Shown here: positions 1 through 64,000 of the stretch, in pieces
Position numbering within the stretch: position 1 is the first letter of the stretch
Layout of the letters: every line of letters starts with the position of its first letter
Source: Methylobacterium sp. J-088
Lineage (GTDB): Bacteria; Pseudomonadota; Alphaproteobacteria; Rhizobiales; Beijerinckiaceae
Reading direction: 5' to 3'
DNA length: 64,000 nt
Assembly: GCF_022829295.1 (NCBI RefSeq)
Contig: NZ_JAKSYH010000171.1
Location: 1-64,000, forward strand
Made by a program: the position numbers and the translations under genes
The notes under the pieces: generated by a model
Databases searched by the model: none
Seen by the model: the letters and a program-made list of their open reading frames with translations, nothing else
Told to the model about the DNA's origin: nothing

Positions 1-2
1 TC

Positions 3-671
3 CACCTGATCATGGCGACGCAGCGCCCGTCGGTGGACATGATCACCGCGACTATCAAAGCGGAATACCGGACCCTGACCAGCATCCAGGTGACCAGCAA
101 GATCGACTCGCGCACGAGCCTGGGCGAGATGGGCGCCGAGCAGTTGCTAGGTCAGGGCGACATGCTGTTCAGGGCCGGCGGCGGGCGCACGACCCGGGTG
201 CACGGGCCGTTCTGCTCGGGCAGCGGGGTCGCGACCGTCGTGGCGCATCTCAAGCGCCAGGGCCGCCCGAGCTATCTCGACGCCGTCACGGCGGACGATG
301 GGCCCGAGGAGCCCGCCAAGGAGGGCGGCCGGTCCGGCCGGGGCTCTAAGAGCGCCGCCGCCGACCGGGCGGACCGCTCGGAGGAGCCGGCCGAGGAGGC
401 CCCGGTGTTCGACATCGGCGCCTTCGCGGCAGCCACGGGCGGCGACTCGGACGACCTCTACAAGCAGGCCATCGAGGTGGTGCTGCGCGACGAGAAGGCC
501 TCGACCAGCTACATCCAGCGCCGCCTGCAGATCGGCTACAACCGCGCCGCCTCGATTATGGAGCGGATGGAGATCGAGGGCATCGTCGGCCCGGCCAACC
601 ATGCCGGCAAGCGCGAGATCCTGGTCACGGGGGCGTCGCACAGCTCGGCCGGGATGTACGACGACGAGTGA
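3..671 (+). CDS. ftsK: DNA translocase FtsK, C-terminal part (5' end outside window)
   Basis: The reading frame is open from the first bases of the window, so this is the 3' end of a longer gene. FtsK is the septal DNA pump that clears and aligns chromosome termini during division. The visible part opens in the conserved end of the RecA-like motor, with HLIMATQRPSVD and then QVTSKIDSR and GAEQLLGQGDML. A charged linker at about residues 95-140 follows. The end is the winged-helix gamma domain, with YIQRRLQIGYNRAA and MERMEIEGIVGP, which recognises polar DNA motifs. The lolA gene follows 134 bases later, as in other alphaproteobacteria. The N-terminal membrane domain and the Walker motifs are not in view. 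Confidence 0.95.
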   Translation, partial: HLIMATQRPSVDMITATIKAEYRTLTSIQVTSKIDSRTSLGEMGAEQLLGQGDMLFRAGGGRTTRVHGPFCSGSGVATVVAHLKRQGRPSYLDAVTADDGPEEPAKEGGRSGRGSKSAAADRADRSEEPAEEAPVFDIGAFAAATGGDSDDLYKQAIEVVLRDEKASTSYIQRRLQIGYNRAASIMERMEIEGIVGPANHAGKREILVTGASHSSAGMYDDE

Positions 672-805
672 GACCCTGTCCGGGCCGCCTGCTCGTGAGG
701 CGGCCCGGACGTCGCATCTTCGCCACAGGGCAGGGCTCTAAGCCTCGGGTTCCGCCCTCGTTTGCCGCTGAGGCCCGCCCGCGGGCCCGCCAGGAGACTC
801 TGCCG

Positions 806-1693
806 ATGATCGGCCGCCGCATCCGCACAGCCGGCTCCGTGTTCGCCGCCGGGCTGTGGCTCGCGACCGCCAACCCGGCCGAGGCGCAGGTTGGCGCCTT
901 CATCGACAGCCTGTTCGGCCACAAGGAGGAGCCGACCCAGCAGCCGGAGGCCGCCCCGGCTCCCGCGCCCGCCAAGAAGGCCGTGCCCAAGAAGGACGCC
1001 GCCAAGGACGCGAAGGCGGGCGCCAAATCCGCGAAGGCCGCCGAGAAGGCCGACCACAAGGCGCCCGAGTCCAAGGTCGCGGCGGTCGGCGCGCCTGCGG
1101 CGGTGGCCCCTGGCGAGCCGGCGGATGCCGCCACCCTGCTCGCCCAGGCCAACGCCTACTTCAACGGGATCAACACGCTGACGGGTAACTTCATGCAGAT
1201 CGGCGCCGACGGGCGCCGGATCGGCGGCAAGCTGACCCTGGCCAAGCCCGGCCGCCTGCGCTTCGACTACGACCAGCCCTCGCCGCTGGAGGTGGTGGCC
1301 GACGGAACCTCGGTGGCGGTGCGCGACCGCAAGCTCAACACCCAGGATCTCTACTTCATCGCTCAGACGCCGCTGAAATTCCTGCTGCGCGAGAAGATCG
1401 ACCTCGCCCGCGACCTCACGGTGACCGACGTGGCCAACGATCCCTCCGGCGTACGCATCAGCCTGGAGGACCGTGCGACGCTGGGCGGGACCTCGAAGAT
1501 TCAGCTGTTCTTCGATGCCGATCTCAAGACGCTGAGCCAATGGCGGATCACCGATCCGCAGGGCTACATCACCACGGTGACGCTCTCGAACCTCCAGAGG
1601 GGTAAGAGCGTCGACGGCAGCCTGTTCTTCATCAATTACGGGCGCGCCGAGGACAAGGCGATGCAGCAGCAGATCCAGCAGTCGCAGCAGTAG
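806..1693 (+). CDS. lolA: Outer-membrane lipoprotein carrier protein LolA-like
   Basis: Predicted periplasmic chaperone that carries lipoproteins from the inner to the outer membrane. The start chosen is the ATG at 806, preceded by AGGAG at 792-796; it begins a clear signal peptide (RRIRTAGSVFAAGLWLATA, cleavage near AEAQ). A lysine/alanine/proline-rich linker of roughly 70 residues follows, then the LolA fold, recognisable from GNFMQIGADGRRIGGKLTL, KPGRLRFDYDQPSPLEVVADG and the C-terminal LSQWRITDPQG. The 295-residue length exceeds that of enterobacterial LolA because of the linker, a common feature in this order. It lies directly after ftsK, the usual place. An upstream in-frame start overlapping ftsK would spoil the signal peptide and was not used. 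Confidence 0.9.
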   Translation: MIGRRIRTAGSVFAAGLWLATANPAEAQVGAFIDSLFGHKEEPTQQPEAAPAPAPAKKAVPKKDAAKDAKAGAKSAKAAEKADHKAPESKVAAVGAPAAVAPGEPADAATLLAQANAYFNGINTLTGNFMQIGADGRRIGGKLTLAKPGRLRFDYDQPSPLEVVADGTSVAVRDRKLNTQDLYFIAQTPLKFLLREKIDLARDLTVTDVANDPSGVRISLEDRATLGGTSKIQLFFDADLKTLSQWRITDPQGYITTVTLSNLQRGKSVDGSLFFINYGRAEDKAMQQQIQQSQQ

Positions 1694-1702
1694 GCGGCGC
1701 CC

Positions 1703-2434
1703 TCACGCCGCCGTCGCGTCGAGGCCGGCGCTGCGCCAGCGGTCGAGCTCCCGGTCGATCGCCGCCTCGGTACAGCGCAGGAACTCGGCGGCCGGCAGGC
1801 CCGGGGCGACGGCGGCGAGGTAGCTGACCACGACGGTCCCGGCCCGGGTGGCCATCCCCCCCGGCCAGAACAGCCCGGAATTCACCGCCACCGGCACCAC
1901 CGGTAGGCCGAGCCGCCCGTAGAGCAGTTCGACCCCGCGCTTGAAGCGCAGTGGCGCGGCAATGCCGCCGCGGGTGCCCTCCGGGAAGATCAGAACCGAC
2001 CGGCCGGCCGCCACGGCGGCACGCCCCTCGTCGATCATGGTGCGCAGGGCCTGGGTGCCATTGCCGCGGTCGATGATGATCATCGGCGAGCGCCGCAGGA
2101 ACCAGCCGACCACCGGGATCGACAGCAGCTCCCGCTTGGCGACGATCGCCACATCCGGCACCAGAACCAGGAAGGCCAGCGTCTCCCAGGTCGATTGGTG
2201 GTTGGCTACGATCAGGCAGGGCTCGGCCGGCAGGTGCTGGCGGCCCTCCTCGACGTAGCGCAGGCCGACGATACCCCGCAGTCCAGCCAGGATCCCGCGC
2301 GCCCAAAGCCGCGTCGCCCGGCGGATCGGCCGCTGTGGCGAGCCGGACAGGAGGAAGATCACCAGGGGGACGAGGAACAGAGTCGTCCAGGCCGCCCAGT
2401 AGACGGCGAACAGGAACGAGCGGGCATGGGCCAT
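1703..2434 (-). CDS. plsC: 1-acyl-sn-glycerol-3-phosphate acyltransferase (PlsC family)
   Basis: Membrane-bound acyltransferase expected to add the second acyl chain to lysophosphatidic acid in phospholipid synthesis. The start at 2434 places one hydrophobic segment (SFLFAVYWAAWTTLFLVPLV) at the N-terminus. The acyltransferase boxes are present: NHQSTWE, the His-X4-acid motif with Glu instead of the more common Asp; then FLRRSPMIIIDR; and LIFPEGTRGG, which binds the phosphate. The length of 243 residues is normal. The gene converges on lolA, leaving 9 bases between the stops, and is divergent from xthA. The Glu variant occurs in several alphaproteobacterial members, so it is not treated as a defect. 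The exact acyl donor and position specificity cannot be read from sequence. Confidence 0.88.
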   Translation of the reverse strand: MAHARSFLFAVYWAAWTTLFLVPLVIFLLSGSPQRPIRRATRLWARGILAGLRGIVGLRYVEEGRQHLPAEPCLIVANHQSTWETLAFLVLVPDVAIVAKRELLSIPVVGWFLRRSPMIIIDRGNGTQALRTMIDEGRAAVAAGRSVLIFPEGTRGGIAAPLRFKRGVELLYGRLGLPVVPVAVNSGLFWPGGMATRAGTVVVSYLAAVAPGLPAAEFLRCTEAAIDRELDRWRSAGLDATAA

Positions 2435-2588
2435 GGCTGGGCTTCGACGCGGGGACAGGGCAGCGCCCGGGCATAGCGCGTGCCTGCCGGACACGCACGG
2501 CCTTTTGCCTCATCGACTGCGAGCGGACTGTCGCGGACCGCGAAATCCGCTATCGGAGCATAGCCCCGTCCGAACCCAGACCCTGCCC

Positions 2589-3398
2589 GTGCAACTCACC
2601 GTCACCACCTGGAACATCAATTCGGTGCGCTTGCGCATCGATCTCGTGCTGCGCTTCCTGGCCGAGCATAGGCCGGACGTGCTCTGCCTTCAGGAGACGA
2701 AGTGTCCGGACGATGCCTTCCCGCTGAAGGCCCTGCGCGGCTCCGGCTACGAGCACGTGATGTTCGCCGGCCAGAAGGGCTATAACGGCGTCGCGATCCT
2801 CTCGCGCTTTCCCCTGCACACCCGCGCCGTGATGGGCTTCTGCGAGCGTCAGGATGCCCGCCACATCTCGGCGGTGCTGGGACCGGAGGCAGGCGCCGCC
2901 GCGGGCATCGTGCTGCACGATTTCTACGTTCCAGCCGGCGGCGACACGCCGGACCGCGACCTCAATCCGAAATTCGCCCACAAGCTCGACTTCCTCGCCG
3001 AGTTGCGCGCCTGGGGCGGTAAGCGCGTCTCAGGGCCGGTGATCCTGATGGGCGACCTCAACGTCGCGCCGCTGGAGCACGATGTCTGGTCGCATAAGCA
3101 ACTTCTCGACGTGGTGAGCCACACGCCCGTGGAGACCGAGGCGTTGGAGATCCTGCGTGGCGAGGCCGGCTGGATCGACACGGCGCGCCACCTCACTCCG
3201 GAGCCCGAGAAGATCTACACGTGGTGGAGCTACCGCTCCCCCGATTGGGCGGCCGCCAACAAGGGTCGGCGCCTTGATCACCTCTGGGTCTCCCCCGATC
3301 TCGCCGGTACGGTCCGCAAGGTCGAGGTGCTGCGCGACGCAAGGGGCTGGGAGCGACCCTCCGACCACGCGCCGGTCACATTGACGCTGGACCTCTGA
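2589..3398 (+). CDS. xthA: Exodeoxyribonuclease III
   Basis: AP endonuclease/3'-5' exonuclease of base-excision repair. The endonuclease/exonuclease/phosphatase fold is clear: TTWNINSVRLR at the N-terminus, CLQETKCPDDAFP with the metal-binding Glu, GYNGVAILSR, ILMGDLNVAP with the Asp-Asn pair, and the C-terminal GRRLDHLWVSPDL and PSDHAPVTLTLDL with the catalytic Asp-His. The start chosen is GTG 2589, which gives 269 residues, close to the family norm of about 268. No strong ribosome binding site is visible. An ATG further upstream at 2433 would overlap the divergent plsC start and add an unrelated N-terminus. Confidence 0.93.
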   Translation: MQLTVTTWNINSVRLRIDLVLRFLAEHRPDVLCLQETKCPDDAFPLKALRGSGYEHVMFAGQKGYNGVAILSRFPLHTRAVMGFCERQDARHISAVLGPEAGAAAGIVLHDFYVPAGGDTPDRDLNPKFAHKLDFLAELRAWGGKRVSGPVILMGDLNVAPLEHDVWSHKQLLDVVSHTPVETEALEILRGEAGWIDTARHLTPEPEKIYTWWSYRSPDWAAANKGRRLDHLWVSPDLAGTVRKVEVLRDARGWERPSDHAPVTLTLDL

Positions 3399-3472
3399 TC
3401 CCCGGCACCGGGCGGAACCGCGCTTCTTCCGGGGCATTGCCCGCTCACGAGCCCGTGACGTGAGGTGACCCG

Positions 3473-3571
3473 ATGCGCAAGATCCTGATCGCCTTCCTCC
3501 TTCCCCGAGTCGTTTCGTTTCTCCGCAATCGCTACGGCAAGCCGCACGCGAACCGCAGCCGGGCGTTCTAA
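3473..3571 (+). CDS. Short ORF, 32 residues, hypothetical
   Basis: An ATG at 3473 is preceded by a GAGGTG-type ribosome binding site at 3462-3467 and opens 32 codons ending in TAA. The peptide starts MRKILIAFLLPRVVSFLRNR: a short hydrophobic stretch followed by a basic tail rich in Arg and Asn. It could be a small membrane-associated peptide. It lies in the 275-base space between xthA and the SDR gene. No family is recognised. Support comes only from the good start context and the sensible composition, so it may be non-coding. Confidence 0.4.
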   Translation: MRKILIAFLLPRVVSFLRNRYGKPHANRSRAF

Positions 3572-3673
3572 GCCGGCAAATGACCTGCGCGCGGCTGTGA
3601 CGGCCGGGCGCAGGCGGTTCGATCGGCCGCGGCCCTAAATCCGGCGGGACCTATCCGCCCAGGAACCGTACCG

Positions 3674-4552
3674 ATGACCCAAGATCCCCGCGAGGCTGGC
3701 CCACGTCCGCCCTATCCCGGCGACCAGCAACAGACCCGTCCGGGGCTGACCACGAAGATGACGCCGCGCCCCGACCATGGCGAGGAGAGCTACGTCGGCA
3801 AAGGCCTGCTCGTCGGTCAGGCCGCGCTGATCACCGGCGGCGATTCCGGCATCGGCCGGGCCGTCGCCATCGCGTATGCCCGCGAGGGCGCGGACGTCGC
3901 GATCTCCTATCTTGATGTCGAGCAGGACGACGCCGAGGACACGAAGGCCTGGGTCGAGAGGGCCGGCCGCCGCTGCCTGCTGCTACCCGGCGACATCCGT
4001 GACGAGGCTCATTGCCGAAGCCTCGTGGCGCGCACCGTGGAGGCGTTCGGCCGCCTCGACATCCTGGTGAACAATGCCGCCGCCCAGGTGGTGAATGCGG
4101 ACCTCGACGATCTGAAAGCCCCCGACATCGAAGGCTCATTCCGGGCCAACGTGTTCGCGATGTACTACCTGACCCAGGCGGCGGTGCCCCACATGAAGCC
4201 CGGCGCCGCCATCGTGAACAGCACGAGCGTGCAGGCCAAGGTCGCCGATCCCAGCATGCTGATCTACGCGGCCACCAAGGGCGCGATCGCGAGCCTGACG
4301 ATCGGCCTGTCGAACCTGCTCGCGCCGCAGGGCATTCGGGTCAACTGCGTCGCGCCCGGGCCGGTCTGGACGCCGATCCAGCCGATCGTGAAGGATCCCG
4401 AGCAGATCGCGCAGCTCGGCGCGCAGACGCCGCTCGGCCGCGCAGGCCAACCCGCCGAGCTGGCCCCGGCCTACGTGCTGCTTGCCTCCCGAGAGGGCAG
4501 CTACATGTCAGGCGCCTTGGTGCCGGTGACCGGCGGCATGCCGATGCTCTGA
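3674..4552 (+). CDS. SDR family oxidoreductase, general-stress type
   Basis: NAD(P)-dependent short-chain dehydrogenase of 292 residues, similar in layout to the Bacillus general-stress SDRs (YdaD/YhdF type). These have a 40-residue N-terminal extension ending in a PRPDHGEESYVGKG-like segment before the Rossmann fold. Visible motifs are TGGDSGIGRA for cofactor binding, LVNNAAAQ, and the catalytic Ser (NSTSVQ) with YAATKGA supplying Tyr and Lys. The C-terminal CVAPGPVWTPIQP and GALVPVTGGMPML are typical. The gene stands alone. A role in osmotic or oxidative stress is known for some relatives, but the substrate here is unknown. Confidence 0.85.
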   Translation: MTQDPREAGPRPPYPGDQQQTRPGLTTKMTPRPDHGEESYVGKGLLVGQAALITGGDSGIGRAVAIAYAREGADVAISYLDVEQDDAEDTKAWVERAGRRCLLLPGDIRDEAHCRSLVARTVEAFGRLDILVNNAAAQVVNADLDDLKAPDIEGSFRANVFAMYYLTQAAVPHMKPGAAIVNSTSVQAKVADPSMLIYAATKGAIASLTIGLSNLLAPQGIRVNCVAPGPVWTPIQPIVKDPEQIAQLGAQTPLGRAGQPAELAPAYVLLASREGSYMSGALVPVTGGMPML

Positions 4553-4892
4553 GCACTGGGTGGTGCGCAGGCCGGACAGCCCGGAGCCGCGCCGGACTCT
4601 CGGTGGGCTGAAGCCTGGCCGATGCGCCCGCGATCGGGCGGACTACGCCAGGCAAACCTGTGCTTGCGTGAAGTAAGATCCGAGCCGATGGCGCCAAGCG
4701 GCGTCATCCGCGCGGATCGCGCGCTGTCGACTGGGCGTATACCGGTTCGGTCATGTGCGCACGCGGCCAACCCAGCAAATCGGTATTCAATACAGCTATA
4801 AGTAATTTCCAATACACGAAATTAACCACTTTTGGAAGGTAAAAGCAACCGAAGATTGCATATCCGGTTATTGGCGAAAATCGGAGGTGCTC
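4553..4892. other. Intergenic upstream region of the secretion operon
   Basis: This 340-base stretch holds no convincing gene. Its right half (about 4780-4860) is much richer in A and T than the surrounding sequence, with TATAAG at 4797-4802 resembling a -10 element, though no matching -35 was found. It is therefore the likely promoter region of the type I secretion operon. GGAGG at 4883-4887 is the ribosome binding site of the following gene. Confidence 0.5.
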
Positions 4893-7061
4893 ATGTCGTC
4901 ATCCCCACTCGCAATCCTCAGCCCGACCACGCGCTCGCTCGAATGGCTCGTCGGCCCAGGCGCGTTGCTCTCGTCCACCGCGCTCTCGACCGGCCAGCTT
5001 GCGAGCCTCGGCCCGATCGCCTCGCAGATCGAGGGGGCGCTCAGCGCCGGCACGGGAAGCGAGGGCGGCTCGCTTCTTCCCGACACGCTGGCCGAGGCCG
5101 CCAATACCATCGTCCTCGATACGCATGCTCAGCTCGAGACGGTCGGCCACAACGTCGCGCCGCTGAACGGACCGCTGCACGGCCTCACCAATCTCGGCGA
5201 GACGATCGGCCTGGGTCATATCGGCGAGGCCGGCAACCTGATCACCGATCTGTCGGGCGCCGTTGCGAATCCGGCCGGTCTCGATACGGCCGCGCCGCTC
5301 CTGGCCGATGCCAGCCATGTCACCGATGCAGCCAATGCGCTGGTGGACTTGGTGGCGGCGGTGCCGAGCGCCGGCAACGGTCTCGTCGGCTCCGGCAGCG
5401 TCCTCACGCCGGCGACCGACATCCTCAACCAGACGGTGCTCGATCTCCACACGACGCTCGAAGATGTCGGCCACGCGATCCCACAGCTGAATGGGCCGAT
5501 CCACGGAGTCACAGGCCTCGGTGAGACGGTCGGCCTCGGCCATCTTGGCGAGCCAGGCAATCTCCTGACCGACACCCTCCCGGTCGCCGGGTCGATCCTG
5601 AACGGCGGCGGCCTCGCCTCGGCGAGCCCTGTCCTGTCCGACCTCGGCCATGTGCTGGGCGCAACCGACACGGTGCTCGGCTCCGTCACCGGCGCCGTCA
5701 GTGGCGGCAATCTGCTGGCGTCGGATGGGCTCCTCGCCCCGGTCACGAACCTCGCGAACACGGGCGTCCTCGACCTTCACATGACCCTTGAGAATCTCGG
5801 CCATGAGATTCCCCTGCTCAACGATGCCATCCACGGCCTGACCAACCTCGGCGAGACGGTCGGCCTCGGCTATCTCGGCACGAGCGGAAACCTCGTCACC
5901 GACGTGGTTGGTCTGCCTGGCGACGTGCTGGGTGGCCACGGGCTCGGCGCGGTGTCCCCGATCCTCGGCGATCTCGGCGCGGTGACGCAGTCCGCGGGCG
6001 GCCTTCTCGACGGGGTGACCGGCATCGTCGGCGGCCTCGGCAGCGGTGGGACCGGCATCCCGGCCGTCGGCAGCCTCCTCACCCCGGTGACCGCCACGGT
6101 GGATGGCCTGTTCGCCGATCACGCCGCGGATCCGCTCGCCGGCCTCCTCGGCGGCGTGACCGGCGGGGCGCAGAACGGAACCGGTGCGCTGCTGGGAGTC
6201 GGCGCCCCCCTTCAGCCGGTGGGCGCTGTCACCAACACGCTGATCGATACGGTCCATGCCGGCTTGGAGCAGGTCGGCCACGACGTGCCGGTGCTGAACG
6301 ACCCGCTCCATGCCGTCATCAACCTCGGCAACACGGCGGGCCTTGGCGAGCTCGGCGAGACGAGCAACCTCGTCACCGACGTGGTCAACCTGCCCGGGTC
6401 CGTGCTGGCCGGAAGCAGCGTGCCGGCAGCGGGGCAGATCGTGAGCGACGTCGGTCATATCGCGGATGCGGCCGGCGGGGTCCTGGGCTCGGTGACGGGT
6501 CTCATCCCCGCAGGCGGTGGCGCGGGATCGGGCGCGGTTCTCGACGGCGTCCTGACCCCGGTGACGACGGCTTTGGGCTCGGTCGGGTCCGGGACCACCG
6601 GAAATGCGGCCGGCACCCTGCTCGGCACCCTCACCGGCGGCACGATCGGCGACGGCGGCGCCGGGACGCACCCGCTGGTCGACGTGTCCGCAGGGCCGGC
6701 GACCACAGCACCGGTGGCGGACGCCGCGATCCTCACGCCCTCCGCCGATCCGGCTCACACCGTTCAGGTGAGCGCGGTCGCGGTGGGTGCCGATCAACCG
6801 AGCCTGGCGACGGCGAACCTGCTGAGCGGTGACAGCATCCAGCTGCCGCAGACCAGCGGCGGCGGCGCGGATGCCCTGGTCGGCCAGCTCGCCAGCGTTG
6901 TCTCGGCCACGCATGCGGGCTCGGCCGATGCCGGGGCGTCCCATGGCGCCAGCATCGATCTCGGGATCGTCACGCTCGATCTCGGCGGCCACGCCGATGT
7001 CCAGCACACCGACCCGACCCCGCACACCACCACCAGCGGTCTGCACCTGCTCGGCCTCTGA
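4893..7061 (+). CDS. Repetitive acidic protein, probable type I secretion substrate
   Basis: A 722-residue protein of no recognised family. ATG 4893 sits 5 bases after GGAGG, better than the GTG at 4887. There is no signal peptide. Composition is extreme: no Cys, no Lys, a single Arg (residue 14), and abundant Gly, Ala, Leu, Asp, Thr and His. Four degenerate repeats begin at about residues 74, 182, 292 and 450, each carrying a core like LNGPxHGLTNLGETVGLG followed by LGExGNLxTD. Between them lie segments like VLSDLGHV and LLTPVT. A Gly/Ala-rich tail ends in LHLLGL. RTX nonapeptides are absent. A PrtD/HlyD-type exporter follows immediately. Acidic, Cys-free cargo with a hydrophobic C-terminus suits type I secretion, so an extracellular or surface role such as an adhesin is inferred; no enzymatic domain is seen. 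Confidence 0.75.
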   Translation: MSSSPLAILSPTTRSLEWLVGPGALLSSTALSTGQLASLGPIASQIEGALSAGTGSEGGSLLPDTLAEAANTIVLDTHAQLETVGHNVAPLNGPLHGLTNLGETIGLGHIGEAGNLITDLSGAVANPAGLDTAAPLLADASHVTDAANALVDLVAAVPSAGNGLVGSGSVLTPATDILNQTVLDLHTTLEDVGHAIPQLNGPIHGVTGLGETVGLGHLGEPGNLLTDTLPVAGSILNGGGLASASPVLSDLGHVLGATDTVLGSVTGAVSGGNLLASDGLLAPVTNLANTGVLDLHMTLENLGHEIPLLNDAIHGLTNLGETVGLGYLGTSGNLVTDVVGLPGDVLGGHGLGAVSPILGDLGAVTQSAGGLLDGVTGIVGGLGSGGTGIPAVGSLLTPVTATVDGLFADHAADPLAGLLGGVTGGAQNGTGALLGVGAPLQPVGAVTNTLIDTVHAGLEQVGHDVPVLNDPLHAVINLGNTAGLGELGETSNLVTDVVNLPGSVLAGSSVPAAGQIVSDVGHIADAAGGVLGSVTGLIPAGGGAGSGAVLDGVLTPVTTALGSVGSGTTGNAAGTLLGTLTGGTIGDGGAGTHPLVDVSAGPATTAPVADAAILTPSADPAHTVQVSAVAVGADQPSLATANLLSGDSIQLPQTSGGGADALVGQLASVVSATHAGSADAGASHGASIDLGIVTLDLGGHADVQHTDPTPHTTTSGLHLLGL
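5112..6410 (+). repeat. Four degenerate protein-coding repeats
   Basis: Four copies of a module begin at about 5112, 5436, 5766 and 6240 inside the putative secreted protein, spaced 108, 110 and 158 codons apart. Each has a VLDxHxxLExxGH start, a xPxLNGPxHG core, then NLGETxGLG and LGExGNLxTD. The last copy is the most diverged and is preceded by extra sequence. The DNA copies differ at many positions, so the duplications are old or under selection at the protein level. Confidence 0.8.
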
Positions 7062-7069
7062 GGCCGAGA

Positions 7070-7095
7070 GCCCCCGCCGCAGTCGCGGCGGGGGC
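7070..7095 (+). terminator. Hairpin between secretion substrate and exporter genes
   Basis: A perfect 11-bp GC stem (7070-7080 paired with 7085-7095, loop AGTC) lies 8 bases after the stop of the repetitive protein gene and 46 bases before the exporter start. Only two T residues follow, so it is not a canonical terminator. It may act as a partial terminator or as a 3' mRNA stabiliser, keeping substrate expression above that of the transporter. Confidence 0.65.
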
Positions 7096-7141
7096 CGTTA
7101 TCGCCGTCGCCGCGCCACACCGAGCAACCGGGGAAGTACCT

Positions 7142-8869
7142 GTGACCGACGAGCGCGTGTTGCGTGTTGCGAGGCGTCGCGAGTTCTGGGCCGCCCTCCA
7201 AGCCGGGCGCGCCTGCCTGATCACCGTGATGGTGGTCAGCGGCCTGATCAACCTGCTGATGCTGACCGCGCCGATCTTCATGCTGCAGGTCTACGACCGG
7301 GTGTTGCCGAGCCGGAGCATCGCCACGCTGGTCGGCCTCGCCGGCATCACGCTGATGCTGCTGGTGATCCAGAGCGTCTTCGAGATCTTCCGCGCGCGGA
7401 TCCTGTCGCGGTTCGGACGCCTCATCGACGAGCGCCTCGGCCACCGGATCTTCCGCACGCTGCTGGCCCGCGGCTCCGAGATGCCGCGCAGCGACGAGGG
7501 ACCCCAGGCCCTGCGCGACCTCGATACCGTGCGCGGCTTCGTGTCGAGCATGGCGGTGAGCGCCTTCTTCGACCTGCCCTGGGTGCCGCTCTACGTCGCG
7601 GTCTGCTTCCTGTTCCATCCCTGGCTCGGGGCGGCAATCGCCGGGGGCGCCCTGTTCCTCTGCGTCCTGACGGTCTTGACCGACTGGGCCTCGGCCGCCG
7701 TCACCCAGGAGGCCGTCCGCGTGGCGGGCGAGCGCCGGTCCTTCACCGACATGGCGCACCGGACCGCGCCGCTGCTCTCGGCCCTCGGGATGCGCTCCCG
7801 CATCGCGTCGATCTGGCAGGTCCGGACGCGCCGGAACCTCGACGTGGCGACCCGGGGGAACGACCTCGCCATCGGCTTCGGCACGACGGCACGCCTGCTG
7901 CGCACGCTGCTGCAATCCGGCATCCTCGGCCTCGGGGCGCTGCTGGTCGTGCGTGAGGAGGCGACCGCCGGGGTGATGCTCGCCGCCACGATCCTGTCGG
8001 CCCGGGCGCTGGCGCCGGTCGACCTCGCGATCGCCAACTGGAAATCGTTCACGGCCGCCCGGCAAGCGTGGGGCCGGCTCGTCGCCTTCCTGCCCCTGCG
8101 CGAGCCGACCGCCCCGACGCCCCTGCCGGCCCCGCGCGAGAGCCTGCGCGTGACCGCCCTGTCGATCGCCGTACCGGGCACCGACACGCTCGTTCTGCAC
8201 GACGTGAACGTCGCCCTCGCGCCCGGCAGCGCGCTCGGCGTGATCGGCGCCAGCGGCTCCGGCAAATCGACCTTCGCCCGCGCCCTGGTCGGGCTGGCGC
8301 GGCCGAGCCGCGGCGTGATCCGCCTCGACGGGGCGGCCCTAGACCAGTGGGATCCCGACGATCTCGGCCGCGCGATAGGCTACCTGCCGCAGGATACCGA
8401 GATGTTCGACGGGACGATCGCCGAGAACATCACCCGGTTCGATCCGGCGCCCGATCCCGAGGCCCTGCTGGCCGCCGCCAAGGCTGCGGGCGTCCACGAG
8501 GTCGTGCTCCGGCTACCGGGCGGATACGACGCCCGGGTCGGCGGCGTGGGCGGGCTCGGACTCTCGGGTGGGCAGCGTCAGCGGATCGCCCTCGCGCGGG
8601 CTCTCTTCGGCGATCCTTTTTTGATCGTCCTCGACGAGCCGAACTCCAACCTCGACGTCGATGGCGACCGGGCCCTGTCGGCGGCCGTCCAGGGTGTGCG
8701 CGCCCGCGGCGGCATCGTGGTGGTGATCGCCCACCGGCCCAGCGCCCTGGCCGCGGTCGACCGGATCCTGGTGCTCGGCGATGGGCGCGTGCAGCTGCAC
8801 GGGCCGCGCGACGAGGTCCTGGCGAAGCTCGGCGCCCTGACCCGGCAGACACCCACGAGGGTCGCATGA
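7142..8869 (+). CDS. prtD: Type I secretion system permease/ATPase, PrtD family
   Basis: Inner-membrane ABC exporter of 575 residues that would energise one-step export through a type I channel. The N-terminal half carries about six membrane segments, beginning with LITVMVVSGLINLLMLTAPI and the family motif FMLQVYDRVLPSRS. No C39 peptidase or peptidase-like domain precedes it, which is typical of the PrtD/AprD class. The ATPase half shows Walker A GASGSGKST near residue 369, the signature LSGGQRQRIALARAL near 473 and Walker B FLIVLDEPNSNLD near 494. The start is GTG 7142 after a GGGGAAG box. The next gene overlaps by four bases. No TolC-like outer-membrane partner is in the operon, so one encoded elsewhere is presumably used. 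Confidence 0.9.
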   Translation: MTDERVLRVARRREFWAALQAGRACLITVMVVSGLINLLMLTAPIFMLQVYDRVLPSRSIATLVGLAGITLMLLVIQSVFEIFRARILSRFGRLIDERLGHRIFRTLLARGSEMPRSDEGPQALRDLDTVRGFVSSMAVSAFFDLPWVPLYVAVCFLFHPWLGAAIAGGALFLCVLTVLTDWASAAVTQEAVRVAGERRSFTDMAHRTAPLLSALGMRSRIASIWQVRTRRNLDVATRGNDLAIGFGTTARLLRTLLQSGILGLGALLVVREEATAGVMLAATILSARALAPVDLAIANWKSFTAARQAWGRLVAFLPLREPTAPTPLPAPRESLRVTALSIAVPGTDTLVLHDVNVALAPGSALGVIGASGSGKSTFARALVGLARPSRGVIRLDGAALDQWDPDDLGRAIGYLPQDTEMFDGTIAENITRFDPAPDPEALLAAAKAAGVHEVVLRLPGGYDARVGGVGGLGLSGGQRQRIALARALFGDPFLIVLDEPNSNLDVDGDRALSAAVQGVRARGGIVVVIAHRPSALAAVDRILVLGDGRVQLHGPRDEVLAKLGALTRQTPTRVA

Positions 8870-10194
8870 CCAAGGACCACGATCCCCCCGCCCGGGATGC
8901 CGACCCGACCGACGGGACGCGCCGCTCCCTGCGCCGCCACATCGCCGGGGTGGCCGCCGTGATCGCCGTAGCCACCGGCGTGGGCGCCTGGACCGCGGCC
9001 ACGGACCTGTCCGGCGCCATCATCGCCACCGGCTCGCTCGTGGTCGAGAGCAACATCAAGAAGGTTCAGCATCCCACCGGCGGCGTCGTGGCCGAATTGC
9101 CGGTTCAGGAGGGCGACCGCGTCCGGGCAGGCGACCTGCTGGTGCGCCTCGATGCGACGGCGACGCGCGCCACCTACGACAGCGTCACCAAGAGCCTGTG
9201 GGAGATCGCCGCGCGCAACGCCCGCCTGGAGGCCGAGCGCGACGGTCGACCGGATCTCGCGATCCCGGCCGAGCTCAACGCGGCGGGGCCCGAGGTCGGG
9301 CGGATCATCGACGGGGAGCGCAAGCTGTTCCGCTTCCGCCGCGAGGCGCTTCAGGGCCAGAAGGCGCAGCTGCGCGAGAGGATCGGGCAGCTCAACAAAG
9401 AAATTAAGGGCTTGGTCGAGCAGGCCGCCGCGAAGGAGCAGGAGACCGCGATTATCGGCCGGGAATACGCCGGGGTCGAGGAGCTCTGGAAGAAGAACCT
9501 GATCCAGCTGACGCGGCTCACCAGCCTCCAGCGCGACATGTCCCGGCTCAAGGGCGAGCGCGGCGTCCTCGTAGCCAGCATCGCCCAGACACGGGGCAAG
9601 GTCTCCGAGACCGAATTGCAGATCATCCAGCTCGAACAGAACTTGCGCAGCGAGGTCGGCAAGGAGCTGGCCGAGAACCGCGCCAAGACCGCGACCCTGA
9701 TGGAGCAGAAGATCACCGCCTTCGATCAGCTCCAGCGCATCGAGATCCGCGCGCCGCAGACCGGCTACGTGCACGAACTCGCGGTCCACACCCGCGGCGG
9801 CGTGATCGCCCCGGGCGAGTCGATCCTGCTGATCGTGCCGAATGCGGATTCGCTCGTGGCCGAGGTTCGCGTCGCGCCCCAGGACATCGACCGGCTCCAG
9901 ACGGGCCAAGGCGCGGGCCTGCGCTTCCCGAGCTTCGACCAGCGGACCACGCCGGAACTCAACGGCCGGGTCACCCGGATCGCCGCCGACGTCAGCGAGG
10001 ACAAGCGGACCGGCAGCTTCTACTACCTCGTCCGGCTCGGCGTGACGAAGGACGAGCTTGCCAAGCTCGACGGGGCCAAGCTGATGCCCGGCATGCCCGT
10101 GGAGGCGTTCATCCGCACGGCCGACCGGACCGTCCTGTCCTACCTGACGAAGCCCCTGGTCGATCAGGCCCGTCGCGCCTTTCGCGAGAAGTAG
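8866..10194 (+). CDS. prtE: Type I secretion membrane-fusion protein, HlyD/PrtE family
   Basis: Periplasmic adaptor of 442 residues linking the ABC exporter to an outer-membrane channel. A short cytoplasmic N-terminus precedes a single membrane anchor (HIAGVAAVIAVATGVGAW). The lipoyl-like half-motifs follow: VKKVQHPTGGVV-like sequence with VVAELPVQEGDRVRAGDLL, and later IEIRAPQTGYVHELAVHT. Between them is a long helical hairpin (about residues 105-285) rich in Glu, Arg and Gln. The end has the family signature GSFYYLVRLGV and KLMPGMPVEAFIRT. ATG 8866 overlaps the exporter stop as ATGA, so translation is probably coupled. A bidirectional terminator follows. Confidence 0.9.
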   Translation: MTKDHDPPARDADPTDGTRRSLRRHIAGVAAVIAVATGVGAWTAATDLSGAIIATGSLVVESNIKKVQHPTGGVVAELPVQEGDRVRAGDLLVRLDATATRATYDSVTKSLWEIAARNARLEAERDGRPDLAIPAELNAAGPEVGRIIDGERKLFRFRREALQGQKAQLRERIGQLNKEIKGLVEQAAAKEQETAIIGREYAGVEELWKKNLIQLTRLTSLQRDMSRLKGERGVLVASIAQTRGKVSETELQIIQLEQNLRSEVGKELAENRAKTATLMEQKITAFDQLQRIEIRAPQTGYVHELAVHTRGGVIAPGESILLIVPNADSLVAEVRVAPQDIDRLQTGQGAGLRFPSFDQRTTPELNGRVTRIAADVSEDKRTGSFYYLVRLGVTKDELAKLDGAKLMPGMPVEAFIRTADRTVLSYLTKPLVDQARRAFREK

Positions 10195-10198
10195 CGCG

Positions 10199-10225
10199 CA
10201 GGGCCAGGATCGAGTCCTGGCCCTG
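10199..10225. terminator. Bidirectional intrinsic terminator
   Basis: An 11-bp perfect inverted repeat (10199-10209 with 10215-10225, 5-base loop) lies between the convergent ends of the secretion operon and ssb. It lacks a long T-run on either strand. Its position after both stops suggests it ends both transcripts. Confidence 0.7.
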
Positions 10226-10267
10226 TCGTAGGTCTCCGATGTCTGGGGTGCTGAGCCGCGACGAAGC

Positions 10268-10840
10268 CTAGAACGGGATGTCGTCGTCGAGGTCGTAGCC
10301 GCCGCGGCCGCCGCCGCCACCGCTGCCCGAAGAAGCGGGTGCCGGACGGCGCTCGCCGCCCTGAGCCCGGCCGCCACCGCCGCCGAAATCGCCGCCGCGG
10401 TCCCCACCCCGGTCGCCGCCGCGGTCGCCGCCACGACTGATCTGTCCGCCACCCTCGTCCTCGCCGGCGAATTCACCGCCGCCGCCGCCACGCCCATCGA
10501 GAATCGTCATCTCACCGCGGAAGCGCTGAAGCACCACCTCGGTCGTGTACTTCTCGACGCCGGAATTGTCGGTCCACTTCCGGGTCTGGAGCTGACCCTC
10601 GATGTAGACCTTCGAGCCCTTGCGCAGGTACTGCTCGGCGACCCGTGCGAGGTTGTCGTTGTAGATCACGACCGAGTGCCACTCGGTCTTCTCCTTGCGC
10701 TCGCCGCTCGCCTTGTCCTTCCAGGACTCCGAGGTGGCGATCCGCAGGTTGCACACCGGATCGCCCGAGCCGAGGCGGCGCATCTCGGGGTCGCGCCCCA
10801 GATTGCCCACCAGAATCACCTTGTTGACGCTGCCCGCCAT
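10268..10840 (-). CDS. ssb: Single-stranded DNA-binding protein
   Basis: Binds and protects single-stranded DNA in replication, repair and recombination. The OB fold covers residues 1-115 ([54 protein letters not shown]). A flexible glycine-rich linker includes a [15 protein letters not shown] repeat. The acidic tip is DLDDDIPF, which recruits partner proteins. AGGAG lies just upstream of the ATG. The gene is monocistronic, with a terminator beyond its stop and a LexA-type box 133 bases upstream of the start, pointing to SOS control. In many bacteria ssb pairs with uvrA, which is not in this window. Confidence 0.97.
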
Positions 10841-10972
10841 GCTTCTCTCCTTACCGTACGGATCTCACAGGGCACCTGCCCGGCGGCGCGCGAACCATGC
10901 GCCCGGGCCTCCGGAGCGGCAACCAGCGGTTCGAGCTTGTGCCCGCTTTCCGCAGTGTCGTCGGATCTACAT

Positions 10973-10987
10973 GTTCTATATCTGTTC
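10973..10987. promoter_or_regulatory. LexA (SOS) box of alphaproteobacterial type
   Basis: GTTC-N7-GTTC is present exactly at 10973-10976 and 10984-10987, inside a locally AT-rich segment. This direct repeat is the established LexA operator of alphaproteobacteria. It lies between the stop of the oxidoreductase gene and the ssb start, so ssb is the only likely target. Confidence 0.75.
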
Positions 10988-11008
10988 TGAAATGGCGGCA
11001 AGCCGGCG

Positions 11009-12025
11009 TCAGGAGACGCGCACGACCAGCTTGCCGAAATTGCGGCCTTTCAACAGGCCGATGAAGGCCGCGGGCGCCTTCTCCAGACCCTCGACCACAT
11101 CTTCGCGATAATGGACGCGGCCCTCCCGGATCCAGCCGCCGACCTCCTGGCGGAAGGTCTCGGCCTGATCGGCGAAGTCCCAGACGATGAAGCCCTGGAT
11201 GTGGAGGCGGTTGGTCAGCACCGCGCGCATCAGGCCCGGCAGACGGTCGGGCCCGGGCGGGACCTCGGTGGCGTTGTAGGCCGAGACGAGGCCGCAGACC
11301 GGGATCCGCGCGAAGGGATTGAGCAGCGGCATCACGGCCGCGAAGACCGCGCCGCCGACATTCTCGAAATAGACGTCGATGCCCCTGGGGCAGGCAGCGG
11401 CCAGCGCCCCCGGCAGGTCGTCGCCGCGATGGTCCACGGCGGCGTCGAAGCCGAGTTCCTCGGTGAGATAGCGGCACTTGTCCGGCCCGCCCGCGATCCC
11501 GACGGCCCGGGCGCCCTTCAGCTTGGCGATCTGACCGACCAGCGAGCCCACCGGACCCGCGGCGGCGGCCACCACCACGGTCTCGCCGGCCTTGGGACGG
11601 CCGATATTGAGGAGGCCGGTATAGGCGGTCATGCCCGGCATCCCGAGCACGCCCAGAGCCGTCGAGGGCGGCGCCGCGGCGGGGTCGACCCTGCGCGAGC
11701 CCTTGCCGTCCGTGACGAAGTACTCCTGCCAGCCCGCGAAGGCGGTGAGCAGATCGCCCTCGGCGAAGTCCGGATGGTTCGAGACGACCACCTCGCCCAC
11801 AGTCTCGGCGGTGATCGGCGCGCCGATCTCTACGGGCGCCGCGTAGGATTTCGCATCGCTCATCCGGCCGCGCATGTAGGGATCCAACGACAGCCAGCGC
11901 GTGCGCAGCAGGATCTGGCCGGGGCCGGGCTGCGGCACCGGCACCTCCTCCAGACGAAAATTCTCGGGGCGCGGCTCGCCGTGGGGGCGCGAGGCCAGGA
12001 CGATGCGGCGGTTCATGGCGGTCAT
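11009..12025 (-). CDS. NADP-dependent medium-chain oxidoreductase (CurA/leukotriene-B4 dehydrogenase type)
   Basis: Zinc-independent MDR reductase of 338 residues that would reduce the double bond of an enone substrate with NADPH. The N-terminal catalytic domain includes LRTRWLSLDPYMRGRMSD. The Rossmann half follows with VVVAAAAGPVGSLVGQIAKL and later GIDVYFENVGGAVFAAVMPL and VCGLVSAYNA. GFIVWDFADQ and GRNFGKLVVRVS close the protein, as in curcumin reductase relatives. ATG 12025 was chosen because GGGAG sits 7 bases upstream; an in-frame ATG three codons further in is possible. The gene is divergent from the DUF4174 gene. The physiological substrate cannot be told. Confidence 0.88.
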   Translation of the reverse strand: MTAMNRRIVLASRPHGEPRPENFRLEEVPVPQPGPGQILLRTRWLSLDPYMRGRMSDAKSYAAPVEIGAPITAETVGEVVVSNHPDFAEGDLLTAFAGWQEYFVTDGKGSRRVDPAAAPPSTALGVLGMPGMTAYTGLLNIGRPKAGETVVVAAAAGPVGSLVGQIAKLKGARAVGIAGGPDKCRYLTEELGFDAAVDHRGDDLPGALAAACPRGIDVYFENVGGAVFAAVMPLLNPFARIPVCGLVSAYNATEVPPGPDRLPGLMRAVLTNRLHIQGFIVWDFADQAETFRQEVGGWIREGRVHYREDVVEGLEKAPAAFIGLLKGRNFGKLVVRVS

Positions 12026-12148
12026 GAGAAGACTCCCGGAGACTGGCGGCCTGCCCCGATCTGGGGCGTCCGCCGTCATCCGCAAAGGCGTCGGGCGATC
12101 TCCGGGCCGGATCGCGCGTTGTACCGGCTCATGATTCGAAGGCACGAT

Positions 12149-12544
12149 ATGCGCAGGACGGCACTCGGCCTCGGACTCGCGGCTTTGACGATGGCGGCCT
12201 CCGCGGCGCCCCTCGACACCTATCGGGACCGTTACCGCGTGCTGGTCCTGTCGGCGCCCGATGCCGCCGACGCGCAACTCACGGCCCAGCGTGCCGCCCT
12301 AGGGCCGGTCCGCGAGGGCATCGCCGAGCGCGATCTCGTCGTGCTGGAGGCGGTGGGCTCCGGTGCCGAGGCGCGCACCCTGCGGGCCGCGCTCGGGCTG
12401 CCGGACGATAGCTTCCGGGCCGTCCTGGTTGGCAAGGACGGTGGCGCCAAGCTGACCGCGGCCGCGCCGATCCCGCCCAAGCGGCTGTTTTCAACCGTCG
12501 ACGCGATGCCGATGCGGCGTGCCGAGATGCGCGGCCGCCCGTAG
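12149..12544 (+). CDS. DUF4174 domain protein, exported
   Basis: A small exported protein of 131 residues. ATG 12149, preceded by GAAGG at 12137-12141, begins a signal peptide (MRRTALGLGLAALTMAASA). The rest matches the DUF4174 pattern: YRVLVLSAPDAADAQLTAQR near the start, ERDLVVLEAVG in the middle, and FRAVLVGKDGGAKL then PIPPKRLFSTVDAMPMRRAEM at the end. The fold resembles a thioredoxin-like domain but has no redox cysteines. The biochemical role of the family is unknown. An upstream ATG at 12131 is possible but weakens the signal peptide. Confidence 0.8.
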   Translation: MRRTALGLGLAALTMAASAAPLDTYRDRYRVLVLSAPDAADAQLTAQRAALGPVREGIAERDLVVLEAVGSGAEARTLRAALGLPDDSFRAVLVGKDGGAKLTAAAPIPPKRLFSTVDAMPMRRAEMRGRP

Positions 12545-12690
12545 GTCCAAAGTCCTTGGATCGGGTGTGGATGGGCGCGGTTCGGACACCAACGGTTAAG
12601 CCTACCGACCTATCACCGAGCCGTGTCGACGGCCGTATCCCGGCCGTCCGTTGAGGCCCGTCAGGACGCTCGCACGAGACGCTCGAAACG

Positions 12691-12867
12691 ATGAACCGCC
12701 ACCATGTTGCCGACGCCATCCGCCGCCTCGTCGCCACGCAGGTCGAGGATATCGAGCGCGCGGTCCGCGACGGTCACAAGACCATCGCGCTGAACGAGCT
12801 GACGGACCTGAACCGCCAGCTCAAGGCCTTCGCGGCCGCCCTCAAGAAGGCGCCCGCCCGCATCTGA
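12691..12867 (+). CDS. Small hypothetical protein, 58 residues
   Basis: An ATG-initiated ORF of 58 codons plus TGA. The peptide (starting MNRHHVADAIRRLVATQVED, ending AAALKKAPARI) is predicted to be almost entirely helical, with charged and hydrophobic residues alternating as in a short coiled coil. No ribosome binding site of note and no family are recognised. It lies 147 bases after the DUF4174 gene and converges on the proline-rich gene. Its amphipathic pattern makes it more likely to be coding than chance. Confidence 0.45.
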   Translation: MNRHHVADAIRRLVATQVEDIERAVRDGHKTIALNELTDLNRQLKAFAAALKKAPARI

Positions 12868-12882
12868 ACGGGTCGGCGCGCT

Positions 12883-13335
12883 CTACCAGCGGCGCGGACC
12901 GTCCCATCCCGGCCCGCCCCAGTGCGGCCTGCCCCAGCGCCGGGGCGGGACGTCCTCCGGGAGCGGAGGCGGCGGGGGCGGGCCGCGCTCGAAGCTCGGC
13001 TCGTCACAGACCCGCACCCGGCGCACGACCGGCGCGCCGTCCGGATCGAACCGGCGCCGGACGAATTCCCGGCATGCCTCGGGGGGCGCCGCGGTGAAGC
13101 GCGACCCGCGGAACTCCGGCTCGGGACGCGGGGGCGGCGGCGGGGGCCGATGCTCGGGCCCGTCCTCCTGAACCGGGCCGCCCCAGCGGTGCTCCGGTGG
13201 ATAGGGACCATCGAAATCGGCAGCCAACGCCGGGCCGGCGGCGAGGAGCAGGGCTAGAAAACCGGTACGGATGGGGAGACGACGGGCGGGCACGGGTGGC
13301 CTCGGCGTGATCGGGCGCGCGGGGATCGCGGCCAT
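12883..13335 (-). CDS. Exported proline-rich hypothetical protein
   Basis: A 150-residue protein with a basic N-region and hydrophobic core (RTGFLALLLAAGPALAADFD) that looks like a signal peptide. The mature part is rich in Pro, Arg and Gly, with two runs of six Pro (about residues 63-69 and 119-124). A central segment has two cysteines, in EACREFVRRRFD and RRVRVCDEP, which could form a disulfide. No family is recognised. The C-terminus is Trp/Gly/Arg/Pro-rich. It is probably periplasmic or secreted. Confidence 0.6.
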   Translation of the reverse strand: MAAIPARPITPRPPVPARRLPIRTGFLALLLAAGPALAADFDGPYPPEHRWGGPVQEDGPEHRPPPPPPRPEPEFRGSRFTAAPPEACREFVRRRFDPDGAPVVRRVRVCDEPSFERGPPPPPPLPEDVPPRRWGRPHWGGPGWDGPRRW

Positions 13336-13401
13336 TCACAGGAGGTTGCGCCTAGCGGCCTGAACCGCCGCCAGAGCGCCTGTTGGCCGCCGTTCAGCCG
13401 G

Positions 13402-13794
13402 CTACTTCTGCATCGCGTTCACTTCGCACTGCGCGTACTCGCCGCTCGCCTTCACGTAGGCGTTGAGCTTCTGCAGGTAGGCGTCGGCGATGGGCCGGAA
13501 GGCCTGCGCCTGCAGATTATAGGCCTTGATCGCGTCGTTGTAGCTGTAGGCCTCCCAGCCCGGGCAGCCTTCCTTGGCGTCGAGGCAGGCCGGCTTATCC
13601 GGCAGCGCGGGTTTCGCTGGGCGCGCGGAGGCGGGCGGCGGCTCGGGCGGGGTGCAGGTTGCGACCGCCGGAGCCGCAGCCGGGGGTGCGGCCTTGGCGG
13701 GCTTCGCGGCGGGGGCCGGTGGCGCCGCATTCGGGGCCGCCTGAGCGGCACCGGGTACGAGCAGGCTCGCGATAAGGAGAAGAGTGCCGCGCAT
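13402..13794 (-). CDS. Exported hypothetical protein with Ala/Pro-rich linker
   Basis: A 130-residue protein starting with a signal peptide (MRGTLLLIASLLVPGAAQA). An Ala/Pro/Lys-rich low-complexity stretch follows to about residue 65, then a compact C-terminal domain. That domain has four visible cysteines across residues 47-125 (CTPPE, ACLDAKEGCPGW and YAQCEVNAMQK), suggesting disulfides in the periplasm. It lies just downstream of msrQ on the same strand, 68 bases away. No family is recognised. Confidence 0.65.
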   Translation of the reverse strand: MRGTLLLIASLLVPGAAQAAPNAAPPAPAAKPAKAAPPAAAPAVATCTPPEPPPASARPAKPALPDKPACLDAKEGCPGWEAYSYNDAIKAYNLQAQAFRPIADAYLQKLNAYVKASGEYAQCEVNAMQK

Positions 13795-13862
13795 GGCGTC
13801 CTGACAAGCTCCGCTGCGGCCCGGACCGTCGATGGAGGGGGCCGGTCGCGGGTTCTGCGGCA

Positions 13863-14804
13863 TCAGGCCTGCGGCGACAAGGGTTCCGGCACCGCTTCCT
13901 TGGGGGTGGGCCGCCGCGCCGGGGAGGCCGGCCGTCCGCCTGAAGACTGCCCCACCGTCCGTGCCGTCTTGCCGCGCACGAGGGCCGTCGCCGGCAGGAC
14001 CAGGCCGACCGCCAGTACCCACCAGGCGGGTCGGATCGGGCCTGAAAAATCCAGATTGGCGGCGAGCACGAGGCTGGCCGGGACGCCGCTGGCAAGCCCA
14101 TACCACGCCGCCTCCAGGGCCGCGGTGGCGAGCCCGGCAACGACCGCGAGCAGCAGAAGCGACCAGGGCCGCTCCGGCCATTTGAACCGCCGCATCACCC
14201 GCCAGCCCATCAGCAGCAGGAACAGCCCGGCCGAGAAGACCGGGTCGCTGACGTCGATCTTCGATTGCAGGAAGTAGTGGACGAGCGCCAGCACCGCGAT
14301 CGTGTAGACGAGCCGGTGCAGCCGGTTCCAGTTCGAGCCGAGGTTGCGGATCGCCGCATCGGTCGAGGTCAGCCCCAGGGCGATCAGGCCGATCAGCGCC
14401 ACGAAGCCGATGGTCAGATAGAGCCGGAGCGCGATCTCGGAGACGATCTTGGTGAGAATCAGGTTCTGATCGACGGCGTAGAGGGTGAGGTGGGCCACCG
14501 CGTAGGCCATCACGGTGATGCCGAGCATGCGCCGGACCACCAGCACCTTCGGCCATTCGGCGATGCGGCGCAGGGGCGAGATCGCCAGGGAAAACAGCAG
14601 GAAGCGCACCGCCCATTCGCCGGTGGCGTGGATCAGAGCGGTGATCGGCTTGGCGCCGAGCGCGTCAAGCCGGTAGGCGGCGGCGAGGTACAGGGCCGGC
14701 GCGATGCAGCCCGCGAACACCGCAAGCTTCAGCCATGAGAGGCGTCCGGCCCGGTCGAGCCAGGGGAGGGGGATGCCGAGGGAGCCGGCGAGGCGGTCGG
14801 TCAT
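13863..14804 (-). CDS. msrQ: MsrQ, heme-binding membrane subunit of the MsrPQ methionine sulfoxide reductase
   Basis: Inner-membrane cytochrome b-type protein that passes electrons to periplasmic MsrP, which repairs oxidised methionines. Six or so membrane segments are visible. The ferric-reductase-like core includes ATGEWAVRFLLFSLAISPLR, RRMLGITVMAYAVAHLTLY, WNRLHRLVYTIAVLALVHYF and FKWPERPW; the conserved histidines in HATGEW, AHLTLY, LHRLVY and LVHYF are candidate heme ligands. At 313 residues it is longer than the E. coli protein because of extra C-terminal membrane helices and a charged tail. No msrP is adjacent on either side within the window, which is unusual because the two normally form an operon. 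Confidence 0.88.
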   Translation of the reverse strand: MTDRLAGSLGIPLPWLDRAGRLSWLKLAVFAGCIAPALYLAAAYRLDALGAKPITALIHATGEWAVRFLLFSLAISPLRRIAEWPKVLVVRRMLGITVMAYAVAHLTLYAVDQNLILTKIVSEIALRLYLTIGFVALIGLIALGLTSTDAAIRNLGSNWNRLHRLVYTIAVLALVHYFLQSKIDVSDPVFSAGLFLLLMGWRVMRRFKWPERPWSLLLLAVVAGLATAALEAAWYGLASGVPASLVLAANLDFSGPIRPAWWVLAVGLVLPATALVRGKTARTVGQSSGGRPASPARRPTPKEAVPEPLSPQA

Positions 14805-14987
14805 GGCTGGCGAACGGGGCTTTGATCGGTGGATGGAGCGCGAACAGGCCCCCGGGAACGGCTGCCTTGGGGCGTGGGTGCCGTCACGGGTCGGTTCGCC
14901 GCGGGGCCGCTACGGTTACAGGCCGGGTTGACCTGTGTGGTTGACCTCGGCCGCGCTGCGGCGAGATAGCGGGGCGACGGACACCGG

Positions 14988-16007
14988 ATGGATCCCATGC
15001 AGTACCGCAATCTCGGCCGCTCCGGCCTCAAGGTCTCGCCGATCTGCCTCGGCACGATGATGTTCGGCGGCCCCACCGACGAGGCCACCGCCGGCCGCAT
15101 CGTCGCCAGCGCCCGGGAGGCGGGGGTCAACTTTATCGATACGGCCAACGTCTACACGGAGGGCCGTTCGGAGGAGATCACCGGACGGGCCATCGGGCCT
15201 GAGCGCAACGCCTGGATCCTGGCCACCAAGGTCGCCAATCCGACCGGGCCGGGGGTCAACGATCGCGGCCTGTCGCGCGTCCACGTGATGAAGGCCGCCG
15301 AGGACAGCCTGCGCCGGCTCGGGACCGATGTCATCGACATCTACTACCTCCACAGGGAGGACCACGACACGCCGCTGGCCGAGACCGTGCGCGCGATGGC
15401 CGACTTGGTGCGGGCCGGCAAGATCCGGCATTTCGGCGTGTCGAATCACCGGTCCTGGCGGGTCGCCGAGATCTGCCGACTCTGCGACGAACTCGGCATC
15501 GACCGGCCGGTGGTGAGCCAGCCCTACTACAACGCCTTCAACCGCATGCCCGAGACAGAGCACCTGCCGGCCTGCGCGCATTTCGGGCTCGGCGTCGTGC
15601 CGTACTCGCCGCTCGCCCGCGGCGTGCTTACCGGCAAGTACGATCCCGACGCGCCGCCGCCGGCCGAATCCCGCGCCGGCCGGCAGGACACGCGGATGAT
15701 GCAGACCGAGTGGCGGCCGGAATCCCTGCGCATCGCCCGGACGCTCAAGGAGCACGCCGAGGTCCGCGGCATCACGGCCGGCCAGTTCGCCACCGCGTGG
15801 GTGCTGAACAACTGCCTCATCACCGGCGTCATCGCGGGGCCGCGGACGGAGGCACAGTGGCAGGAGTACCTCGGCGCCCTCGACTACGCCTTCACCCCCG
15901 AGGACGAGGCGCTGGTGGACGGGTTCGTGGCGGCGGGGCACCCGACGACGCCGGGCTACAACGATCCGGCCTATCCGCTCGAGGGGCGGGTGCCGCGGAG
16001 CGGCTGA
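14988..16007 (+). CDS. Aldo/keto reductase
   Basis: NADPH-dependent reductase of 339 residues with the TIM-barrel AKR pattern: YRNLGRSGLKVSPICLGTM at the N-terminus, the catalytic Asp and Tyr in NFIDTANVYTEGRSE, Lys in ILATKV and His in IYYLHRED. KIRHFGVSNH and VPYSPLARGVLTGKY are family signatures. The C-terminal GVIAGPRTEAQWQEYLGAL helps bind NADPH. ATG 14988 is used; a second ATG at 14997 is equally possible and neither has a strong ribosome binding site. It stands alone upstream of a toxin-antitoxin pair. The substrate is unknown. Confidence 0.88.
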   Translation: MDPMQYRNLGRSGLKVSPICLGTMMFGGPTDEATAGRIVASAREAGVNFIDTANVYTEGRSEEITGRAIGPERNAWILATKVANPTGPGVNDRGLSRVHVMKAAEDSLRRLGTDVIDIYYLHREDHDTPLAETVRAMADLVRAGKIRHFGVSNHRSWRVAEICRLCDELGIDRPVVSQPYYNAFNRMPETEHLPACAHFGLGVVPYSPLARGVLTGKYDPDAPPPAESRAGRQDTRMMQTEWRPESLRIARTLKEHAEVRGITAGQFATAWVLNNCLITGVIAGPRTEAQWQEYLGALDYAFTPEDEALVDGFVAAGHPTTPGYNDPAYPLEGRVPRSG

Positions 16008-16040
16008 TCGCAATCAGCCAAGATCCTTCCGGCGTCGTCA

Positions 16041-16068
16041 TTGTCGGCTCGGTCTGCCGTGGTACAAT
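16041..16068 (+). promoter_or_regulatory. Putative promoter of the toxin-antitoxin operon
   Basis: TTGTCG (16041-16046) and TACAAT (16063-16068), separated by 16 bases, form a good sigma-70-like promoter ending 20 bases before the antitoxin start. It favours ATG 16089 over an upstream in-frame start that would lie within the promoter. Confidence 0.55.
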
Positions 16069-16088
16069 TCGGGCGCAGGAGGAGGCCG

Positions 16089-16385
16089 ATGGCGTCCGCT
16101 CAAACAAAGGCCAAGACGAAGCCGGCGCCACGGACCAGAGCCGTCCGGGTGCAGGTCGATGCGCAGGTGAAGCTGGAGGCCGAGGCCGTCCTCGGCGCGG
16201 TCGGTCTCTCCCTGTCCGAGGCCTTCCGCCTGATGCTCCATCGCGTGGTAGCCGACAGGCGCCTGCCCTTCGATCCGCTCGTCCCCAATGAGGAGACGAG
16301 CGCGGCCCTGCGGGCCGATCTCGCCGGCGACGTGATCCATGTCGGCAATCCGTCGAACCTCCTCGCGGCCCTTGACGCCGACTGA
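16089..16385 (+). CDS. RelB/DinJ family antitoxin
   Basis: A 98-residue antitoxin of a type II toxin-antitoxin pair. After a basic, lysine-rich N-terminus comes the ribbon-helix-helix segment (TRAVRVQVDAQVKLEAEAVL, then GLSLSEAFRLMLHRVV). The family hallmark ADRRLPFDPLVPNEET follows. The C-terminal part would wrap and neutralise the toxin. ATG 16089 follows a strong GGAGGAGG-like box (16077-16085). The toxin gene overlaps its 3' end by 47 bases, so translation is coupled. RelB/DinJ proteins also repress their own operon. Confidence 0.85.
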   Translation: MASAQTKAKTKPAPRTRAVRVQVDAQVKLEAEAVLGAVGLSLSEAFRLMLHRVVADRRLPFDPLVPNEETSAALRADLAGDVIHVGNPSNLLAALDAD

Positions 16386-16725
16386 CGACCCGGCCGCGCC
16401 GGACTCTGCCACGCGCAGCAAACGTGATGTCGTTATCACCGGGCAGTTCAAGAAGGACATGAAGCGCGAGCAGAAGGGGCGGCATCGTGCAACGGTGCGG
16501 GCCGACTTGCTCGCAGCGGTCAATCTGCTCGCCGATGATCACCCGCTTCCACCGCACATGGTCGATCACCCGCTCGGTGGCACATGGAAGTATCACCGCG
16601 ACTGCCACATCAAGCCGGATCTGGTCCTGATCTATCGAAAATCTGGTGAGCCATCGGACCCGGCGGCTGAGCGACCCAAGCTGCATCTCGTCCGTATCGG
16701 GTCGCATAGCGAACTCGGACTCTGA
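16339..16725 (+). CDS. YafQ/RelE family mRNA-interferase toxin
   Basis: Predicted ribosome-dependent endoribonuclease, partner of the preceding antitoxin. The YafQ pattern is clear: VITGQFKKDMKREQKG, DHPLPPHMVDHPLGGTWKYH, then RDCHIKPDLVLIYRK and VRIGSHSELGL. Aligned with E. coli YafQ, residues equivalent to His50, His63, Asp67 and His87 are kept, while Trp68 is Leu. At 128 residues it is longer than YafQ (92) because of about 27 extra N-terminal residues from an overlapping start; TTG 16372 is an alternative giving a shorter protein. An insert near SGEPSDPAAERPK precedes the final strand. Confidence 0.85.
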   Translation: MSAIRRTSSRPLTPTDDPAAPDSATRSKRDVVITGQFKKDMKREQKGRHRATVRADLLAAVNLLADDHPLPPHMVDHPLGGTWKYHRDCHIKPDLVLIYRKSGEPSDPAAERPKLHLVRIGSHSELGL

Positions 16726-16980
16726 GCGCCCTCGTCTGAGCGTAGGCATCAGACATCAGTCCCATCGCGCTGCGAGAAGAGGGCCGGCCGGCATTCCGGC
16801 ACCCTTGCGCTCCTGTCGATCCGCGGCTATCTAGCCGTCAACAGTTCTGATGGCAGTCGAGAGGCTGCGGTTCGGGAGTGGGCCCCACCGGGTCCGCTCT
16901 TTTTTTTCGCCGCACGTCTTTTTCGCCGCACAGCGCGGGCGAGCCACGCAGAACGCCGCGAAGGGTGTTCACCACCACAC

Positions 16981-17745
16981 ATGTCGTCCGAGATCGAAGC
17001 GGATCTGTCCGAGAAGCGTCTCGTCCGAGAGACGGGGGTCGCCGCGCGCGTTGCGCAGGCGATCGAGGGGCCCCTCCAGGGCCTCGGCTTCCGGCTGGTC
17101 CGGGTGAAGGTCAACAACATCAACGGCTGTACCGTACAGATCATGGCGGAGCGGCCGGATGGCAGCTTCACCATCACCGACTGCGAGGCGGTGAGCCGCA
17201 CGATCTCGCCGCTCCTCGATGTCGACGATCCGGTGGGCGGCGCCTACAATCTGGAAGTGTCCTCGCCGGGGATCGACCGACCGCTGGTGCGGGTCTCGGA
17301 TTTCGCCCGCTGGGTGGGGTACGAGGCCAAGGTCGAGCTGAGCCCGCCGCTCGACGGCCGCAAACGCTTTCGCGGCATCCTTTGCGCGCCGGATCCGGTG
17401 GGGCTCACCGTCCCGATCGATCTGCCCGATGTGAAGGAAGGCCTGCCGAGCCGGATCGACCTGCCGCTGAAGGACCTCGCCGAAGCCCATCTCGTCCTGA
17501 CCGACGAGCTCATCCGCGAATCGCTCCGCCGCGGTGGTCCGCCCGCCGACGACGAGGCCGACGAGGCCGAGGACGGCGAGCCCGCCGAGGAAGATGCGAC
17601 GCCGCCCGCGCGCGGCCCGTTCCGCCCGCAGGGGCCGAAGAAAGCCAGCCCGGCAGCCAAGCCCAAGCATCCGGTCCGGACCGGTCCGAAGAAGGCGGTC
17701 GTGACCAAGGCGTCTCGGATCAAGGATCGCGACTCGCTGCACTGA
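16981..17745 (+). CDS. rimP: Ribosome maturation factor RimP
   Basis: 30S subunit assembly factor. The N-terminal alpha/beta domain and C-terminal SH3-like domain are seen in [20 protein letters not shown], the core [20 protein letters not shown] and [20 protein letters not shown]. Length is 254 residues, longer than the usual 150-200, owing to a C-terminal tail with an acidic patch ([18 protein letters not shown]) followed by a Lys/Pro-rich basic stretch. This extension is common in the order. It is the first gene of the nusA-infB operon. The 255 bases upstream contain an eight-T run near 16902 and no gene, and should hold the operon promoter. Confidence 0.95.
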
Positions 17746-17810
17746 GACCTCAAGCGTCGACCGCCCCGCGGCCGGCCCGAAGATTTGACGGAAGAGAAGG
17801 ACCGACACCG

Positions 17811-19439
<1,629 letters not shown>

Positions 19440-19461
19440 GAGTCCCGGCGGCGGAGGCGCG

Positions 19462-20184
19462 GTGAGCGAGGTCGAGGCCAACCCGCCCGAGGGCGGACCG
19501 GAAGGCGAAGGGCTGGATGCCGGCCCCGGCCGCCGCGCGCCCGAGCGGACCTGCATCGTCACGCGTGCCGCTCAGGCGCCGGACGCGATGATCCGGTTCG
19601 TGCGTGGGCCGGATGGGCGGGTCGTGCCCGATCTGCGCGCCCGGCTGCCAGGCCGCGGCGCCTGGGTCAGCGCCCAGCGGGACACGGTCGCTACGGCCGT
19701 GCGGAAAAACCTGTTCGCCCGGGCCTTCAAGGGGCCGGCCCCGGCCGATCCCGATCTGCCAGACCGAATCGCAGTCGGGCTGCGCGCGGATCTGCGGCAG
19801 GCCATCGCACTCGCCAACAAGGCAGGCTGCATCGTGGCAGGCTTCTCGAAGGTCGAGGCGGCGATCGGCGGCGATCCCCGCGCAGTTGCGGTGATCCACG
19901 CCGCGGAAGCCAGTGCGGACGGTCGGCGCAAGATCGCGGCGGCCTTGTACCGGCGCCACGGTGAAGCCATCTCAAGGATACCGATCATCGATGACCTGTC
20001 CGAAGATGAATTGGACATGGCCTTAGGTCGGGATCATGTGATACACGCTGCGCTCGTCGCAGGAGCCGGAGCCGCCGGCTGCCTGTCGCGTTGGCGTCGG
20101 CTACGCTCCTTCGAGGGCGCCGCCGCGGCGACCGGGGAGCCCGATCCAGCCCGAATCGGCGGGATCGACGAAGCCTCACGTTGA
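19462..20184 (+). CDS. ylxR: YlxR (DUF448) RNA-binding protein with L7Ae-like C-terminal domain
   Basis: A 240-residue protein starting at GTG 19462, ten bases after a GGAGG box. The N-terminal YlxR domain shows ERTCIVTRAAQAPDAMIRFV, DLRARLPGRGAWV and a basic helix (VRKNLFARAFKG). The C-terminal half (about residues 95-200) has the ribosomal L7Ae-like pattern LRQAIALANKAGCIVAGFSK. This two-domain form is standard in alphaproteobacteria. It lies between nusA and infB, 22 bases after nusA, and is expected to bind RNA and help expression of translation genes; YlxR has been linked to RNase P regulation in other bacteria. Confidence 0.9.
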   Translation: MSEVEANPPEGGPEGEGLDAGPGRRAPERTCIVTRAAQAPDAMIRFVRGPDGRVVPDLRARLPGRGAWVSAQRDTVATAVRKNLFARAFKGPAPADPDLPDRIAVGLRADLRQAIALANKAGCIVAGFSKVEAAIGGDPRAVAVIHAAEASADGRRKIAAALYRRHGEAISRIPIIDDLSEDELDMALGRDHVIHAALVAGAGAAGCLSRWRRLRSFEGAAAATGEPDPARIGGIDEASR

Positions 20185-20260
20185 CGACGCAGGAATGATC
20201 TGACTGGCGCCACCGGGCGTCGGTTCACGGGACGATGGAAACCCTCAGGGTTCAGGCTGA

Positions 20261-23218
<2,958 letters not shown>

Positions 23219-23240
23219 GGCTCCGGACCCGTCCGGACAG

Positions 23241-23279
23241 GGCGGTCGCGGCACCTGCCGCGGCCGTCTTTTCTTTTTT
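23241..23279 (+). terminator. Intrinsic terminator between infB and rbfA
   Basis: A GC-rich stem of about 12 bp (23241-23252 with 23257-23268, one wobble pair, loop ACCT) is followed by TTTTCTTTTTT at 23269-23279. It has all marks of a Rho-independent terminator, yet it lies 45 bases before rbfA. Either rbfA has its own promoter or this element thins out transcription within the operon. Confidence 0.8.
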
Positions 23280-23323
23280 CAGGACGTGAGCCGGCCACCT
23301 GCGGGGCGCCGGCCCGAGACAGA

Positions 23324-23767
23324 ATGGCCCAGAAACCGACCACCACCGGCCCCTCGCAGCGCCAGCAGCGCGTGGCCGAACTCATCCGCCATGCGCTCGC
23401 AGAGGTGCTCCAACGCGGCGACATCCAGGACCCTGTGCTCGGTACGCATGTCGTGACCGTGCCGGAGGTGCGGATGTCACCCGACCTGAAGCTCGCGACC
23501 GCCTACGTGATGCCGCTCGGCGGCCTCGACGAGGCGCCGGTGATCGCTGCCCTGGAACGGCACCGGAAGGTGCTGCGCCAGGAGGTGGCACGGCGGGTGA
23601 ACCTGAAATTCGCGCCGGAGCTGCGTTTCCGTCGCGACGAGACCTTCGACGAGGCGGCGCGGATCGACCGGTTGCTGCGGGACGAGCGCGTGCAGCGCGA
23701 CCTCGATCACGGCCAGGACGGCGACGAGCAGGACGGCGGCGAACCGGAGACCGGGCCGGGGCATTGA
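23324..23767 (+). CDS. rbfA: Ribosome-binding factor A
   Basis: Cold-shock and 30S maturation factor of 147 residues. The KH-like fold is recognised from [20 protein letters not shown], then [20 protein letters not shown] and [20 protein letters not shown]. The last 25 residues are an acidic Asp/Glu/Gly tail. ATG 23324 begins after the terminator that follows infB, and truB follows 54 bases downstream. This is the conserved infB-rbfA-truB order. Confidence 0.95.
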
Positions 23768-23821
23768 CCCCGAAAACCGAACGAGAATGGGACGGGGCAC
23801 GACCCCGGGGGACGCGAGGAC

Positions 23822-24850
23822 ATGACGGTTTCCATCGAAGATCATCCGCAGGGCGAGCGCCCGGCCGGCGGCTCGGTCGGTGAGCGCCGGCCCCCGGAGG
23901 GCCGTCGCCCGCAGCGTGGACCGCGCCCCGACCGCCCCAAGCGCCAGGACGTGTCGGGCTGGGTAATCCTCGACAAGCATGTCGGTATGACCTCGACCCA
24001 CGCAGTCGCGGTGGTGAAGCGTGCCTTCAACGCCAAGAAGGCCGGCCATGCCGGCACCCTCGATCCGCTGGCTTCCGGCATCCTGCCGATCGCGCTCGGC
24101 GAGGCGACCAAGACCGTTCCCTTCGTGATGGACGGCCGCAAGGCCTACCGGTTCACGGTTCAGTGGGGCGTCGAGACCGACACGGACGACGCCGAGGGCC
24201 GTCCCGTCGCGACCAGCGAAGCCCGGCCGGATCGCGCCGCGGTCGAGGCCGCGCTGCCGGCCTTTGTGGGCGCCATCGAGCAGGTGCCGCCGCGTTACTC
24301 TGCGATCAAGATCCAGGGCGAGCGCGCGTACGATCTCGCCCGGGAGGGTGAGATCGTGGAACTCGTCGCCCGTCCCGTGCAGATCGACCGACTCGCTGTG
24401 ATCGAACATGACGGAGAGCGGACCGTGATCGAGGCCGAGTGTGGCAAGGGCACCTATGTCCGCGCGCTCGCCCGGGATCTCGGTCGGATGCTCGGTTGCT
24501 ACGGTCACGTGGCGGCCCTGCGCCGCACCCGTGTGGGACCGTTCTCCGAAGCCGAGTCCTGCCCGGTCGCCACCCTGTCGGAGGGCACCCCCGAGGCGGC
24601 ACTCGCCTATCTGCGCCCGGTGGAGACGGCGCTCGACGCGATCCCGGAGGTCGCTGTGTCCCGGGATCTCGGCCTGCGCCTGATGCGTGGCCAGCCGGTG
24701 ATCCTGCGCGGCCGGGACGCCCCCGTGGAGGGCAAGGCCTTCGCCACCTGTGCCGGCATCCTTGTTGCCGTCGGCGACGTCGAGCGCGGCGAGCTGGTGC
24801 CGCATCGGGTGTTCCACCTCGGCGGAACGGCGCCCGGCCGCGGGGTGTAA
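23822..24850 (+). CDS. truB: tRNA pseudouridine(55) synthase TruB
   Basis: Makes pseudouridine 55 in the T-loop of tRNAs. After a 45-residue basic/Pro-rich N-terminal extension the catalytic domain begins with GWVILDKHVGMTSTHAVAVV. The catalytic Asp is in KAGHAGTLDPLASGILP. Further signatures are AYRFTVQWGVETDTDDAEG, QVPPRYSAIKIQGERAYDLA and CGKGTYVRALARDLG. The C-terminal PUA-like part ends near LVPHRVFHL. The length of 342 residues is normal with the extension. It is the last gene of the run; a weak hairpin and a palindromic repeat follow. Confidence 0.96.
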   Translation: MTVSIEDHPQGERPAGGSVGERRPPEGRRPQRGPRPDRPKRQDVSGWVILDKHVGMTSTHAVAVVKRAFNAKKAGHAGTLDPLASGILPIALGEATKTVPFVMDGRKAYRFTVQWGVETDTDDAEGRPVATSEARPDRAAVEAALPAFVGAIEQVPPRYSAIKIQGERAYDLAREGEIVELVARPVQIDRLAVIEHDGERTVIEAECGKGTYVRALARDLGRMLGCYGHVAALRRTRVGPFSEAESCPVATLSEGTPEAALAYLRPVETALDAIPEVAVSRDLGLRLMRGQPVILRGRDAPVEGKAFATCAGILVAVGDVERGELVPHRVFHLGGTAPGRGV

Positions 24851-24912
24851 CGCTGCCGCCGCGCCCCCGATCGAGCGGCAGCGATTCCCCTTACCCCCGC
24901 CGGGAGGGGGGA
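24851..24912. repeat. Inverted repeats after truB
   Basis: Directly after the truB stop is an 8-bp inverted repeat (24851-24858 with 24876-24883), then a C-run/G-run palindrome at about 24887-24911. The second resembles the C/G-rich palindromes at 57.8-58.0 kb and 61.3-61.5 kb, but is too short to assign firmly. It could end transcription from truB. Confidence 0.35.
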
Positions 24913-25042
24913 TGTCGCACCGCACATTGGTCCGGCTGCGATCCGAGCTGCCCGTAGGCACCTCAGTCTAGGTGAGGCTCGTGCGCGCAGGCGGAACGAA
25001 CCTCAGCCGTAAGACTTGGGCCCCGGCAGGTGATTCGGGGGA

Positions 25043-26440
25043 ATGATGGGCGAGCTGGTGTGCGACGTCGCGGTGATCGGCGCCGGAACAGCCGGGCTTG
25101 CCGCCTATCGCGCCGCCACCGAAGCCGGCGCCCACGCCGTCCTGATCGAGCGCGGCCCCGGCGGCACGACCTGCGCGCGGGTCGGTTGCATGCCCTCCAA
25201 ACTGCTGATCGCCGCCGCGACTGCCGCCCATGCGGCGCGCAACACCGATCTGTTCGGAATTCGTGTGCGGGAGGTCGCCGTGGACGGACCCGCCGTGCTG
25301 GCGCGCCTCCGCGCCGAGCGCGACCGCTTCGTCGGCAGCGTCCTCGAGGGCCAGGACGACTTGCCGGAAGACGCGCGCATTCGCGGCAGCGCCCGCTTCG
25401 TGGACGCCCGGACGCTCGCAGTCGGAGAGGGCCTGCGGATCCGGTTCCGGGCCGCCATCATCGCCACGGGATCGAGCCCGATCGTGCCGGGGCCCCTGCG
25501 CGGCCTCGGCGATCGCCTCCTCACCACCGATACCTTGTTCGAGATGCCCGATCTGCCGGACTCGCTGGCCATCCTGGGGGCCGGCGCGGTCGGGATCGAG
25601 ATCGCTCAGGCGATGGCCCGGCTCGGTGTCGCCGTCACGGTGATCGACGCGGGCGATACCATCGCGGGTCTGAGCGAGCTGCATCTCACCCGCCAAGCGG
25701 CCGGGATCTTCGGCGCCGAGATGAACCTGAATCTCGGCGCCACGCTGGTGAGCGCGGAGCCAGAGGGCGACGGGGTCCGCCTCGACTGGATCGATCGCCA
25801 GGGATACGGGCAGGTGACGCGGGCCGCGATGGTGCTGGCCGCCACCGGCCGCGCGCCGAACCTGGACGATCTCGATCTCCCCGCGGCTGGCCTGCGCCTC
25901 GGCGCGGACGGCGTCCCGAACTTTGACCATAGCACCCAGGTCTGCACCGGAGCGCCGATCCTGATCGCAGGTGATGCCGATGCCTGGCGGCCGGTGCTCC
26001 ACGAGGCGAGCCGCCAGGGCAGGATCGCCGGCACCAACGCCGCGGCCCTGGCGGCCGGGCGGCCGGTCCAGGCGGTGGCGCCCTGGACGCGCCTCGCCAT
26101 GGTGTTCACCCATCCGCAGGCCGCCGCCATCGGTGCCCCCTACGATCCGGGTGCTGACAACTGCGTGATCGGCGCGATGGATTTCTCCGATCAGGGCCGC
26201 GCCCGCGTTGAAGGACACAACCAGGGCGGCCTCCGGTTCTGGGCCGATCGGGACGGACGATTGCTCGGTGGCGAGATGCTTGGCCCCGCCGTGGAGCACC
26301 TCGCCCACCTTCTCACTTACGCGGTCGCGGACGGGCTCACGGCCCGGGATGTGATCGAGCGGCCGATCTACCATCCCACAGTTGAAGAAGCACTGACGAC
26401 CGCTCTGACCGACATGACACGAACGAAAAACCAGTGTTGA
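25043..26440 (+). CDS. Dihydrolipoyl dehydrogenase-like pyridine nucleotide-disulfide oxidoreductase
   Basis: FAD-dependent oxidoreductase of 465 residues. FAD binding is seen in VAVIGAGTAGLAAYRAAT, the redox disulfide in TCARVGCMPSK, and NAD binding in SLAILGAGAVGIEIAQAMARL. AAMVLAATGRAPNLD is the second FAD contact and GDADAWRPVLHEASRQGRIAG the late one. The dimer domain ends with the His-Glu active-site pair in HPTVEEALTTAL. It lacks neighbouring 2-oxoacid dehydrogenase subunits, so it is probably not the lipoamide dehydrogenase of a main complex. A mercuric-reductase-like or soluble reductase role remains possible. It ends in TKNQC, without a C-terminal Cys pair. Confidence 0.85.
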   Translation: MMGELVCDVAVIGAGTAGLAAYRAATEAGAHAVLIERGPGGTTCARVGCMPSKLLIAAATAAHAARNTDLFGIRVREVAVDGPAVLARLRAERDRFVGSVLEGQDDLPEDARIRGSARFVDARTLAVGEGLRIRFRAAIIATGSSPIVPGPLRGLGDRLLTTDTLFEMPDLPDSLAILGAGAVGIEIAQAMARLGVAVTVIDAGDTIAGLSELHLTRQAAGIFGAEMNLNLGATLVSAEPEGDGVRLDWIDRQGYGQVTRAAMVLAATGRAPNLDDLDLPAAGLRLGADGVPNFDHSTQVCTGAPILIAGDADAWRPVLHEASRQGRIAGTNAAALAAGRPVQAVAPWTRLAMVFTHPQAAAIGAPYDPGADNCVIGAMDFSDQGRARVEGHNQGGLRFWADRDGRLLGGEMLGPAVEHLAHLLTYAVADGLTARDVIERPIYHPTVEEALTTALTDMTRTKNQC

Positions 26441-26515
26441 TCGTGTCGCGATCCCGAGCATTGCGCTCGACCGATATCACCGCCATACCCGTTCGATGAG
26501 CTGATTGGGTTCCTG

Positions 26516-29131
26516 ATGCCGCCGAGTCCGGCCGACGACAGCACGATTGACCTCGATGTGCTCGCGCCCGACGCGATCGACCGCCTGGATCAGGGGGTGA
26601 TCGGTCTGGACGCCGCCGGCGCGGTTGTGGCCTTCAGCGAGGGCGCGAGTGTGCTTTCGGGCTTCGCGCGCGAGGCCGTGCTCGGACGCGACTACTTTCG
26701 CGACGTGATGCCCGGGGCCAACGTCCCGAATTTCCGGGGGCGCTTCCTCGCTGGCGCACGCCGCGGCGCCCTGGACGAGCGCTTCGACTACGTGTTCGGC
26801 CGGGTGCCGCAGCCGCTGCGGGCCCGGATCCACATGCGCCACGGGATTATGGCGGGCGGTCCGCCGGTGACATGGCTGACGATCGATCCGATCGAGAGCT
26901 TGGGGGCCGGCCAGTCCCGGGAAGCCGTCCTGGCGGCGATCGGGCGTCGGGTCCGGGCCGAGCCGGTGGATGCCAGCCTGTGCGAGCGCGAGCCGATCCA
27001 TATCCCGGGCTCGATCCAGCCCAACGCCGTGATGCTGGCGGCCGATGTCAGCACGCTGATCGTGCTCGCCTACTCGGCCAACATCGATGAGATCGTCGAT
27101 CCGATCGTTCTGCCCCTGGCGGGGCGCCCCCTCGGGGAGATCCTGCCCGCACCCTTCGTCGAGACCGTCCGGCGTCGGCTGGCGGACCAGACACTCGATG
27201 ACGGCCGCTCGGTCCGCGCCCGGCTCCCCCTGCCGGGCCGCGACGCGACCTATTATGCGGTCGCCCACGCCCATGCCGGACGCGTGATCGTCGAGCTGGA
27301 GCTGGAGCCGGACTCGGCCGCCGATTTCGCCACCGCCAGCCAAGTCGATACGGAACTCGCCGTCGGACGCCTGCGCACGGCCGAGACCCTGACGGATGCC
27401 GCCCGGATCGCCGCCCTGGAGATCCGGGCGCTCACCGGCTTCGAGGCGGTGCTGGTCTATCGGTTCGACGTGGATTGGAACGGCGAGGCGGTGGCCGAGG
27501 ACAAGACGCGCGACTGGTCGCGCAGCCTGCTCGGCCTGCGCTTCCCCGCCTCCGACATCCCCGCCCAGGCCCGCGCACTCTACACCAAGGCCAAGAGCCG
27601 CTTCGTGATCGACCGCGACAGCGTGCCGGTGGGGCTTGTCTCGGCCGCGGGCGCCGGCAATGGCCCGATCGACCTGACCTTCGCCCAGCACCGGACGCTG
27701 TCGCCGATCCACTTGGAGTATCAGCGCAACCTCGGCGTGAACGGCTCCATGTCGATCTCCATCATGGTCGACGACCGGCTCTGGGGCCTGATGATCGGGC
27801 ATCATCGCCGCCCGCACTACGTCACGCCAGAGACCCGCTCGGCCGCCACCGTGCTGACCGATGCCTTTGCTATGCGGGTGCAGGAGATCGAGTCGCGCCG
27901 CCTCTGGGCCGAGCGGCAGGCGCATCTCGATGTCGAGGGCCGCCTTGTGCGCCGCTTGACCCGCTCCGACGACTTCGTGAGCGCCCTGACCGATGGTGGG
28001 ACTACGCTGCTCGATCTGTTCAGCGCCACGGGCGCCGGCATCGTCTCGGGCGGGCGGGTCACGCTGATCGGCCGCACGCCCCCGGCGGATCGGGTCACGG
28101 CGATCGCGGACTGGCTGCAGACACAGGTGCCGGCGGGCGAGTTCAGCTACAGCAGCAGCAGCTTCACCGCCGACTATCCGGACGCGGCGCCGCATCGGGA
28201 GATCGCCAGCGGGCTGCTCGCGAGCTTCGTGGATCAGTCGCGCGAGAACCTGCTCCTCTGGTTCCGCCCCGAGGTGCCCAGCACGGTCACCTGGGGCGGC
28301 GATCCGCGCAAGCCGGTACTGGCCGGCAGCGGTCCGGTGGCGGTGCTGCCGCGGCGCTCGTTCGAGCGCTGGGTCGAGGAGCGGACCGGCTTCGCGGCCC
28401 CCTGGGCTGAGTGGCAGATCCAGCTCGCCGGATCCCTCGCGGAGGCGGTGGAGGGCGTGGTTCTGCGCCAGCGCCGCAAGATCGACGAGCTGACCGGCCT
28501 GCTCGCCGAGAAGGAGCGGCTACTGGAGCAGAAGGATCTGCTCACCCGGGAGATCGACCACCGGGTCAAGAACTCCCTGCAGATCGTCTCGGCCTTCCTG
28601 CAGATGCAGCGTCGCCAGATCTCCGATGGTGAGGCCCGTCAAGCCTTCGCCGACACCTCGGCCCGGGTGATGAGCGTCGCCCGGGTGCACGATAGCCTGT
28701 ACCAAGCCGAGCGCGTGGACGAGGTCGATCTCGGCCAGACCCTCGAGAGCCTGTGCAACGACCTCGCGGAACTCGCGGGCGAGGGCCATGCGGTCGATCT
28801 CACCGCCGAGCCGGGCCTGATGGTGCCCTACCGCAAGGCGGTGGCGCTCTCGCTCATCGCCACGGAACTCGTGACCAATGCCTTCAAGTACGCGGCGAAG
28901 CCAGCCGGCGGCGGTCGCGTCGAGGTCAGCGTCTCGGCCTCCGGCCCCGGCGAGGTGCGGCTGCGCGTCTGCGATGATGGCGCCGGCCTGCCCGATGACT
29001 GGACCAACGCCAAGGCCCGCGGCAAGGGTTCAGGGCTCGGCATGAAGCTGATCCGGGCTATGCTCGAGCAGATCAACGCCCGGCTCGACGTCGCCAACAA
29101 TCCCGGCGCCTGCTTCACGATCACCGCGTGA
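26516..29131 (+). CDS. Hybrid sensor: PYP-like PAS, bacteriophytochrome and HisKA_2 histidine kinase
   Basis: An 871-residue putative photoreceptor kinase. Residues 20-125 align without gaps to photoactive yellow protein, offset by two (FRDVMP, NFRGRF, DYVFG), but the chromophore Cys69 is Gly67, Tyr42 is Phe40 and Glu46 is Ala44. A complete bacteriophytochrome module follows: bilin-attachment Cys156 in LCEREPIHIPGSIQP, PASDIP with Asp347, His399 in SPIHLEYQRNLGV, and GHH at 428-430; the usual His after IQP is Asn170. A PHY domain spans about 455-640. The kinase has a coiled coil, phospho-acceptor His682 in EIDHRVKNSLQ and an ATPase domain with NAFKYA and DDGAGLPDDW. The next gene, heme oxygenase, overlaps by four bases and would supply biliverdin. 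PYP-phytochrome hybrids (Ppr, Ppd) are known; loss of the PYP cysteine is the odd point. Confidence 0.88.
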   Translation: MPPSPADDSTIDLDVLAPDAIDRLDQGVIGLDAAGAVVAFSEGASVLSGFAREAVLGRDYFRDVMPGANVPNFRGRFLAGARRGALDERFDYVFGRVPQPLRARIHMRHGIMAGGPPVTWLTIDPIESLGAGQSREAVLAAIGRRVRAEPVDASLCEREPIHIPGSIQPNAVMLAADVSTLIVLAYSANIDEIVDPIVLPLAGRPLGEILPAPFVETVRRRLADQTLDDGRSVRARLPLPGRDATYYAVAHAHAGRVIVELELEPDSAADFATASQVDTELAVGRLRTAETLTDAARIAALEIRALTGFEAVLVYRFDVDWNGEAVAEDKTRDWSRSLLGLRFPASDIPAQARALYTKAKSRFVIDRDSVPVGLVSAAGAGNGPIDLTFAQHRTLSPIHLEYQRNLGVNGSMSISIMVDDRLWGLMIGHHRRPHYVTPETRSAATVLTDAFAMRVQEIESRRLWAERQAHLDVEGRLVRRLTRSDDFVSALTDGGTTLLDLFSATGAGIVSGGRVTLIGRTPPADRVTAIADWLQTQVPAGEFSYSSSSFTADYPDAAPHREIASGLLASFVDQSRENLLLWFRPEVPSTVTWGGDPRKPVLAGSGPVAVLPRRSFERWVEERTGFAAPWAEWQIQLAGSLAEAVEGVVLRQRRKIDELTGLLAEKERLLEQKDLLTREIDHRVKNSLQIVSAFLQMQRRQISDGEARQAFADTSARVMSVARVHDSLYQAERVDEVDLGQTLESLCNDLAELAGEGHAVDLTAEPGLMVPYRKAVALSLIATELVTNAFKYAAKPAGGGRVEVSVSASGPGEVRLRVCDDGAGLPDDWTNAKARGKGSGLGMKLIRAMLEQINARLDVANNPGACFTITA

Positions 29132-29736
29132 GCCCCGCCAACCCGATCCGGCGCGACGGCCTGCACGCGCGTCTCCGTGCGGCCACCGACCCGGCCCACC
29201 GGGCGTTGGAAGCCGGCCTCGATTGGCAGGCGCGGGTCGCAACGCTTGCGGGCTATCGCGACCTGCTGGCCCGGCTTCACGGCTTCCACGCCACCTGGGA
29301 GCACGCGATCGGCGCGCAGCTCGCCGACGAGCCGTTCCTGGCGCCCCGGCGGCGCCTGGCGCTCCTGGCGGCCGATCTCAACCATCTCGGCCTCCCCCCT
29401 GCGGCGGTCGCGGCGCTGCCACGGCCGAGTTCTGTCCCGCTCCTTAGTCCCGCTGCGGCGACCGGGGCGCTCTACGTGCTGGAGGGCTCGACCTTGGGCG
29501 GCCAGCTGATCGGCCGGCACATCGCGGGCCTGCACGGCCTCAGTGAGAGGGGGCTCACTTATTACCGCGCCCACGGTCCGCGCAACGGGGCGATGTGGTC
29601 CGCTTTCCGGACGCGGCTGGACGCATTCGGCGATGATGCGGAGGCGGAGGCGACGCTGACCGGTGCAGCGGTGGCGACCTTCGCGGCGATGCGGATATGG
29701 CTCTGCGCGCCGCACGGGGTGCCGGCCGCAGGCTGA
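29128..29736 (+). CDS. bphO: Biliverdin-producing heme oxygenase
   Basis: Cleaves heme to biliverdin, the phytochrome chromophore. The 202-residue protein shows a heme-oxygenase layout: LHARLRAATDPAHRALEAGL with the candidate proximal heme His, GYRDLLARLHGFHATWE, and the distal-helix motif LYVLEGSTLGGQLIGRHI. GTG 29128 overlaps the kinase stop (GTGA), so the two are translationally coupled. Placement after rather than before the phytochrome gene differs from the common bphO-bphP order. The ending CAPHGVPAAG is not distinctive. Confidence 0.88.
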   Translation: MSPANPIRRDGLHARLRAATDPAHRALEAGLDWQARVATLAGYRDLLARLHGFHATWEHAIGAQLADEPFLAPRRRLALLAADLNHLGLPPAAVAALPRPSSVPLLSPAAATGALYVLEGSTLGGQLIGRHIAGLHGLSERGLTYYRAHGPRNGAMWSAFRTRLDAFGDDAEAEATLTGAAVATFAAMRIWLCAPHGVPAAG

Positions 29737-29746
29737 CCCCGCCAGA

Positions 29747-30640
29747 TCATCGGCCTACCAACGCGTCCCGCTCCGCCTTCAGGTGGTCGATCAGCCGCTC
29801 GGCGAGGCGGCTCGTCGGCCGACCGGCCGGGCGCAGCAGCAAAGTTTCGATCTGCAAAGCGGGCCGGAATGGCCGCAGCACGATCGGCAGGCCGCTCAGT
29901 TCCCGTGCCGGCAAAGGATCGACGATCGCGATGCCCAGTCCCTGCGCGACGAGCCCGCAACGCGCGGCGGTGTATTCGGCCATCAGGGCGAAGTGCGGCG
30001 TCACGCCCGCGGCCGCGAAAACCGCCTCCACGGCCGGCTGCACGGATCCGGATCCGCCAGCAATCAACGGCAGCCCGGCGAGATCCGTGACAGTCACGAC
30101 GCGCCTGGCCGCGAGGGCGTGCCGCCGCGGCAGCGCGCAGACAGCCGCCAGGTTGAGGAACGGTTCCGCCTCCACCGCCGCGTAGCCCGATCGGGGCCGT
30201 GCGAGGCCGAGGTCGCACTGGCCCGACGCCGCCCAGGACCAGATCGTATCGGGGCTCGGCACATGAACCGAAACCCGCAGGCCCGGACTTTCCGCGTCGA
30301 GCCGCCGGAGCGCCCGGGGCAGGAGCCGTGAGGCCAGGGAAGGTTGGCAGGCGATCCGCAGCGAGCCGGTTCCGCGCTCCCGGATCCGCCGGGCGGCGTG
30401 GTCCAGGTGGTCCAAACCCGCGAAGGTCTGCACAACCTCATGGGCGAAGGCCTCGCCCTCCTGGGTCGGGATCGCGCTGCCGTGGCCGCGGACGAAGAGC
30501 GGGAAGCCGAGATCCGCTTCCAGCTGAGCGATGGCGCGGCTCACATGGGGCTGACCGATCCCCAGGGCCTGCGTGGCCCGGGTCATGCCACCGTGGCGGA
30601 TAACGGCGCGGAACAGGTCGAGATGGGCCGGATTGATCAT
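29747..30640 (-). CDS. LysR family transcriptional regulator
   Basis: A 297-residue regulator. The N-terminal winged helix covers residues 1-60 (LDLFRAVIRHGGMTRATQAL, then QPHVSRAIAQLEADLGFPLF). The co-inducer domain follows, with GSLRIACQPSLASRLLPRAL and GLGIAIVDPLPAREL near the end. It resembles LysR members that bind amino acids or opines, but the ligand is not clear. It is divergent from the small DMT transporter gene with 96 bases between starts, so the transporter is a likely target. Its stop faces the heme oxygenase stop, 10 bases away. Confidence 0.88.
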   Translation of the reverse strand: MINPAHLDLFRAVIRHGGMTRATQALGIGQPHVSRAIAQLEADLGFPLFVRGHGSAIPTQEGEAFAHEVVQTFAGLDHLDHAARRIRERGTGSLRIACQPSLASRLLPRALRRLDAESPGLRVSVHVPSPDTIWSWAASGQCDLGLARPRSGYAAVEAEPFLNLAAVCALPRRHALAARRVVTVTDLAGLPLIAGGSGSVQPAVEAVFAAAGVTPHFALMAEYTAARCGLVAQGLGIAIVDPLPARELSGLPIVLRPFRPALQIETLLLRPAGRPTSRLAERLIDHLKAERDALVGR

Positions 30641-30736
30641 GCCGATCCTGCATCGACTCGCAGCGTCCGGACATTTGACGGCATGGGCCGATGCGGCTGT
30701 CAATGGCGGCCCGATCCAACCCGTGAAGGTTCGTCG

Positions 30737-31183
30737 ATGCTCGCCCTTGCCCTTTCCGCCCTGCTCGCCGTCCTGGCGGGCGCCGGTCTCGTCGTGCAGC
30801 AGATCCTGAACGCGAACCTGCGCACCGGGCTCGCATCGGCATCCTGGGCTGGGGTGGCCAGCTATTCGGTTGGCCTCGCCTGCATGGCGCTTCTGGCCGC
30901 CGTCCTGCGCGATCCCCTGCCGGCCGCGAGCATAGCGGGCCGCATCCCCTGGTGGACCTGGAGCGGTGGGCTGTTCGGCGCGCTCTTCATCGGACTCGCC
31001 ATCGTACTGGTCCCGAAGCTCGGCGCTGCGACCTTCTTCGCCCTGCTGGTAACGGGCCAGATGCTCGCCTCGGTGCTGTTCGACCAAATCGGCCTGCTCG
31101 GCCTCGCGCAGCGGCCCATCGACCTGCCGCGCCTCCTCGGGGTTGGGCTCCTGATCGGCGGCGTCGTGCTGATCCGCCGGTAG
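30737..31183 (+). CDS. Small DMT-superfamily membrane protein (DUF606/YdcZ-like)
   Basis: A 148-residue integral membrane protein with about five hydrophobic segments, starting LALALSALLAVLAGAGLVVQ. The DUF606 pattern is visible in QQILNANLRTGLASASWAG, the central PWWTWSGGLFGALFIGLAI and GAATFFALLVTGQMLASVLF followed by DQIGLLGL. The last segment, RLLGVGLLIGGVVLIRR, is also typical. These proteins are half-sized relatives of EamA transporters and probably dimerise. ATG 30737 follows GAAGG. It is divergent from the LysR gene, suggesting a regulator/exporter pair. The substrate is unknown. Confidence 0.8.
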   Translation: MLALALSALLAVLAGAGLVVQQILNANLRTGLASASWAGVASYSVGLACMALLAAVLRDPLPAASIAGRIPWWTWSGGLFGALFIGLAIVLVPKLGAATFFALLVTGQMLASVLFDQIGLLGLAQRPIDLPRLLGVGLLIGGVVLIRR

Positions 31184-31188
31184 GGACC

Positions 31189-31851
31189 TTACGGCGTTTC
31201 GGCCAGCAGCCCGTCCACAAAGGTCGCAAGACCGGTCCGGCGGGCGCGCTTCAGCCGCTCGGCCGCCAGGATCCCCTGGAGGGCCCGGAAGGCGTTCTGC
31301 AGGTCGTCGTTGACGATGACGTAATCGTACTCGACCCAGCGCTGGATCTCGGTCCGGGCGTTGGCGAGGCGCTTCTCGATCGTTTCGGCCGAATCCTCCG
31401 CCCGGCGCTCGAGGCGCTGGCGCAGCTCCGCCAGGCTGGGCGGCAGGATAAAGACCGTCACCACGTCCTGGGCGAGCTTGGCGCGCACCTGCCGCGTGCC
31501 CTGGTAGTCGATGTCGAAGATCATGTCCCGGCCGGCGCCCAGCACCTTCTCCACCGGGCGGCGGGGCGTCCCGTAGAAATTGCCGTGGACCTCGGCCCAT
31601 TCGAGCAGGTCGTCGCGGGCGCGCAGGTCTTCGAAGGCCTCGCGTTCGATGAAGTGGTAGTGCCGGCCATCGATCTCGGAGGGGCGCCGGGCCCGGGTGG
31701 TCACCGAGATCGACAGGTCGAGCGCCCAGGCGGGGTCCTGCGCCACCGCCCGCGTGAGCGTGGTCTTGCCTGCCCCGGAGGGCGAGGACAGGATCAGGAT
31801 CAGCCCGCGCCGGGCGATGGTTTCGGAGACGGTTCCGTCCGGCTCGGTCAT
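31189..31851 (-). CDS. gmk: Guanylate kinase
   Basis: Phosphorylates GMP to GDP in nucleotide metabolism. The P-loop is [19 protein letters not shown] binding is in [21 protein letters not shown], followed by [13 protein letters not shown] and the magnesium-site [11 protein letters not shown]. The Lid and C-terminal region include [17 protein letters not shown] and [10 protein letters not shown]. At 220 residues it is full length. It is the last gene of a yicC-gmk pair on this strand, and its stop faces the small transporter stop across 5 bases. Confidence 0.97.
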
Positions 31852-31890
31852 CGGCGTGGCTCTGCGGTGTTGCGCATCCGTACCCTCACG

Positions 31891-32766
31891 TCACTCGATG
31901 TTCTGGACCTGCTCGCGGAACTGCTCGACCACGGCCTTCAGGTCGAGCCCGATCCGCGACAGGCCGATGTCGTTGGCCTTGGCGCACAGGGTGTTGGCTT
32001 CCCGGCCGAATTCCTGCGCCAGGAAATCCAGGCGTCGGCCGACCGCGCCGCCGGTCGCCAAAAGCTCGCGGGCGCTCACGAGATGGGCCCGGAGCCGGTC
32101 GAGCTCCTCGCGCACATCCGCCTTTCCGGCGAGCAGCATCGCCTCCTGATGAAGCCGGTCCGAATCGAGGCCGGTGCCGCCGAGCGCCGCGACGGCCGCT
32201 TCCAGCCGGGCGCGCACCGCTTCGGGCTGCCGGGCGGGACTGTCCTCGGCGGCCTGGGTCAGCGCGGTGATCCGGTCGATTTGGGCGGTGACGACCTGTT
32301 GCAGCTGGCGCCCTTCGGAGCCGCGCGCCGCAATAAGATCCGCCACCAGCCGGACCGCCCCTTCGGTCAGATCCCGGGTGAGGGCGTCGCTGTCGGCCGT
32401 CTCGTCCTCGACCTCGACGACGCCGCGCAGGCCGAGCAGCCCGTCCATCGTGGCGGGGGCCATGCCGTCGGGGACCGGCACCCGCGCCACCGCCTGCGCG
32501 AGGCCCGCCAGCAGCGCCTCGTTGATCCGCACGCGCGCGGCCGTCTCCGGCTTGGTCAAGGTAAGGGTCAGCTGGCACTGGCCGCGGGCGAACGCCTTCT
32601 GGAGCGCGGCGCGGGCGGCCTCGCCCGGCCCGTCCTGGCCGGCCGGTACCCGGACGCGCACCTCAAGGCTGCGCCCGTTGACGCTGCGGACTTCCCAGAC
32701 CCAGTGCACCGGCCCGGTGGTGCCCGCCGCCCGGGCAAAGCCGGTCATGCTCGCGATCTGGGCCAA
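31891..32766 (-). CDS. yicC: YicC/YloC family endoribonuclease
   Basis: A 291-residue member of the YicC family, reported elsewhere to have RNase activity. The N-terminus is SMTGFARAAG with RSVNGRSLEVRVRVP. The C-terminal half has the conserved DREELDRLRAHL-like segment (VREELDRLRAHLVSARELL), then GRRLDFLAQEFGREANTLCA and DLKAVVEQFREQVQNIE. TTG 32766 is preferred as the start, since homologues carry a few residues before SMTGFAR and GGGG lies upstream; ATG 32748 is the alternative. It lies between mltG and gmk, a gene order seen across alphaproteobacteria. Confidence 0.9.
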   Translation of the reverse strand: MAQIASMTGFARAAGTTGPVHWVWEVRSVNGRSLEVRVRVPAGQDGPGEAARAALQKAFARGQCQLTLTLTKPETAARVRINEALLAGLAQAVARVPVPDGMAPATMDGLLGLRGVVEVEDETADSDALTRDLTEGAVRLVADLIAARGSEGRQLQQVVTAQIDRITALTQAAEDSPARQPEAVRARLEAAVAALGGTGLDSDRLHQEAMLLAGKADVREELDRLRAHLVSARELLATGGAVGRRLDFLAQEFGREANTLCAKANDIGLSRIGLDLKAVVEQFREQVQNIE

Positions 32767-32929
32767 GGCGAACCCCGTTGCGGTGAAGATCGGCGCCTGT
32801 AGCACGGATCGTCCCACCGGGAAGAGGCGCCGGCGAGGTTCTTCCGGGGTAACCGACCCTGAAAGCAAAGGAGCGTGGTCGATCCTGCTCAGCGCCGCGG
32901 ATCGGGCTCCGGCGGGTATTCTTCGCCCC

Positions 32930-34327
32930 TCAGCGTCGGCCCTTGGGCGCGGGCGTCGGCGCTGCGAGCGCCGGCACGGACTTCGGCGAGCCCAGATCGT
33001 AGCTGCGGTTCTTCAGCGGATCCAGCCGCGTCCCCTCGGAGGCGTCGAAGGCCCGGCTGCCCGGCGTGCCGGTTTCGAGGAAGGCCGCGTTCGTGCTCCC
33101 CCCGTTGTCACCGGGCGCATAGGCCGAGGCCCGGCCCGGCGTCGCCGGATCGGGGCCCGGCTCGACCTTGTCGACGGCGTCCGGCGGCGCCTGCCGGCTC
33201 TTCTCGACTGCCCGCCAGCGGGCGACGTTGCGCTGATGCGCCTCCAGCGAATCAGCGAAGGCGTGGCCGCCGGTGCCGTCCGCCACGAAGAAGAGATCCT
33301 TGGTGCGGGACGGGTTGGCCACCGCCTCCAGGGCGGCTTTGCCGGGATTGGCGATCGGGCCCGGCGGCAGGCCCTCGATCACATAGGTGTTGTAGGGGGT
33401 CGGCCGGTCGATCTCGGAGCGCATGATTCCGCGCCCGAGGGTGCCGCGCCCGCCCACGAGGCCGTAGACGATCGTCGGGTCCGATTGCAGCTTCATCCGC
33501 TTGTTCAGGCGGTTGATGAACACGCCCGCCACCCGCGGCCGCTCGTCGGCCCGGCCGGTCTCCTTCTCGACGATGGAGGCGAGGGTGACCATCTCGGCCG
33601 GTGTCCGCACCGGCACGTCGGCGCTGCGGCGCAGCCAGATCTGGTTCAGCACCTCGCGCTGCTTCGTCTTCATCAGATCGACGATCTTCTGGCGCGTCGC
33701 GCCGCGCTCGAACTTGTAGGTGTCGGGCAGGAGCGAGCCCTCCGGCGGGATCTCGTTGATCTCCCCGGTGAGCACGTCGTTCTCGTTGAGCCGCGTGACG
33801 ATCTGCTCGGAGGTCAGGCCCTCCGGGAAGGTGATGGCGTGCTGGACCTGCCGGCCGGTGGCGATCGTGTCGAGCGCGTCGGCGATGCTGGCATGGGCCT
33901 TGAACATGTATTCGCCGGCCCGGAGCGCGGGGCGTCCGCCGAAGCGGGCGGCGAACTCGAACAGGCCGGTATGGTCGATCACGCCCTCGCGCTTCAAGGC
34001 GTCGGCGATCTCGCCGGTGCCGCTGGGCGGAATCACCACGACCTTGTCGCCCGCAAGCGGCCCCGCCTCGCGCACCTGCCGCTGAAACAGCGTGATGCCG
34101 ATCATCGCCGCGATGGCGATGACCACCGCGAAGGTCAGCGCGCCGCTGACGACGCCGACGAAGCTGCTGCGCTCACGCTCGGGGCGCTCCGGGGGCGGCG
34201 GGGCGACGGTCGGCTTGATCGCCTCGCTGGGCGAGCGCGGCGAGAGCCGCTGCGGCAGGGCAGGCTCGTCCGTCGGATCCCGCACGATGCGTTCGGGCGC
34301 GGACGTCTTTGAGCGGCGGAAGAACAT
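32930..34327 (-). CDS. mltG: Endolytic murein transglycosylase MltG
   Basis: Inner-membrane enzyme that cuts nascent glycan strands and sets peptidoglycan chain ends. A cytoplasmic Pro-rich N-terminus of about 55 residues precedes one membrane segment (VVSGALTFAVVIAIAAMIGI). The YceG domain follows, with ITFPEGLTSEQIVTRL, PDTYKFERGATRQ and the catalytic Glu near residue 252 in TLASIVEKETGRADERP. VFINRLNKRMKLQSDPTIVY, PYNTYVIEGLPPGPIANPG and HAFADSLEAHQRNVARW are diagnostic. A 100-residue disordered Pro/Gly/Ala tail ends the protein, longer than in enterobacteria. It is upstream of yicC and gmk; no acpP or fabF precedes it here. Confidence 0.95.
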   Translation of the reverse strand: MFFRRSKTSAPERIVRDPTDEPALPQRLSPRSPSEAIKPTVAPPPPERPERERSSFVGVVSGALTFAVVIAIAAMIGITLFQRQVREAGPLAGDKVVVIPPSGTGEIADALKREGVIDHTGLFEFAARFGGRPALRAGEYMFKAHASIADALDTIATGRQVQHAITFPEGLTSEQIVTRLNENDVLTGEINEIPPEGSLLPDTYKFERGATRQKIVDLMKTKQREVLNQIWLRRSADVPVRTPAEMVTLASIVEKETGRADERPRVAGVFINRLNKRMKLQSDPTIVYGLVGGRGTLGRGIMRSEIDRPTPYNTYVIEGLPPGPIANPGKAALEAVANPSRTKDLFFVADGTGGHAFADSLEAHQRNVARWRAVEKSRQAPPDAVDKVEPGPDPATPGRASAYAPGDNGGSTNAAFLETGTPGSRAFDASEGTRLDPLKNRSYDLGSPKSVPALAAPTPAPKGRR

Positions 34328-34490
34328 CGGGATCCTGTCTGGGTCCGCGCGACCCGTCACGCGTCGCGGGCCGGGATCGGCTGCCCGCAACCGGGTGCGC
34401 ACGTCGAGGCTTGAGACCCTAGTCGGGTTTGTGGCGAAAATGCCGTTCCGCGGCATCCAAGGGCCGGATCGCAGCCATCGGACCGGGCCG

Positions 34491-35381
34491 TCAGCCGGGC
34501 GGTTGGCAGGTCGCGCACAGGAAGGTCGAGCGGTTGGCCTGCACGATGCGGGTGATGGCGCCGCCGCAGCCGGGCCGGGTGCAGGCGAGGCCGACCCTGT
34601 CGTAGACCCGGAAGGCATGCTGGAAGGCGCCCGAACTGCCGTCGGTGTGGGCGTAGTCGCGCAGCGTCGAGCCGCCGGCCTTCACGGCCGCCTCCAGCAC
34701 CTGCACGATCGCCTTGGCCAGGGCATTGGCCTTGGGTGTCGGCCGCCCGTCGGGCCGGGCGAGGGTGCCAGCCGGAGCCTCGGGATGCAGGCGCGCCCGG
34801 TGCAGGGCCTCGCAGACGTAGATGTTGCCGAGCCCCGCGATCAGGCGCTGGTCGAGCAAGGCGGCTTTCAGCGGCGTGATCTTGTGGCGGAAAAGCCCCG
34901 CGATCACCGCGCCGGTGAGCCCGTCGAGGGGCTCGACGCCCATCCGGGCGAAGTGGCGGCATGTTTCGAGATCGCGGCTCGGGACGAGGTCCATGAACCC
35001 GAAGCGGCGCGCGTCGTTGTAGGTGACGGTGGCGCCGGTGCTCATGGCCATCACCACGTGGTCGTGCTTGGGCGTGCCCTGTGCCCCCTCAAGGTAGAAA
35101 TCCCCCGGTGAGAGGTTGCTGCCATCGGGCAGGGCCACATCGAACCGGCCGCTCATGCCGAGATGCATGATCAGCGTCTCACCGGAATCGAGGCTGGCGG
35201 CGAGGTACTTCGCCCGGCGCGCGAGGCCCGTCACGGTGCGGCCCTCCAGCCGGGCGGCGAAGCGCTCGGGGAAGGGGAAGCGCAGGTTGGGCCGGCGCAG
35301 GGTCACGCGGCTGAACCGGGCCCCGACCATGGCGGGCTCCAGCCCCCGCCGCACCGTCTCGACCTCGGGAAGCTCCGGCAT
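34491..35381 (-). CDS. mutM: Formamidopyrimidine-DNA glycosylase
   Basis: Removes oxidised purines such as 8-oxoguanine and nicks the abasic site. The catalytic N-terminus is [15 protein letters not shown]. Further signatures are [11 protein letters not shown], the His/Asn-rich DNA contact [11 protein letters not shown], and the helix-two-turn-helix [19 protein letters not shown]. Lysine is present in the [14 protein letters not shown] region. The zinc finger has Cys pairs CTRPGC and CATCQPPG. The 296-residue length is typical. The gene is 98 bases upstream of the smr-like gene's stop region and may form a unit with it. Confidence 0.96.
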
Positions 35382-35478
35382 CTCACTCGCGGCTCGCGGC
35401 GCCTCGTGCGCCAGCTTTCGGATATCGGCGGGATCGGCCCATGCCGCAACGGCTCAGGCCCGCGCGGTTTGCCGCTCC

Positions 35479-36117
35479 TCAGCGCCGCCGCAGCCGAACG
35501 TAGAGCGCGCCGCCGCCGCCATGGTGGCGCGCAGCCTCCTCGAAGCCCAGCACGATCCCGCGCAGGTCCGGCCCCCGCAGCCAGTGCGGTACGCTGCGGC
35601 GGAGCACGCCGCGCTCGGCGAACGCCTCTCCGTAACTTGAGCCGCCCTTGCCGGTGACGACCAGCACATAGGCATGTCCGGCGGCCCGGGCCCGGAGCAG
35701 GAAGCCCGTCAGCGCGGCATGCGCCTCGGCCTGGACCATCCCGTGCAGATCGATTCGCGCGTCGATGGCGAGCCGCCCCCGGCGCAGACCGACCTTCGCG
35801 GTTCGCTCCAGCCCGGCACTCGGAACGTGGTTCTGAGGTGGCGCTTGGTAGGGCAGGGCGGTGGCCGGACGCGGTGGCTCCGGGGCCGGTTTGGGCGGCG
35901 GCTTCTGGGCGCGCGGCTCTTTTGCGATCGGTGGCGCGGTCGGCTTCAGGATCGGCGCCGTCAGCGGCGGCATCGTGGCGGTCGGAGGCACCGGAGCGGG
36001 GACCGCCTCGGGAATCGGCGTGGCCCGGCCCGGCAGCGGCGTCACCAACTTGGCGATCGCATCCCAGAGCCGGGTCTCCCCGGCGCTGAGGCGGCGCCCG
36101 CGGCGGGGCGGCCTCAT
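35479..36117 (-). CDS. Smr/MutS2 C-terminal domain protein
   Basis: A 212-residue protein. The N-terminus is basic ([20 protein letters not shown]) and leads into a long Pro/Ala-rich linker. The C-terminal Smr domain (about 125-212) has the LDLHG-like motif [15 protein letters not shown], then YVLVVTGKG and the late [13 protein letters not shown]. Smr domains in other proteins nick DNA or RNA. ATG 36117 overlaps the mltA stop as ATGA, so the two are co-translated. This mltA-smr pairing, often with a Tim44-domain gene upstream, recurs in alphaproteobacteria. Confidence 0.88.
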
Positions 36118-37295
36118 CGGGGGGTCCCGCCCGGCATGGCTTTCGGCAGAAGCACCACGAAGCCGATCGCGTCGCGCAGGTTCCCGGCCGCGATGCCGGC
36201 CTGCGCGCCGGTCCCGACGAACAGATCGCCCCGGGCCGGGCCGACGATCGCCGAGCCCGTGTCGCCAGCGATCACGAGGCGCCCGGCTTCGCCCGGCCCC
36301 GCACCCGGAAGCGGCCCCGCGAGCCAGAACGGCAGCCCGTAGCGCCACAGAGACGCGTCCACCGCGAGGCTGCGGCCGGGGCTGAGCGGCACGTTCGCGG
36401 CCCCCGGCGGCCCGAGGGCCGGATCCTCGATCGGGGCGAGGCGGAAGAAGATGTAGGAGGCGTTTGCCCGGATCAGGCGCTTGGCGATGTCGGGGTGGTC
36501 GCGCAGCCAGCCGGTCCAGCGGGCCAGCGTCAGGCCTTCCAGGGGCAGGTGCCCCTCCTGCACGATCAGCTTGGCCACCGCGGTGTAGGGCCGCCCGTTG
36601 CGCCCGTCGTACAGCACCCGCACCGCGCGCCCGTCGGGAAGACGCACGCGCCCGGACCCCTGGACCTGAAGAACAAGCAGATCGACCGCGTCGCGCAGCC
36701 ACAGGATCGGCCGCGCCTGCGCGCCGAGGGCTCCGTCCTCGATGGCGGCGCGGTCGGGGTAGGGGCCGAACCCGTCGGCTGTGGCGCGGGCGGCGCGCAG
36801 GGACGGATCGAGGCCGGGCCGGGTCTCGCCGGGGCCGAGGGACACGAGATCGTCGGGACGGGCGAGGACCGGCGTCGGAAAGTCCGGTCCCGGATCGCGG
36901 GAGCCCACCAGTTCGGGTTCGAAATAGCCGGTGAGGAAGCCGATCTGGCCGGCACCCGCACGGTCGATGCGGAAGGCGTCGAAGCGATCGCGGAAGAACG
37001 CGGCCGCATCCGGAACATCGCCTCTCGCCGCCGCGCAGGCTTCGGCGAATGCAACGGCGTCACCGGCGACCCCGGCGGGCTGCGGCAGAGCTGGCGCCGG
37101 GGCGGCGCAGACCCGGCGGAACGCGTCCAGGGCTGCGGCAACGCCCGGTCCGGGAAAACCCGGCAGAGCCTCCATGGAGATCGGCGTCAGGGTGGCGCCG
37201 CCGACCATGGCCGGCGCGGCGGCCGATACCCCGGTCGGAGCCATCGCCAGAAGGGCAGCCGTGACGGCTCCGGGCCAGGTCCGCGGGATCGTCAC
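36114..37295 (-). CDS. mltA: Membrane-bound lytic murein transglycosylase A
   Basis: Exolytic transglycosylase acting on peptidoglycan in the periplasm. GTG 37295 begins a signal peptide ([20 protein letters not shown]) without a lipobox Cys, so the protein may be soluble rather than a lipoprotein as in E. coli. The MltA domain includes [14 protein letters not shown], the central [14 protein letters not shown] and [15 protein letters not shown]. The 3D-like region [17 protein letters not shown] and [20 protein letters not shown] holds the catalytic Asp. The length is 393 residues. The smr gene overlaps its end and the Tim44-domain gene lies 18 bases upstream. Confidence 0.93.
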
Positions 37296-37313
37296 GGTGC
37301 AGCTATCGAGCGG

Positions 37314-38027
37314 TCAGGCGCCGGCCTCGGTGGCCACGAGCTGCCAGTTCGGATCGCGCGAGCCGAGGGTGCGCGCGAAGGTCCAGACATCGGGCACCTC
37401 GACCACGGTCTCGGCGCTGCCATCCACCACCTTGCCCTCGGCGTTGCGGGTGGCGGTGATGAGGTTCGACAGGAAGCGTACGGTGATCTGCGCGACACGG
37501 TTGCGCACCTCGACCGCCACGATCTCGGCCTTGTCGATCGATACGAACGTGGTCTCCAGGGTCTGACGGTTGCGCTCGCGCTCCGCGATCGCCCGCTCGA
37601 ACGCCTCGCCGACCTCCTTGGACAGGAGCCCGCGCAGGGTCTTCCGGTCGCCCTTGGCGAAGGCGATCATGATCGCTTCGTAGGCCGACTTGGAGCCTTC
37701 CAGGAACGCGCGCGGATCGAAGCCCGGCTCGGCCTGGGCGCAGGCTTCCAGGCCTCGGGCGACCTCGGAGCCTGGCTCGGCGATCCCGCGCCAGTCGCGC
37801 GACGCCGGGGCGGTGGGCGGGGTCGGGGGCGCCCGGTCGGCGCCCGGCAGGCGCACGACGTTGTCGCCCTCGCTGCGCGCCTGCGGCTCGGTGCGGCTGC
37901 GGTCGACCGGCTTGAACGGCGAGCGTTCTGCGCCGGTCTTCTGGCCCAGCACCGAGCGCAGACGCCAGATCACGAAGACCGCAAGCGCGAGAAAGATGAT
38001 CGTCGTAACGTCGAAACTGTCCTGCAT
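37314..38027 (-). CDS. Tim44/TimA domain protein
   Basis: A 237-residue protein with one N-terminal membrane segment ([20 protein letters not shown]), then a Pro/Arg-rich linker to about residue 85. The C-terminal Tim44-like domain (about 100-235) includes [34 protein letters not shown] and [20 protein letters not shown]. Bacterial homologues sit in the inner membrane and bind membrane or lipoprotein clients, but the role is not settled. ATG 38027 follows directly on secB's upstream region, to which it is divergent. It is probably first in an operon with mltA and smr. Confidence 0.87.
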
Positions 38028-38372
38028 CACCGATCCGATGGTGGCCGCGGCGCGACCCTGGGCCCCTTGCTCAGGTCGCGCGCACTGCGACGCCGGCAAA
38101 GCGCGCATAATCCTGGCGACTCATATCTGACCAACGCGCCGGGAGCGAGCCGGTTATACCCGCGCATCCCGAACCCGCGATCAGGTTCCGATATGGGTCA
38201 CGGCGCCCGCCGCTGCCAGCGCCCCGCCAGCTCGCGCGACCAGCTCGCTTGTCCAGGCCCGGCGCCCGTGTTAGCGGCCCTGCCGTTCGGGGCAGTTCCG
38301 CGGCGCGATCCAGCGGCACCCGCTGAGACAACCCGCGCTGGCTCCGCCGGCCGATCGAGAGGGAAAATCCGC
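38028..38372. other. Divergent intergenic region, Tim44-domain gene/secB
   Basis: These 345 bases separate two divergent starts and must hold promoters for both directions. No coding region with good support was seen. Several short GC inverted repeats are present, but no clear -35/-10 pair could be assigned. Confidence 0.4.
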
Positions 38373-38873
38373 ATGGCCGATTCACCGGCAGCGAACGGCA
38401 ACGGCGGCGGCATGCCGCAGGGCGATATGCCGATGATCAACGCCCTGGCGCAGTACACGAAGGATCTCTCCTTCGAGAATCCGAACGCGCCGCGCTCCCT
38501 GCAGCCCAAGGAGGGCCAGGGGCCGCAGATCAACATTCAGGTCAACGTCAACGCGTCGCAGCTTTCGGAGACCGACTTCGAGGTCGAGCTCAAGCTCGAC
38601 GGCGACGCCAAGATCCAGAGCGAGGTTCTGTTCGCCTTCGAGGTGACCTATGCGGGCGTGTTCCGCCTGCAGAACATCCCGGCCGACCAGATCCATCCGG
38701 CCGTGATGATCGAGTGCCCGCGCCTGCTCTTCCCCTTCGCCCGCCAGATCGTGGCCGAAGCGGTGCGCAACGGCGGCTTCCCGCCGCTCTACATCGATCC
38801 GATCGACTTCGTCGGCCTGTACCGGCAGAAGGTCATGGATCAGCAGGGCGCGCAGGGCCCGCTCGACTCCTGA
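38373..38873 (+). CDS. secB: Protein-export chaperone SecB
   Basis: Tetrameric cytoplasmic chaperone that keeps precursors unfolded and hands them to SecA. A short Gly/Asn-rich N-terminus leads into [16 protein letters not shown]. The beta-sheet core has [25 protein letters not shown] and [16 protein letters not shown]. Peptide-binding and SecA-contact residues are in [20 protein letters not shown] and [17 protein letters not shown]. At 166 residues it is complete. It is a single gene divergent from the Tim44-domain gene. Confidence 0.96.
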
Positions 38874-38906
38874 GCCTCCGACCGGTGTTGTGACCCCCGG
38901 TGGCCC

Positions 38907-39308
38907 TTAGCGGCCACCGGACCCGCGATAGGCCGCGGCCAACGCGCGCAGCGCGTCCGCGGCCGGCCCCCGCAAGGGGCGCGCGTGCAGCATGATCCGG
39001 GTGAGCGGGCGTTCGGGCAGGCCGAGGCGGTCGCCGCATTCCACCACCCCGGCCGGCGCCGTGCTCGGCGCCAGTGCCGCCACCGCGAGTCCGGCCGCCA
39101 CGGCGGCGCCGACGAACACCTCCCGCCAGGGCAAGCCGGCTGCGTCGAGGGCCGCCTCGGCCGACATCCGGACATTGCAGGGCCCCGCCAGGGTCGCGAG
39201 CGGCAACGGCCGTCCCGTCTCCTGGACGTTGGTCATGATCCCGCTGCCGTCGGAAGCGGCGCCCGGTCTCCGCTTCAACGCGCTCTCCTGGGCCGAAGCG
39301 GTCTCCAC
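38907..39308 (-). pseudogene. LysR-type regulator remnant (C-terminal part only)
   Basis: The open frame matches only the end of a LysR co-inducer domain: a GRPLPLATLAGPCNVR stretch, AALDAAGLPWREVFVGAAVA, then APAGVVECGDRLGLPERPLT and a normal C-terminal helix. There is no helix-turn-helix and no first half of the ligand domain. The first 30 or so residues of the open frame do not look like LysR. The piece faces the tautomerase remnant, which lacks its own 5' end, so one deletion spanning the shared promoter could explain both. It is almost surely non-functional. Confidence 0.7.
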
Positions 39309-39317
39309 GTCGGTGGT

Positions 39318-39597
39318 GCGTGCGGGCCCAGGCGAAGGCCGGGGGCGACACGTCGGGTTTCGCCTTCGGGCCCCGCGATCTCGGCATCGCGCGGGACGCG
39401 GATCTGGTGGTGATCCAGATCACTGCCCGTGCGACCCGCACGATCGACCAGACGCGTGCCCTCTACGGGGCCATCGCCGGCATTCCCGCGCACAACCCCG
39501 GGGTAAGCCCAGGCACGTGTTCGTCAATCTGGTCGAGGTCGCACCGGAAAACTGGTCATTCGGCGACGGACTTATGCAGTACGGGCCGCCCATGTAA
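39318..39597 (+). pseudogene. Tautomerase family remnant, 5'-truncated and frameshifted
   Basis: In one frame the DNA encodes GFAFGPRDLGIARDADLVVI and TRTIDQTRALYGAIAG; from about 39505 the match continues in another frame as HVFVNLVEVAPENWSFGDGL to TAA at 39597. Together these match the second half of a tautomerase-like (Tautomerase_2 type) protein. The frameshift falls near the CCCCGGGG run at about 39496-39503. The first half of the gene is missing. It faces the LysR remnant, as divergent regulator/target pairs usually do. Confidence 0.7.
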
Positions 39598-39667
39598 TGG
39601 AGGGCAGGCTTGACCGCACGGGTGCCACGGCTCAGTTCGGGCACCCCTTGCAGTTTCGCCGGTCGGA

Positions 39668-40900
39668 ATGTCTCCCACAACGCATCTTGCCTTCATCAAC
39701 GTCTTCATCGGCGACATCCAGGGCGGTCTCGGCCCGTTTCTGGGAACCTGGCTGGCCGAGGCGGCGTCATGGAGTCCGGCGCGGGTCGGTTTCGTCATCA
39801 CGCTGGTCGGGTTCGGGACGCTGTTCCTGAGCGGCCCGTTCGGTGCGCTGGTGGACCGCTTTCCGAAGCCCCGCCTGTTGGTCGCGCTCGCCTGTGGCGG
39901 GATCCTGGCCGGCACGCTGCTCCTCCTGCCGGCGCGCAGCTTCGCCGCGGTGCTGTTCGCCCAACTCCTGGCCGCGGCGGGCGGCATGCTGCTGTTGCCG
40001 GCAGTCGCCGCCCTGACCCTGGGGATTGTCGGGAAGGACGGCTTTCCCAAGCAGCAGGGGCGCAATCAGGCCTTCAACCATATCGGTATATTGGTCGCGG
40101 CCGGCGGCATCAGTTTGGGGACGGGATATTTCGGCCCGGCCATCGCCTTCTGGGTGCTCGGCGCCATGGCGGTGGCGGCGATCGTCGCCAGCCTGACGAC
40201 GCCAGCCAACGCCTGGAACCGGCGGCGGGCGGTGGGATGGCAGGAGGATGCGGAGGACGAGCCGCAGCGCGGCGGCATCCGGCAGGTCCTGGGCAATCGC
40301 CGGCTCCTCGTGCTGACGGTGGCGCTGACGCTGTTCAACCTCGGCAATGGCGGCATGCTCTCGCTGCTGGGCCAGAAGCTCGTGGCCACCGCGGCCGACG
40401 CGACCACCTGGACGGCCCGCTATGTGATGGTCGCGCAGCTCGTGATGGTGCCGGTGGCGCTGTTCGCCGGCTCGCTCGCGGATAAGCGCGGGCGGCGCCA
40501 GCTTCTGATGGTCGCCTTCGCGGTTCTGCCGGTCCGGGCCGTCATGTCCGGCCTGATCGACGATCCGGTCTGGCTCATCGCCGCCGAGGTTCTGGACGGC
40601 GTGGCCTCGGGGATCGTTGGGGTGGCGGTGCCGGTGGTGGTCGCCGACCTGACCTGGGGCTCCGGCCGGACCCAAACGGCTTTGGGCAGCGTCAACGCGG
40701 TACAGGGGGTCGGGGGCGCCCTGTCGGGCTGGTACGGCGGCTTGTCCTATAGCCTGTTCGGCTGGACCGGCGCGTTCCTCGCCCTTGGCGTGCCGGCGCT
40801 CTTCGCCTTGGGCCTCGTGATCTGGCTTGACGCCACGCCCGAGCCCGGCCGACGCCGCAAGCGGCGGGAGCGGCGCAGCGCGGCGATCCAGGGAGCCTGA
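39668..40900 (+). CDS. MFS transporter
   Basis: A 410-residue permease with about twelve membrane segments. The motif-A-like loop after segment 2 reads GPFGALVDRFPKPRLLVALA and its second-half counterpart LFAGSLADKRGRRQLLMVA. A cytosolic central loop (RRRAVGWQEDAEDEPQRGG) separates the halves. The C-terminus is basic (PGRRRKRRERRS). Its order of motifs resembles drug/proton antiporters, but substrate and direction cannot be read. It lies just after the tautomerase remnant and may once have belonged with it. A shared terminator separates it from the convergent sigma-factor gene. Confidence 0.85.
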   Translation: MSPTTHLAFINVFIGDIQGGLGPFLGTWLAEAASWSPARVGFVITLVGFGTLFLSGPFGALVDRFPKPRLLVALACGGILAGTLLLLPARSFAAVLFAQLLAAAGGMLLLPAVAALTLGIVGKDGFPKQQGRNQAFNHIGILVAAGGISLGTGYFGPAIAFWVLGAMAVAAIVASLTTPANAWNRRRAVGWQEDAEDEPQRGGIRQVLGNRRLLVLTVALTLFNLGNGGMLSLLGQKLVATAADATTWTARYVMVAQLVMVPVALFAGSLADKRGRRQLLMVAFAVLPVRAVMSGLIDDPVWLIAAEVLDGVASGIVGVAVPVVVADLTWGSGRTQTALGSVNAVQGVGGALSGWYGGLSYSLFGWTGAFLALGVPALFALGLVIWLDATPEPGRRRKRRERRSAAIQGA

Positions 40901-40911
40901 GCCCCGGACAC

Positions 40912-40944
40912 AAGCAAGCCCGGCCATAAGGACCGGGCTTGCTT
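40912..40944. terminator. Bidirectional intrinsic terminator
   Basis: A perfect 12-bp inverted repeat (40912-40923 with 40933-40944, 9-base loop) lies between the convergent MFS and sigma-factor genes, 11 and 18 bases from their stops. Short A/T flanks on both sides suggest use in both directions. Confidence 0.8.
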
Positions 40945-40962
40945 CAACACCTGTAAGGCCGA

Positions 40963-41838
40963 TCAACCGATATGCGGGCTGCCGGTGGCAGCGGGGAACC
41001 GATCGGCCAGGGCGCGGCGGAGCTTTTCCAGGGCCCGGTTCTCTATCTGGCGGACCCGCTCCTTCGAGATGCCAAGGCGCTGCCCGAGGGCTTCGAGCGT
41101 CGCCTGATCCTCGGCGAGCCGACGCTCGCGCAGGATGCGCAACTCGCGCTCGGAGAGCACGGTCAGCGCCTGCTGGAGCCAGCTGAGGCGCCGCTCACCG
41201 TCGACCGTGGCGCTCACCGTTTCGTCCGGCAAAGCGGCACCATCGACAAGGAAATCCATCCGCTCCGAGGAAGCGTCGCTGTCCTCACCCACGGGGGCGT
41301 TGAGCGACATGTCCGGGCCGGACAGACGGGCATCCATCAGGGCGACGTCATCGCGCGAGACGCCGATGGCGGTGGCGATGCGCCGATGGATCTCGTCGCC
41401 GACATGCTCCTCGGTCGACTGCATCAGCCGGGCGCGCAGGCGCCGCAGGTTGAAGAACAGAGCCTTCTGAGCCGATGAGGTGCCGCCGCGCACGATCGAC
41501 CAGTTGCGCAGGATGTAGTCCTGGATCGAGGCGCGGATCCACCATGTCGCGTAGGTGGAGAAGCGGACGTCCCGCTCCGGCTCGAACCGGGCGGCAGCTT
41601 CCATCAGACCGACATGGCCTTCCTGGACGAGATCGGCCATCGGCAGGCCGTAGTGACGAAAACGCCCCGCCAGGGCGATGACGAGGCGCATGTGGGCCGA
41701 GATCAGGCGGTGAAGGGCACGCTCGTCGCGATTGTCCTTCCAGCTGACGGCGAGACCGCGTTCCTCCTCGCGGGCCAGGAACGGTGCCTCCATCGCAGTC
41801 CGGATGAACTGCCTGCGTATCCCTGCGATCTCAGCCAT
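40963..41838 (-). CDS. rpoH: RpoH-family RNA polymerase sigma factor
   Basis: Alternative sigma factor of 291 residues from the heat-shock (sigma-32) group. Region 1.2/2 has FLAREEERGLAVSWKDNRDE, HMRLVIALAGRFRHYGLPMA, DLVQEGHVGLMEAAARFEPE and RFSTYATWWIRASIQDYILR. Between regions 2 and 3 lies the segment SIVRGGTSSAQKALFFNLRR, which parallels the RpoH box. Region 4 is QALTVLSERELRILRERRL then LGISKERVRQIENRALEKL. Alphaproteobacteria usually carry two or more rpoH copies; this form, with GGTSSAQ, looks like the stress-specialised second type, though that is inference. ATG 41838 was chosen over upstream starts. Confidence 0.9.
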   Translation of the reverse strand: MAEIAGIRRQFIRTAMEAPFLAREEERGLAVSWKDNRDERALHRLISAHMRLVIALAGRFRHYGLPMADLVQEGHVGLMEAAARFEPERDVRFSTYATWWIRASIQDYILRNWSIVRGGTSSAQKALFFNLRRLRARLMQSTEEHVGDEIHRRIATAIGVSRDDVALMDARLSGPDMSLNAPVGEDSDASSERMDFLVDGAALPDETVSATVDGERRLSWLQQALTVLSERELRILRERRLAEDQATLEALGQRLGISKERVRQIENRALEKLRRALADRFPAATGSPHIG

Positions 41839-42095
41839 TCCGCCTGCCTCTTGTTGTCGAGTGCTGGTGCGGCGCCGGACCTTCTGGCCGGCGCACAGGC
41901 GCAGCCGCAAAGCAACGCCTGGCCATCGACAACGGGAGGCTCAAGGAGAAAGTTCCGCGCCGCTGCCCCGGAATGCGACAGGCGGCCGGGCACGATTTCG
42001 TGTTCCGTTAGGATGACATGGGGGGCGGGGATCGCGAGTCCAGCCCCTCAGGTGCAAAAACGTCGCGCCCCGGGCGGACAGGCGATGGGCCCATG

Positions 42096-42121
42096 AAAAA
42101 ACCCGGCCACAAAGGCCGGGT
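42096..42121 (-). terminator. Rho-independent terminator of carD
   Basis: On the minus strand an 8-bp perfect GC stem (42114-42121 with 42101-42108, 5-base loop) is followed by a run of T (complement of the A-run 42096-42101). It begins 28 bases after the carD stop, as expected for its terminator. Confidence 0.85.
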
Positions 42122-42149
42122 CTGTCGGTGCTGCAGGGAGATGCTTCGC

Positions 42150-42749
42150 TTAAGCAGCTTCTTCCTGGATGTCGTCGCTCTCGCCCTCTGGCTCCGCCTC
42201 AGCCTCGGCCTCGCTCTTGGCCCGACGGGGAGACTTCGCGAGGCTCTGCTCGATGAGCTTCAGAGCCTCGGTCTCGGTGATGCGGTTCACAGAGGATATC
42301 TCCCGCACGATCCGGTCGAGGGCCGCTTCGTAGAGCTGACGCTCGGAGTAGGACTGCTCGGGCTGGGCCTCGGAGCGGAAGAGGTCGCGCACCACCTCGG
42401 TGACGGCCAGCAGGTCGCCCGAATTGATCTTGGCCTCGTATTCCTGCGCCCGGCGCGACCACATGGTGCGCTTGACCCGGGCGCGGCCGGTCAGCAGGTC
42501 GAGGGCCTTCTTCACCAGCTCCGGCTCGGCGAGCTTGCGCATGCCGACACTGTTGGCCTTCGCGGTCGGTACGCGCAGGACCATCTTGTCCTTCTCGAAC
42601 GAGACGACGAACAGCTCAAGTTTGTAGCCCGCGATTTCCTGCTCCTCGATCGCGGTGATGCGACCGACGCCGTGGGCCGGATACACGACAGACTCGCCGG
42701 TCTTGAAACCTTGCCGGCCTGTGGTCGTCGTCTTCTTGGCTGTGGTCAT
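42150..42749 (-). CDS. carD: CarD family transcription regulator
   Basis: RNA polymerase-binding regulator of 199 residues that stabilises open promoter complexes, especially at rRNA promoters. The N-terminal RNAP-interaction domain has FKTGESVVYPAHGVGRITAI and ELFVVSFEKDKMVLRVPT. The helical DNA-binding part includes AKANSVGMRKLAEPELVKKA, the Trp in VKRTMWSRRAQEYEAKINSG and DLLAVTEVVRDLFR. The C-terminus is acidic and Glu/Ala-rich. It lies after fdxA, as in most alphaproteobacteria, but 515 bases away, so it likely has its own promoter. Confidence 0.95.
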   Translation of the reverse strand: MTTAKKTTTTGRQGFKTGESVVYPAHGVGRITAIEEQEIAGYKLELFVVSFEKDKMVLRVPTAKANSVGMRKLAEPELVKKALDLLTGRARVKRTMWSRRAQEYEAKINSGDLLAVTEVVRDLFRSEAQPEQSYSERQLYEAALDRIVREISSVNRITETEALKLIEQSLAKSPRRAKSEAEAEAEPEGESDDIQEEAA

Positions 42750-43265
42750 GCGAGAAGGGCCTCCACTGGCGCGCAGCGTCCAGCGCCGCACGAAACCGTG
42801 TTCCTCCGGGCGGGACACCCGGTTTGCCTCGCCGCTCCCAAGCCCTTGCCAAGCGCAAAGGCCGGGGAATTCCCCGGCGCAGCCACGCAAACGCCTGGAC
42901 GTTCCGCCGAAACATTTTCGGCGGTCGATCGCGTACCACTCCTAAAAACCCACGAAGATCGAAGGTGTTTCAGCCGGAGGAGGCACGTCAGGCGCGAGCG
43001 ACGGCAGGCAGATTGTCTACCACAATCTGGCGCGCAGAGCAAAGCATACCGAAAGACGTGCACGGGCCCATGCACGGCATCCGTGCCCGGCGACGCCGCG
43101 TTTTACACCGGCTTGGCCGGAGGGAAATGAGCCTGTCGCAGATCTGGGCTTCGTCAGCTGCAGATCAGGCCGCGCGGGCGACGAGCACAGACGACGTAAC
43201 GCTTTTCCCAGGTCCGGCCCGGCGGTGCCGGGCCGGCATCAAGGCGTGTGGATCGCCGCGCCCGC
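42750..43265. other. Non-coding stretch between fdxA and carD
   Basis: This 516-base region has no ORF with credible composition or start. It lies upstream of carD and should carry its promoter. Parts are visibly less GC-rich (around 42940-43080). An inverted repeat at about 42798-42816 was noticed but not assigned. A small RNA or long leader cannot be excluded. Confidence 0.4.
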
Positions 43266-43604
43266 TCAGTCGCCCGAGCCGGGGTTGGCCGAGAAGTAGG
43301 CCTCAAGCTTTCCGGACTTGCCGTCCCAGTCCTTGGCGTCGGCCGGCGCCTCTTTCTTCTGCGTGATGTTCGGCCAGGTTTTGGCGTAGTCGGCGTTCAA
43401 CTTCAACCATGTGTCGAGGTTCGACTCGGTGTCGGGCTTGATTGCCTCGGCGGGGCATTCCGGCTCACAGACGCCGCAATCGATGCACTCATCCGGATGG
43501 ATGACGAGCATGTTCTCGCCTTCATAGAAGCAATCGACCGGACAGACCTCGACACAGTCCGTGTACTTGCACTTGATGCAATTGTCGGTGACGACATAGG
43601 TCAT
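43266..43604 (-). CDS. fdxA: 7Fe ferredoxin FdxA
   Basis: Small electron carrier of 112 residues with one 3Fe-4S and one 4Fe-4S cluster. Cysteines lie in [20 protein letters not shown] and the second motif [17 protein letters not shown]. The C-terminal extension ([16 protein letters not shown] and later) is typical of the FdxA family. It lies in the conserved S4-fdxA-carD series on the minus strand, 204 bases after the S4 gene. The redox partner is not known from context. Confidence 0.96.
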
Positions 43605-43808
43605 CGGATGTCTTCGTCCTCAAACACGACTTGGCCCGGGCGGAGCCTCGGGATGGCCCGCACGCCCGGGTGGCACTGCGAGGGAATGCCGGTGCAGCTC
43701 GGCTCTGGGCCGCGCTTCGTAGGCAACGGCCTTAGACTCTGGCTCTCGGGCTGACAAGCGCGCGGGCGCCGCATCCCGACCACGCCCGCGTGCTGTTGCC
43801 CCGCCTCA

Positions 43809-44102
43809 TCACCCGCGGGGCTCCGGCGCAGCGGCTGCGTCCGACAGGTCGTCGTAGAGCAGACGCGCCTCCGGAGCCGGTCCTCGCCGCATGCCGAGAT
43901 CGAGCACCCGCACCGCCAGCGTGGCGTGCGGGGCGGCCACGGTCACCACATCGCCGATGCCGATACCCTTGGCGGGATTCTCGGCACGCACCCCGTTCAC
44001 CCGCACGAAGCCGCCGGTGGCGAGCTGCGCCGCGAGGGAGCGGGTCCGCGCGAAGCGCGCGAACCACAACCATTTGTCGAGGCGCTGCCGGTCTTCCCGC
44101 AT
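43809..44102 (-). CDS. RNA-binding S4 domain protein (Hsp15-like)
   Basis: A 97-residue protein made mostly of an S4 RNA-binding domain: RQRLDKWLWFARFARTRSLA, then ATGGFVRVNGVRAENPAKG and IGDVVTVAAPHATLAVRVLD. Relatives such as Hsp15 bind stalled 50S subunits with nascent chains. ATG 44102 starts 9 bases after the helicase stop, so it is probably co-transcribed with the helicase. Confidence 0.9.
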   Translation of the reverse strand: MREDRQRLDKWLWFARFARTRSLAAQLATGGFVRVNGVRAENPAKGIGIGDVVTVAAPHATLAVRVLDLGMRRGPAPEARLLYDDLSDAAAAPEPRG

Positions 44103-44111
44103 GCGCGGGGG

Positions 44112-47100
44112 TCAGCGCTTCCCGCCGTCGCCGGCTTCGAGCTGCGCCTTGAGCGCCGCCAGCTTGGCGAAGGGCGAATCCGGGTCCGGCGCCCGCTCGC
44201 GCCGCGGCGGTCGCGGGTCGGGCCGCGGACCCGCGTTACGCTGCTCTGCCCCACGCTGGTCGTCCCGCCGCTCGGGACGGCTGGTCCCCTCGAAGCGGTC
44301 GCGACGGGAGCCACGCTCCCGCCCGGGGCGCGGGCCGCCCTCGCCACCCTCGGCGCGGCGCGGCTCCGACCGGCCACCCTCGGGCCGGCCGCCATCCGGA
44401 CGGTTTTGGCCCTGGTGCTGGCCCGGCTGGCCGCCGTCCCGGCCTCGACCGGCCCCACGCGGGCGGTTCTGCGGGCGCTGATGAGCCGGACGCTGGTGAC
44501 GCTGGAGGCGCCAGACCTCGATCAGCGGCACCTCCGCGGAGGTCTCACCCTCGGCCCCGTCGGCCTGCGGCGCGGTCTCTGTCTCGGCAGCCGCCTCGAC
44601 AGGCTCTGCCTCGCTGGCGGGTTCCGGTGCCGTCGCCTCGGCGGCGGCCTCCGGCTCCGCGTCGGGCTCGCCATTCGGCGCACCGTCGGTCTCGGGCTCG
44701 GCCGGGACGCCGGCCGTATCGTGTTCCTCAGCCGCGGCCGCATCGACCGCCGGGCCTTCATCGATCTCGGGACTTGCGTCCGTTGCTTCCGAGGTCGTGG
44801 AGGCTTCCGCCGGGCTCTCGGCCTCCGTGGCCGCTGCCTCACCGGTGGGCTTGGCCGCCCCATCGGCCTCCGCGGCCGGAGCCTCGTCGCCGGTGATCTC
44901 GGCAGCCTCCGCCTGCGCGATGACCGACTCGTCGGAGGCGGTTTCCGCGGCGGCCGTCGCGGCGGGCGTCGTGGCGGCGGCCGGGACCAGCGGCACGGTG
45001 ATGGCCGGGCCGGGCCGCGGCTCCACGTTGTAGCCAAGCGATTTCAGGATCGAGGCGAAATCCTCGCCCGAGCAACCGACCAGCGAGGTCATGCCGACGG
45101 TGGCCACGAACCCGTCGCCGTCGGCCGTGCCGTCCGGCGGGGCGCCCGGCGTGGTGCCGGGCCGGTAGGCGATCGCCGGCCGGATCAGGTCGGCGAGCCG
45201 CTCCAGGATATCGACGCGCACGGCACGCTCACCGCTCACCCGGAAGCCGGCCGCGCGGTAGAGCCCCTTGGCGATCTCGCGATCGACCTTGATCGAGGTG
45301 CGGCCGGATCCGGCGAGATGTGCGATCTCGTCGAGGCCGCGCTGGTCGAGGCCGCCGTTGCGCAGGGCCCAGAGCTGGGCCGCGAGCGTGCGCGGCGCCG
45401 GCTTCAGCAGGGCCGGCAGGAAGATGTGGTAGGCGCCGAAGCGGACGCCGTGGCGGCGCAGGGCCCCGCGACCGTCCTGATCGAGGCTGCGCATCTCGTG
45501 CGCCACCTTCGAGCGCTCCAAGACGCCGAGCGCCTCGACCACCTGATAGCCGATTCCCTTGGCGAGACCGGTGAGGTCGGCCGCGGTCTCGATCTCCATC
45601 AGCGGACCGAGCAGGCGGACGATATAGGCCTTCAGCCACGCATCGAGGCGCGCCTCGACCTTTTCGCGGTGGGCGCCGGTCAGGCTGTCGTCGGCCAGCA
45701 GACGAATCTGCGGGGCGAACAGCTTCTCGCCGGGGTTGAGCTTGGCCACCGGCGCGCCCGTCCAGCGGATCGTACCGTCGTGCGCGAGCACGAGGGTCGA
45801 ATCGGCCGTTGCCGAGAACCGGTCGGCCCGGGCCTCGATCTCCCCGGCGAGCGCCTTCTCGGCGGCGCTCCTCAGAGTCTTGGCCTCGTGACCCTCCGCG
45901 GTGGCATCGGGAACGAACAGGAATCCGTGAAGGTGGCCGACATGCTGACCCTCGACGGTGACGTCACCGTCGGCGGTGATCTGGGCTTCGAGCATCGTGT
46001 TCTCTCTCAGGCGCCGCATCAGGACGCTTGTGCGCCTGTCCACGAAGCGGCTCGCGAGGCGTTCGTGCAGGGCGTCGGACAGCCTGTCCTCTACCCGACG
46101 CGTCTCGCCCTGCCAATGTTCTGGGTCGCGCAGCCAGTCGGGACGGTTTGCCACGAAGGTCCAGGTGCGTCCGTGGGCGATCCGGCGGGACAGGGTATCG
46201 ATGTCGCCGTCGGTGCGGTCGATCATCGCCACCTGCTCGGCGAACCACGTATCGGGGATGCGGCCCGCCATGCCCATCATGAGGAATCGGTAGAGCTGGG
46301 CCACGAGGTCGGCATGCACCTGCGGGTGGACCTTGCGGTAATCCGGCACGCCGCAGACGTCCCAGAGGCGGCGCACCGTGGCGGCGCTGCGCGCCATGTC
46401 GCGGACGTCGTCCTCCTTCATCAGGATTTCGAGAGCCTGCTGATCCTCGCCCATGGGCGCGCGGGTCAGGCCCGATTCGCGCGGGTGCTCGTCCAGGCTC
46501 GCCTGCAGCCCCTCCAGGCTGGAGAAGCTCAGATCCGGGTTGCGCCATTGCAGGATGCGCAAGGGGTCGAAATCGTGGGCCTCCAGCCGCTCGACCAGTT
46601 CGGCCTCGAAGGGCGGGCAGCGCCCGGTGGACCCGAAGGTGCCGTCCGCGAGGTGGCGCCCGGCCCGGCCGGCGATCTGGCCCATCTCGGCGGGGGTGAG
46701 CTTGCGGAAGCGGGTGCCGTCGTATTTCCAATTGGCCGCGAACGCGACGTGATCCACGTCGAGGTTGAGGCCCATCCCCACGGCGTCTGTGGCGACGAGG
46801 TAATCCACGTCGCCCGCCTGATACATCTCGACCTGGGCGTTGCGGGTGCGCGGCGAGAGCGCGCCCAGCACCACCGCGGCGCCGCCGCGCTGGCGGCGGA
46901 TCAGCTCGGCGATGGCGTAGACCTCCTCGGCCGAGAACGCGACGATCGCGGTACGCCGGGGCAGGCGCGAGAGGCGCTTCTCCCCCGCGAAGGTGAGCTG
47001 CGACAGCCGCGGCCGGGTCGTGGTCTGGACGTTGGGAATCAGGCTCTGGACCAGCGGCAGCATGGTCGAGGAGCCGATCAGCAGGGTCTCCTCCCGGCCG

Positions 47101-47606
47101 CGGACGTAGAGCAGGCGGTCGGTGAAGACATGGCCGCGGTCCATGTCGGCGGCGAGCTGGATCTCGTCGATGGCGACGTAGGCCACGTCGAGGTCGCGGG
47201 GCATCGCCTCGATGGTGCAGATCCAGTAGCGCGGCCGGTCCGGTTTGATCTTCTCTTCGCCGGTCACCAGCGCGACCTTGTCGGGGCCGACCTTGGCGAC
47301 GACGCGCAGGTAGACCTCCCGGGCGAGCAGCCGCAGGGGCAGCCCGATCATCCCGGTAGGGTGCGCGAGCATCCGCTCGATGGCGAGATGCGTCTTGCCG
47401 GTGTTGGTAGGCCCGAGGACCGCCATGACGCCGCGGGCGCGGGCGTCGCGGGACAGCGAGCGGCTGGGCGTGGGGCGGAGCAGCGCGTCGATGGTCGGCG
47501 GTTCCTTCGGATGAAGGCCGTCGCGGCGCCGTCGCGGCGCGGGCGGGGAGGGGCTGTGGAGGCCGGTCGCGTCAGGGACGATAGGGCCGGCTTGATCTCC
47601 CCCCAT
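44112..47606 (-). CDS. Suv3-like DEAD/DExH helicase with long low-complexity tail
   Basis: A large RNA helicase of 1164 residues related to the mitochondrial degradosome helicase Suv3. The Walker A is VLGPTNTGKTHLAIERML, the DExH-type box DEIQLAADMDRGHVFTDRLL, and motif VI TPAEMGQIAGRAGRHL. The catalytic and C-terminal helicase part spans roughly residues 60-880. A Glu/Ala/Thr acidic stretch then runs about 200 residues, followed by an Arg/Gly/Gln-rich basic stretch (for example GAGRGRDGGQPGQHQGQ) and a final helix. Such tails resemble scaffolds in RNA-processing enzymes, though a degradosome link is inference. ATG 47606 is used; GTG 47642 is possible, and either start overlaps the next gene's end. 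Confidence 0.88.
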   Translation of the reverse strand: MGGDQAGPIVPDATGLHSPSPPAPRRRRDGLHPKEPPTIDALLRPTPSRSLSRDARARGVMAVLGPTNTGKTHLAIERMLAHPTGMIGLPLRLLAREVYLRVVAKVGPDKVALVTGEEKIKPDRPRYWICTIEAMPRDLDVAYVAIDEIQLAADMDRGHVFTDRLLYVRGREETLLIGSSTMLPLVQSLIPNVQTTTRPRLSQLTFAGEKRLSRLPRRTAIVAFSAEEVYAIAELIRRQRGGAAVVLGALSPRTRNAQVEMYQAGDVDYLVATDAVGMGLNLDVDHVAFAANWKYDGTRFRKLTPAEMGQIAGRAGRHLADGTFGSTGRCPPFEAELVERLEAHDFDPLRILQWRNPDLSFSSLEGLQASLDEHPRESGLTRAPMGEDQQALEILMKEDDVRDMARSAATVRRLWDVCGVPDYRKVHPQVHADLVAQLYRFLMMGMAGRIPDTWFAEQVAMIDRTDGDIDTLSRRIAHGRTWTFVANRPDWLRDPEHWQGETRRVEDRLSDALHERLASRFVDRRTSVLMRRLRENTMLEAQITADGDVTVEGQHVGHLHGFLFVPDATAEGHEAKTLRSAAEKALAGEIEARADRFSATADSTLVLAHDGTIRWTGAPVAKLNPGEKLFAPQIRLLADDSLTGAHREKVEARLDAWLKAYIVRLLGPLMEIETAADLTGLAKGIGYQVVEALGVLERSKVAHEMRSLDQDGRGALRRHGVRFGAYHIFLPALLKPAPRTLAAQLWALRNGGLDQRGLDEIAHLAGSGRTSIKVDREIAKGLYRAAGFRVSGERAVRVDILERLADLIRPAIAYRPGTTPGAPPDGTADGDGFVATVGMTSLVGCSGEDFASILKSLGYNVEPRPGPAITVPLVPAAATTPAATAAAETASDESVIAQAEAAEITGDEAPAAEADGAAKPTGEAAATEAESPAEASTTSEATDASPEIDEGPAVDAAAAEEHDTAGVPAEPETDGAPNGEPDAEPEAAAEATAPEPASEAEPVEAAAETETAPQADGAEGETSAEVPLIEVWRLQRHQRPAHQRPQNRPRGAGRGRDGGQPGQHQGQNRPDGGRPEGGRSEPRRAEGGEGGPRPGRERGSRRDRFEGTSRPERRDDQRGAEQRNAGPRPDPRPPRRERAPDPDSPFAKLAALKAQLEAGDGGKR

Positions 47607-47889
47607 ATGGGATGCCACCGCCTCCAGGTCCAACAGGTTCACCCTGCGGCGTGACGAGCGGGTAGACGTCGATCTGCGTCGTCTGCGCGCCCGGCTGGGG
47701 TGCGAGGTCGGCGCAGAGCGTGTCGGGCATTGCCACGAGGGGGCCGCGGGGGTGCTGGACGATCTCGGCGGAGGAGAAGGCGTCGCCGCCGCAGCTCGAC
47801 TCCGCGGTGCCGGCGGTCAGCGGCTGCCCGGCGGCCGGGCCGGCGAGGGCGGTCAGAGCGAGGGCAATTCGGAGGGTAGGCGCGCGCAT
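47572..47889 (-). CDS. Exported hypothetical protein
   Basis: A 105-residue protein with a signal peptide (MRAPTLRIALALTALAGPAA). The mature part has two Cys (SSCGGDAF and DTLCADLAP), possibly a disulfide, and a Pro/Gly/Arg-rich C-terminus. It overlaps the helicase 5' end by 35 bases in another frame and may be translated just before it. No family is recognised. It lies 28 bases downstream of the TetR gene's stop on the same strand. Confidence 0.6.
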   Translation of the reverse strand: MRAPTLRIALALTALAGPAAGQPLTAGTAESSCGGDAFSSAEIVQHPRGPLVAMPDTLCADLAPQPGAQTTQIDVYPLVTPQGEPVGPGGGGIPYGGRSSRPYRP

Positions 47890-47917
47890 CCGGCATTATC
47901 GCGGGAATCGTGAAGAT

Positions 47918-48544
47918 TCATGCCACCGCCTGTGGCACGCCGAGATAGCCGTGCACGGCGCGCAGGACACGGCGCTCCAGATCCTCGCCGTCGCGCTCGC
48001 CGCGCTCGCCCGCGGCGTCGACCATGCCGCGCACGAGTGCGAAGAGGTCGCCCGCCGCAGTCCCGGGTTCGGCCGGCCGCGCGGCGCCGAGGCGTGCCAG
48101 CAGGGCCAGCAGCGCAGACGTCACGTCCTCGGCGACGGAGCTCAGGGTGTCGGCGAGCTGGAGCCGGCTCTCTTCCCGGTCGAGAAGCAGCGCGAGGCGA
48201 GGCCGCGCCATCTGGTGGGTAACGCAAGCCCGAACGATCAGGCGGAGCCCGTCCTCCGGCGTCGCGGCGCCCGGCGCGGCGCGCACCGCCTCAATCAGCA
48301 GGGCGGTCTCCCGGGCCACCAGGGCCGCGGTCAGGGCCTCCTTGCCGGGGAAGTACTGGTAGACCGAGCCGATCGACACGCCCGCCCGCTCGGCGACGGC
48401 GTTGGTCGTGTAGCCGTCCAGGCCGTTTTCCTCGAGAACGCGAGCCGCGCCCTCCAGGATCGTCCGCACCGTCTCGGCCGAGCGCGATTGTCCCGGACTT
48501 TTCCGGGGCTTGAGCGCCGGCCGGCGCGGCCGCGCGGCGCTCAT
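47918..48544 (-). CDS. TetR family transcriptional regulator
   Basis: A 208-residue repressor. A basic N-terminus precedes the HTH domain (ETVRTILEGAARVLEENGLD, then TTNAVAERAGVSIGSVYQYF and PGKEALTAALVARE). The C-terminal ligand domain (about 80-205) is helical and not diagnostic. It is divergent from the darcynin-family gene, with 75 bases between starts, so this gene and itself are the likely targets. It is followed by the exported hypothetical gene and the helicase. Confidence 0.88.
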   Translation of the reverse strand: MSAARPRRPALKPRKSPGQSRSAETVRTILEGAARVLEENGLDGYTTNAVAERAGVSIGSVYQYFPGKEALTAALVARETALLIEAVRAAPGAATPEDGLRLIVRACVTHQMARPRLALLLDREESRLQLADTLSSVAEDVTSALLALLARLGAARPAEPGTAAGDLFALVRGMVDAAGERGERDGEDLERRVLRAVHGYLGVPQAVA

Positions 48545-48619
48545 GAACGCGAGTACGCCGCAGGCCCGGCCAGAGGCATCATCGCGGCGTTCCGACAGAC
48601 TTCTGGAGCGCAGAACCCC

Positions 48620-48976
48620 ATGTCCGACAAGACCTTCAACCCCAAGCTCACCGTCTTCATGCTGGTGAAGACCTCCCCCGAATGGCTCGCTTTGCCGATC
48701 GACGACCGCTTCGCGCGGTTGAGCGAGACCTTTGAGCCGATCCTGCGGCGGCATGCCGACACGGTGCGGCTCCGCTTCTACGACGCCGAGTTCTACACCG
48801 CCCGCCTGACCGATCTCTGGGTCTGGGATACCACCGACCATCACGCCTACGAACGCGTCGTCGAGGCCCTGCGCGAGACGGCGTTCTGGGACCGGTGGTT
48901 CGCGATCGTCGAGATCATCCCGGCGGTGAAGAACGCCTACGCGACGAATTACGGTGAGGCCCCGCTGGCGGCATGA
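48620..48976 (+). CDS. Darcynin family protein
   Basis: A 118-residue protein matching the darcynin pattern: NPKLTVFMLVKTSPEWLALP, then ERFARLSETFEPIL-like sequence and VRLRFYDAEFYTARLTDLW, the aromatic WDTTDHHAYERVVEALRET and the ending FAIVEIIPAVKNAYATNYGE. Function is unknown; the fold is probably a ferredoxin-like dimeric barrel. TGGAG lies before ATG 48620. It is divergent from a TetR regulator, so it is probably induced by that regulator's ligand. The next gene, DUF1330, is also a likely dimeric-barrel protein and is convergent. Confidence 0.82.
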   Translation: MSDKTFNPKLTVFMLVKTSPEWLALPIDDRFARLSETFEPILRRHADTVRLRFYDAEFYTARLTDLWVWDTTDHHAYERVVEALRETAFWDRWFAIVEIIPAVKNAYATNYGEAPLAA

Positions 48977-48996
48977 CCGGTGGACGAGGGGGCGGC

Positions 48997-49287
48997 TCAG
49001 TCCACCCCCTCGACCAGCACCACCTCGCCGATTCCCGCCGGCCGGCGCTTCTCGATGGCGGCCTGATATTCCGGCGAGAAATAGTAGGCGCGCGCCGCCT
49101 CGTAGGATTCGAATTGCAGCACGACGTTGCGTGGCCGGGCCTCGCCCTCCAGCGCCTCGCTGCGGCCGCCGCGGACCAGCGGCGTGCAGCCGTACTTGCG
49201 CATGGCCTCGGAGGCTAGGGCGGCGTACTCCTTGTAGGCGTCCGGATCGGTGACCGTCATCCGGACGATGATGTAGCCCTTGGGCAT
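48997..49287 (-). CDS. DUF1330 domain protein
   Basis: A 96-residue dimeric alpha-beta barrel protein. The pattern is complete: KGYIIVRMTVTDPDAYKEYA, TPLVRGGRSEALEGEARPRN, VLQFESYEAARAYYFSPEYQ and RRPAGIGEVVLVEGVD. GGGAGG is 9 bases before ATG 49287. The function of the family is unknown. It converges on the darcynin gene with 20 bases between stops and lies downstream of the DUF3108 gene. Confidence 0.88.
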   Translation of the reverse strand: MPKGYIIVRMTVTDPDAYKEYAALASEAMRKYGCTPLVRGGRSEALEGEARPRNVVLQFESYEAARAYYFSPEYQAAIEKRRPAGIGEVVLVEGVD

Positions 49288-49362
49288 TCGCTGGCCTCCC
49301 TGACGCGGCTGTTGCGCCAAGGGGACGTGCCGGGAAACCGGCCTTCCGTCAAAGCCCGCGCG

Positions 49363-50304
49363 CTACTCCCCCTGCAGGCTCGCCTGCGCGACGCTGGCGC
49401 CAGCGGCCTCTGCCGTGCCGGTGGTGCCCGCCGTGCCGCCCTGGGTCCAGCGGGTCGCCTCGATGATGTTGGTGCCGATCGTGGTGAGCACCGAGATGCG
49501 CAGCGGGATCAGCGCCCGCGTCCCCTCGACGGGGGCGAGCCAGACCGACATCTCGCGGTTCTCCTCCATGAACTTCACCCCCGGCCGGTCCGGCCGGTGG
49601 CCGGCCACCGCCTGGTAGCGGGCGGTGCACACGAGGACTTGGCCCACGTAGCCGGTTTTCTGAACCGGGCGGGTCTCGGCGTAGCTGAGCACCACGTTGA
49701 AGCGGGTGGCACCGTCGAAGACCGGCAGGGTCCGGTTGCAGTTCTCAGGGTCGAGCGGCTCGCCGCGGCCCTGGACCGGCATCAACAGGGCACTCACCGG
49801 ATCGAGGATGCCGCGCGTGTGGGCCGGGGTCACCGGCACGCGGTCCTGCATGTCGATGAGTGGCGGCGTGATCTCGGCCTGCACGACGTTCCCGTGGGCC
49901 AGCGCCATGCGCACCGCGATGCCGGAACTGGCCGTGTGGGTCGCAATCGAGAAGGCGCCTGGTTGCGGCGCCGCCGCGAACGTTCCCGAGGCCCGGGCCG
50001 AACCCTTGCCGCCGGTGATCGCGCCGACGAGGCCGGTGAGCACCGCCGACACGTCCATGACGTAGCGATCACGCTCGAAGGTGCCGGCGAGACGCGCGGT
50101 GCCGATCGGCAGGCCAGCGAGGTTGATGCTGTAATCGACCGCCAGAGTGGCGGCCGGCGCCGCCGCCCGCTTCGACCGGCCGGCGCGTGCGGAGACGTCA
50201 GCGGGCGCGATGAGCGCCGCGACCGCGAGGGCGCCGACGACCAGCCGTCCCGCGGCGTGCTTCGTCGGCGACTTGATCGTCCGATGGTCAGGCGTGGCGC
50301 TCAT
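49363..50304 (-). CDS. DUF3108 domain exported protein
   Basis: A 313-residue protein. The N-terminal segment ([20 protein letters not shown]) is a signal peptide or anchor beginning about residue 15. The DUF3108 pattern follows: [20 protein letters not shown], the central [20 protein letters not shown] and [40 protein letters not shown] and [20 protein letters not shown] segments complete the fold. It probably sits in the periplasm; no activity is known. ATG 50304 was preferred over an upstream start because it keeps the signal peptide near the N-terminus. The last 25 residues are Gly/Thr/Ala-rich. Confidence 0.83.
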
Positions 50305-50503
50305 GATCCGGATCGCATCCCAGGACGGGCGGCCGAGGACTTGGGATCCCGCGTCTGCCCTCTCGAACACACCCGCCCGGCGGCATCCTCGCGACGCCCG
50401 AAGCCGGGTGAGGCGCCTTCCTGCGGGTGGAAGAAGGCTATATCCCGGCATCGTGGTTAACAGACCGTTGGACCGCGCGGGCCGCCGGCCGCCTGACCGG
50501 ACC

Positions 50504-50533
50504 TTGACGCGACGCCCCTGCGTCGCCTATAGG
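50504..50533 (+). promoter_or_regulatory. Putative rpmB promoter
   Basis: TTGACG (50504-50509) and TATAGG (50528-50533), with an 18-base spacer, match the housekeeping promoter pattern 124 bases upstream of rpmB. The 352-base gap between the DUF3108 start and rpmB (50305-50656) holds no other recognised feature. Confidence 0.6.
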
Positions 50534-50656
50534 CTCGCGCCTTCAACAGGACTCCGCCGGACCTGGAAATCGCAACGGGCACCGCCCGCTGCGGCAAAGA
50601 TCGCGCTGGCCGTGATCGGGTCTTTCGAGCGGAACGAGACGGGATCGTTATTTATC

Positions 50657-50959
50657 ATGGCGCGCCGCTGCGAACTCACCGGCAAGGCCGTTCAGGTCGG
50701 CCACCTCGTGAGCCACTCGAACCACAAGACCAAGTGCCGGTTCCTGCCGAACCTGTGCAACGTCACCCTCCAGTCCGACGCGCTCGGCAAGCGGGTGCGC
50801 CTGCGCGTCACCGCGCACGCCCTGCGCTCGGTGGAGCATCGCGGCGGGCTCGACGCCTTCCTGATCAAGGCCGGCGAGGGCGACCTGTCGCAGACCGCCC
50901 GCCTCCTGAAGCGCGAGATCCACAAGAAGCTCGCCGAGACCCCGGCCGTCGCGGCCTGA
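50657..50959 (+). CDS. rpmB: 50S ribosomal protein L28
   Basis: Structural protein of the large ribosomal subunit, 100 residues. The pattern is unambiguous: [40 protein letters not shown] and [20 protein letters not shown]. The alphaproteobacterial extension ends [18 protein letters not shown] 50657 was chosen as the first Met of the conserved start. It is monocistronic; the following gene is a broken marR in the opposite sense. Confidence 0.98.
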
Positions 50960-51065
50960 CGTCCCGGGCGCCACGCCTTTCGCTATCGGATGATGAACCA
51001 ACCACCGCCGCGGCCCGCGAGGCCGTGGCGGTGTTCGCTTGCGCGTTTGACCAGATGGGTCGCCG

Positions 51066-51459
51066 CTATGCGGGGGCGGCCTGCGCGATGCGCACCAGCC
51101 ATTGTCGGATGATGGCCTGCTCGGCCGATCCGAGTTCGCGCAGCATGTCCGCCTCTAGCGCGTAGACGCGCCCCTTGGCGGCTTCGAGGAGCGATTGCCC
51201 CGCCCTCCGAGAGCGCGTTCGTCTGGATGCGGCCGTGGACCTGGTGCGGTTGCCGCGCGATCAGATCGGCATTCAGCAGATTCGCCACGATTACGCTCAT
51301 CGTCTGCGGCGTCAGCAGCGCGAGGCGGGCCAGATCGGCGTTGCTGTGTCCAGGATCGGCCGCGAGCATGGTCAGCACGGAGAATTGCGGGAGCGTCAGG
51401 CCGAGATCGGCCAGCGCGCGCTCGACGCGGTTGCGGTGGGCCTGCGCGGCCCACCCGAA
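51066..51459 (-). pseudogene. MarR family regulator, truncated and frameshifted
   Basis: The minus strand encodes a MarR core: LADLGLTLPQFSVLTMLAAD, ARLALLTPQTMSVIVANLLN and QVHGRIQTNALSEGG. One extra base in the C-run 51198-51201 then shifts the frame; in the next frame the match resumes as QSLLEAAKGRVYALEADMLR and ends RQWLVRIAQAAPA with TAG. The start is also missing: an in-frame TGA lies only 13 codons before the LADLG segment, so about 20 residues of the usual N-terminus are absent. Both defects point to a decayed gene. It lies in front of cobT's stop. Confidence 0.8.
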
Positions 51460-51484
51460 TCAGCTCCAGGTCCGCAGCAGGATC

Positions 51485-53392
51485 TCAGCGCCGGCCGCCG
51501 GCCGCCCGCAGCATCCGGCTCGTTGGCACCGACTCGCCGTTCTCCTCGAACAGCTCGGCGAGTTTTTCCGTCATCGCACCGCCCAGCTCCTCGGCGTCGA
51601 TGATCGTCACGGCGCGGCGGTAATAGCGCGTCACGTCGTGGCCGATGCCGATGGCCAGCAGCTCAACCGGCGAGCGCGTCTCGATCTCTTCGATCATCCA
51701 GCGCAGGTGCCGCTCCAGATAATTGCCGGCGTTGACCGACAGGGTCGAATCGTCCACCGGCGCACCGTCGGAGATCACCATCAGGATCTTGCGCTGCTCC
51801 GGCCGGCCGAGCAGGCGCTTGTGCGCCCAGTCGAGCGCCTCGCCGTCGATATTCTCCTTGAGCAGCCCCTCGCGCATCATCAGGCCGAGGTTTTTTCGCG
51901 CGCGCCGCCAGGGTGCGTCGGCCGACTTGTAGACGATGTGGCGCAGGTCGTTCAGCCGGCCGGGATTCGGCGGCTTGCCGGCGGCGAGCCACGCCTCGCG
52001 GGTCTGACCGCCTTTCCAGGCCCGGGTGGTGAAGCCCAGGATCTCCACCTTCACGCCGCAGCGCTCCAGCGTCCGCGCCAGGATGTCGGCGCAGGTCGCC
52101 GCCACGGTGATCGGCCGGCCACGCATCGAGCCCGAATTGTCCAAGAGCAGCGTGACGACCGTATCGCGGAAGTTGGTGTCCTTCTCCTGCTTGAAGGAGA
52201 GCGGCTGGTAGGGGTCGATGACCACGCGCACCAGCCGCGCCGGATCGAGCTGACCCTCCTCCAGATCGAAGTCCCAGGCGCGGTTCTGCTGGGCGAGCAG
52301 CCGCCGCTGCAGCCGGTTGGCGAGGCGCCCGACCACGCCCTGGAGGTGCGAGAGCTGCTTGTCGAGGTAGGAGCGCAGGCGCGACAGCTCGTCCGCGTCG
52401 CACAATTCCTCGGCGTGGATGACCTCGTCGAACCGGGCGTTGAACACCCGGTATTCCGGCCCGCGCGCCTCGTTGCTCGGCCGCTGCGGCGGGCGCGAGG
52501 CTTCGGACGCCTCCTCGGCCTCCGCGTCCTCGGCCTCGTCCGGCAATTCGCCCGAGGGCGCGTCCTCGGATTCCTGGGCGCCGTCCTCGATCTCGTCGGA
52601 GGCCTCCTCGGAGGTCTCGATCTCGGCGCGCTCGCCCTGGCTCTTCTCCTCCGAATCGCCCTCGCTCGGGTTCTGCTCGTCGTCCTGGCTGTCGTTCTCG
52701 TCGTCGTTCTCGTCGTCCTCGGCGTCGAACGGCGTCTCGTCCGACATGTCGAGCGAACTCAGGAGCTCGCGCACCGAGCGCGCGAACTTGCGCTGGTCCT
52801 CGATCGAGCCGAGCAATCCGTCGAGGTTGGGGCCGGCCTTGGCCTCGATATGTCCGCGCCACAGCGCGACGATCTTGGCTGCGGCCTTGGGTGGCTGCTG
52901 GCCGGTGAGGCGCTCGCGCACCATCAGGGCGACGGCATCCTCCATCGGGGCGTCGGCCCGGTCGGTGATGTTTTCGTACTTGCCACCGCGGTGGTAGCGA
53001 TCCTCCAGCATCGCCGTGATGTTGCTGGCGACCCCCACCATCCGCCGCGCGCCGATCGCCTCGACCCGGGCCTGCTCGACCGCATCGTAGACCGCCCGCG
53101 CGGCCGCGTTCTCCGGGGCGAACCGGCGGTGCAGGGTGATGTCGTGGCAGCCGAGCCGCAGCGCCATGGCGTCGGCATTGCCGCGCAGCACTGCGACATC
53201 CTGCGCCGAGAGTTTTCGCGGGGGCTCGGGCAGGCGCGCCTTGTCGCCGGTGAGTGCCGGCCGGTCGGTGGCGTAGGTGACCTCGACCTCGGAGCGCCGG
53301 GCGATGGCGCGCAGGCACCCCGCCACCGAGCGCTTCAAGGGCTCCGCCACGGGTTCGCGGCGCTCGCCGGGCTTGCGGTTGGAGATGGACAT
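51485..53392 (-). CDS. cobT: Cobaltochelatase subunit CobT
   Basis: Part of the CobNST complex that inserts cobalt in aerobic cobalamin synthesis. The N-terminal domain spans residues 1-200 (including [20 protein letters not shown] and [20 protein letters not shown]). A very acidic linker follows (about 215-310). The C-terminal von Willebrand A domain has the MIDAS motif [14 protein letters not shown] near residue 417 and [16 protein letters not shown]. The 635-residue length is normal. It follows a DUF29 gene by 6 bases and cobS lies beyond. CobN is not in this window. Confidence 0.96.
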
Positions 53393-53398
53393 GCGGGG

Positions 53399-53908
53399 CT
53401 ACGTCTTCACCGAATCGAAGTCGAAGGGGCGCTCAAGCAGATCGTCCCAGGTATAGGGACATTCCGGTGGAAACTCGCTCGGCAGGAGGTGACACTCGTC
53501 CGCCGCCCAGTTGCGGGAGATCGGATAGATCTCGTCCCGCATCGCATCGCGATGCGATTTCAGGCCCGGATTCTTCCGGAGAATCTTCGCGTATCGCAGG
53601 CGTTGCTCGCGGATCGAGTAGATCCAGCTCGGCGTACGCTTCTCGGGCTGCTGATCCCACTTGAGCATGTGAATAATGAGAACGCGAAGCGCGCTTTCCA
53701 GCTGACTGTATTGCGCGCTGCCCACGTCGCTCAGCTCCTCGGCGATATTGTCGAGGTCGAGCGCGTCCACCCGGCCGGCGCGGAGCAGCGCCACCTGCTC
53801 CTGCACCCAGGTATAAAGGTCGTCCCCGTAGCGCGTGCGAGCGGACGAGGACGCAGTTGGCACGTCCATCACATCGATCTCGGCCGGGCGCGCCACGGGC
53901 TCCTCCAT
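53399..53908 (-). CDS. DUF29 family protein
   Basis: A 169-residue protein with the DUF29 pattern: YGDDLYTWVQEQVALLRAGR, the central NIAEELSDVG, LESALRVLIIHMLKWDQQPE and LRYAKILRKNPGLKSHRD. The C-terminus continues RNWAADECHLLPSEFPPECP. DUF29 proteins are small helical proteins of unknown role, often in mobile or variable regions. It is tucked between cobS and cobT with gaps of 4 and 6 bases, and its DNA is visibly less GC-rich. That suggests insertion into a conserved operon without breaking transcription. Confidence 0.85.
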   Translation of the reverse strand: MEEPVARPAEIDVMDVPTASSSARTRYGDDLYTWVQEQVALLRAGRVDALDLDNIAEELSDVGSAQYSQLESALRVLIIHMLKWDQQPEKRTPSWIYSIREQRLRYAKILRKNPGLKSHRDAMRDEIYPISRNWAADECHLLPSEFPPECPYTWDDLLERPFDFDSVKT

Positions 53909-53912
53909 GCGG

Positions 53913-54896
53913 TCAGCTCAGCGCGACGTTCACCGCGCTCTCGGGCAGCTCCTTGCCGAAGGCGCGCTGGTAGAATTCGGCCACCAGCGTCCGCTCCAAC
54001 TCGTCGCACTTGTTCAGGAACGTCACCCGGAACGCGAAACCGACATCCTGGAAGATGTCGGCGTTCTCGGCCCAGGTGATCACGGTGCGTGGGCTCATGA
54101 CGGTGGAGAGGTCGCCGTTCATGAAGGCGTTGCGGGTGAGATCGGCCACCCGCACCATCCGGTTGACGATGTCGCGGCCCTGGTCACCCCGGTAATGGAC
54201 CGCCTTCGACAGCACGATGTCGACCTCGCGGTCGTGCGGCAGGTAGTTCAGCGTGGTGACGATCGACCAGCGGTCCATCTGACCCTGGTTGATCTGCTGG
54301 GTGCCGTGATAGAGGCCCGACGTGTCGCCCAGCCCCACCGTGTTGGCGGTGGCGAACAGCCGGAAGGCCGGGTGCGGGCGGATCACGCGCTTCTGATCGA
54401 GCAGCGTCAGCCGGCCCGAGAGCTCCAGCACGCGCTGGATCACGAACATCACGTCCGGTCGGCCGGCATCGTACTCGTCGAACACGAGCGCGACGTTATT
54501 CTGCAGCGCCCAGGGCAGGATGCCATCCTGGAAGGCGGTGACCTGCTTGCCGTCCTGAAGGACGATCGCGTCCTTGCCGACGAGGTCGATGCGCGAGACG
54601 TGGCTGTCCAGATTGATGCGGATGCACGGCCAGTTCAGCCGGGCCGCCACCTGCTCGATATGGGTCGACTTGCCGGTGCCGTGATAACCGGTGACCATCA
54701 CGCGGCGGTTGCGCGCGAAGCCGGCCAGGATCGCCAGCGTCGTTTCCCGGTCGAAGATGTAATCGGGATCGAGATCGGGCACGTGCTCCTCGGACTCGGC
54801 ATAGGCCGGGACCTTCAGGTCGAGGTCGATGCCGAAGACCTCGCGGACGGAGACGGTGCGGTCGGGGAGCCGGGCGGGCGTATCGTCAGAGCGCAT
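53913..54896 (-). CDS. cobS: Cobaltochelatase subunit CobS
   Basis: AAA+ ATPase partner of CobT, 327 residues. The N-terminus has [18 protein letters not shown] and [18 protein letters not shown]. The Walker A is [17 protein letters not shown] near residue 70 and the Walker [17 protein letters not shown]. Sensor and arginine-finger regions include [20 protein letters not shown] and [16 protein letters not shown]. The C-terminal part has [23 protein letters not shown] 54896 was selected over an upstream start. It forms an operon with the DUF29 gene and cobT. Confidence 0.95.
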
Positions 54897-55103
54897 TCGG
54901 AACCTCGTGAGGCGCGGGCGCTCCACTCCCAACAGTGAAGCATCCGCGCGGAAGAACGTCGAGCCGGGCCTCCGCGGCGGGGCGGAGCCATCCTTAGACG
55001 GCGGCGCGTTCAGGCGCCACCGACCGGCATGGATCCCATATAGGGCCGCGTCGCGCGGTTTGCCCTATCCGAGATGCGAACCGGCCTGCATCGTTCGTGC
55101 CGG

Positions 55104-55730
55104 TCAGCAGAGCCCAGCCGCGCGCAGCACGTCGTGAGCTCGGATGATGTCGCGCAGCCGGTCTTCGAACGAGCGGTCGCCGCCGTTGGCGTCGGGGTGG
55201 AACTGCTTCACCAGCACCTTGTACTGCGCCTTGATGGCGGGCGTGTCGGCGGTCTCGTCGAGCCCCATCACGTCGAGGGCGCGGCGCACGGTGGCGGAGT
55301 GGCGCGGCTTCTGCGGCTCCTCGGGCTGGCGGGCACGGCGACGCGCGTCGCCTACGCCCTCGCCGCGCAGGATGCCGAGCGGATCGACATAGGCCCAGTC
55401 CCGGACCGGCTCGTCGGCCGGCTTGGCCTCGCCGGTCCGGTTCACGCCCATGGCCCAAGTGGGGCGATGGCCGATGATCGCGTCCTTCTGGTAGGCCTGC
55501 ACGGCAGCGTCGTTCATGCCGTCGAAATAGTTGTAGCTCGCGTTGTAGGCGCGGACATGGTCCATGCAAAAGCGCCAGTACTGGCCCTCAGCCTTCCGGC
55601 CCTTGGGCGCCCGGTACAGGCCCGGCCGCGTGCAGCCCGGACTCTCGCAGAGGCCATCGGTCGCGGCCTTCGGCTCGTCGCAGGACGGCTTGATCCGGAT
55701 GCTGTCGAACAGGCGCGAGTTGAGATCCAT
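55104..55730 (-). CDS. J-domain (DnaJ-like) protein
   Basis: A 208-residue co-chaperone-like protein. The N-terminal half has a Cys/aromatic-rich segment (CESPGCTRPGLYRAPKGRK, then YWRFCMDHVRAYNASYNYFD) that may bind metal or structure the fold. The C-terminal J domain includes ALDVMGLDETADTPAIKAQY and the HPD motif in VKQFHPDANGGDRSFEDRL. The gene lies upstream of cobS on the same strand and divergent from bolA, a conserved alphaproteobacterial arrangement. A role linked to CobS or BolA is inferred from position only. Confidence 0.9.
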   Translation of the reverse strand: MDLNSRLFDSIRIKPSCDEPKAATDGLCESPGCTRPGLYRAPKGRKAEGQYWRFCMDHVRAYNASYNYFDGMNDAAVQAYQKDAIIGHRPTWAMGVNRTGEAKPADEPVRDWAYVDPLGILRGEGVGDARRRARQPEEPQKPRHSATVRRALDVMGLDETADTPAIKAQYKVLVKQFHPDANGGDRSFEDRLRDIIRAHDVLRAAGLC

Positions 55731-55839
55731 GACGGGCCGATTATGAGGGGGCAGACTGAAGACACAAGGGCACTGGGCCTGATGACGCATGCGCGGGATC
55801 GGGCTTGACGGGGTCCCACGAACACGACGCGAGGACAGA

Positions 55840-56136
55840 ATGGCGGACGGCACGGGCGCGGGTGGCACCCTGCGGGACTGGATGGAGGCGCGGCTGCGGG
55901 AGCAACTCGCGCCCGAGCGTCTCGACGTAATCGATGAATCGCACATGCATGCGGGCCATGCCGGGGCACGGCCGGGGGGCGAGACGCACTATCGGCTCGA
56001 CATCGTCGCCTCCGCGTTCGCGGGCAAGAGCCGCGTCGAGCGGCACCGGGTGGTGAACGCGCTGATGGAGGAGGCGTTCACGCGTGGCCTCCACGCCCTC
56101 GCCCTGCGGGCGCGTACGCCCGAAGAGGCGGCCTGA
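55840..56136 (+). CDS. bolA: BolA family protein
   Basis: A 98-residue BolA protein, a partner of monothiol glutaredoxins in Fe-S handling and regulation. The pattern is RLREQLAPERLDVIDESHMH, AGHAGARPGGETHYRLDIVA, AFAGKSRVERHRVVNALMEE and GLHALALRARTPEEA. His in ESHMHAGH and in RVERHR are the usual ligand positions. ATG 55840 was chosen. It is divergent from the J-domain gene with 109 bases between starts, where promoters for both should lie. Confidence 0.95.
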   Translation: MADGTGAGGTLRDWMEARLREQLAPERLDVIDESHMHAGHAGARPGGETHYRLDIVASAFAGKSRVERHRVVNALMEEAFTRGLHALALRARTPEEAA

Positions 56137-56301
56137 ACCCGGGGGCGCCGACACCGTTGTGGATGGCCATCCGGGGCTCACGAAAGACGATATGGCGATC
56201 CTGGGCCTCGTTCGCAGCCCCGCGTGCAGCCCCGCATGCACCGGCGCGCGCGCCGATCTCGCGCCGCGCCGCGCAGGGGACGATCATGTCTGGAGGTCGC
56301 C

Positions 56302-56733
56302 ATGTCCCTGCAGGTGACCCCGCGCATCGCCATCGCGGACGATGAGATCGAGATGTCGTTCCTGCGCGCCTCGGGGGCGGGCGGCCAGAACGTCAACAAG
56401 GTCGAGACGGCCGTGCAACTCCGCTGGCCGGTCCTCGCCTCGCCCTCCATCGACGACCGCGTGAAGGCGAACCTCGTGCGGCTCTCCGGGCGGCGGATGA
56501 CCAAGGACGGCGTCCTCGTGCTCACCGGGCAGCGGCACCGGACGCAGGAGCGCAACCGGGCGGAGATCCTGCAGCGCCTCGTCGACCTCGTGGCGGAGGC
56601 CGCCAAGCCGCCGCCGCCGATCCGCCGCCCGACGAAGCCCACAAAGGGCTCCAAGGAGCGGCGCATCGGGGCGAAGAAGAACCGCGCCACGATCAAGCAG
56701 GGGCGGGGCAACGTCCGGGATTCCGAGGGCTGA
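56302..56733 (+). CDS. arfB: Alternative ribosome-rescue factor ArfB (peptidyl-tRNA hydrolase)
   Basis: Rescues stalled ribosomes by hydrolysing peptidyl-tRNA. The catalytic GGQ is in RASGAGGQNVNKVETAVQLR. The class I release factor-like domain continues to TKDGVLVLTGQRHRTQERNR. The C-terminal basic tail (RPTKPTKGSKERRIGAKKNR) enters the mRNA channel. At 143 residues it is normal. TGGAGG sits 9 bases before ATG 56302. It stands between bolA and the merR gene. Confidence 0.94.
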   Translation: MSLQVTPRIAIADDEIEMSFLRASGAGGQNVNKVETAVQLRWPVLASPSIDDRVKANLVRLSGRRMTKDGVLVLTGQRHRTQERNRAEILQRLVDLVAEAAKPPPPIRRPTKPTKGSKERRIGAKKNRATIKQGRGNVRDSEG

Positions 56734-56785
56734 CGAAGCCTTCGGGCGTTGTCACGGCCCTGCTCAGCCCCTGCGGATGGCGCTA

Positions 56786-56816
56786 TTGACCTGGAGTGCG
56801 CTCCAGGACGTACACC
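56786..56816 (+). promoter_or_regulatory. MerR-type promoter with 19-bp spacer and palindromic operator
   Basis: TTGACC (56786-56791) and a weak -10 TACACC (56811-56816) are separated by 19 bases. An 18-base palindrome, two 7-base arms around TGCG (56790-56807), fills the spacer. This is the known architecture of MerR-controlled promoters, where the regulator twists the over-long spacer. It lies 26 bases upstream of the merR-like gene itself. Confidence 0.7.
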
Positions 56817-56841
56817 GCCTCGGCGCAGCGATTCTTGCCCG

Positions 56842-57213
56842 ATGAAGATCAGCGACTTTTCCATCCGCAGCGGCCTCAGCATCGATACCCTCCGCTATTA
56901 CGAGCGGATCGGATTGCTGCCGCGCACCGCCCGCGACGGCGGCGGACGGCGCAGCTACGGGGCGGATGACCTCGCCTGGGCGCGCTTCCTGGGCAAGCTC
57001 CAGGCCATGGACATGCCGATTCGCGAGCGGCTCGCCTACAGCCGCCTGCGATCGGAGGGGGACGCCACCCTCGGTGCGCGGCGCGCCATGCTGGAGGCGC
57101 ACCGGGCGGCGCTCGTCGCCCGCCAGGACGAGCTTCACGGGCTGATCGCGGCGCTCGACGGGAAGATTACACACTACCGCGACCGCGCAACCCAGAGTGG
57201 AGACAGCCAATGA
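56842..57213 (+). CDS. MerR family transcriptional regulator
   Basis: A 123-residue regulator. The HTH and wing match MerR: ISDFSIRSGLSIDTLRYYER, IGLLPRTARDGGGRRSYGAD and DLAWARFLGKLQAMDMPIRE. The dimerisation helix spans about residues 75-120 (HRAALVARQDELHGLIAALD). There is no Cys, so metal sensing through thiols is excluded; it may sense an organic or redox compound. Its stop overlaps the next ATG (ATGA), so it is coupled to the carboxymuconolactone decarboxylase-like gene, its probable target. The spacer palindrome upstream fits autoregulation. Confidence 0.88.
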   Translation: MKISDFSIRSGLSIDTLRYYERIGLLPRTARDGGGRRSYGADDLAWARFLGKLQAMDMPIRERLAYSRLRSEGDATLGARRAMLEAHRAALVARQDELHGLIAALDGKITHYRDRATQSGDSQ

Positions 57214-57662
57214 CGCTCAATCGACGCACCGTGATGGCCGGCGCGGCGGCGCTTCCGCTGGCCGAGGGATCGGGACCTGCTGACGGATCGGAAGCCCAGG
57301 ATCGCTACCGGCGCGGTCTGGACCAGCTCACGGCCATCAGCGGGCCGCAGGGCGCCGCGGTGATCGAGAGCCTCAACGACATCGCGCCCGATCTCGGCCG
57401 CTACATCGTCGAGTTCGCCTACGGCGACGTGTTCGCGCGTCCGGGCCTGGACCTGAAGACGCGGGAACTCGCTACGGTCGCGGCCCTGACCGCCATGGGC
57501 AATGCCGCGCCGCAGCTGAAGGTCCATATGCGGGCGGCGCTGCGGGTCGGGGCCTCGCGCCAGGAGATCGTCGAGACGGTGATGCAGATGATCCCCTATG
57601 CCGGCTTCCCGGCCGCGCTCAATGCAATCGGCATCGCGCGGGATGCCTTCGCCACCGAATGA
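57210..57662 (+). CDS. Carboxymuconolactone decarboxylase family protein
   Basis: A 150-residue protein of the CMD/AhpD superfamily. After an N-terminal segment with twin Arg (LNRRTVMAGAAALPLAEGSG) that may be a Tat signal, the helical CMD domain follows: YIVEFAYGDVFARPGLDLKT, RELATVAALTAMGNAAPQLK and HMRAALRVGASRQEIVETVM. The redox CxxC of AhpD is absent, so peroxidase activity is unlikely and a CMD or related lyase is more probable. It is the second gene of the merR operon. Confidence 0.87.
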   Translation: MTLNRRTVMAGAAALPLAEGSGPADGSEAQDRYRRGLDQLTAISGPQGAAVIESLNDIAPDLGRYIVEFAYGDVFARPGLDLKTRELATVAALTAMGNAAPQLKVHMRAALRVGASRQEIVETVMQMIPYAGFPAALNAIGIARDAFATE

Positions 57663-57775
57663 GCGATGGCGGTACCGGTCGAAGGGCGCTGACCCAACCC
57701 TTTTGAAGTGGTTGGGCGGGATGCAAGGAACACGATCCGTGGCTCTAACGTGTTGAAAAAGCATCGCGTTTCCCC

Positions 57776-58022
57776 TCCCCCTTGCGGGGCGGGGTCAGGG
57801 GTGGGGGTGGTTCAGGATCGAGCGCGACGGTGCCTTCTGCACCACCCCCACCTCCAACTCCTCCCCGCAAGGGCGACGGGCTACACAGGTTTGAGGCATG
57901 CGGCTCATGACGGAGCGCGACCGGCCCCCTCTCCCGCACGGGAGAGGGGGCCCCTGCCTCAACCTGTCGATGAACGCGCCCGGCGAGACCGCAAACTTGT
58001 GTAGCCCGTCGCCGCAAGGGGG
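57776..58022. repeat. Nested palindromic repeat elements
   Basis: The 455-base gap before the DUF1275 gene holds stacked inverted repeats and no gene. Arms at about 57779-57794 and 57859-57874 form one imperfect hairpin, with an inner pair near 57799-57811 and 57840-57852. A 20-base pair (57873-57892 with 57993-58012, one mismatch) encloses a second unit, whose centre is a perfect 13-bp stem (57923-57935 with 57940-57952). The C/G-rich motifs resemble those inside the ligase gene. A separate 7-bp hairpin at 57693-57716 could end the merR transcript. Confidence 0.75.
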
Positions 58023-58117
58023 AGGAGAGCGCGCTTGGCGGTATCCCAATCCCTCCACAAACACCTTGAAGGGCTGGGCGCTGACCCTCGGCGTTCCACG
58101 CCCTTCGATCTCATGCC

Positions 58118-58912
58118 TCAGTGGATCGCGTCGATCACCTCGGCCTTCGGGCTCGCGTCGGGCGCCGGGGATGAGCCCGCCACCAGGGTGCTGCCCGGCT
58201 TGGCGATCGTCAGCACGATCGCGATCAGCGCCAGCACGGCCGCCAGAGCCGCCGGGAACAGGAAGGCCGACTCGCCGTAGCGGATGTCGAGCAACCCGCC
58301 GATCACCGCGCCGGTGCTGAGACCGGCCCAGAGCGGCGCCTGGATCCAGAATGAGGGCGCCACCGTCCCGAGCAGCAGGTTGGCGCAGCCGGTGCCGAAG
58401 CGCACCACCGCGCCGGTGACGTAGGTCAGCGCAATGGAGCGGCCGCCTTCGTCCTGGAGCGTCGCGTTCTGGAGCCCCAGGGCCAGCACGATCGGGTAGG
58501 CGTGCAGCGGATACGCGAAGGTGCCCCAGGGCATCAGCAATCCGCCGGCCAGCAGCAGCACCTGGATGGTCAGCAGCACGGCCAAGCGCCAGCGTCCGAC
58601 CCAGGCGGCGATCAGCGTCCCCAGGAAGGCGCCGAAGCAGAAGATGCAGATCGTGCTGGCGACCCGGGTGACGTTCTCCCAGTCGGCATTGGCCACCGCC
58701 ACGCCGAAGCGCGTGGTGTTGCCCGACATGAACGACATGAAGAGCTGTGAGAATTCCAGGAAGCCGATCGAATCGGCGCAGCCCGCCAGCATCGCCAGCG
58801 CGATGGCGAAGGGGATGCGGGTCCGCGGATCGGCCGGGAAGGACTTATCAGCCGGCGGCTCGGGCTTTTGCTCCGGCACGCCGATACCCGTCCGATGCCC
58901 GTAATCCGCCAT
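58118..58912 (-). CDS. DUF1275 (YoaK-like) membrane protein
   Basis: A 264-residue integral membrane protein with about six segments. The pattern is PFAIALAMLAGCADSIGFLE, FMSFMSGNTTRFGVAVA and then FGAFLGTLIAAWVGRWRLAV. GALGLQNATLQ-like sequence (ALGLQNATLQDEGGRSIALT) and the signature VTGAVVRFGTGCANLLLG follow. Cytoplasmic ends are charged. Function is unknown; a transport role is guessed from topology. ATG 58912 was preferred to an upstream start. Confidence 0.85.
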   Translation of the reverse strand: MADYGHRTGIGVPEQKPEPPADKSFPADPRTRIPFAIALAMLAGCADSIGFLEFSQLFMSFMSGNTTRFGVAVANADWENVTRVASTICIFCFGAFLGTLIAAWVGRWRLAVLLTIQVLLLAGGLLMPWGTFAYPLHAYPIVLALGLQNATLQDEGGRSIALTYVTGAVVRFGTGCANLLLGTVAPSFWIQAPLWAGLSTGAVIGGLLDIRYGESAFLFPAALAAVLALIAIVLTIAKPGSTLVAGSSPAPDASPKAEVIDAIH

Positions 58913-58980
58913 GCTGATCCCCCGATGCAGCGGCCGCACCTATCGCGACCGACTGACAATGGACGAACAGCGGAGCGGTT

Positions 58981-59928
58981 TCATGCCGCGGTGCGGCGTA
59001 ACACAACGACGCGGCCCGGCACCGGCAGTCCGGCCTCCCGCCGGACATCGGCCGAACGCTGCGTGAGGACTTCGAGGCCGGTCGTGGCAGCGGCCTCGGC
59101 GATATGGCCATCGGCATGGGCGTAGCGCTCATCGGCGCCCAGGACGGCACCGGACCCGTCATGGGACTGCACCGTGAAGGCGGCCAACCCGCCCGGACGC
59201 AGCACGTGGCCGATCCCCGCCAGAACGGATCCGAGATCGGCCACGTAGATCAGCACGTCGGCGGCGAGGCAGAGGTCGGCGGAGGCGTGCGGCTCTTCCG
59301 CCAGGAACGCACCAAGCTCGCCCTCGGCAAGGCGGTCGTAGAGCGGCCGGCCCTGCCATGTCTTGGCCCGCGCCAGGGCCAGCATGCCCGGGGAAAGATC
59401 GACGCCCGCGAGGTGCCCGACCCGCTCGCGGATCGCCGCGCCCATCAGGCCGGTGCCGCAGCCCAGATCGAGGGCAGCCGCGAAACGCTCGGGCACGCGG
59501 GGAAGGGCGTCGTTGACCAGCCCCGGGCCGATATAGGCGAGACCCTCGACCAGATGCCGCTCGAAGCGCGGCGCGTAGCCGTCGAACAGGGCGCGCACAT
59601 AGGCGGGCGAGAGCGCCGGCAGGCCGTCCCCGACGCCCAGGCGGCTGAGCTGCGCCCGCACGCCGAGCGTGTCGTCCGGGTCGATATCGAGGGCGCAGGC
59701 ATAGGCCCGGACCGCCGCGTCCTGCAGCGCCGGATCGCCCCGCGTCACTGCCAGCCCCTCCCGCGCGCGGCCGAGCAGCAGCCAGGCCGGGGCGTAGCGC
59801 GGCGCGATCTCCAGAACCTGCTCGGCGAGATCCGCGGCGGCTTCATGGTCTCCCTCTTCCAGGCAGGCCTCCGCGTAGCGATAGCGGCGGTCGGCGAGGA
59901 GATCGCCGGAACTGTGCTGCGTGGCCAT
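58981..59928 (-). CDS. TPR-containing class I SAM methyltransferase
   Basis: A 315-residue protein. Residues 10-85 are TPR-like helices (RRYRYAEACLEEGDHEAAAD, RYAPAWLLLGRAREGLAV and YACALDIDPDD). The methyltransferase domain has motif I in ALDLGCGTGLMGAAIRERV, then HLAGVDLSPGMLALARAKTW and VLIYVADLGSVLAGIGHVLR. It resembles Hyphomicrobiales methyltransferases with TPRs, but the substrate is unknown. The gene is divergent from the exonuclease gene, with 68 bases between starts. Confidence 0.85.
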   Translation of the reverse strand: MATQHSSGDLLADRRYRYAEACLEEGDHEAAADLAEQVLEIAPRYAPAWLLLGRAREGLAVTRGDPALQDAAVRAYACALDIDPDDTLGVRAQLSRLGVGDGLPALSPAYVRALFDGYAPRFERHLVEGLAYIGPGLVNDALPRVPERFAAALDLGCGTGLMGAAIRERVGHLAGVDLSPGMLALARAKTWQGRPLYDRLAEGELGAFLAEEPHASADLCLAADVLIYVADLGSVLAGIGHVLRPGGLAAFTVQSHDGSGAVLGADERYAHADGHIAEAAATTGLEVLTQRSADVRREAGLPVPGRVVVLRRTAA

Positions 59929-59996
59929 GCGTCTGCCGGTTCGGGGGCGCCACTATACCGGGGCCACCGGCGAACTCCACCGGCGACACGGATCCG

Positions 59997-61055
59997 ATGC
60001 CGATACGCGCCAGCGATCTCCTGACCCTGACCCGCGAGGGCCTCTACTGCCCGCTCGGCGGTTTCCACGTCGATCCGACTTGGCCGGTGGAGCGCGCGCT
60101 GATCACGCACGGCCATGCCGATCACGCCCGCTCCGGCCACCGCCACGTCCTGGCGACGCCCGAGACCCTACGGATCATGGCGGTGCGTTACGGCGCGGAT
60201 TTTTGCGAACATCGGCAGGAGGCGCCCCTCGGTGAGCCGATCCGCATCGGCGAGGTCACGGTGCGCTTCGCCCCCGCGGGCCACGTCCTCGGATCGGCGC
60301 AGATCGCGATCGAGCGGGAGGGCGCGCGGGTGGTGGTCTCCGGCGACTACAAGCGGGCGCCGGACCCGACCTGCCTGCCCTTCGAGGTGGTGCCCTGCGA
60401 CGTGTTCATCACCGAGGCGACCTTCGGCCTGCCGGTCTTCACCCATCCCGATACGCGCGGCGAGGTCCGCAAGCTGCTGGACTCGGTGCAGTTGTTCCCG
60501 GAGCGAGCCCACATCGTCGGTGCCTACGCGCTGGGCAAGGCGCAGCGGGTGATGGCACTGCTGCGCGAGGAGGGCTGGGACCGGCCGATCCACCTGCATG
60601 GGGCGATGGAGAAGCTGACCGCCCTCTACAAGGAGGAAGGCGTGCCGCTCGGCGAGACGCCGAAGGTGGTGGCCGCCGAGCGCAAGGACCTCCACGGGGC
60701 GATCGTGATCTGCCCGCCCTCGTCGATCCAGGATCTCTGGTCGCGCAAGTTCCCCGACCCGGTCACCTGCTTCGCCTCGGGCTGGATGCGGGTGCGCGCC
60801 CGCGCCCGCCAAAAGGGCGTGGAACTGCCGATGGTGATCTCCGACCATTCCGACTGGCCGGACCTGTGCCGCACCATCCGCGACACCGGTGCCGAGGAGG
60901 TCTGGGTGACGCACGGTCAGGAGGATGCACTGGTTCACTGGTGCGGGACGCAAGGCATCCGGGCGAAGCCTCTGCATCTGCTGGGCTATGGCGATGACGG
61001 CGAGGCCGAGCCAGCGTCCACCGAGCCTGGCCCCGAGACGGAGGCGCTCGCGTGA
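59997..61055 (+). CDS. Ligase-associated DNA exonuclease (metallo-beta-lactamase fold)
   Basis: A 352-residue nuclease of the MBL/beta-CASP type, usually encoded with an ATP-dependent DNA ligase. The metal-binding motif is ALITHGHADHARSGHRHV. GHVLGSAQIAIEREGARVVV and SGDYKRAPDPTC follow, with HIVGAYALGKAQRVMALL. The last part has PMVISDHSDWPDLCRTIRD and VWVTHGQEDALVHWC. The following ligase overlaps by four bases (GTGA), confirming the unit. A DNA-repair role is inferred from this association. Confidence 0.92.
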   Translation: MPIRASDLLTLTREGLYCPLGGFHVDPTWPVERALITHGHADHARSGHRHVLATPETLRIMAVRYGADFCEHRQEAPLGEPIRIGEVTVRFAPAGHVLGSAQIAIEREGARVVVSGDYKRAPDPTCLPFEVVPCDVFITEATFGLPVFTHPDTRGEVRKLLDSVQLFPERAHIVGAYALGKAQRVMALLREEGWDRPIHLHGAMEKLTALYKEEGVPLGETPKVVAAERKDLHGAIVICPPSSIQDLWSRKFPDPVTCFASGWMRVRARARQKGVELPMVISDHSDWPDLCRTIRDTGAEEVWVTHGQEDALVHWCGTQGIRAKPLHLLGYGDDGEAEPASTEPGPETEALA

Positions 61056-62938
61056 ACGAGTTCGCCCATCTCCTCGACCGCCTCGCCTACGAGCCCCGCC
61101 GCAACGCCAAGCTGCGGATGCTCCAGGACTATTTCGCCCGCACGCCCGACCCGGAACGTGGCTACGCCCTCGGCGCCATGACCGGCACGCTGAGCTTTCG
61201 CGAGGCCAAGCCGGCGCTGATCCGGGGACTGGTGGAGGAGCGCATCGACCCGGTGCTGTTCCGGCTCTCGCACAATTACGTGGGCGATCTCGCGGAGACG
61301 ACGGCGCTGATCTGGCCCACCACGCCCCTCCCTCCCCCCTCTGCGGGGGAGGGTACCCTGCGCAGCAGGGGGGGAGAGGGGAACGCCGGTGCAGATCGGG
61401 GCGCCGGCCTTCATGAAGGTCACGCTACATCCGGAAGCGTCGCTCCCCTCTCCCGGCCCCTGCTGACGCAGGGACCACCCTCCCCCGCAGAGGGGGGAGG
61501 GGATGCGCGGGTGGGAATCGGCCATAATAACCCGCCCCCGCACGTCCCGACCCTGGCCGAAGTCGTAAAAACCCTCGCGACCATTCCCAAGCGCGAACTC
61601 CCCCGCCACCTCGCCGACTGGCTCGACGCCCTCGACGAGACCGGGCGCTGGGCGCTCCTGAAGCTCGTCACCGGCAATCTCCGGGTCGGCGTCTCGGCGC
61701 GGCTCGCCAAGACGGCGGTCGGCGCGTTGGGCGGCCACGATGCCGATGCGGTCGAGGAGGTCTGGCATGGGCTGACGCCCCCGTTCGAGACCCTGTTCGC
61801 CTGGGTCGAGGGCCGGGCCGCGCGGCCCGAGACCCTGAACCCGGCGCCGTTCCGACCGCCGATGCTGTCCCACCCGATCGAGGAGGAGACCGACCTCGAC
61901 AAGCTGGAGCCGGAGGCGTTCTCGGCCGAGTGGAAGTGGGACGGCATCCGCGTCCAGCTCGTCGGCGGTCGCGACCGGGCGGGGGAGCAGGTCGGAAAGG
62001 TGTATTCCCGCACCGGCGAGGACATCACCGGGGCGTTTCCCGATCTCGCCGAGGCGATCACCTTCACGGGCACGCTCGACGGCGAATTGCTGATCCTGCG
62101 CGAACGCCGGGTGCAGAGCTTCAACGTGCTGCAGCAGCGCCTGAACCGGAAGGCGGTGACGGCCAAGCTCTTGGAAGAATTCCCCGCCCATGTGCGGGCC
62201 TACGATCTGCTGACGCTGGATGGTGACGACCTGCGGGCCGATCCGTTCGTCGAGCGGCGGGCGAAGCTGGAGGCCCTGGTCACGTGCCTCGACCATGCGC
62301 GCGTCGACATCTCGCCGCTGGTGCCCTTCGCCGATTGGGAGGCGCTCGCTGCCGCCCGGGCCGATCCGGCCTCGGTGGGGGCGGGCGACGATGCCGATGC
62401 CATCGAGGGCATCATGCTCAAGCGCCGCACCAGCCCCTACCTGCCGGGCCGCCCGAAGGGACCGTGGTGGAAGTGGAAGCGCGAGCCGCACGTGGTCGAT
62501 GCCGTGATGATGTACGCCCAGCGCGGCCACGGGAAGCGCTCGTCCTTCTATTCGGACTACACGTTCGGGGTCTGGCGGGAGGCACCCGAGGGTGGCGACG
62601 AGCTGGTGCCGGTGGGCAAGGCCTATCACGGCTTCACCGACGCGGAACTGGCCAAGCTCGATCGCTACGTCCGCAACAACACGACCAAGCGCTTCGGCCC
62701 GGTGCGCGAGGTTGCGCACGGGCAGGAGGCCGGGCTGGTGCTGGAAATCGCCTTCGAGGGCGTGCAACGCTCGACCCGGCACAAATCCGGGGTGGCGATG
62801 CGCTTCCCCCGGGTCAGCCGGATCCGTTGGGACAAGCCCCCCGCGGAGGCCGACCGGATCGACATGCTGGAGCGCATCCTCGCCCGGGGCGAGCGCGAGA
62901 TCGCGCCCGGGGCGGCTTTGCTGGAGACGAACGCATGA
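61052..62938 (+). CDS. Cis-acting ATP-dependent DNA ligase with in-frame palindromic insert
   Basis: An ATP-dependent ligase of 628 residues. The N-terminal DNA-binding domain has NEFAHLLDRLAYEPRRNAKL and GYALGAMTGTLSFREAKPAL. Adenylation uses Lys295 in EWKWDGIRVQLVGGRDR. Further signatures are SRTGEDITGAFPDLAEAI, the GTLDGELLILRERRVQSFNV segment and FEGVQRSTRHKSGVAMRFPR at the end. Residues about 92-151 are a Pro/Gly/Ser-rich insert encoded by a long palindrome, followed by GIGHNNPPPH. This separates helices of the DNA-binding domain that are contiguous in relatives. GTG 61052 is coupled to the exonuclease gene, and yjbQ follows with ATGA overlap. Confidence 0.92.
   Translation: MNEFAHLLDRLAYEPRRNAKLRMLQDYFARTPDPERGYALGAMTGTLSFREAKPALIRGLVEERIDPVLFRLSHNYVGDLAETTALIWPTTPLPPPSAGEGTLRSRGGEGNAGADRGAGLHEGHATSGSVAPLSRPLLTQGPPSPAEGGGDARVGIGHNNPPPHVPTLAEVVKTLATIPKRELPRHLADWLDALDETGRWALLKLVTGNLRVGVSARLAKTAVGALGGHDADAVEEVWHGLTPPFETLFAWVEGRAARPETLNPAPFRPPMLSHPIEEETDLDKLEPEAFSAEWKWDGIRVQLVGGRDRAGEQVGKVYSRTGEDITGAFPDLAEAITFTGTLDGELLILRERRVQSFNVLQQRLNRKAVTAKLLEEFPAHVRAYDLLTLDGDDLRADPFVERRAKLEALVTCLDHARVDISPLVPFADWEALAAARADPASVGAGDDADAIEGIMLKRRTSPYLPGRPKGPWWKWKREPHVVDAVMMYAQRGHGKRSSFYSDYTFGVWREAPEGGDELVPVGKAYHGFTDAELAKLDRYVRNNTTKRFGPVREVAHGQEAGLVLEIAFEGVQRSTRHKSGVAMRFPRVSRIRWDKPPAEADRIDMLERILARGEREIAPGAALLETNA
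61326..61503. repeat. Long palindromic repeat inside the ligase gene
   Basis: Arms of about 68 bases (61326-61392 and 61435-61503) are largely inverse complements, for example CCCTCTGCGGGGGAGGGT at 61336-61353 matching its reverse complement at 61480-61496 (minor mismatches). The whole 178-base element keeps the ligase frame open. Its C/G-rich arms and GGGGAGAGGGG-like motif resemble the palindromes at 57.8-58.0 kb. Confidence 0.75.
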
Positions 62939-63414
62939 GACAGGGCAGGGGGCCGGGCCAGATCGGTCCGGTGGAAACGCTGGCCTCGGGTGCGGTGGAG
63001 CGCCACGCCAGCGGGCGGCTCACCATCGCGACCGCCGGACAGGGATTTACGGATTTCACCGCCGCGGTGGCCGCGTTCGTGCATGGCAGCGGGATCCGGG
63101 ACGGGCTGGTGACGGTCTTTTGCCGGCACACCTCGGCCTCGCTCACCATCCAGGAGAACGCCGACCCCGACGTGCAGACCGACCTGATGACCGCCCTCGA
63201 CGGCCTTGCCCCCCGTCATGCCGGCTACGTCCACGGCGCCGAGGGGCCGGACGACATGCCGGCCCATATCCGCACGCTGGTCACCGATTCGGCCCTGAGC
63301 ATCCCTTTGGTCGACGGCCGGCTGGCGCTGGGCACGTGGCAGGGGATCTATCTGATCGAGCACCGCGACCGGCCGCACCGGCGGGAGATCGTGCTCAGCG
63401 TCATCGGCGCGTGA
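62935..63414 (+). CDS. yjbQ: YjbQ family protein (secondary thiamine-phosphate synthase-like)
   Basis: A 159-residue protein of the UPF0047/YjbQ family; some members rescue thiamine-phosphate synthase loss. The pattern is TIATAGQGFTDFTAAVAAFV, VTVFCRHTSASLTIQENADP and VQTDLMTALDGLAP, then HGAEGPDDMPAHIRTLVTDS with the metal-ligand histidines, and LALGTWQGIYLIEHRDRPHR. ATG 62935 overlaps the ligase stop, so it belongs to the same operon. Confidence 0.92.
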   Translation: MRQGRGPGQIGPVETLASGAVERHASGRLTIATAGQGFTDFTAAVAAFVHGSGIRDGLVTVFCRHTSASLTIQENADPDVQTDLMTALDGLAPRHAGYVHGAEGPDDMPAHIRTLVTDSALSIPLVDGRLALGTWQGIYLIEHRDRPHRREIVLSVIGA

Positions 63415-63535
63415 TCGGGCCGACCCGCGGCGGCCGGCAACACACCGCCGGTTAACCATGCTGGGCGCTTATGGTGCCGGTCGGATGGCGTGTTGCCGCT
63501 CCGATACCTTGCCGCTCCGACGCACGGAGACCCCG

Positions 63536-64000
63536 ATGAGCCTCTACGCCGCGCTCGCGAACTCGATTTCCGGCGCCTCGGCCCAGTCGCTGGCGCTCAA
63601 CAACATCTCGGGCAACATCGCCAACACGCAGACGGCGGGGTTCAAGACCACCGAGACGCACTTCGCCGACATGCTGGCTCAGACGCAGCGCGGCCCGCAG
63701 CAGTCGGGCGGCGTGGCCAGCAGCACGCGCGATACGCTGGGTATCCAGGGCACGATGCAATCCACCGGGGTCTCGACCAACCTCGGCATCTCGGGCAACG
63801 GCTACTTCATCGTCCGGGCCAACACCGGCACCGATGAGAGCCCGACCTTCACCGGCCAGACCGCCTACACGCGGCGCGGCGACTTCGCCCCGGATGCCAA
63901 CGGCTACCTCACCAACGGCGCCGGCTACTACCTGTTCGCGGGTCCTTCGGCGACGGCGCCGGTCACGGTGCCGACCGGCGCCAACACCCTGGCGGACTTG
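63536..64000 (+). CDS. flgE: Flagellar hook protein FlgE, N-terminal part (3' end outside window)
   Basis: Hook subunit exported by the flagellar type III system. Only the first 155 residues are in view. The N-terminal D0 region reads SLYAALANSISGASAQSLAL followed by NNISGNIANTQTAGFKTTET, the hook/rod family signature. GISGNGYFIVRANTGTDESP and AYTRRGDFAPDANGYLTNGA match the hook D1 domain. FlgE is the best choice over other hook-basal body proteins from its start, but FlgG/FlgF-like proteins share these motifs. ATG 63536 follows a GGAGA box; 121 bases separate it from yjbQ. Confidence 0.85.
   Translation, partial: MSLYAALANSISGASAQSLALNNISGNIANTQTAGFKTTETHFADMLAQTQRGPQQSGGVASSTRDTLGIQGTMQSTGVSTNLGISGNGYFIVRANTGTDESPTFTGQTAYTRRGDFAPDANGYLTNGAGYYLFAGPSATAPVTVPTGANTLADL

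Follow-up and report, generated by a model that had tools for sequence, protein, structure and literature searches.

A gene on the forward strand of the window (the whole stretch of Methylobacterium sp. J-088 DNA analyzed here, 64,000 nucleotides in length) encodes an 871-residue receptor kinase of the Ppr type (26516..29131, +; open reading frame translation and domain profiles), whose N-terminal domain retains the fold of photoactive yellow protein (PYP) and has lost the residues that contact the chromophore. The reading that we favor, with a probability of roughly 0.6, is that the protein serves as a biliverdin-dependent red/far-red receptor kinase that has kept its PYP fold as a regulatory PAS domain without pigment. 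Methylobacterial Ppr proteins that lack the chromophore cysteine, Cys69 of PYP, were as such already published in 2022 (PMC9664959). What is added here is evidence on how the loss happened, together with evidence against one published explanation.

The PYP-like domain occupies residues 19-111 (26570..26848, +), where a PYP-type PAS fold is recognized by the NCBIfam photo_yellow profile (TIGR02373; E 1.6e-18, which is below the model cut-off), by sequence matches to PDB entries and by a fold model. The PYP domain of Rhodospirillum centenum Ppr (PDB 1mzu) is both the best sequence match and the top Foldseek match for the fold model, and these independent profile, sequence and fold matches rule out a misalignment or a chance resemblance to PYP. 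In the alignment, the position of PYP Tyr42 is taken by Phe40 (26633..26635, +; also confirmed by residue check), that of Glu46 by Ala44 (26645..26647, +), that of Arg52 by Phe50 (26663..26665, +), and that of Cys69 by Gly67 (26714..26716, +; likewise checked). A PYP-like domain devoid of chromophore residues at PYP positions 42, 46 and 69 is what the original prediction described, and this description holds. The domain thus departs from the definition of the PYP family used by Xing et al., which calls for Cys69 carrying thioester-bound p-coumaric acid (PMC9664959), and with Phe40 and Ala44 it also lacks the two side chains, Tyr42 and Glu46, that form hydrogen bonds with the PYP chromophore. 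It contains no cysteine at all, ruling out a substitute elsewhere in the pocket, and Ser48 lies at PYP position 50, so that with Phe40 neither Cys42 nor Cys50 is present. Judging from these residues, sensing of blue light by the PYP domain of this protein is not expected.

Downstream of this domain is a bacteriophytochrome of PAS-GAF-PHY composition, followed by a histidine kinase, which is the Ppr domain order (Pfam, NCBIfam). The PAS_2 domain (residues 156-262; 26981..27301, +; PF08446) begins at the bilin-attachment Cys156, the GAF domain (residues 292-454; 27389..27877, +; PF01590) contains Asp347 and His399, and the PHY domain (residues 473-653; 27932..28474, +; PF00360, E 9.6e-46) carries PRRSF at residues 612-616, matching the PRxSF motif of the PHY tongue. 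The HisKA_2 dimerization and phosphoacceptor domain (residues 679-752; 28550..28771, +; PF07568) bears His682 and is succeeded by an HATPase_c domain (residues 776-870; 28841..29125, +; PF02518). The presence of Cys156, Asp347 and His399 agrees with the earlier claim that the phytochrome half keeps its key residues. These three and His682 are each identical in all 92 aligned Ppr-type proteins, as are all 14 checked phytochrome and kinase residues, whichever pigment class (see below) the protein belongs to. The kinase domain resembles PhyK (NCBIfam, E 1.5e-32, below the model cut-off), which makes a general stress response output a possible lead rather than a result. The closest named relative is a protein of Methylobacterium sp. 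E-065, with 98% identity.

The kinase gene is flanked by two others on the same strand. Upstream, separated by a 75-base gap, is a gene for a dihydrolipoyl dehydrogenase-type flavoenzyme (DLD; 25043..26440, +; NF004939, scoring 530.8 bits where the cut-off is 435), the translation of which contains a CxxxxC.PSK motif; downstream, a heme oxygenase gene (29128..29736, +; PF01126, E 3.7e-12) starts with a GTG that overlaps the kinase stop by 4 bases. This gene order suggests that the three genes form one operon, of which the DLD gene is probably the first. We infer that the heme oxygenase would provide biliverdin, which would attach to Cys156, and that the PHY tongue would relay photoconversion to His682 of the HisKA_2 kinase. 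The chromophore contacts of the PYP fold would have been lost a single time, an ancestor within the genus being the likeliest place, and the fold would have been kept since as a light-insensitive PAS domain that acts on the phytochrome from the N-terminus, setting its basal activity, dimer geometry or dark reversion. Counting against this reading, PYP in R. centenum Ppr depends on its chromophore for its role in sensing light. Recovery of both PYP and bacteriophytochrome in that protein was reportedly treated by Kyndt et al. in 2007.

Two surveys place the window protein among its relatives. A sequence search of genome contigs, which finds close relatives only, returned 51 loci, all from Methylobacteriaceae (Methylobacterium, Methylorubrum and one family-level MAG), and Cys69 is absent from the window protein and from 50 of the 50 relatives that have an N-terminus; one locus without it (L051) is excluded from these counts. 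A PYP profile run against 111 genomes of the genus gave some match in 98, with matches below about 30.5 bits, most of which span only some 45-60 profile positions, excluded as generic PAS domains. After translation of the loci, this search yields 93 Ppr-type proteins in 89 of the 111 genomes. Eighteen of the 93 have Tyr42, Glu46 and Cys69 and are here called pigment-competent, and 75 lack Cys69, the loss for which the original prediction wanted homologues surveyed. No mixed residue set occurs among the 93, and position 46 in the 75 Cys69-less proteins is Ala in 73 and Gly in 2. Of the 75, nine belong to a paralogue group of their own, which has neither a DLD nor a heme oxygenase gene alongside (L190, L206, L208, L211-L216). 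These are more diverged pigment-free Ppr proteins, in which position 42 is Ala, Cys or Gly, position 46 is Ala or Gly and position 69 is Gly, with Asp or Glu in place of the His in the IQPH motif described below. In the other 66 of the 75, here called pigment-free orthologues, as in the 18 pigment-competent proteins, PYP Gly37, Gly59, Phe63, Phe75, Gly77, Phe79 and Phe92 are invariant.

Both types of Ppr appear already to be in print for the methylobacterial group, and the window protein is of the Cys69-substituted type. According to Xing, Gumerov and Zhulin (2022), many Cys69-substituted PYPs are methylobacterial Ppr homologues (PMC9664959), and the window protein shares with these the architecture, the bacterial group, the neighbors (DLD upstream, heme oxygenase downstream) and the loss of Cys69. 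The same source contradicts the earlier statement that a functional PYP is present in the PYP-phytochrome hybrids known so far. Leaf123, the strain used for docking in that report, corresponds to one of our surveyed loci (L034), where the protein is 67% identical to that of the window. The Ppr of R. centenum (Rhodocista centenaria), as described in PMC2993699, has the same order of PYP, bacteriophytochrome and histidine kinase but carries p-hydroxycinnamic acid, whereas the window domain has other residues in place of Cys69, Glu46 and Tyr42. Dohmen et al. (2025) count 37 PYP-phytochrome-kinases among Cys69-containing homologues, and PYP-phytochrome proteins are attributed there primarily to Methylobacteriaceae and Chromatiaceae (PMC12826048). 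The 18 pigment-competent proteins look to be of this kind; the architecture is that of the window protein, but the survey as described covers homologues with Cys69 and so omits the type found in the window.

A tree of 92 proteins, built from the phytochrome and kinase part with the PYP columns removed (a quick search with SH-aLRT support only), requires a single change of the Cys69 state. When rooted on two other phytochromes of the source genome, which are distant and have long branches, the pigment-free proteins come together in a single clade (SH-aLRT 99), and the pigment-competent proteins do not, with weak support (65). We infer the direction and place of the change from this distant root. 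A search for a closer outgroup covered 397 genomes from the order plus 385 from the class; outside the genus, seven translated loci above 50 bits included no PYP-phytochrome, the remaining matches above 50 bits had open frames shorter than 250 residues, and weaker matches were mostly left out. The genus thus holds a natural matched pair, a receptor kinase with and without a pigment-competent PYP domain, in a mostly shared neighborhood and one tree change apart, so that the contribution of PYP to the phytochrome beyond light sensing becomes directly testable. One pigment-competent locus (L131, genome G462, positions 2401-7500) encodes a PYP and a PAS_2 domain, with the phytochrome match ending at query residue 283; its open frame extends to 3724 residues, of which 1700 were examined and gave no further Pfam match. 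It may be truncated, may pass by frameshift into an open frame rich in GC, or may represent a new fusion; the trees, the rate test and the phytochrome counts per residue do not include it.

Among sites that are 90%-conserved within both the pigment-free and the pigment-competent group, those switched between the two amount to 5 of 25 in the PYP domain, 3 of 31 in PAS, 5 of 111 in GAF and 2 of 74 in PHY; for HisKA_2 the figure is 1 of 51, and for HATPase 0 of 43. Outside the PYP domain, the switched sites include the last residue of an IQPH motif in the phytochrome PAS domain (position 170), which is His in 17 of 17 pigment-competent proteins compared and Asn in all 66 pigment-free orthologues (in the window, Asn170 of IQPN; 27023..27025, +; alignment). 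It is possible that this change was coupled to the loss of the PYP residues, as all the switches fall on one branch, and IQPN in place of IQPH could signify an altered phytochrome photochemistry. The motif is not universal, VQAF being present in one of the two other phytochromes of the source genome.

Within the PYP pocket, polar contacts have been exchanged in concert for small or hydrophobic residues, and a tentative alternative, which we consider unlikely, is non-covalent binding of a small molecule in the emptied pocket, by which the protein would sense a ligand as well as light. Position 46 is Ala (65) or Gly (1) and position 69 Gly (33), Ser (29) or Ala (4) in all 66 pigment-free orthologues, while 63 of the 66 have Leu or Phe at position 52, where 18 of 18 pigment-competent proteins have Arg, and the fold is predicted by modeling to be retained. 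The engineered PYP tag FAST, which has the C69G change, binds dyes reversibly (PMC5618792). It shares with the window domain the PYP fold and a Gly at position 69, but it was engineered for dye binding and keeps Tyr42 and Glu46, neither of which appears in the mutation list given in that source. Against a ligand pocket, 9 of the 66 orthologues have a bulky residue (Trp, Phe or Leu) at position 50 that could fill the cavity, and there is no known ligand. More doubtful is an extended form of the same idea, in which the small-sided pocket (positions 46, 69 and 52) and the His170-to-Asn change on the same branch would reflect a conversion to ligand sensing in one episode within the genus, with the kinase integrating red light and a small hydrophobic molecule that might have some connection with the co-encoded DLD.

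A further reading takes the domain for a decaying relic without a present role, and some features are in keeping with this: the chromophore contacts are lost, position 42 is variable (Phe in 41, Cys in 18, Tyr in 6 and Ser in 1 of the 66), and 90%-conserved sites number 31 of 93 in the pigment-free domain versus 51 of 93 in the pigment-competent one, the pigment-free set being larger and more diverse. The pigment-free domain is nevertheless under purifying selection. Its dN/dS is about 0.15 (150 sampled pairs, 88-98.5% identity outside PYP) against 0.20 among pigment-competent proteins (78 pairs), with 0.26 versus 0.32 for the adjacent PAS domain and 0.07 versus 0.08 for GAF, all of these being descriptive figures from a simple pairwise count in which pairs share history and are not independent. 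Part of the low PYP value comes from an elevated dS in that domain (0.57), and raw dN of the pigment-free domain, for sets unmatched in divergence, slightly exceeds that of the pigment-competent one (0.087 versus 0.073). The pigment-free set also has residues specific to it, such as Ala46 (65 of 66) and Arg98 (64 of 66). Moreover, when the 111 genomes were searched with the whole protein (E 1e-150 or better), every complete orthologue found had the PYP domain. Matches occur in 88 genomes, the missing one being G462, and all begin at query residue 1-25 with two exceptions, namely a 498-residue contig-edge fragment in G447, another contig of which carries a full-length copy, and the second piece of a split match in G416. 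Given the purifying selection and the lack of any orthologue that has lost the domain, it is hardly a relic, and we regard that reading as quite improbable. The selection data are compatible with the earlier suggestion that the domain may have become a plain regulatory or partner-binding PAS. No paper on selection acting on the PYP domain of methylobacterial Ppr was found in the open-access PMC literature.

The neighboring DLD gene bears on a published proposal. Some methylobacterial Cys69-substituted PYPs carry Cys42 and Cys50, for which redox sensing through a Cys42-Cys50 disulfide with the neighboring DLD has been proposed, and the Ppr gene is described as always being in an operon with a DLD gene (PMC9664959). 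Both cysteines occur in 16 proteins of the genus, and DLD lies upstream at the window locus as well, but the window domain, with Phe42, Ala46, Ser50 and Gly69 in PYP numbering, differs from those proteins in having no such pair. A DLD match is found upstream in 43 of 45 pigment-free loci without any cysteine in the domain (40 adjacent and full-length, one partial, and two scored as non-adjacent where the kinase frame overruns the DLD end), in 5 of 5 pigment-free loci with one domain cysteine, in 16 of 16 Cys42 and Cys50 loci (two of them partial or displaced), and adjacent in 16 of 18 pigment-competent loci, with 0 of 9 among the paralogues. DLD is also retained at eight pigment-free loci with no visible heme oxygenase, one of which is at a contig end. 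The linkage is therefore independent of the cysteine pair, of the pigment residues and of an adjacent heme oxygenase, and the published link between DLD and the disulfide does not explain the window locus. For a domain with no cysteine the disulfide model is refuted, a verdict that applies to the window protein and does not extend to the 16 proteins with both cysteines, and redox sensing is a very improbable role here. The gene-neighborhood argument for the redox hypothesis is thereby removed for proteins like that of the window. No paper that sets a division of methylobacterial Ppr by pigment residues against DLD linkage was found in the open-access PMC literature.

The heme oxygenase is less constant. 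PYP-phytochromes are stated always to have a heme oxygenase nearby (PMC9664959), but it is absent from 8 of 66 pigment-free loci, with a ninth ending at a contig edge, and, in the loci as fetched, from 4 of 18 pigment-competent and 9 of 9 paralogue loci. In all seven tested of these eight genomes without an adjacent copy (Ppr loci L010, L012, L013, L014, L018, L019 and L020), a different heme oxygenase (PF01126) is encoded elsewhere, with no phytochrome beside it in the roughly 3.5 kb of sequence covered. PF01126 can miss members of the family, since it finds none in the Leaf123 genome, where BLAST detects one beside the Ppr gene.

Continued binding of p-coumaric acid, or of some other pigment, through an alternative route is scarcely credible: the PYP fold and several aromatic residues persist, but Tyr42, Glu46, Arg52 and Cys69 are all replaced, no cysteine remains in the domain, and no aromatic ammonia-lyase was found in the source genome, although the single-domain PYP encoded there retains Cys69. 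A match to the aromatic ammonia-lyase family (PF00221) occurs in 18 of 18 pigment-competent genomes versus 5 of 66 pigment-free ones. The top-scoring enzyme in each of the 18 has a Ser-His pair, which we take to be typical of histidine ammonia-lyase, with a second match in 4 of the 18 genomes falling outside this assignment. Because of this pair, and because the genomes track one group, the PF00221 pattern is no evidence of p-coumaric acid synthesis. Single-domain PYPs of the genus have Tyr42, Glu46 and Cys69 in 10 of 10 cases examined (an 11th match, G467, is left out), so that the loss is specific to Ppr. One of the ten is the single-domain PYP of the source genome itself (L002/L055; contig C42, 10883-11197), the gene for which is flanked by an apparent EAL gene and an apparent PAS-GGDEF gene.
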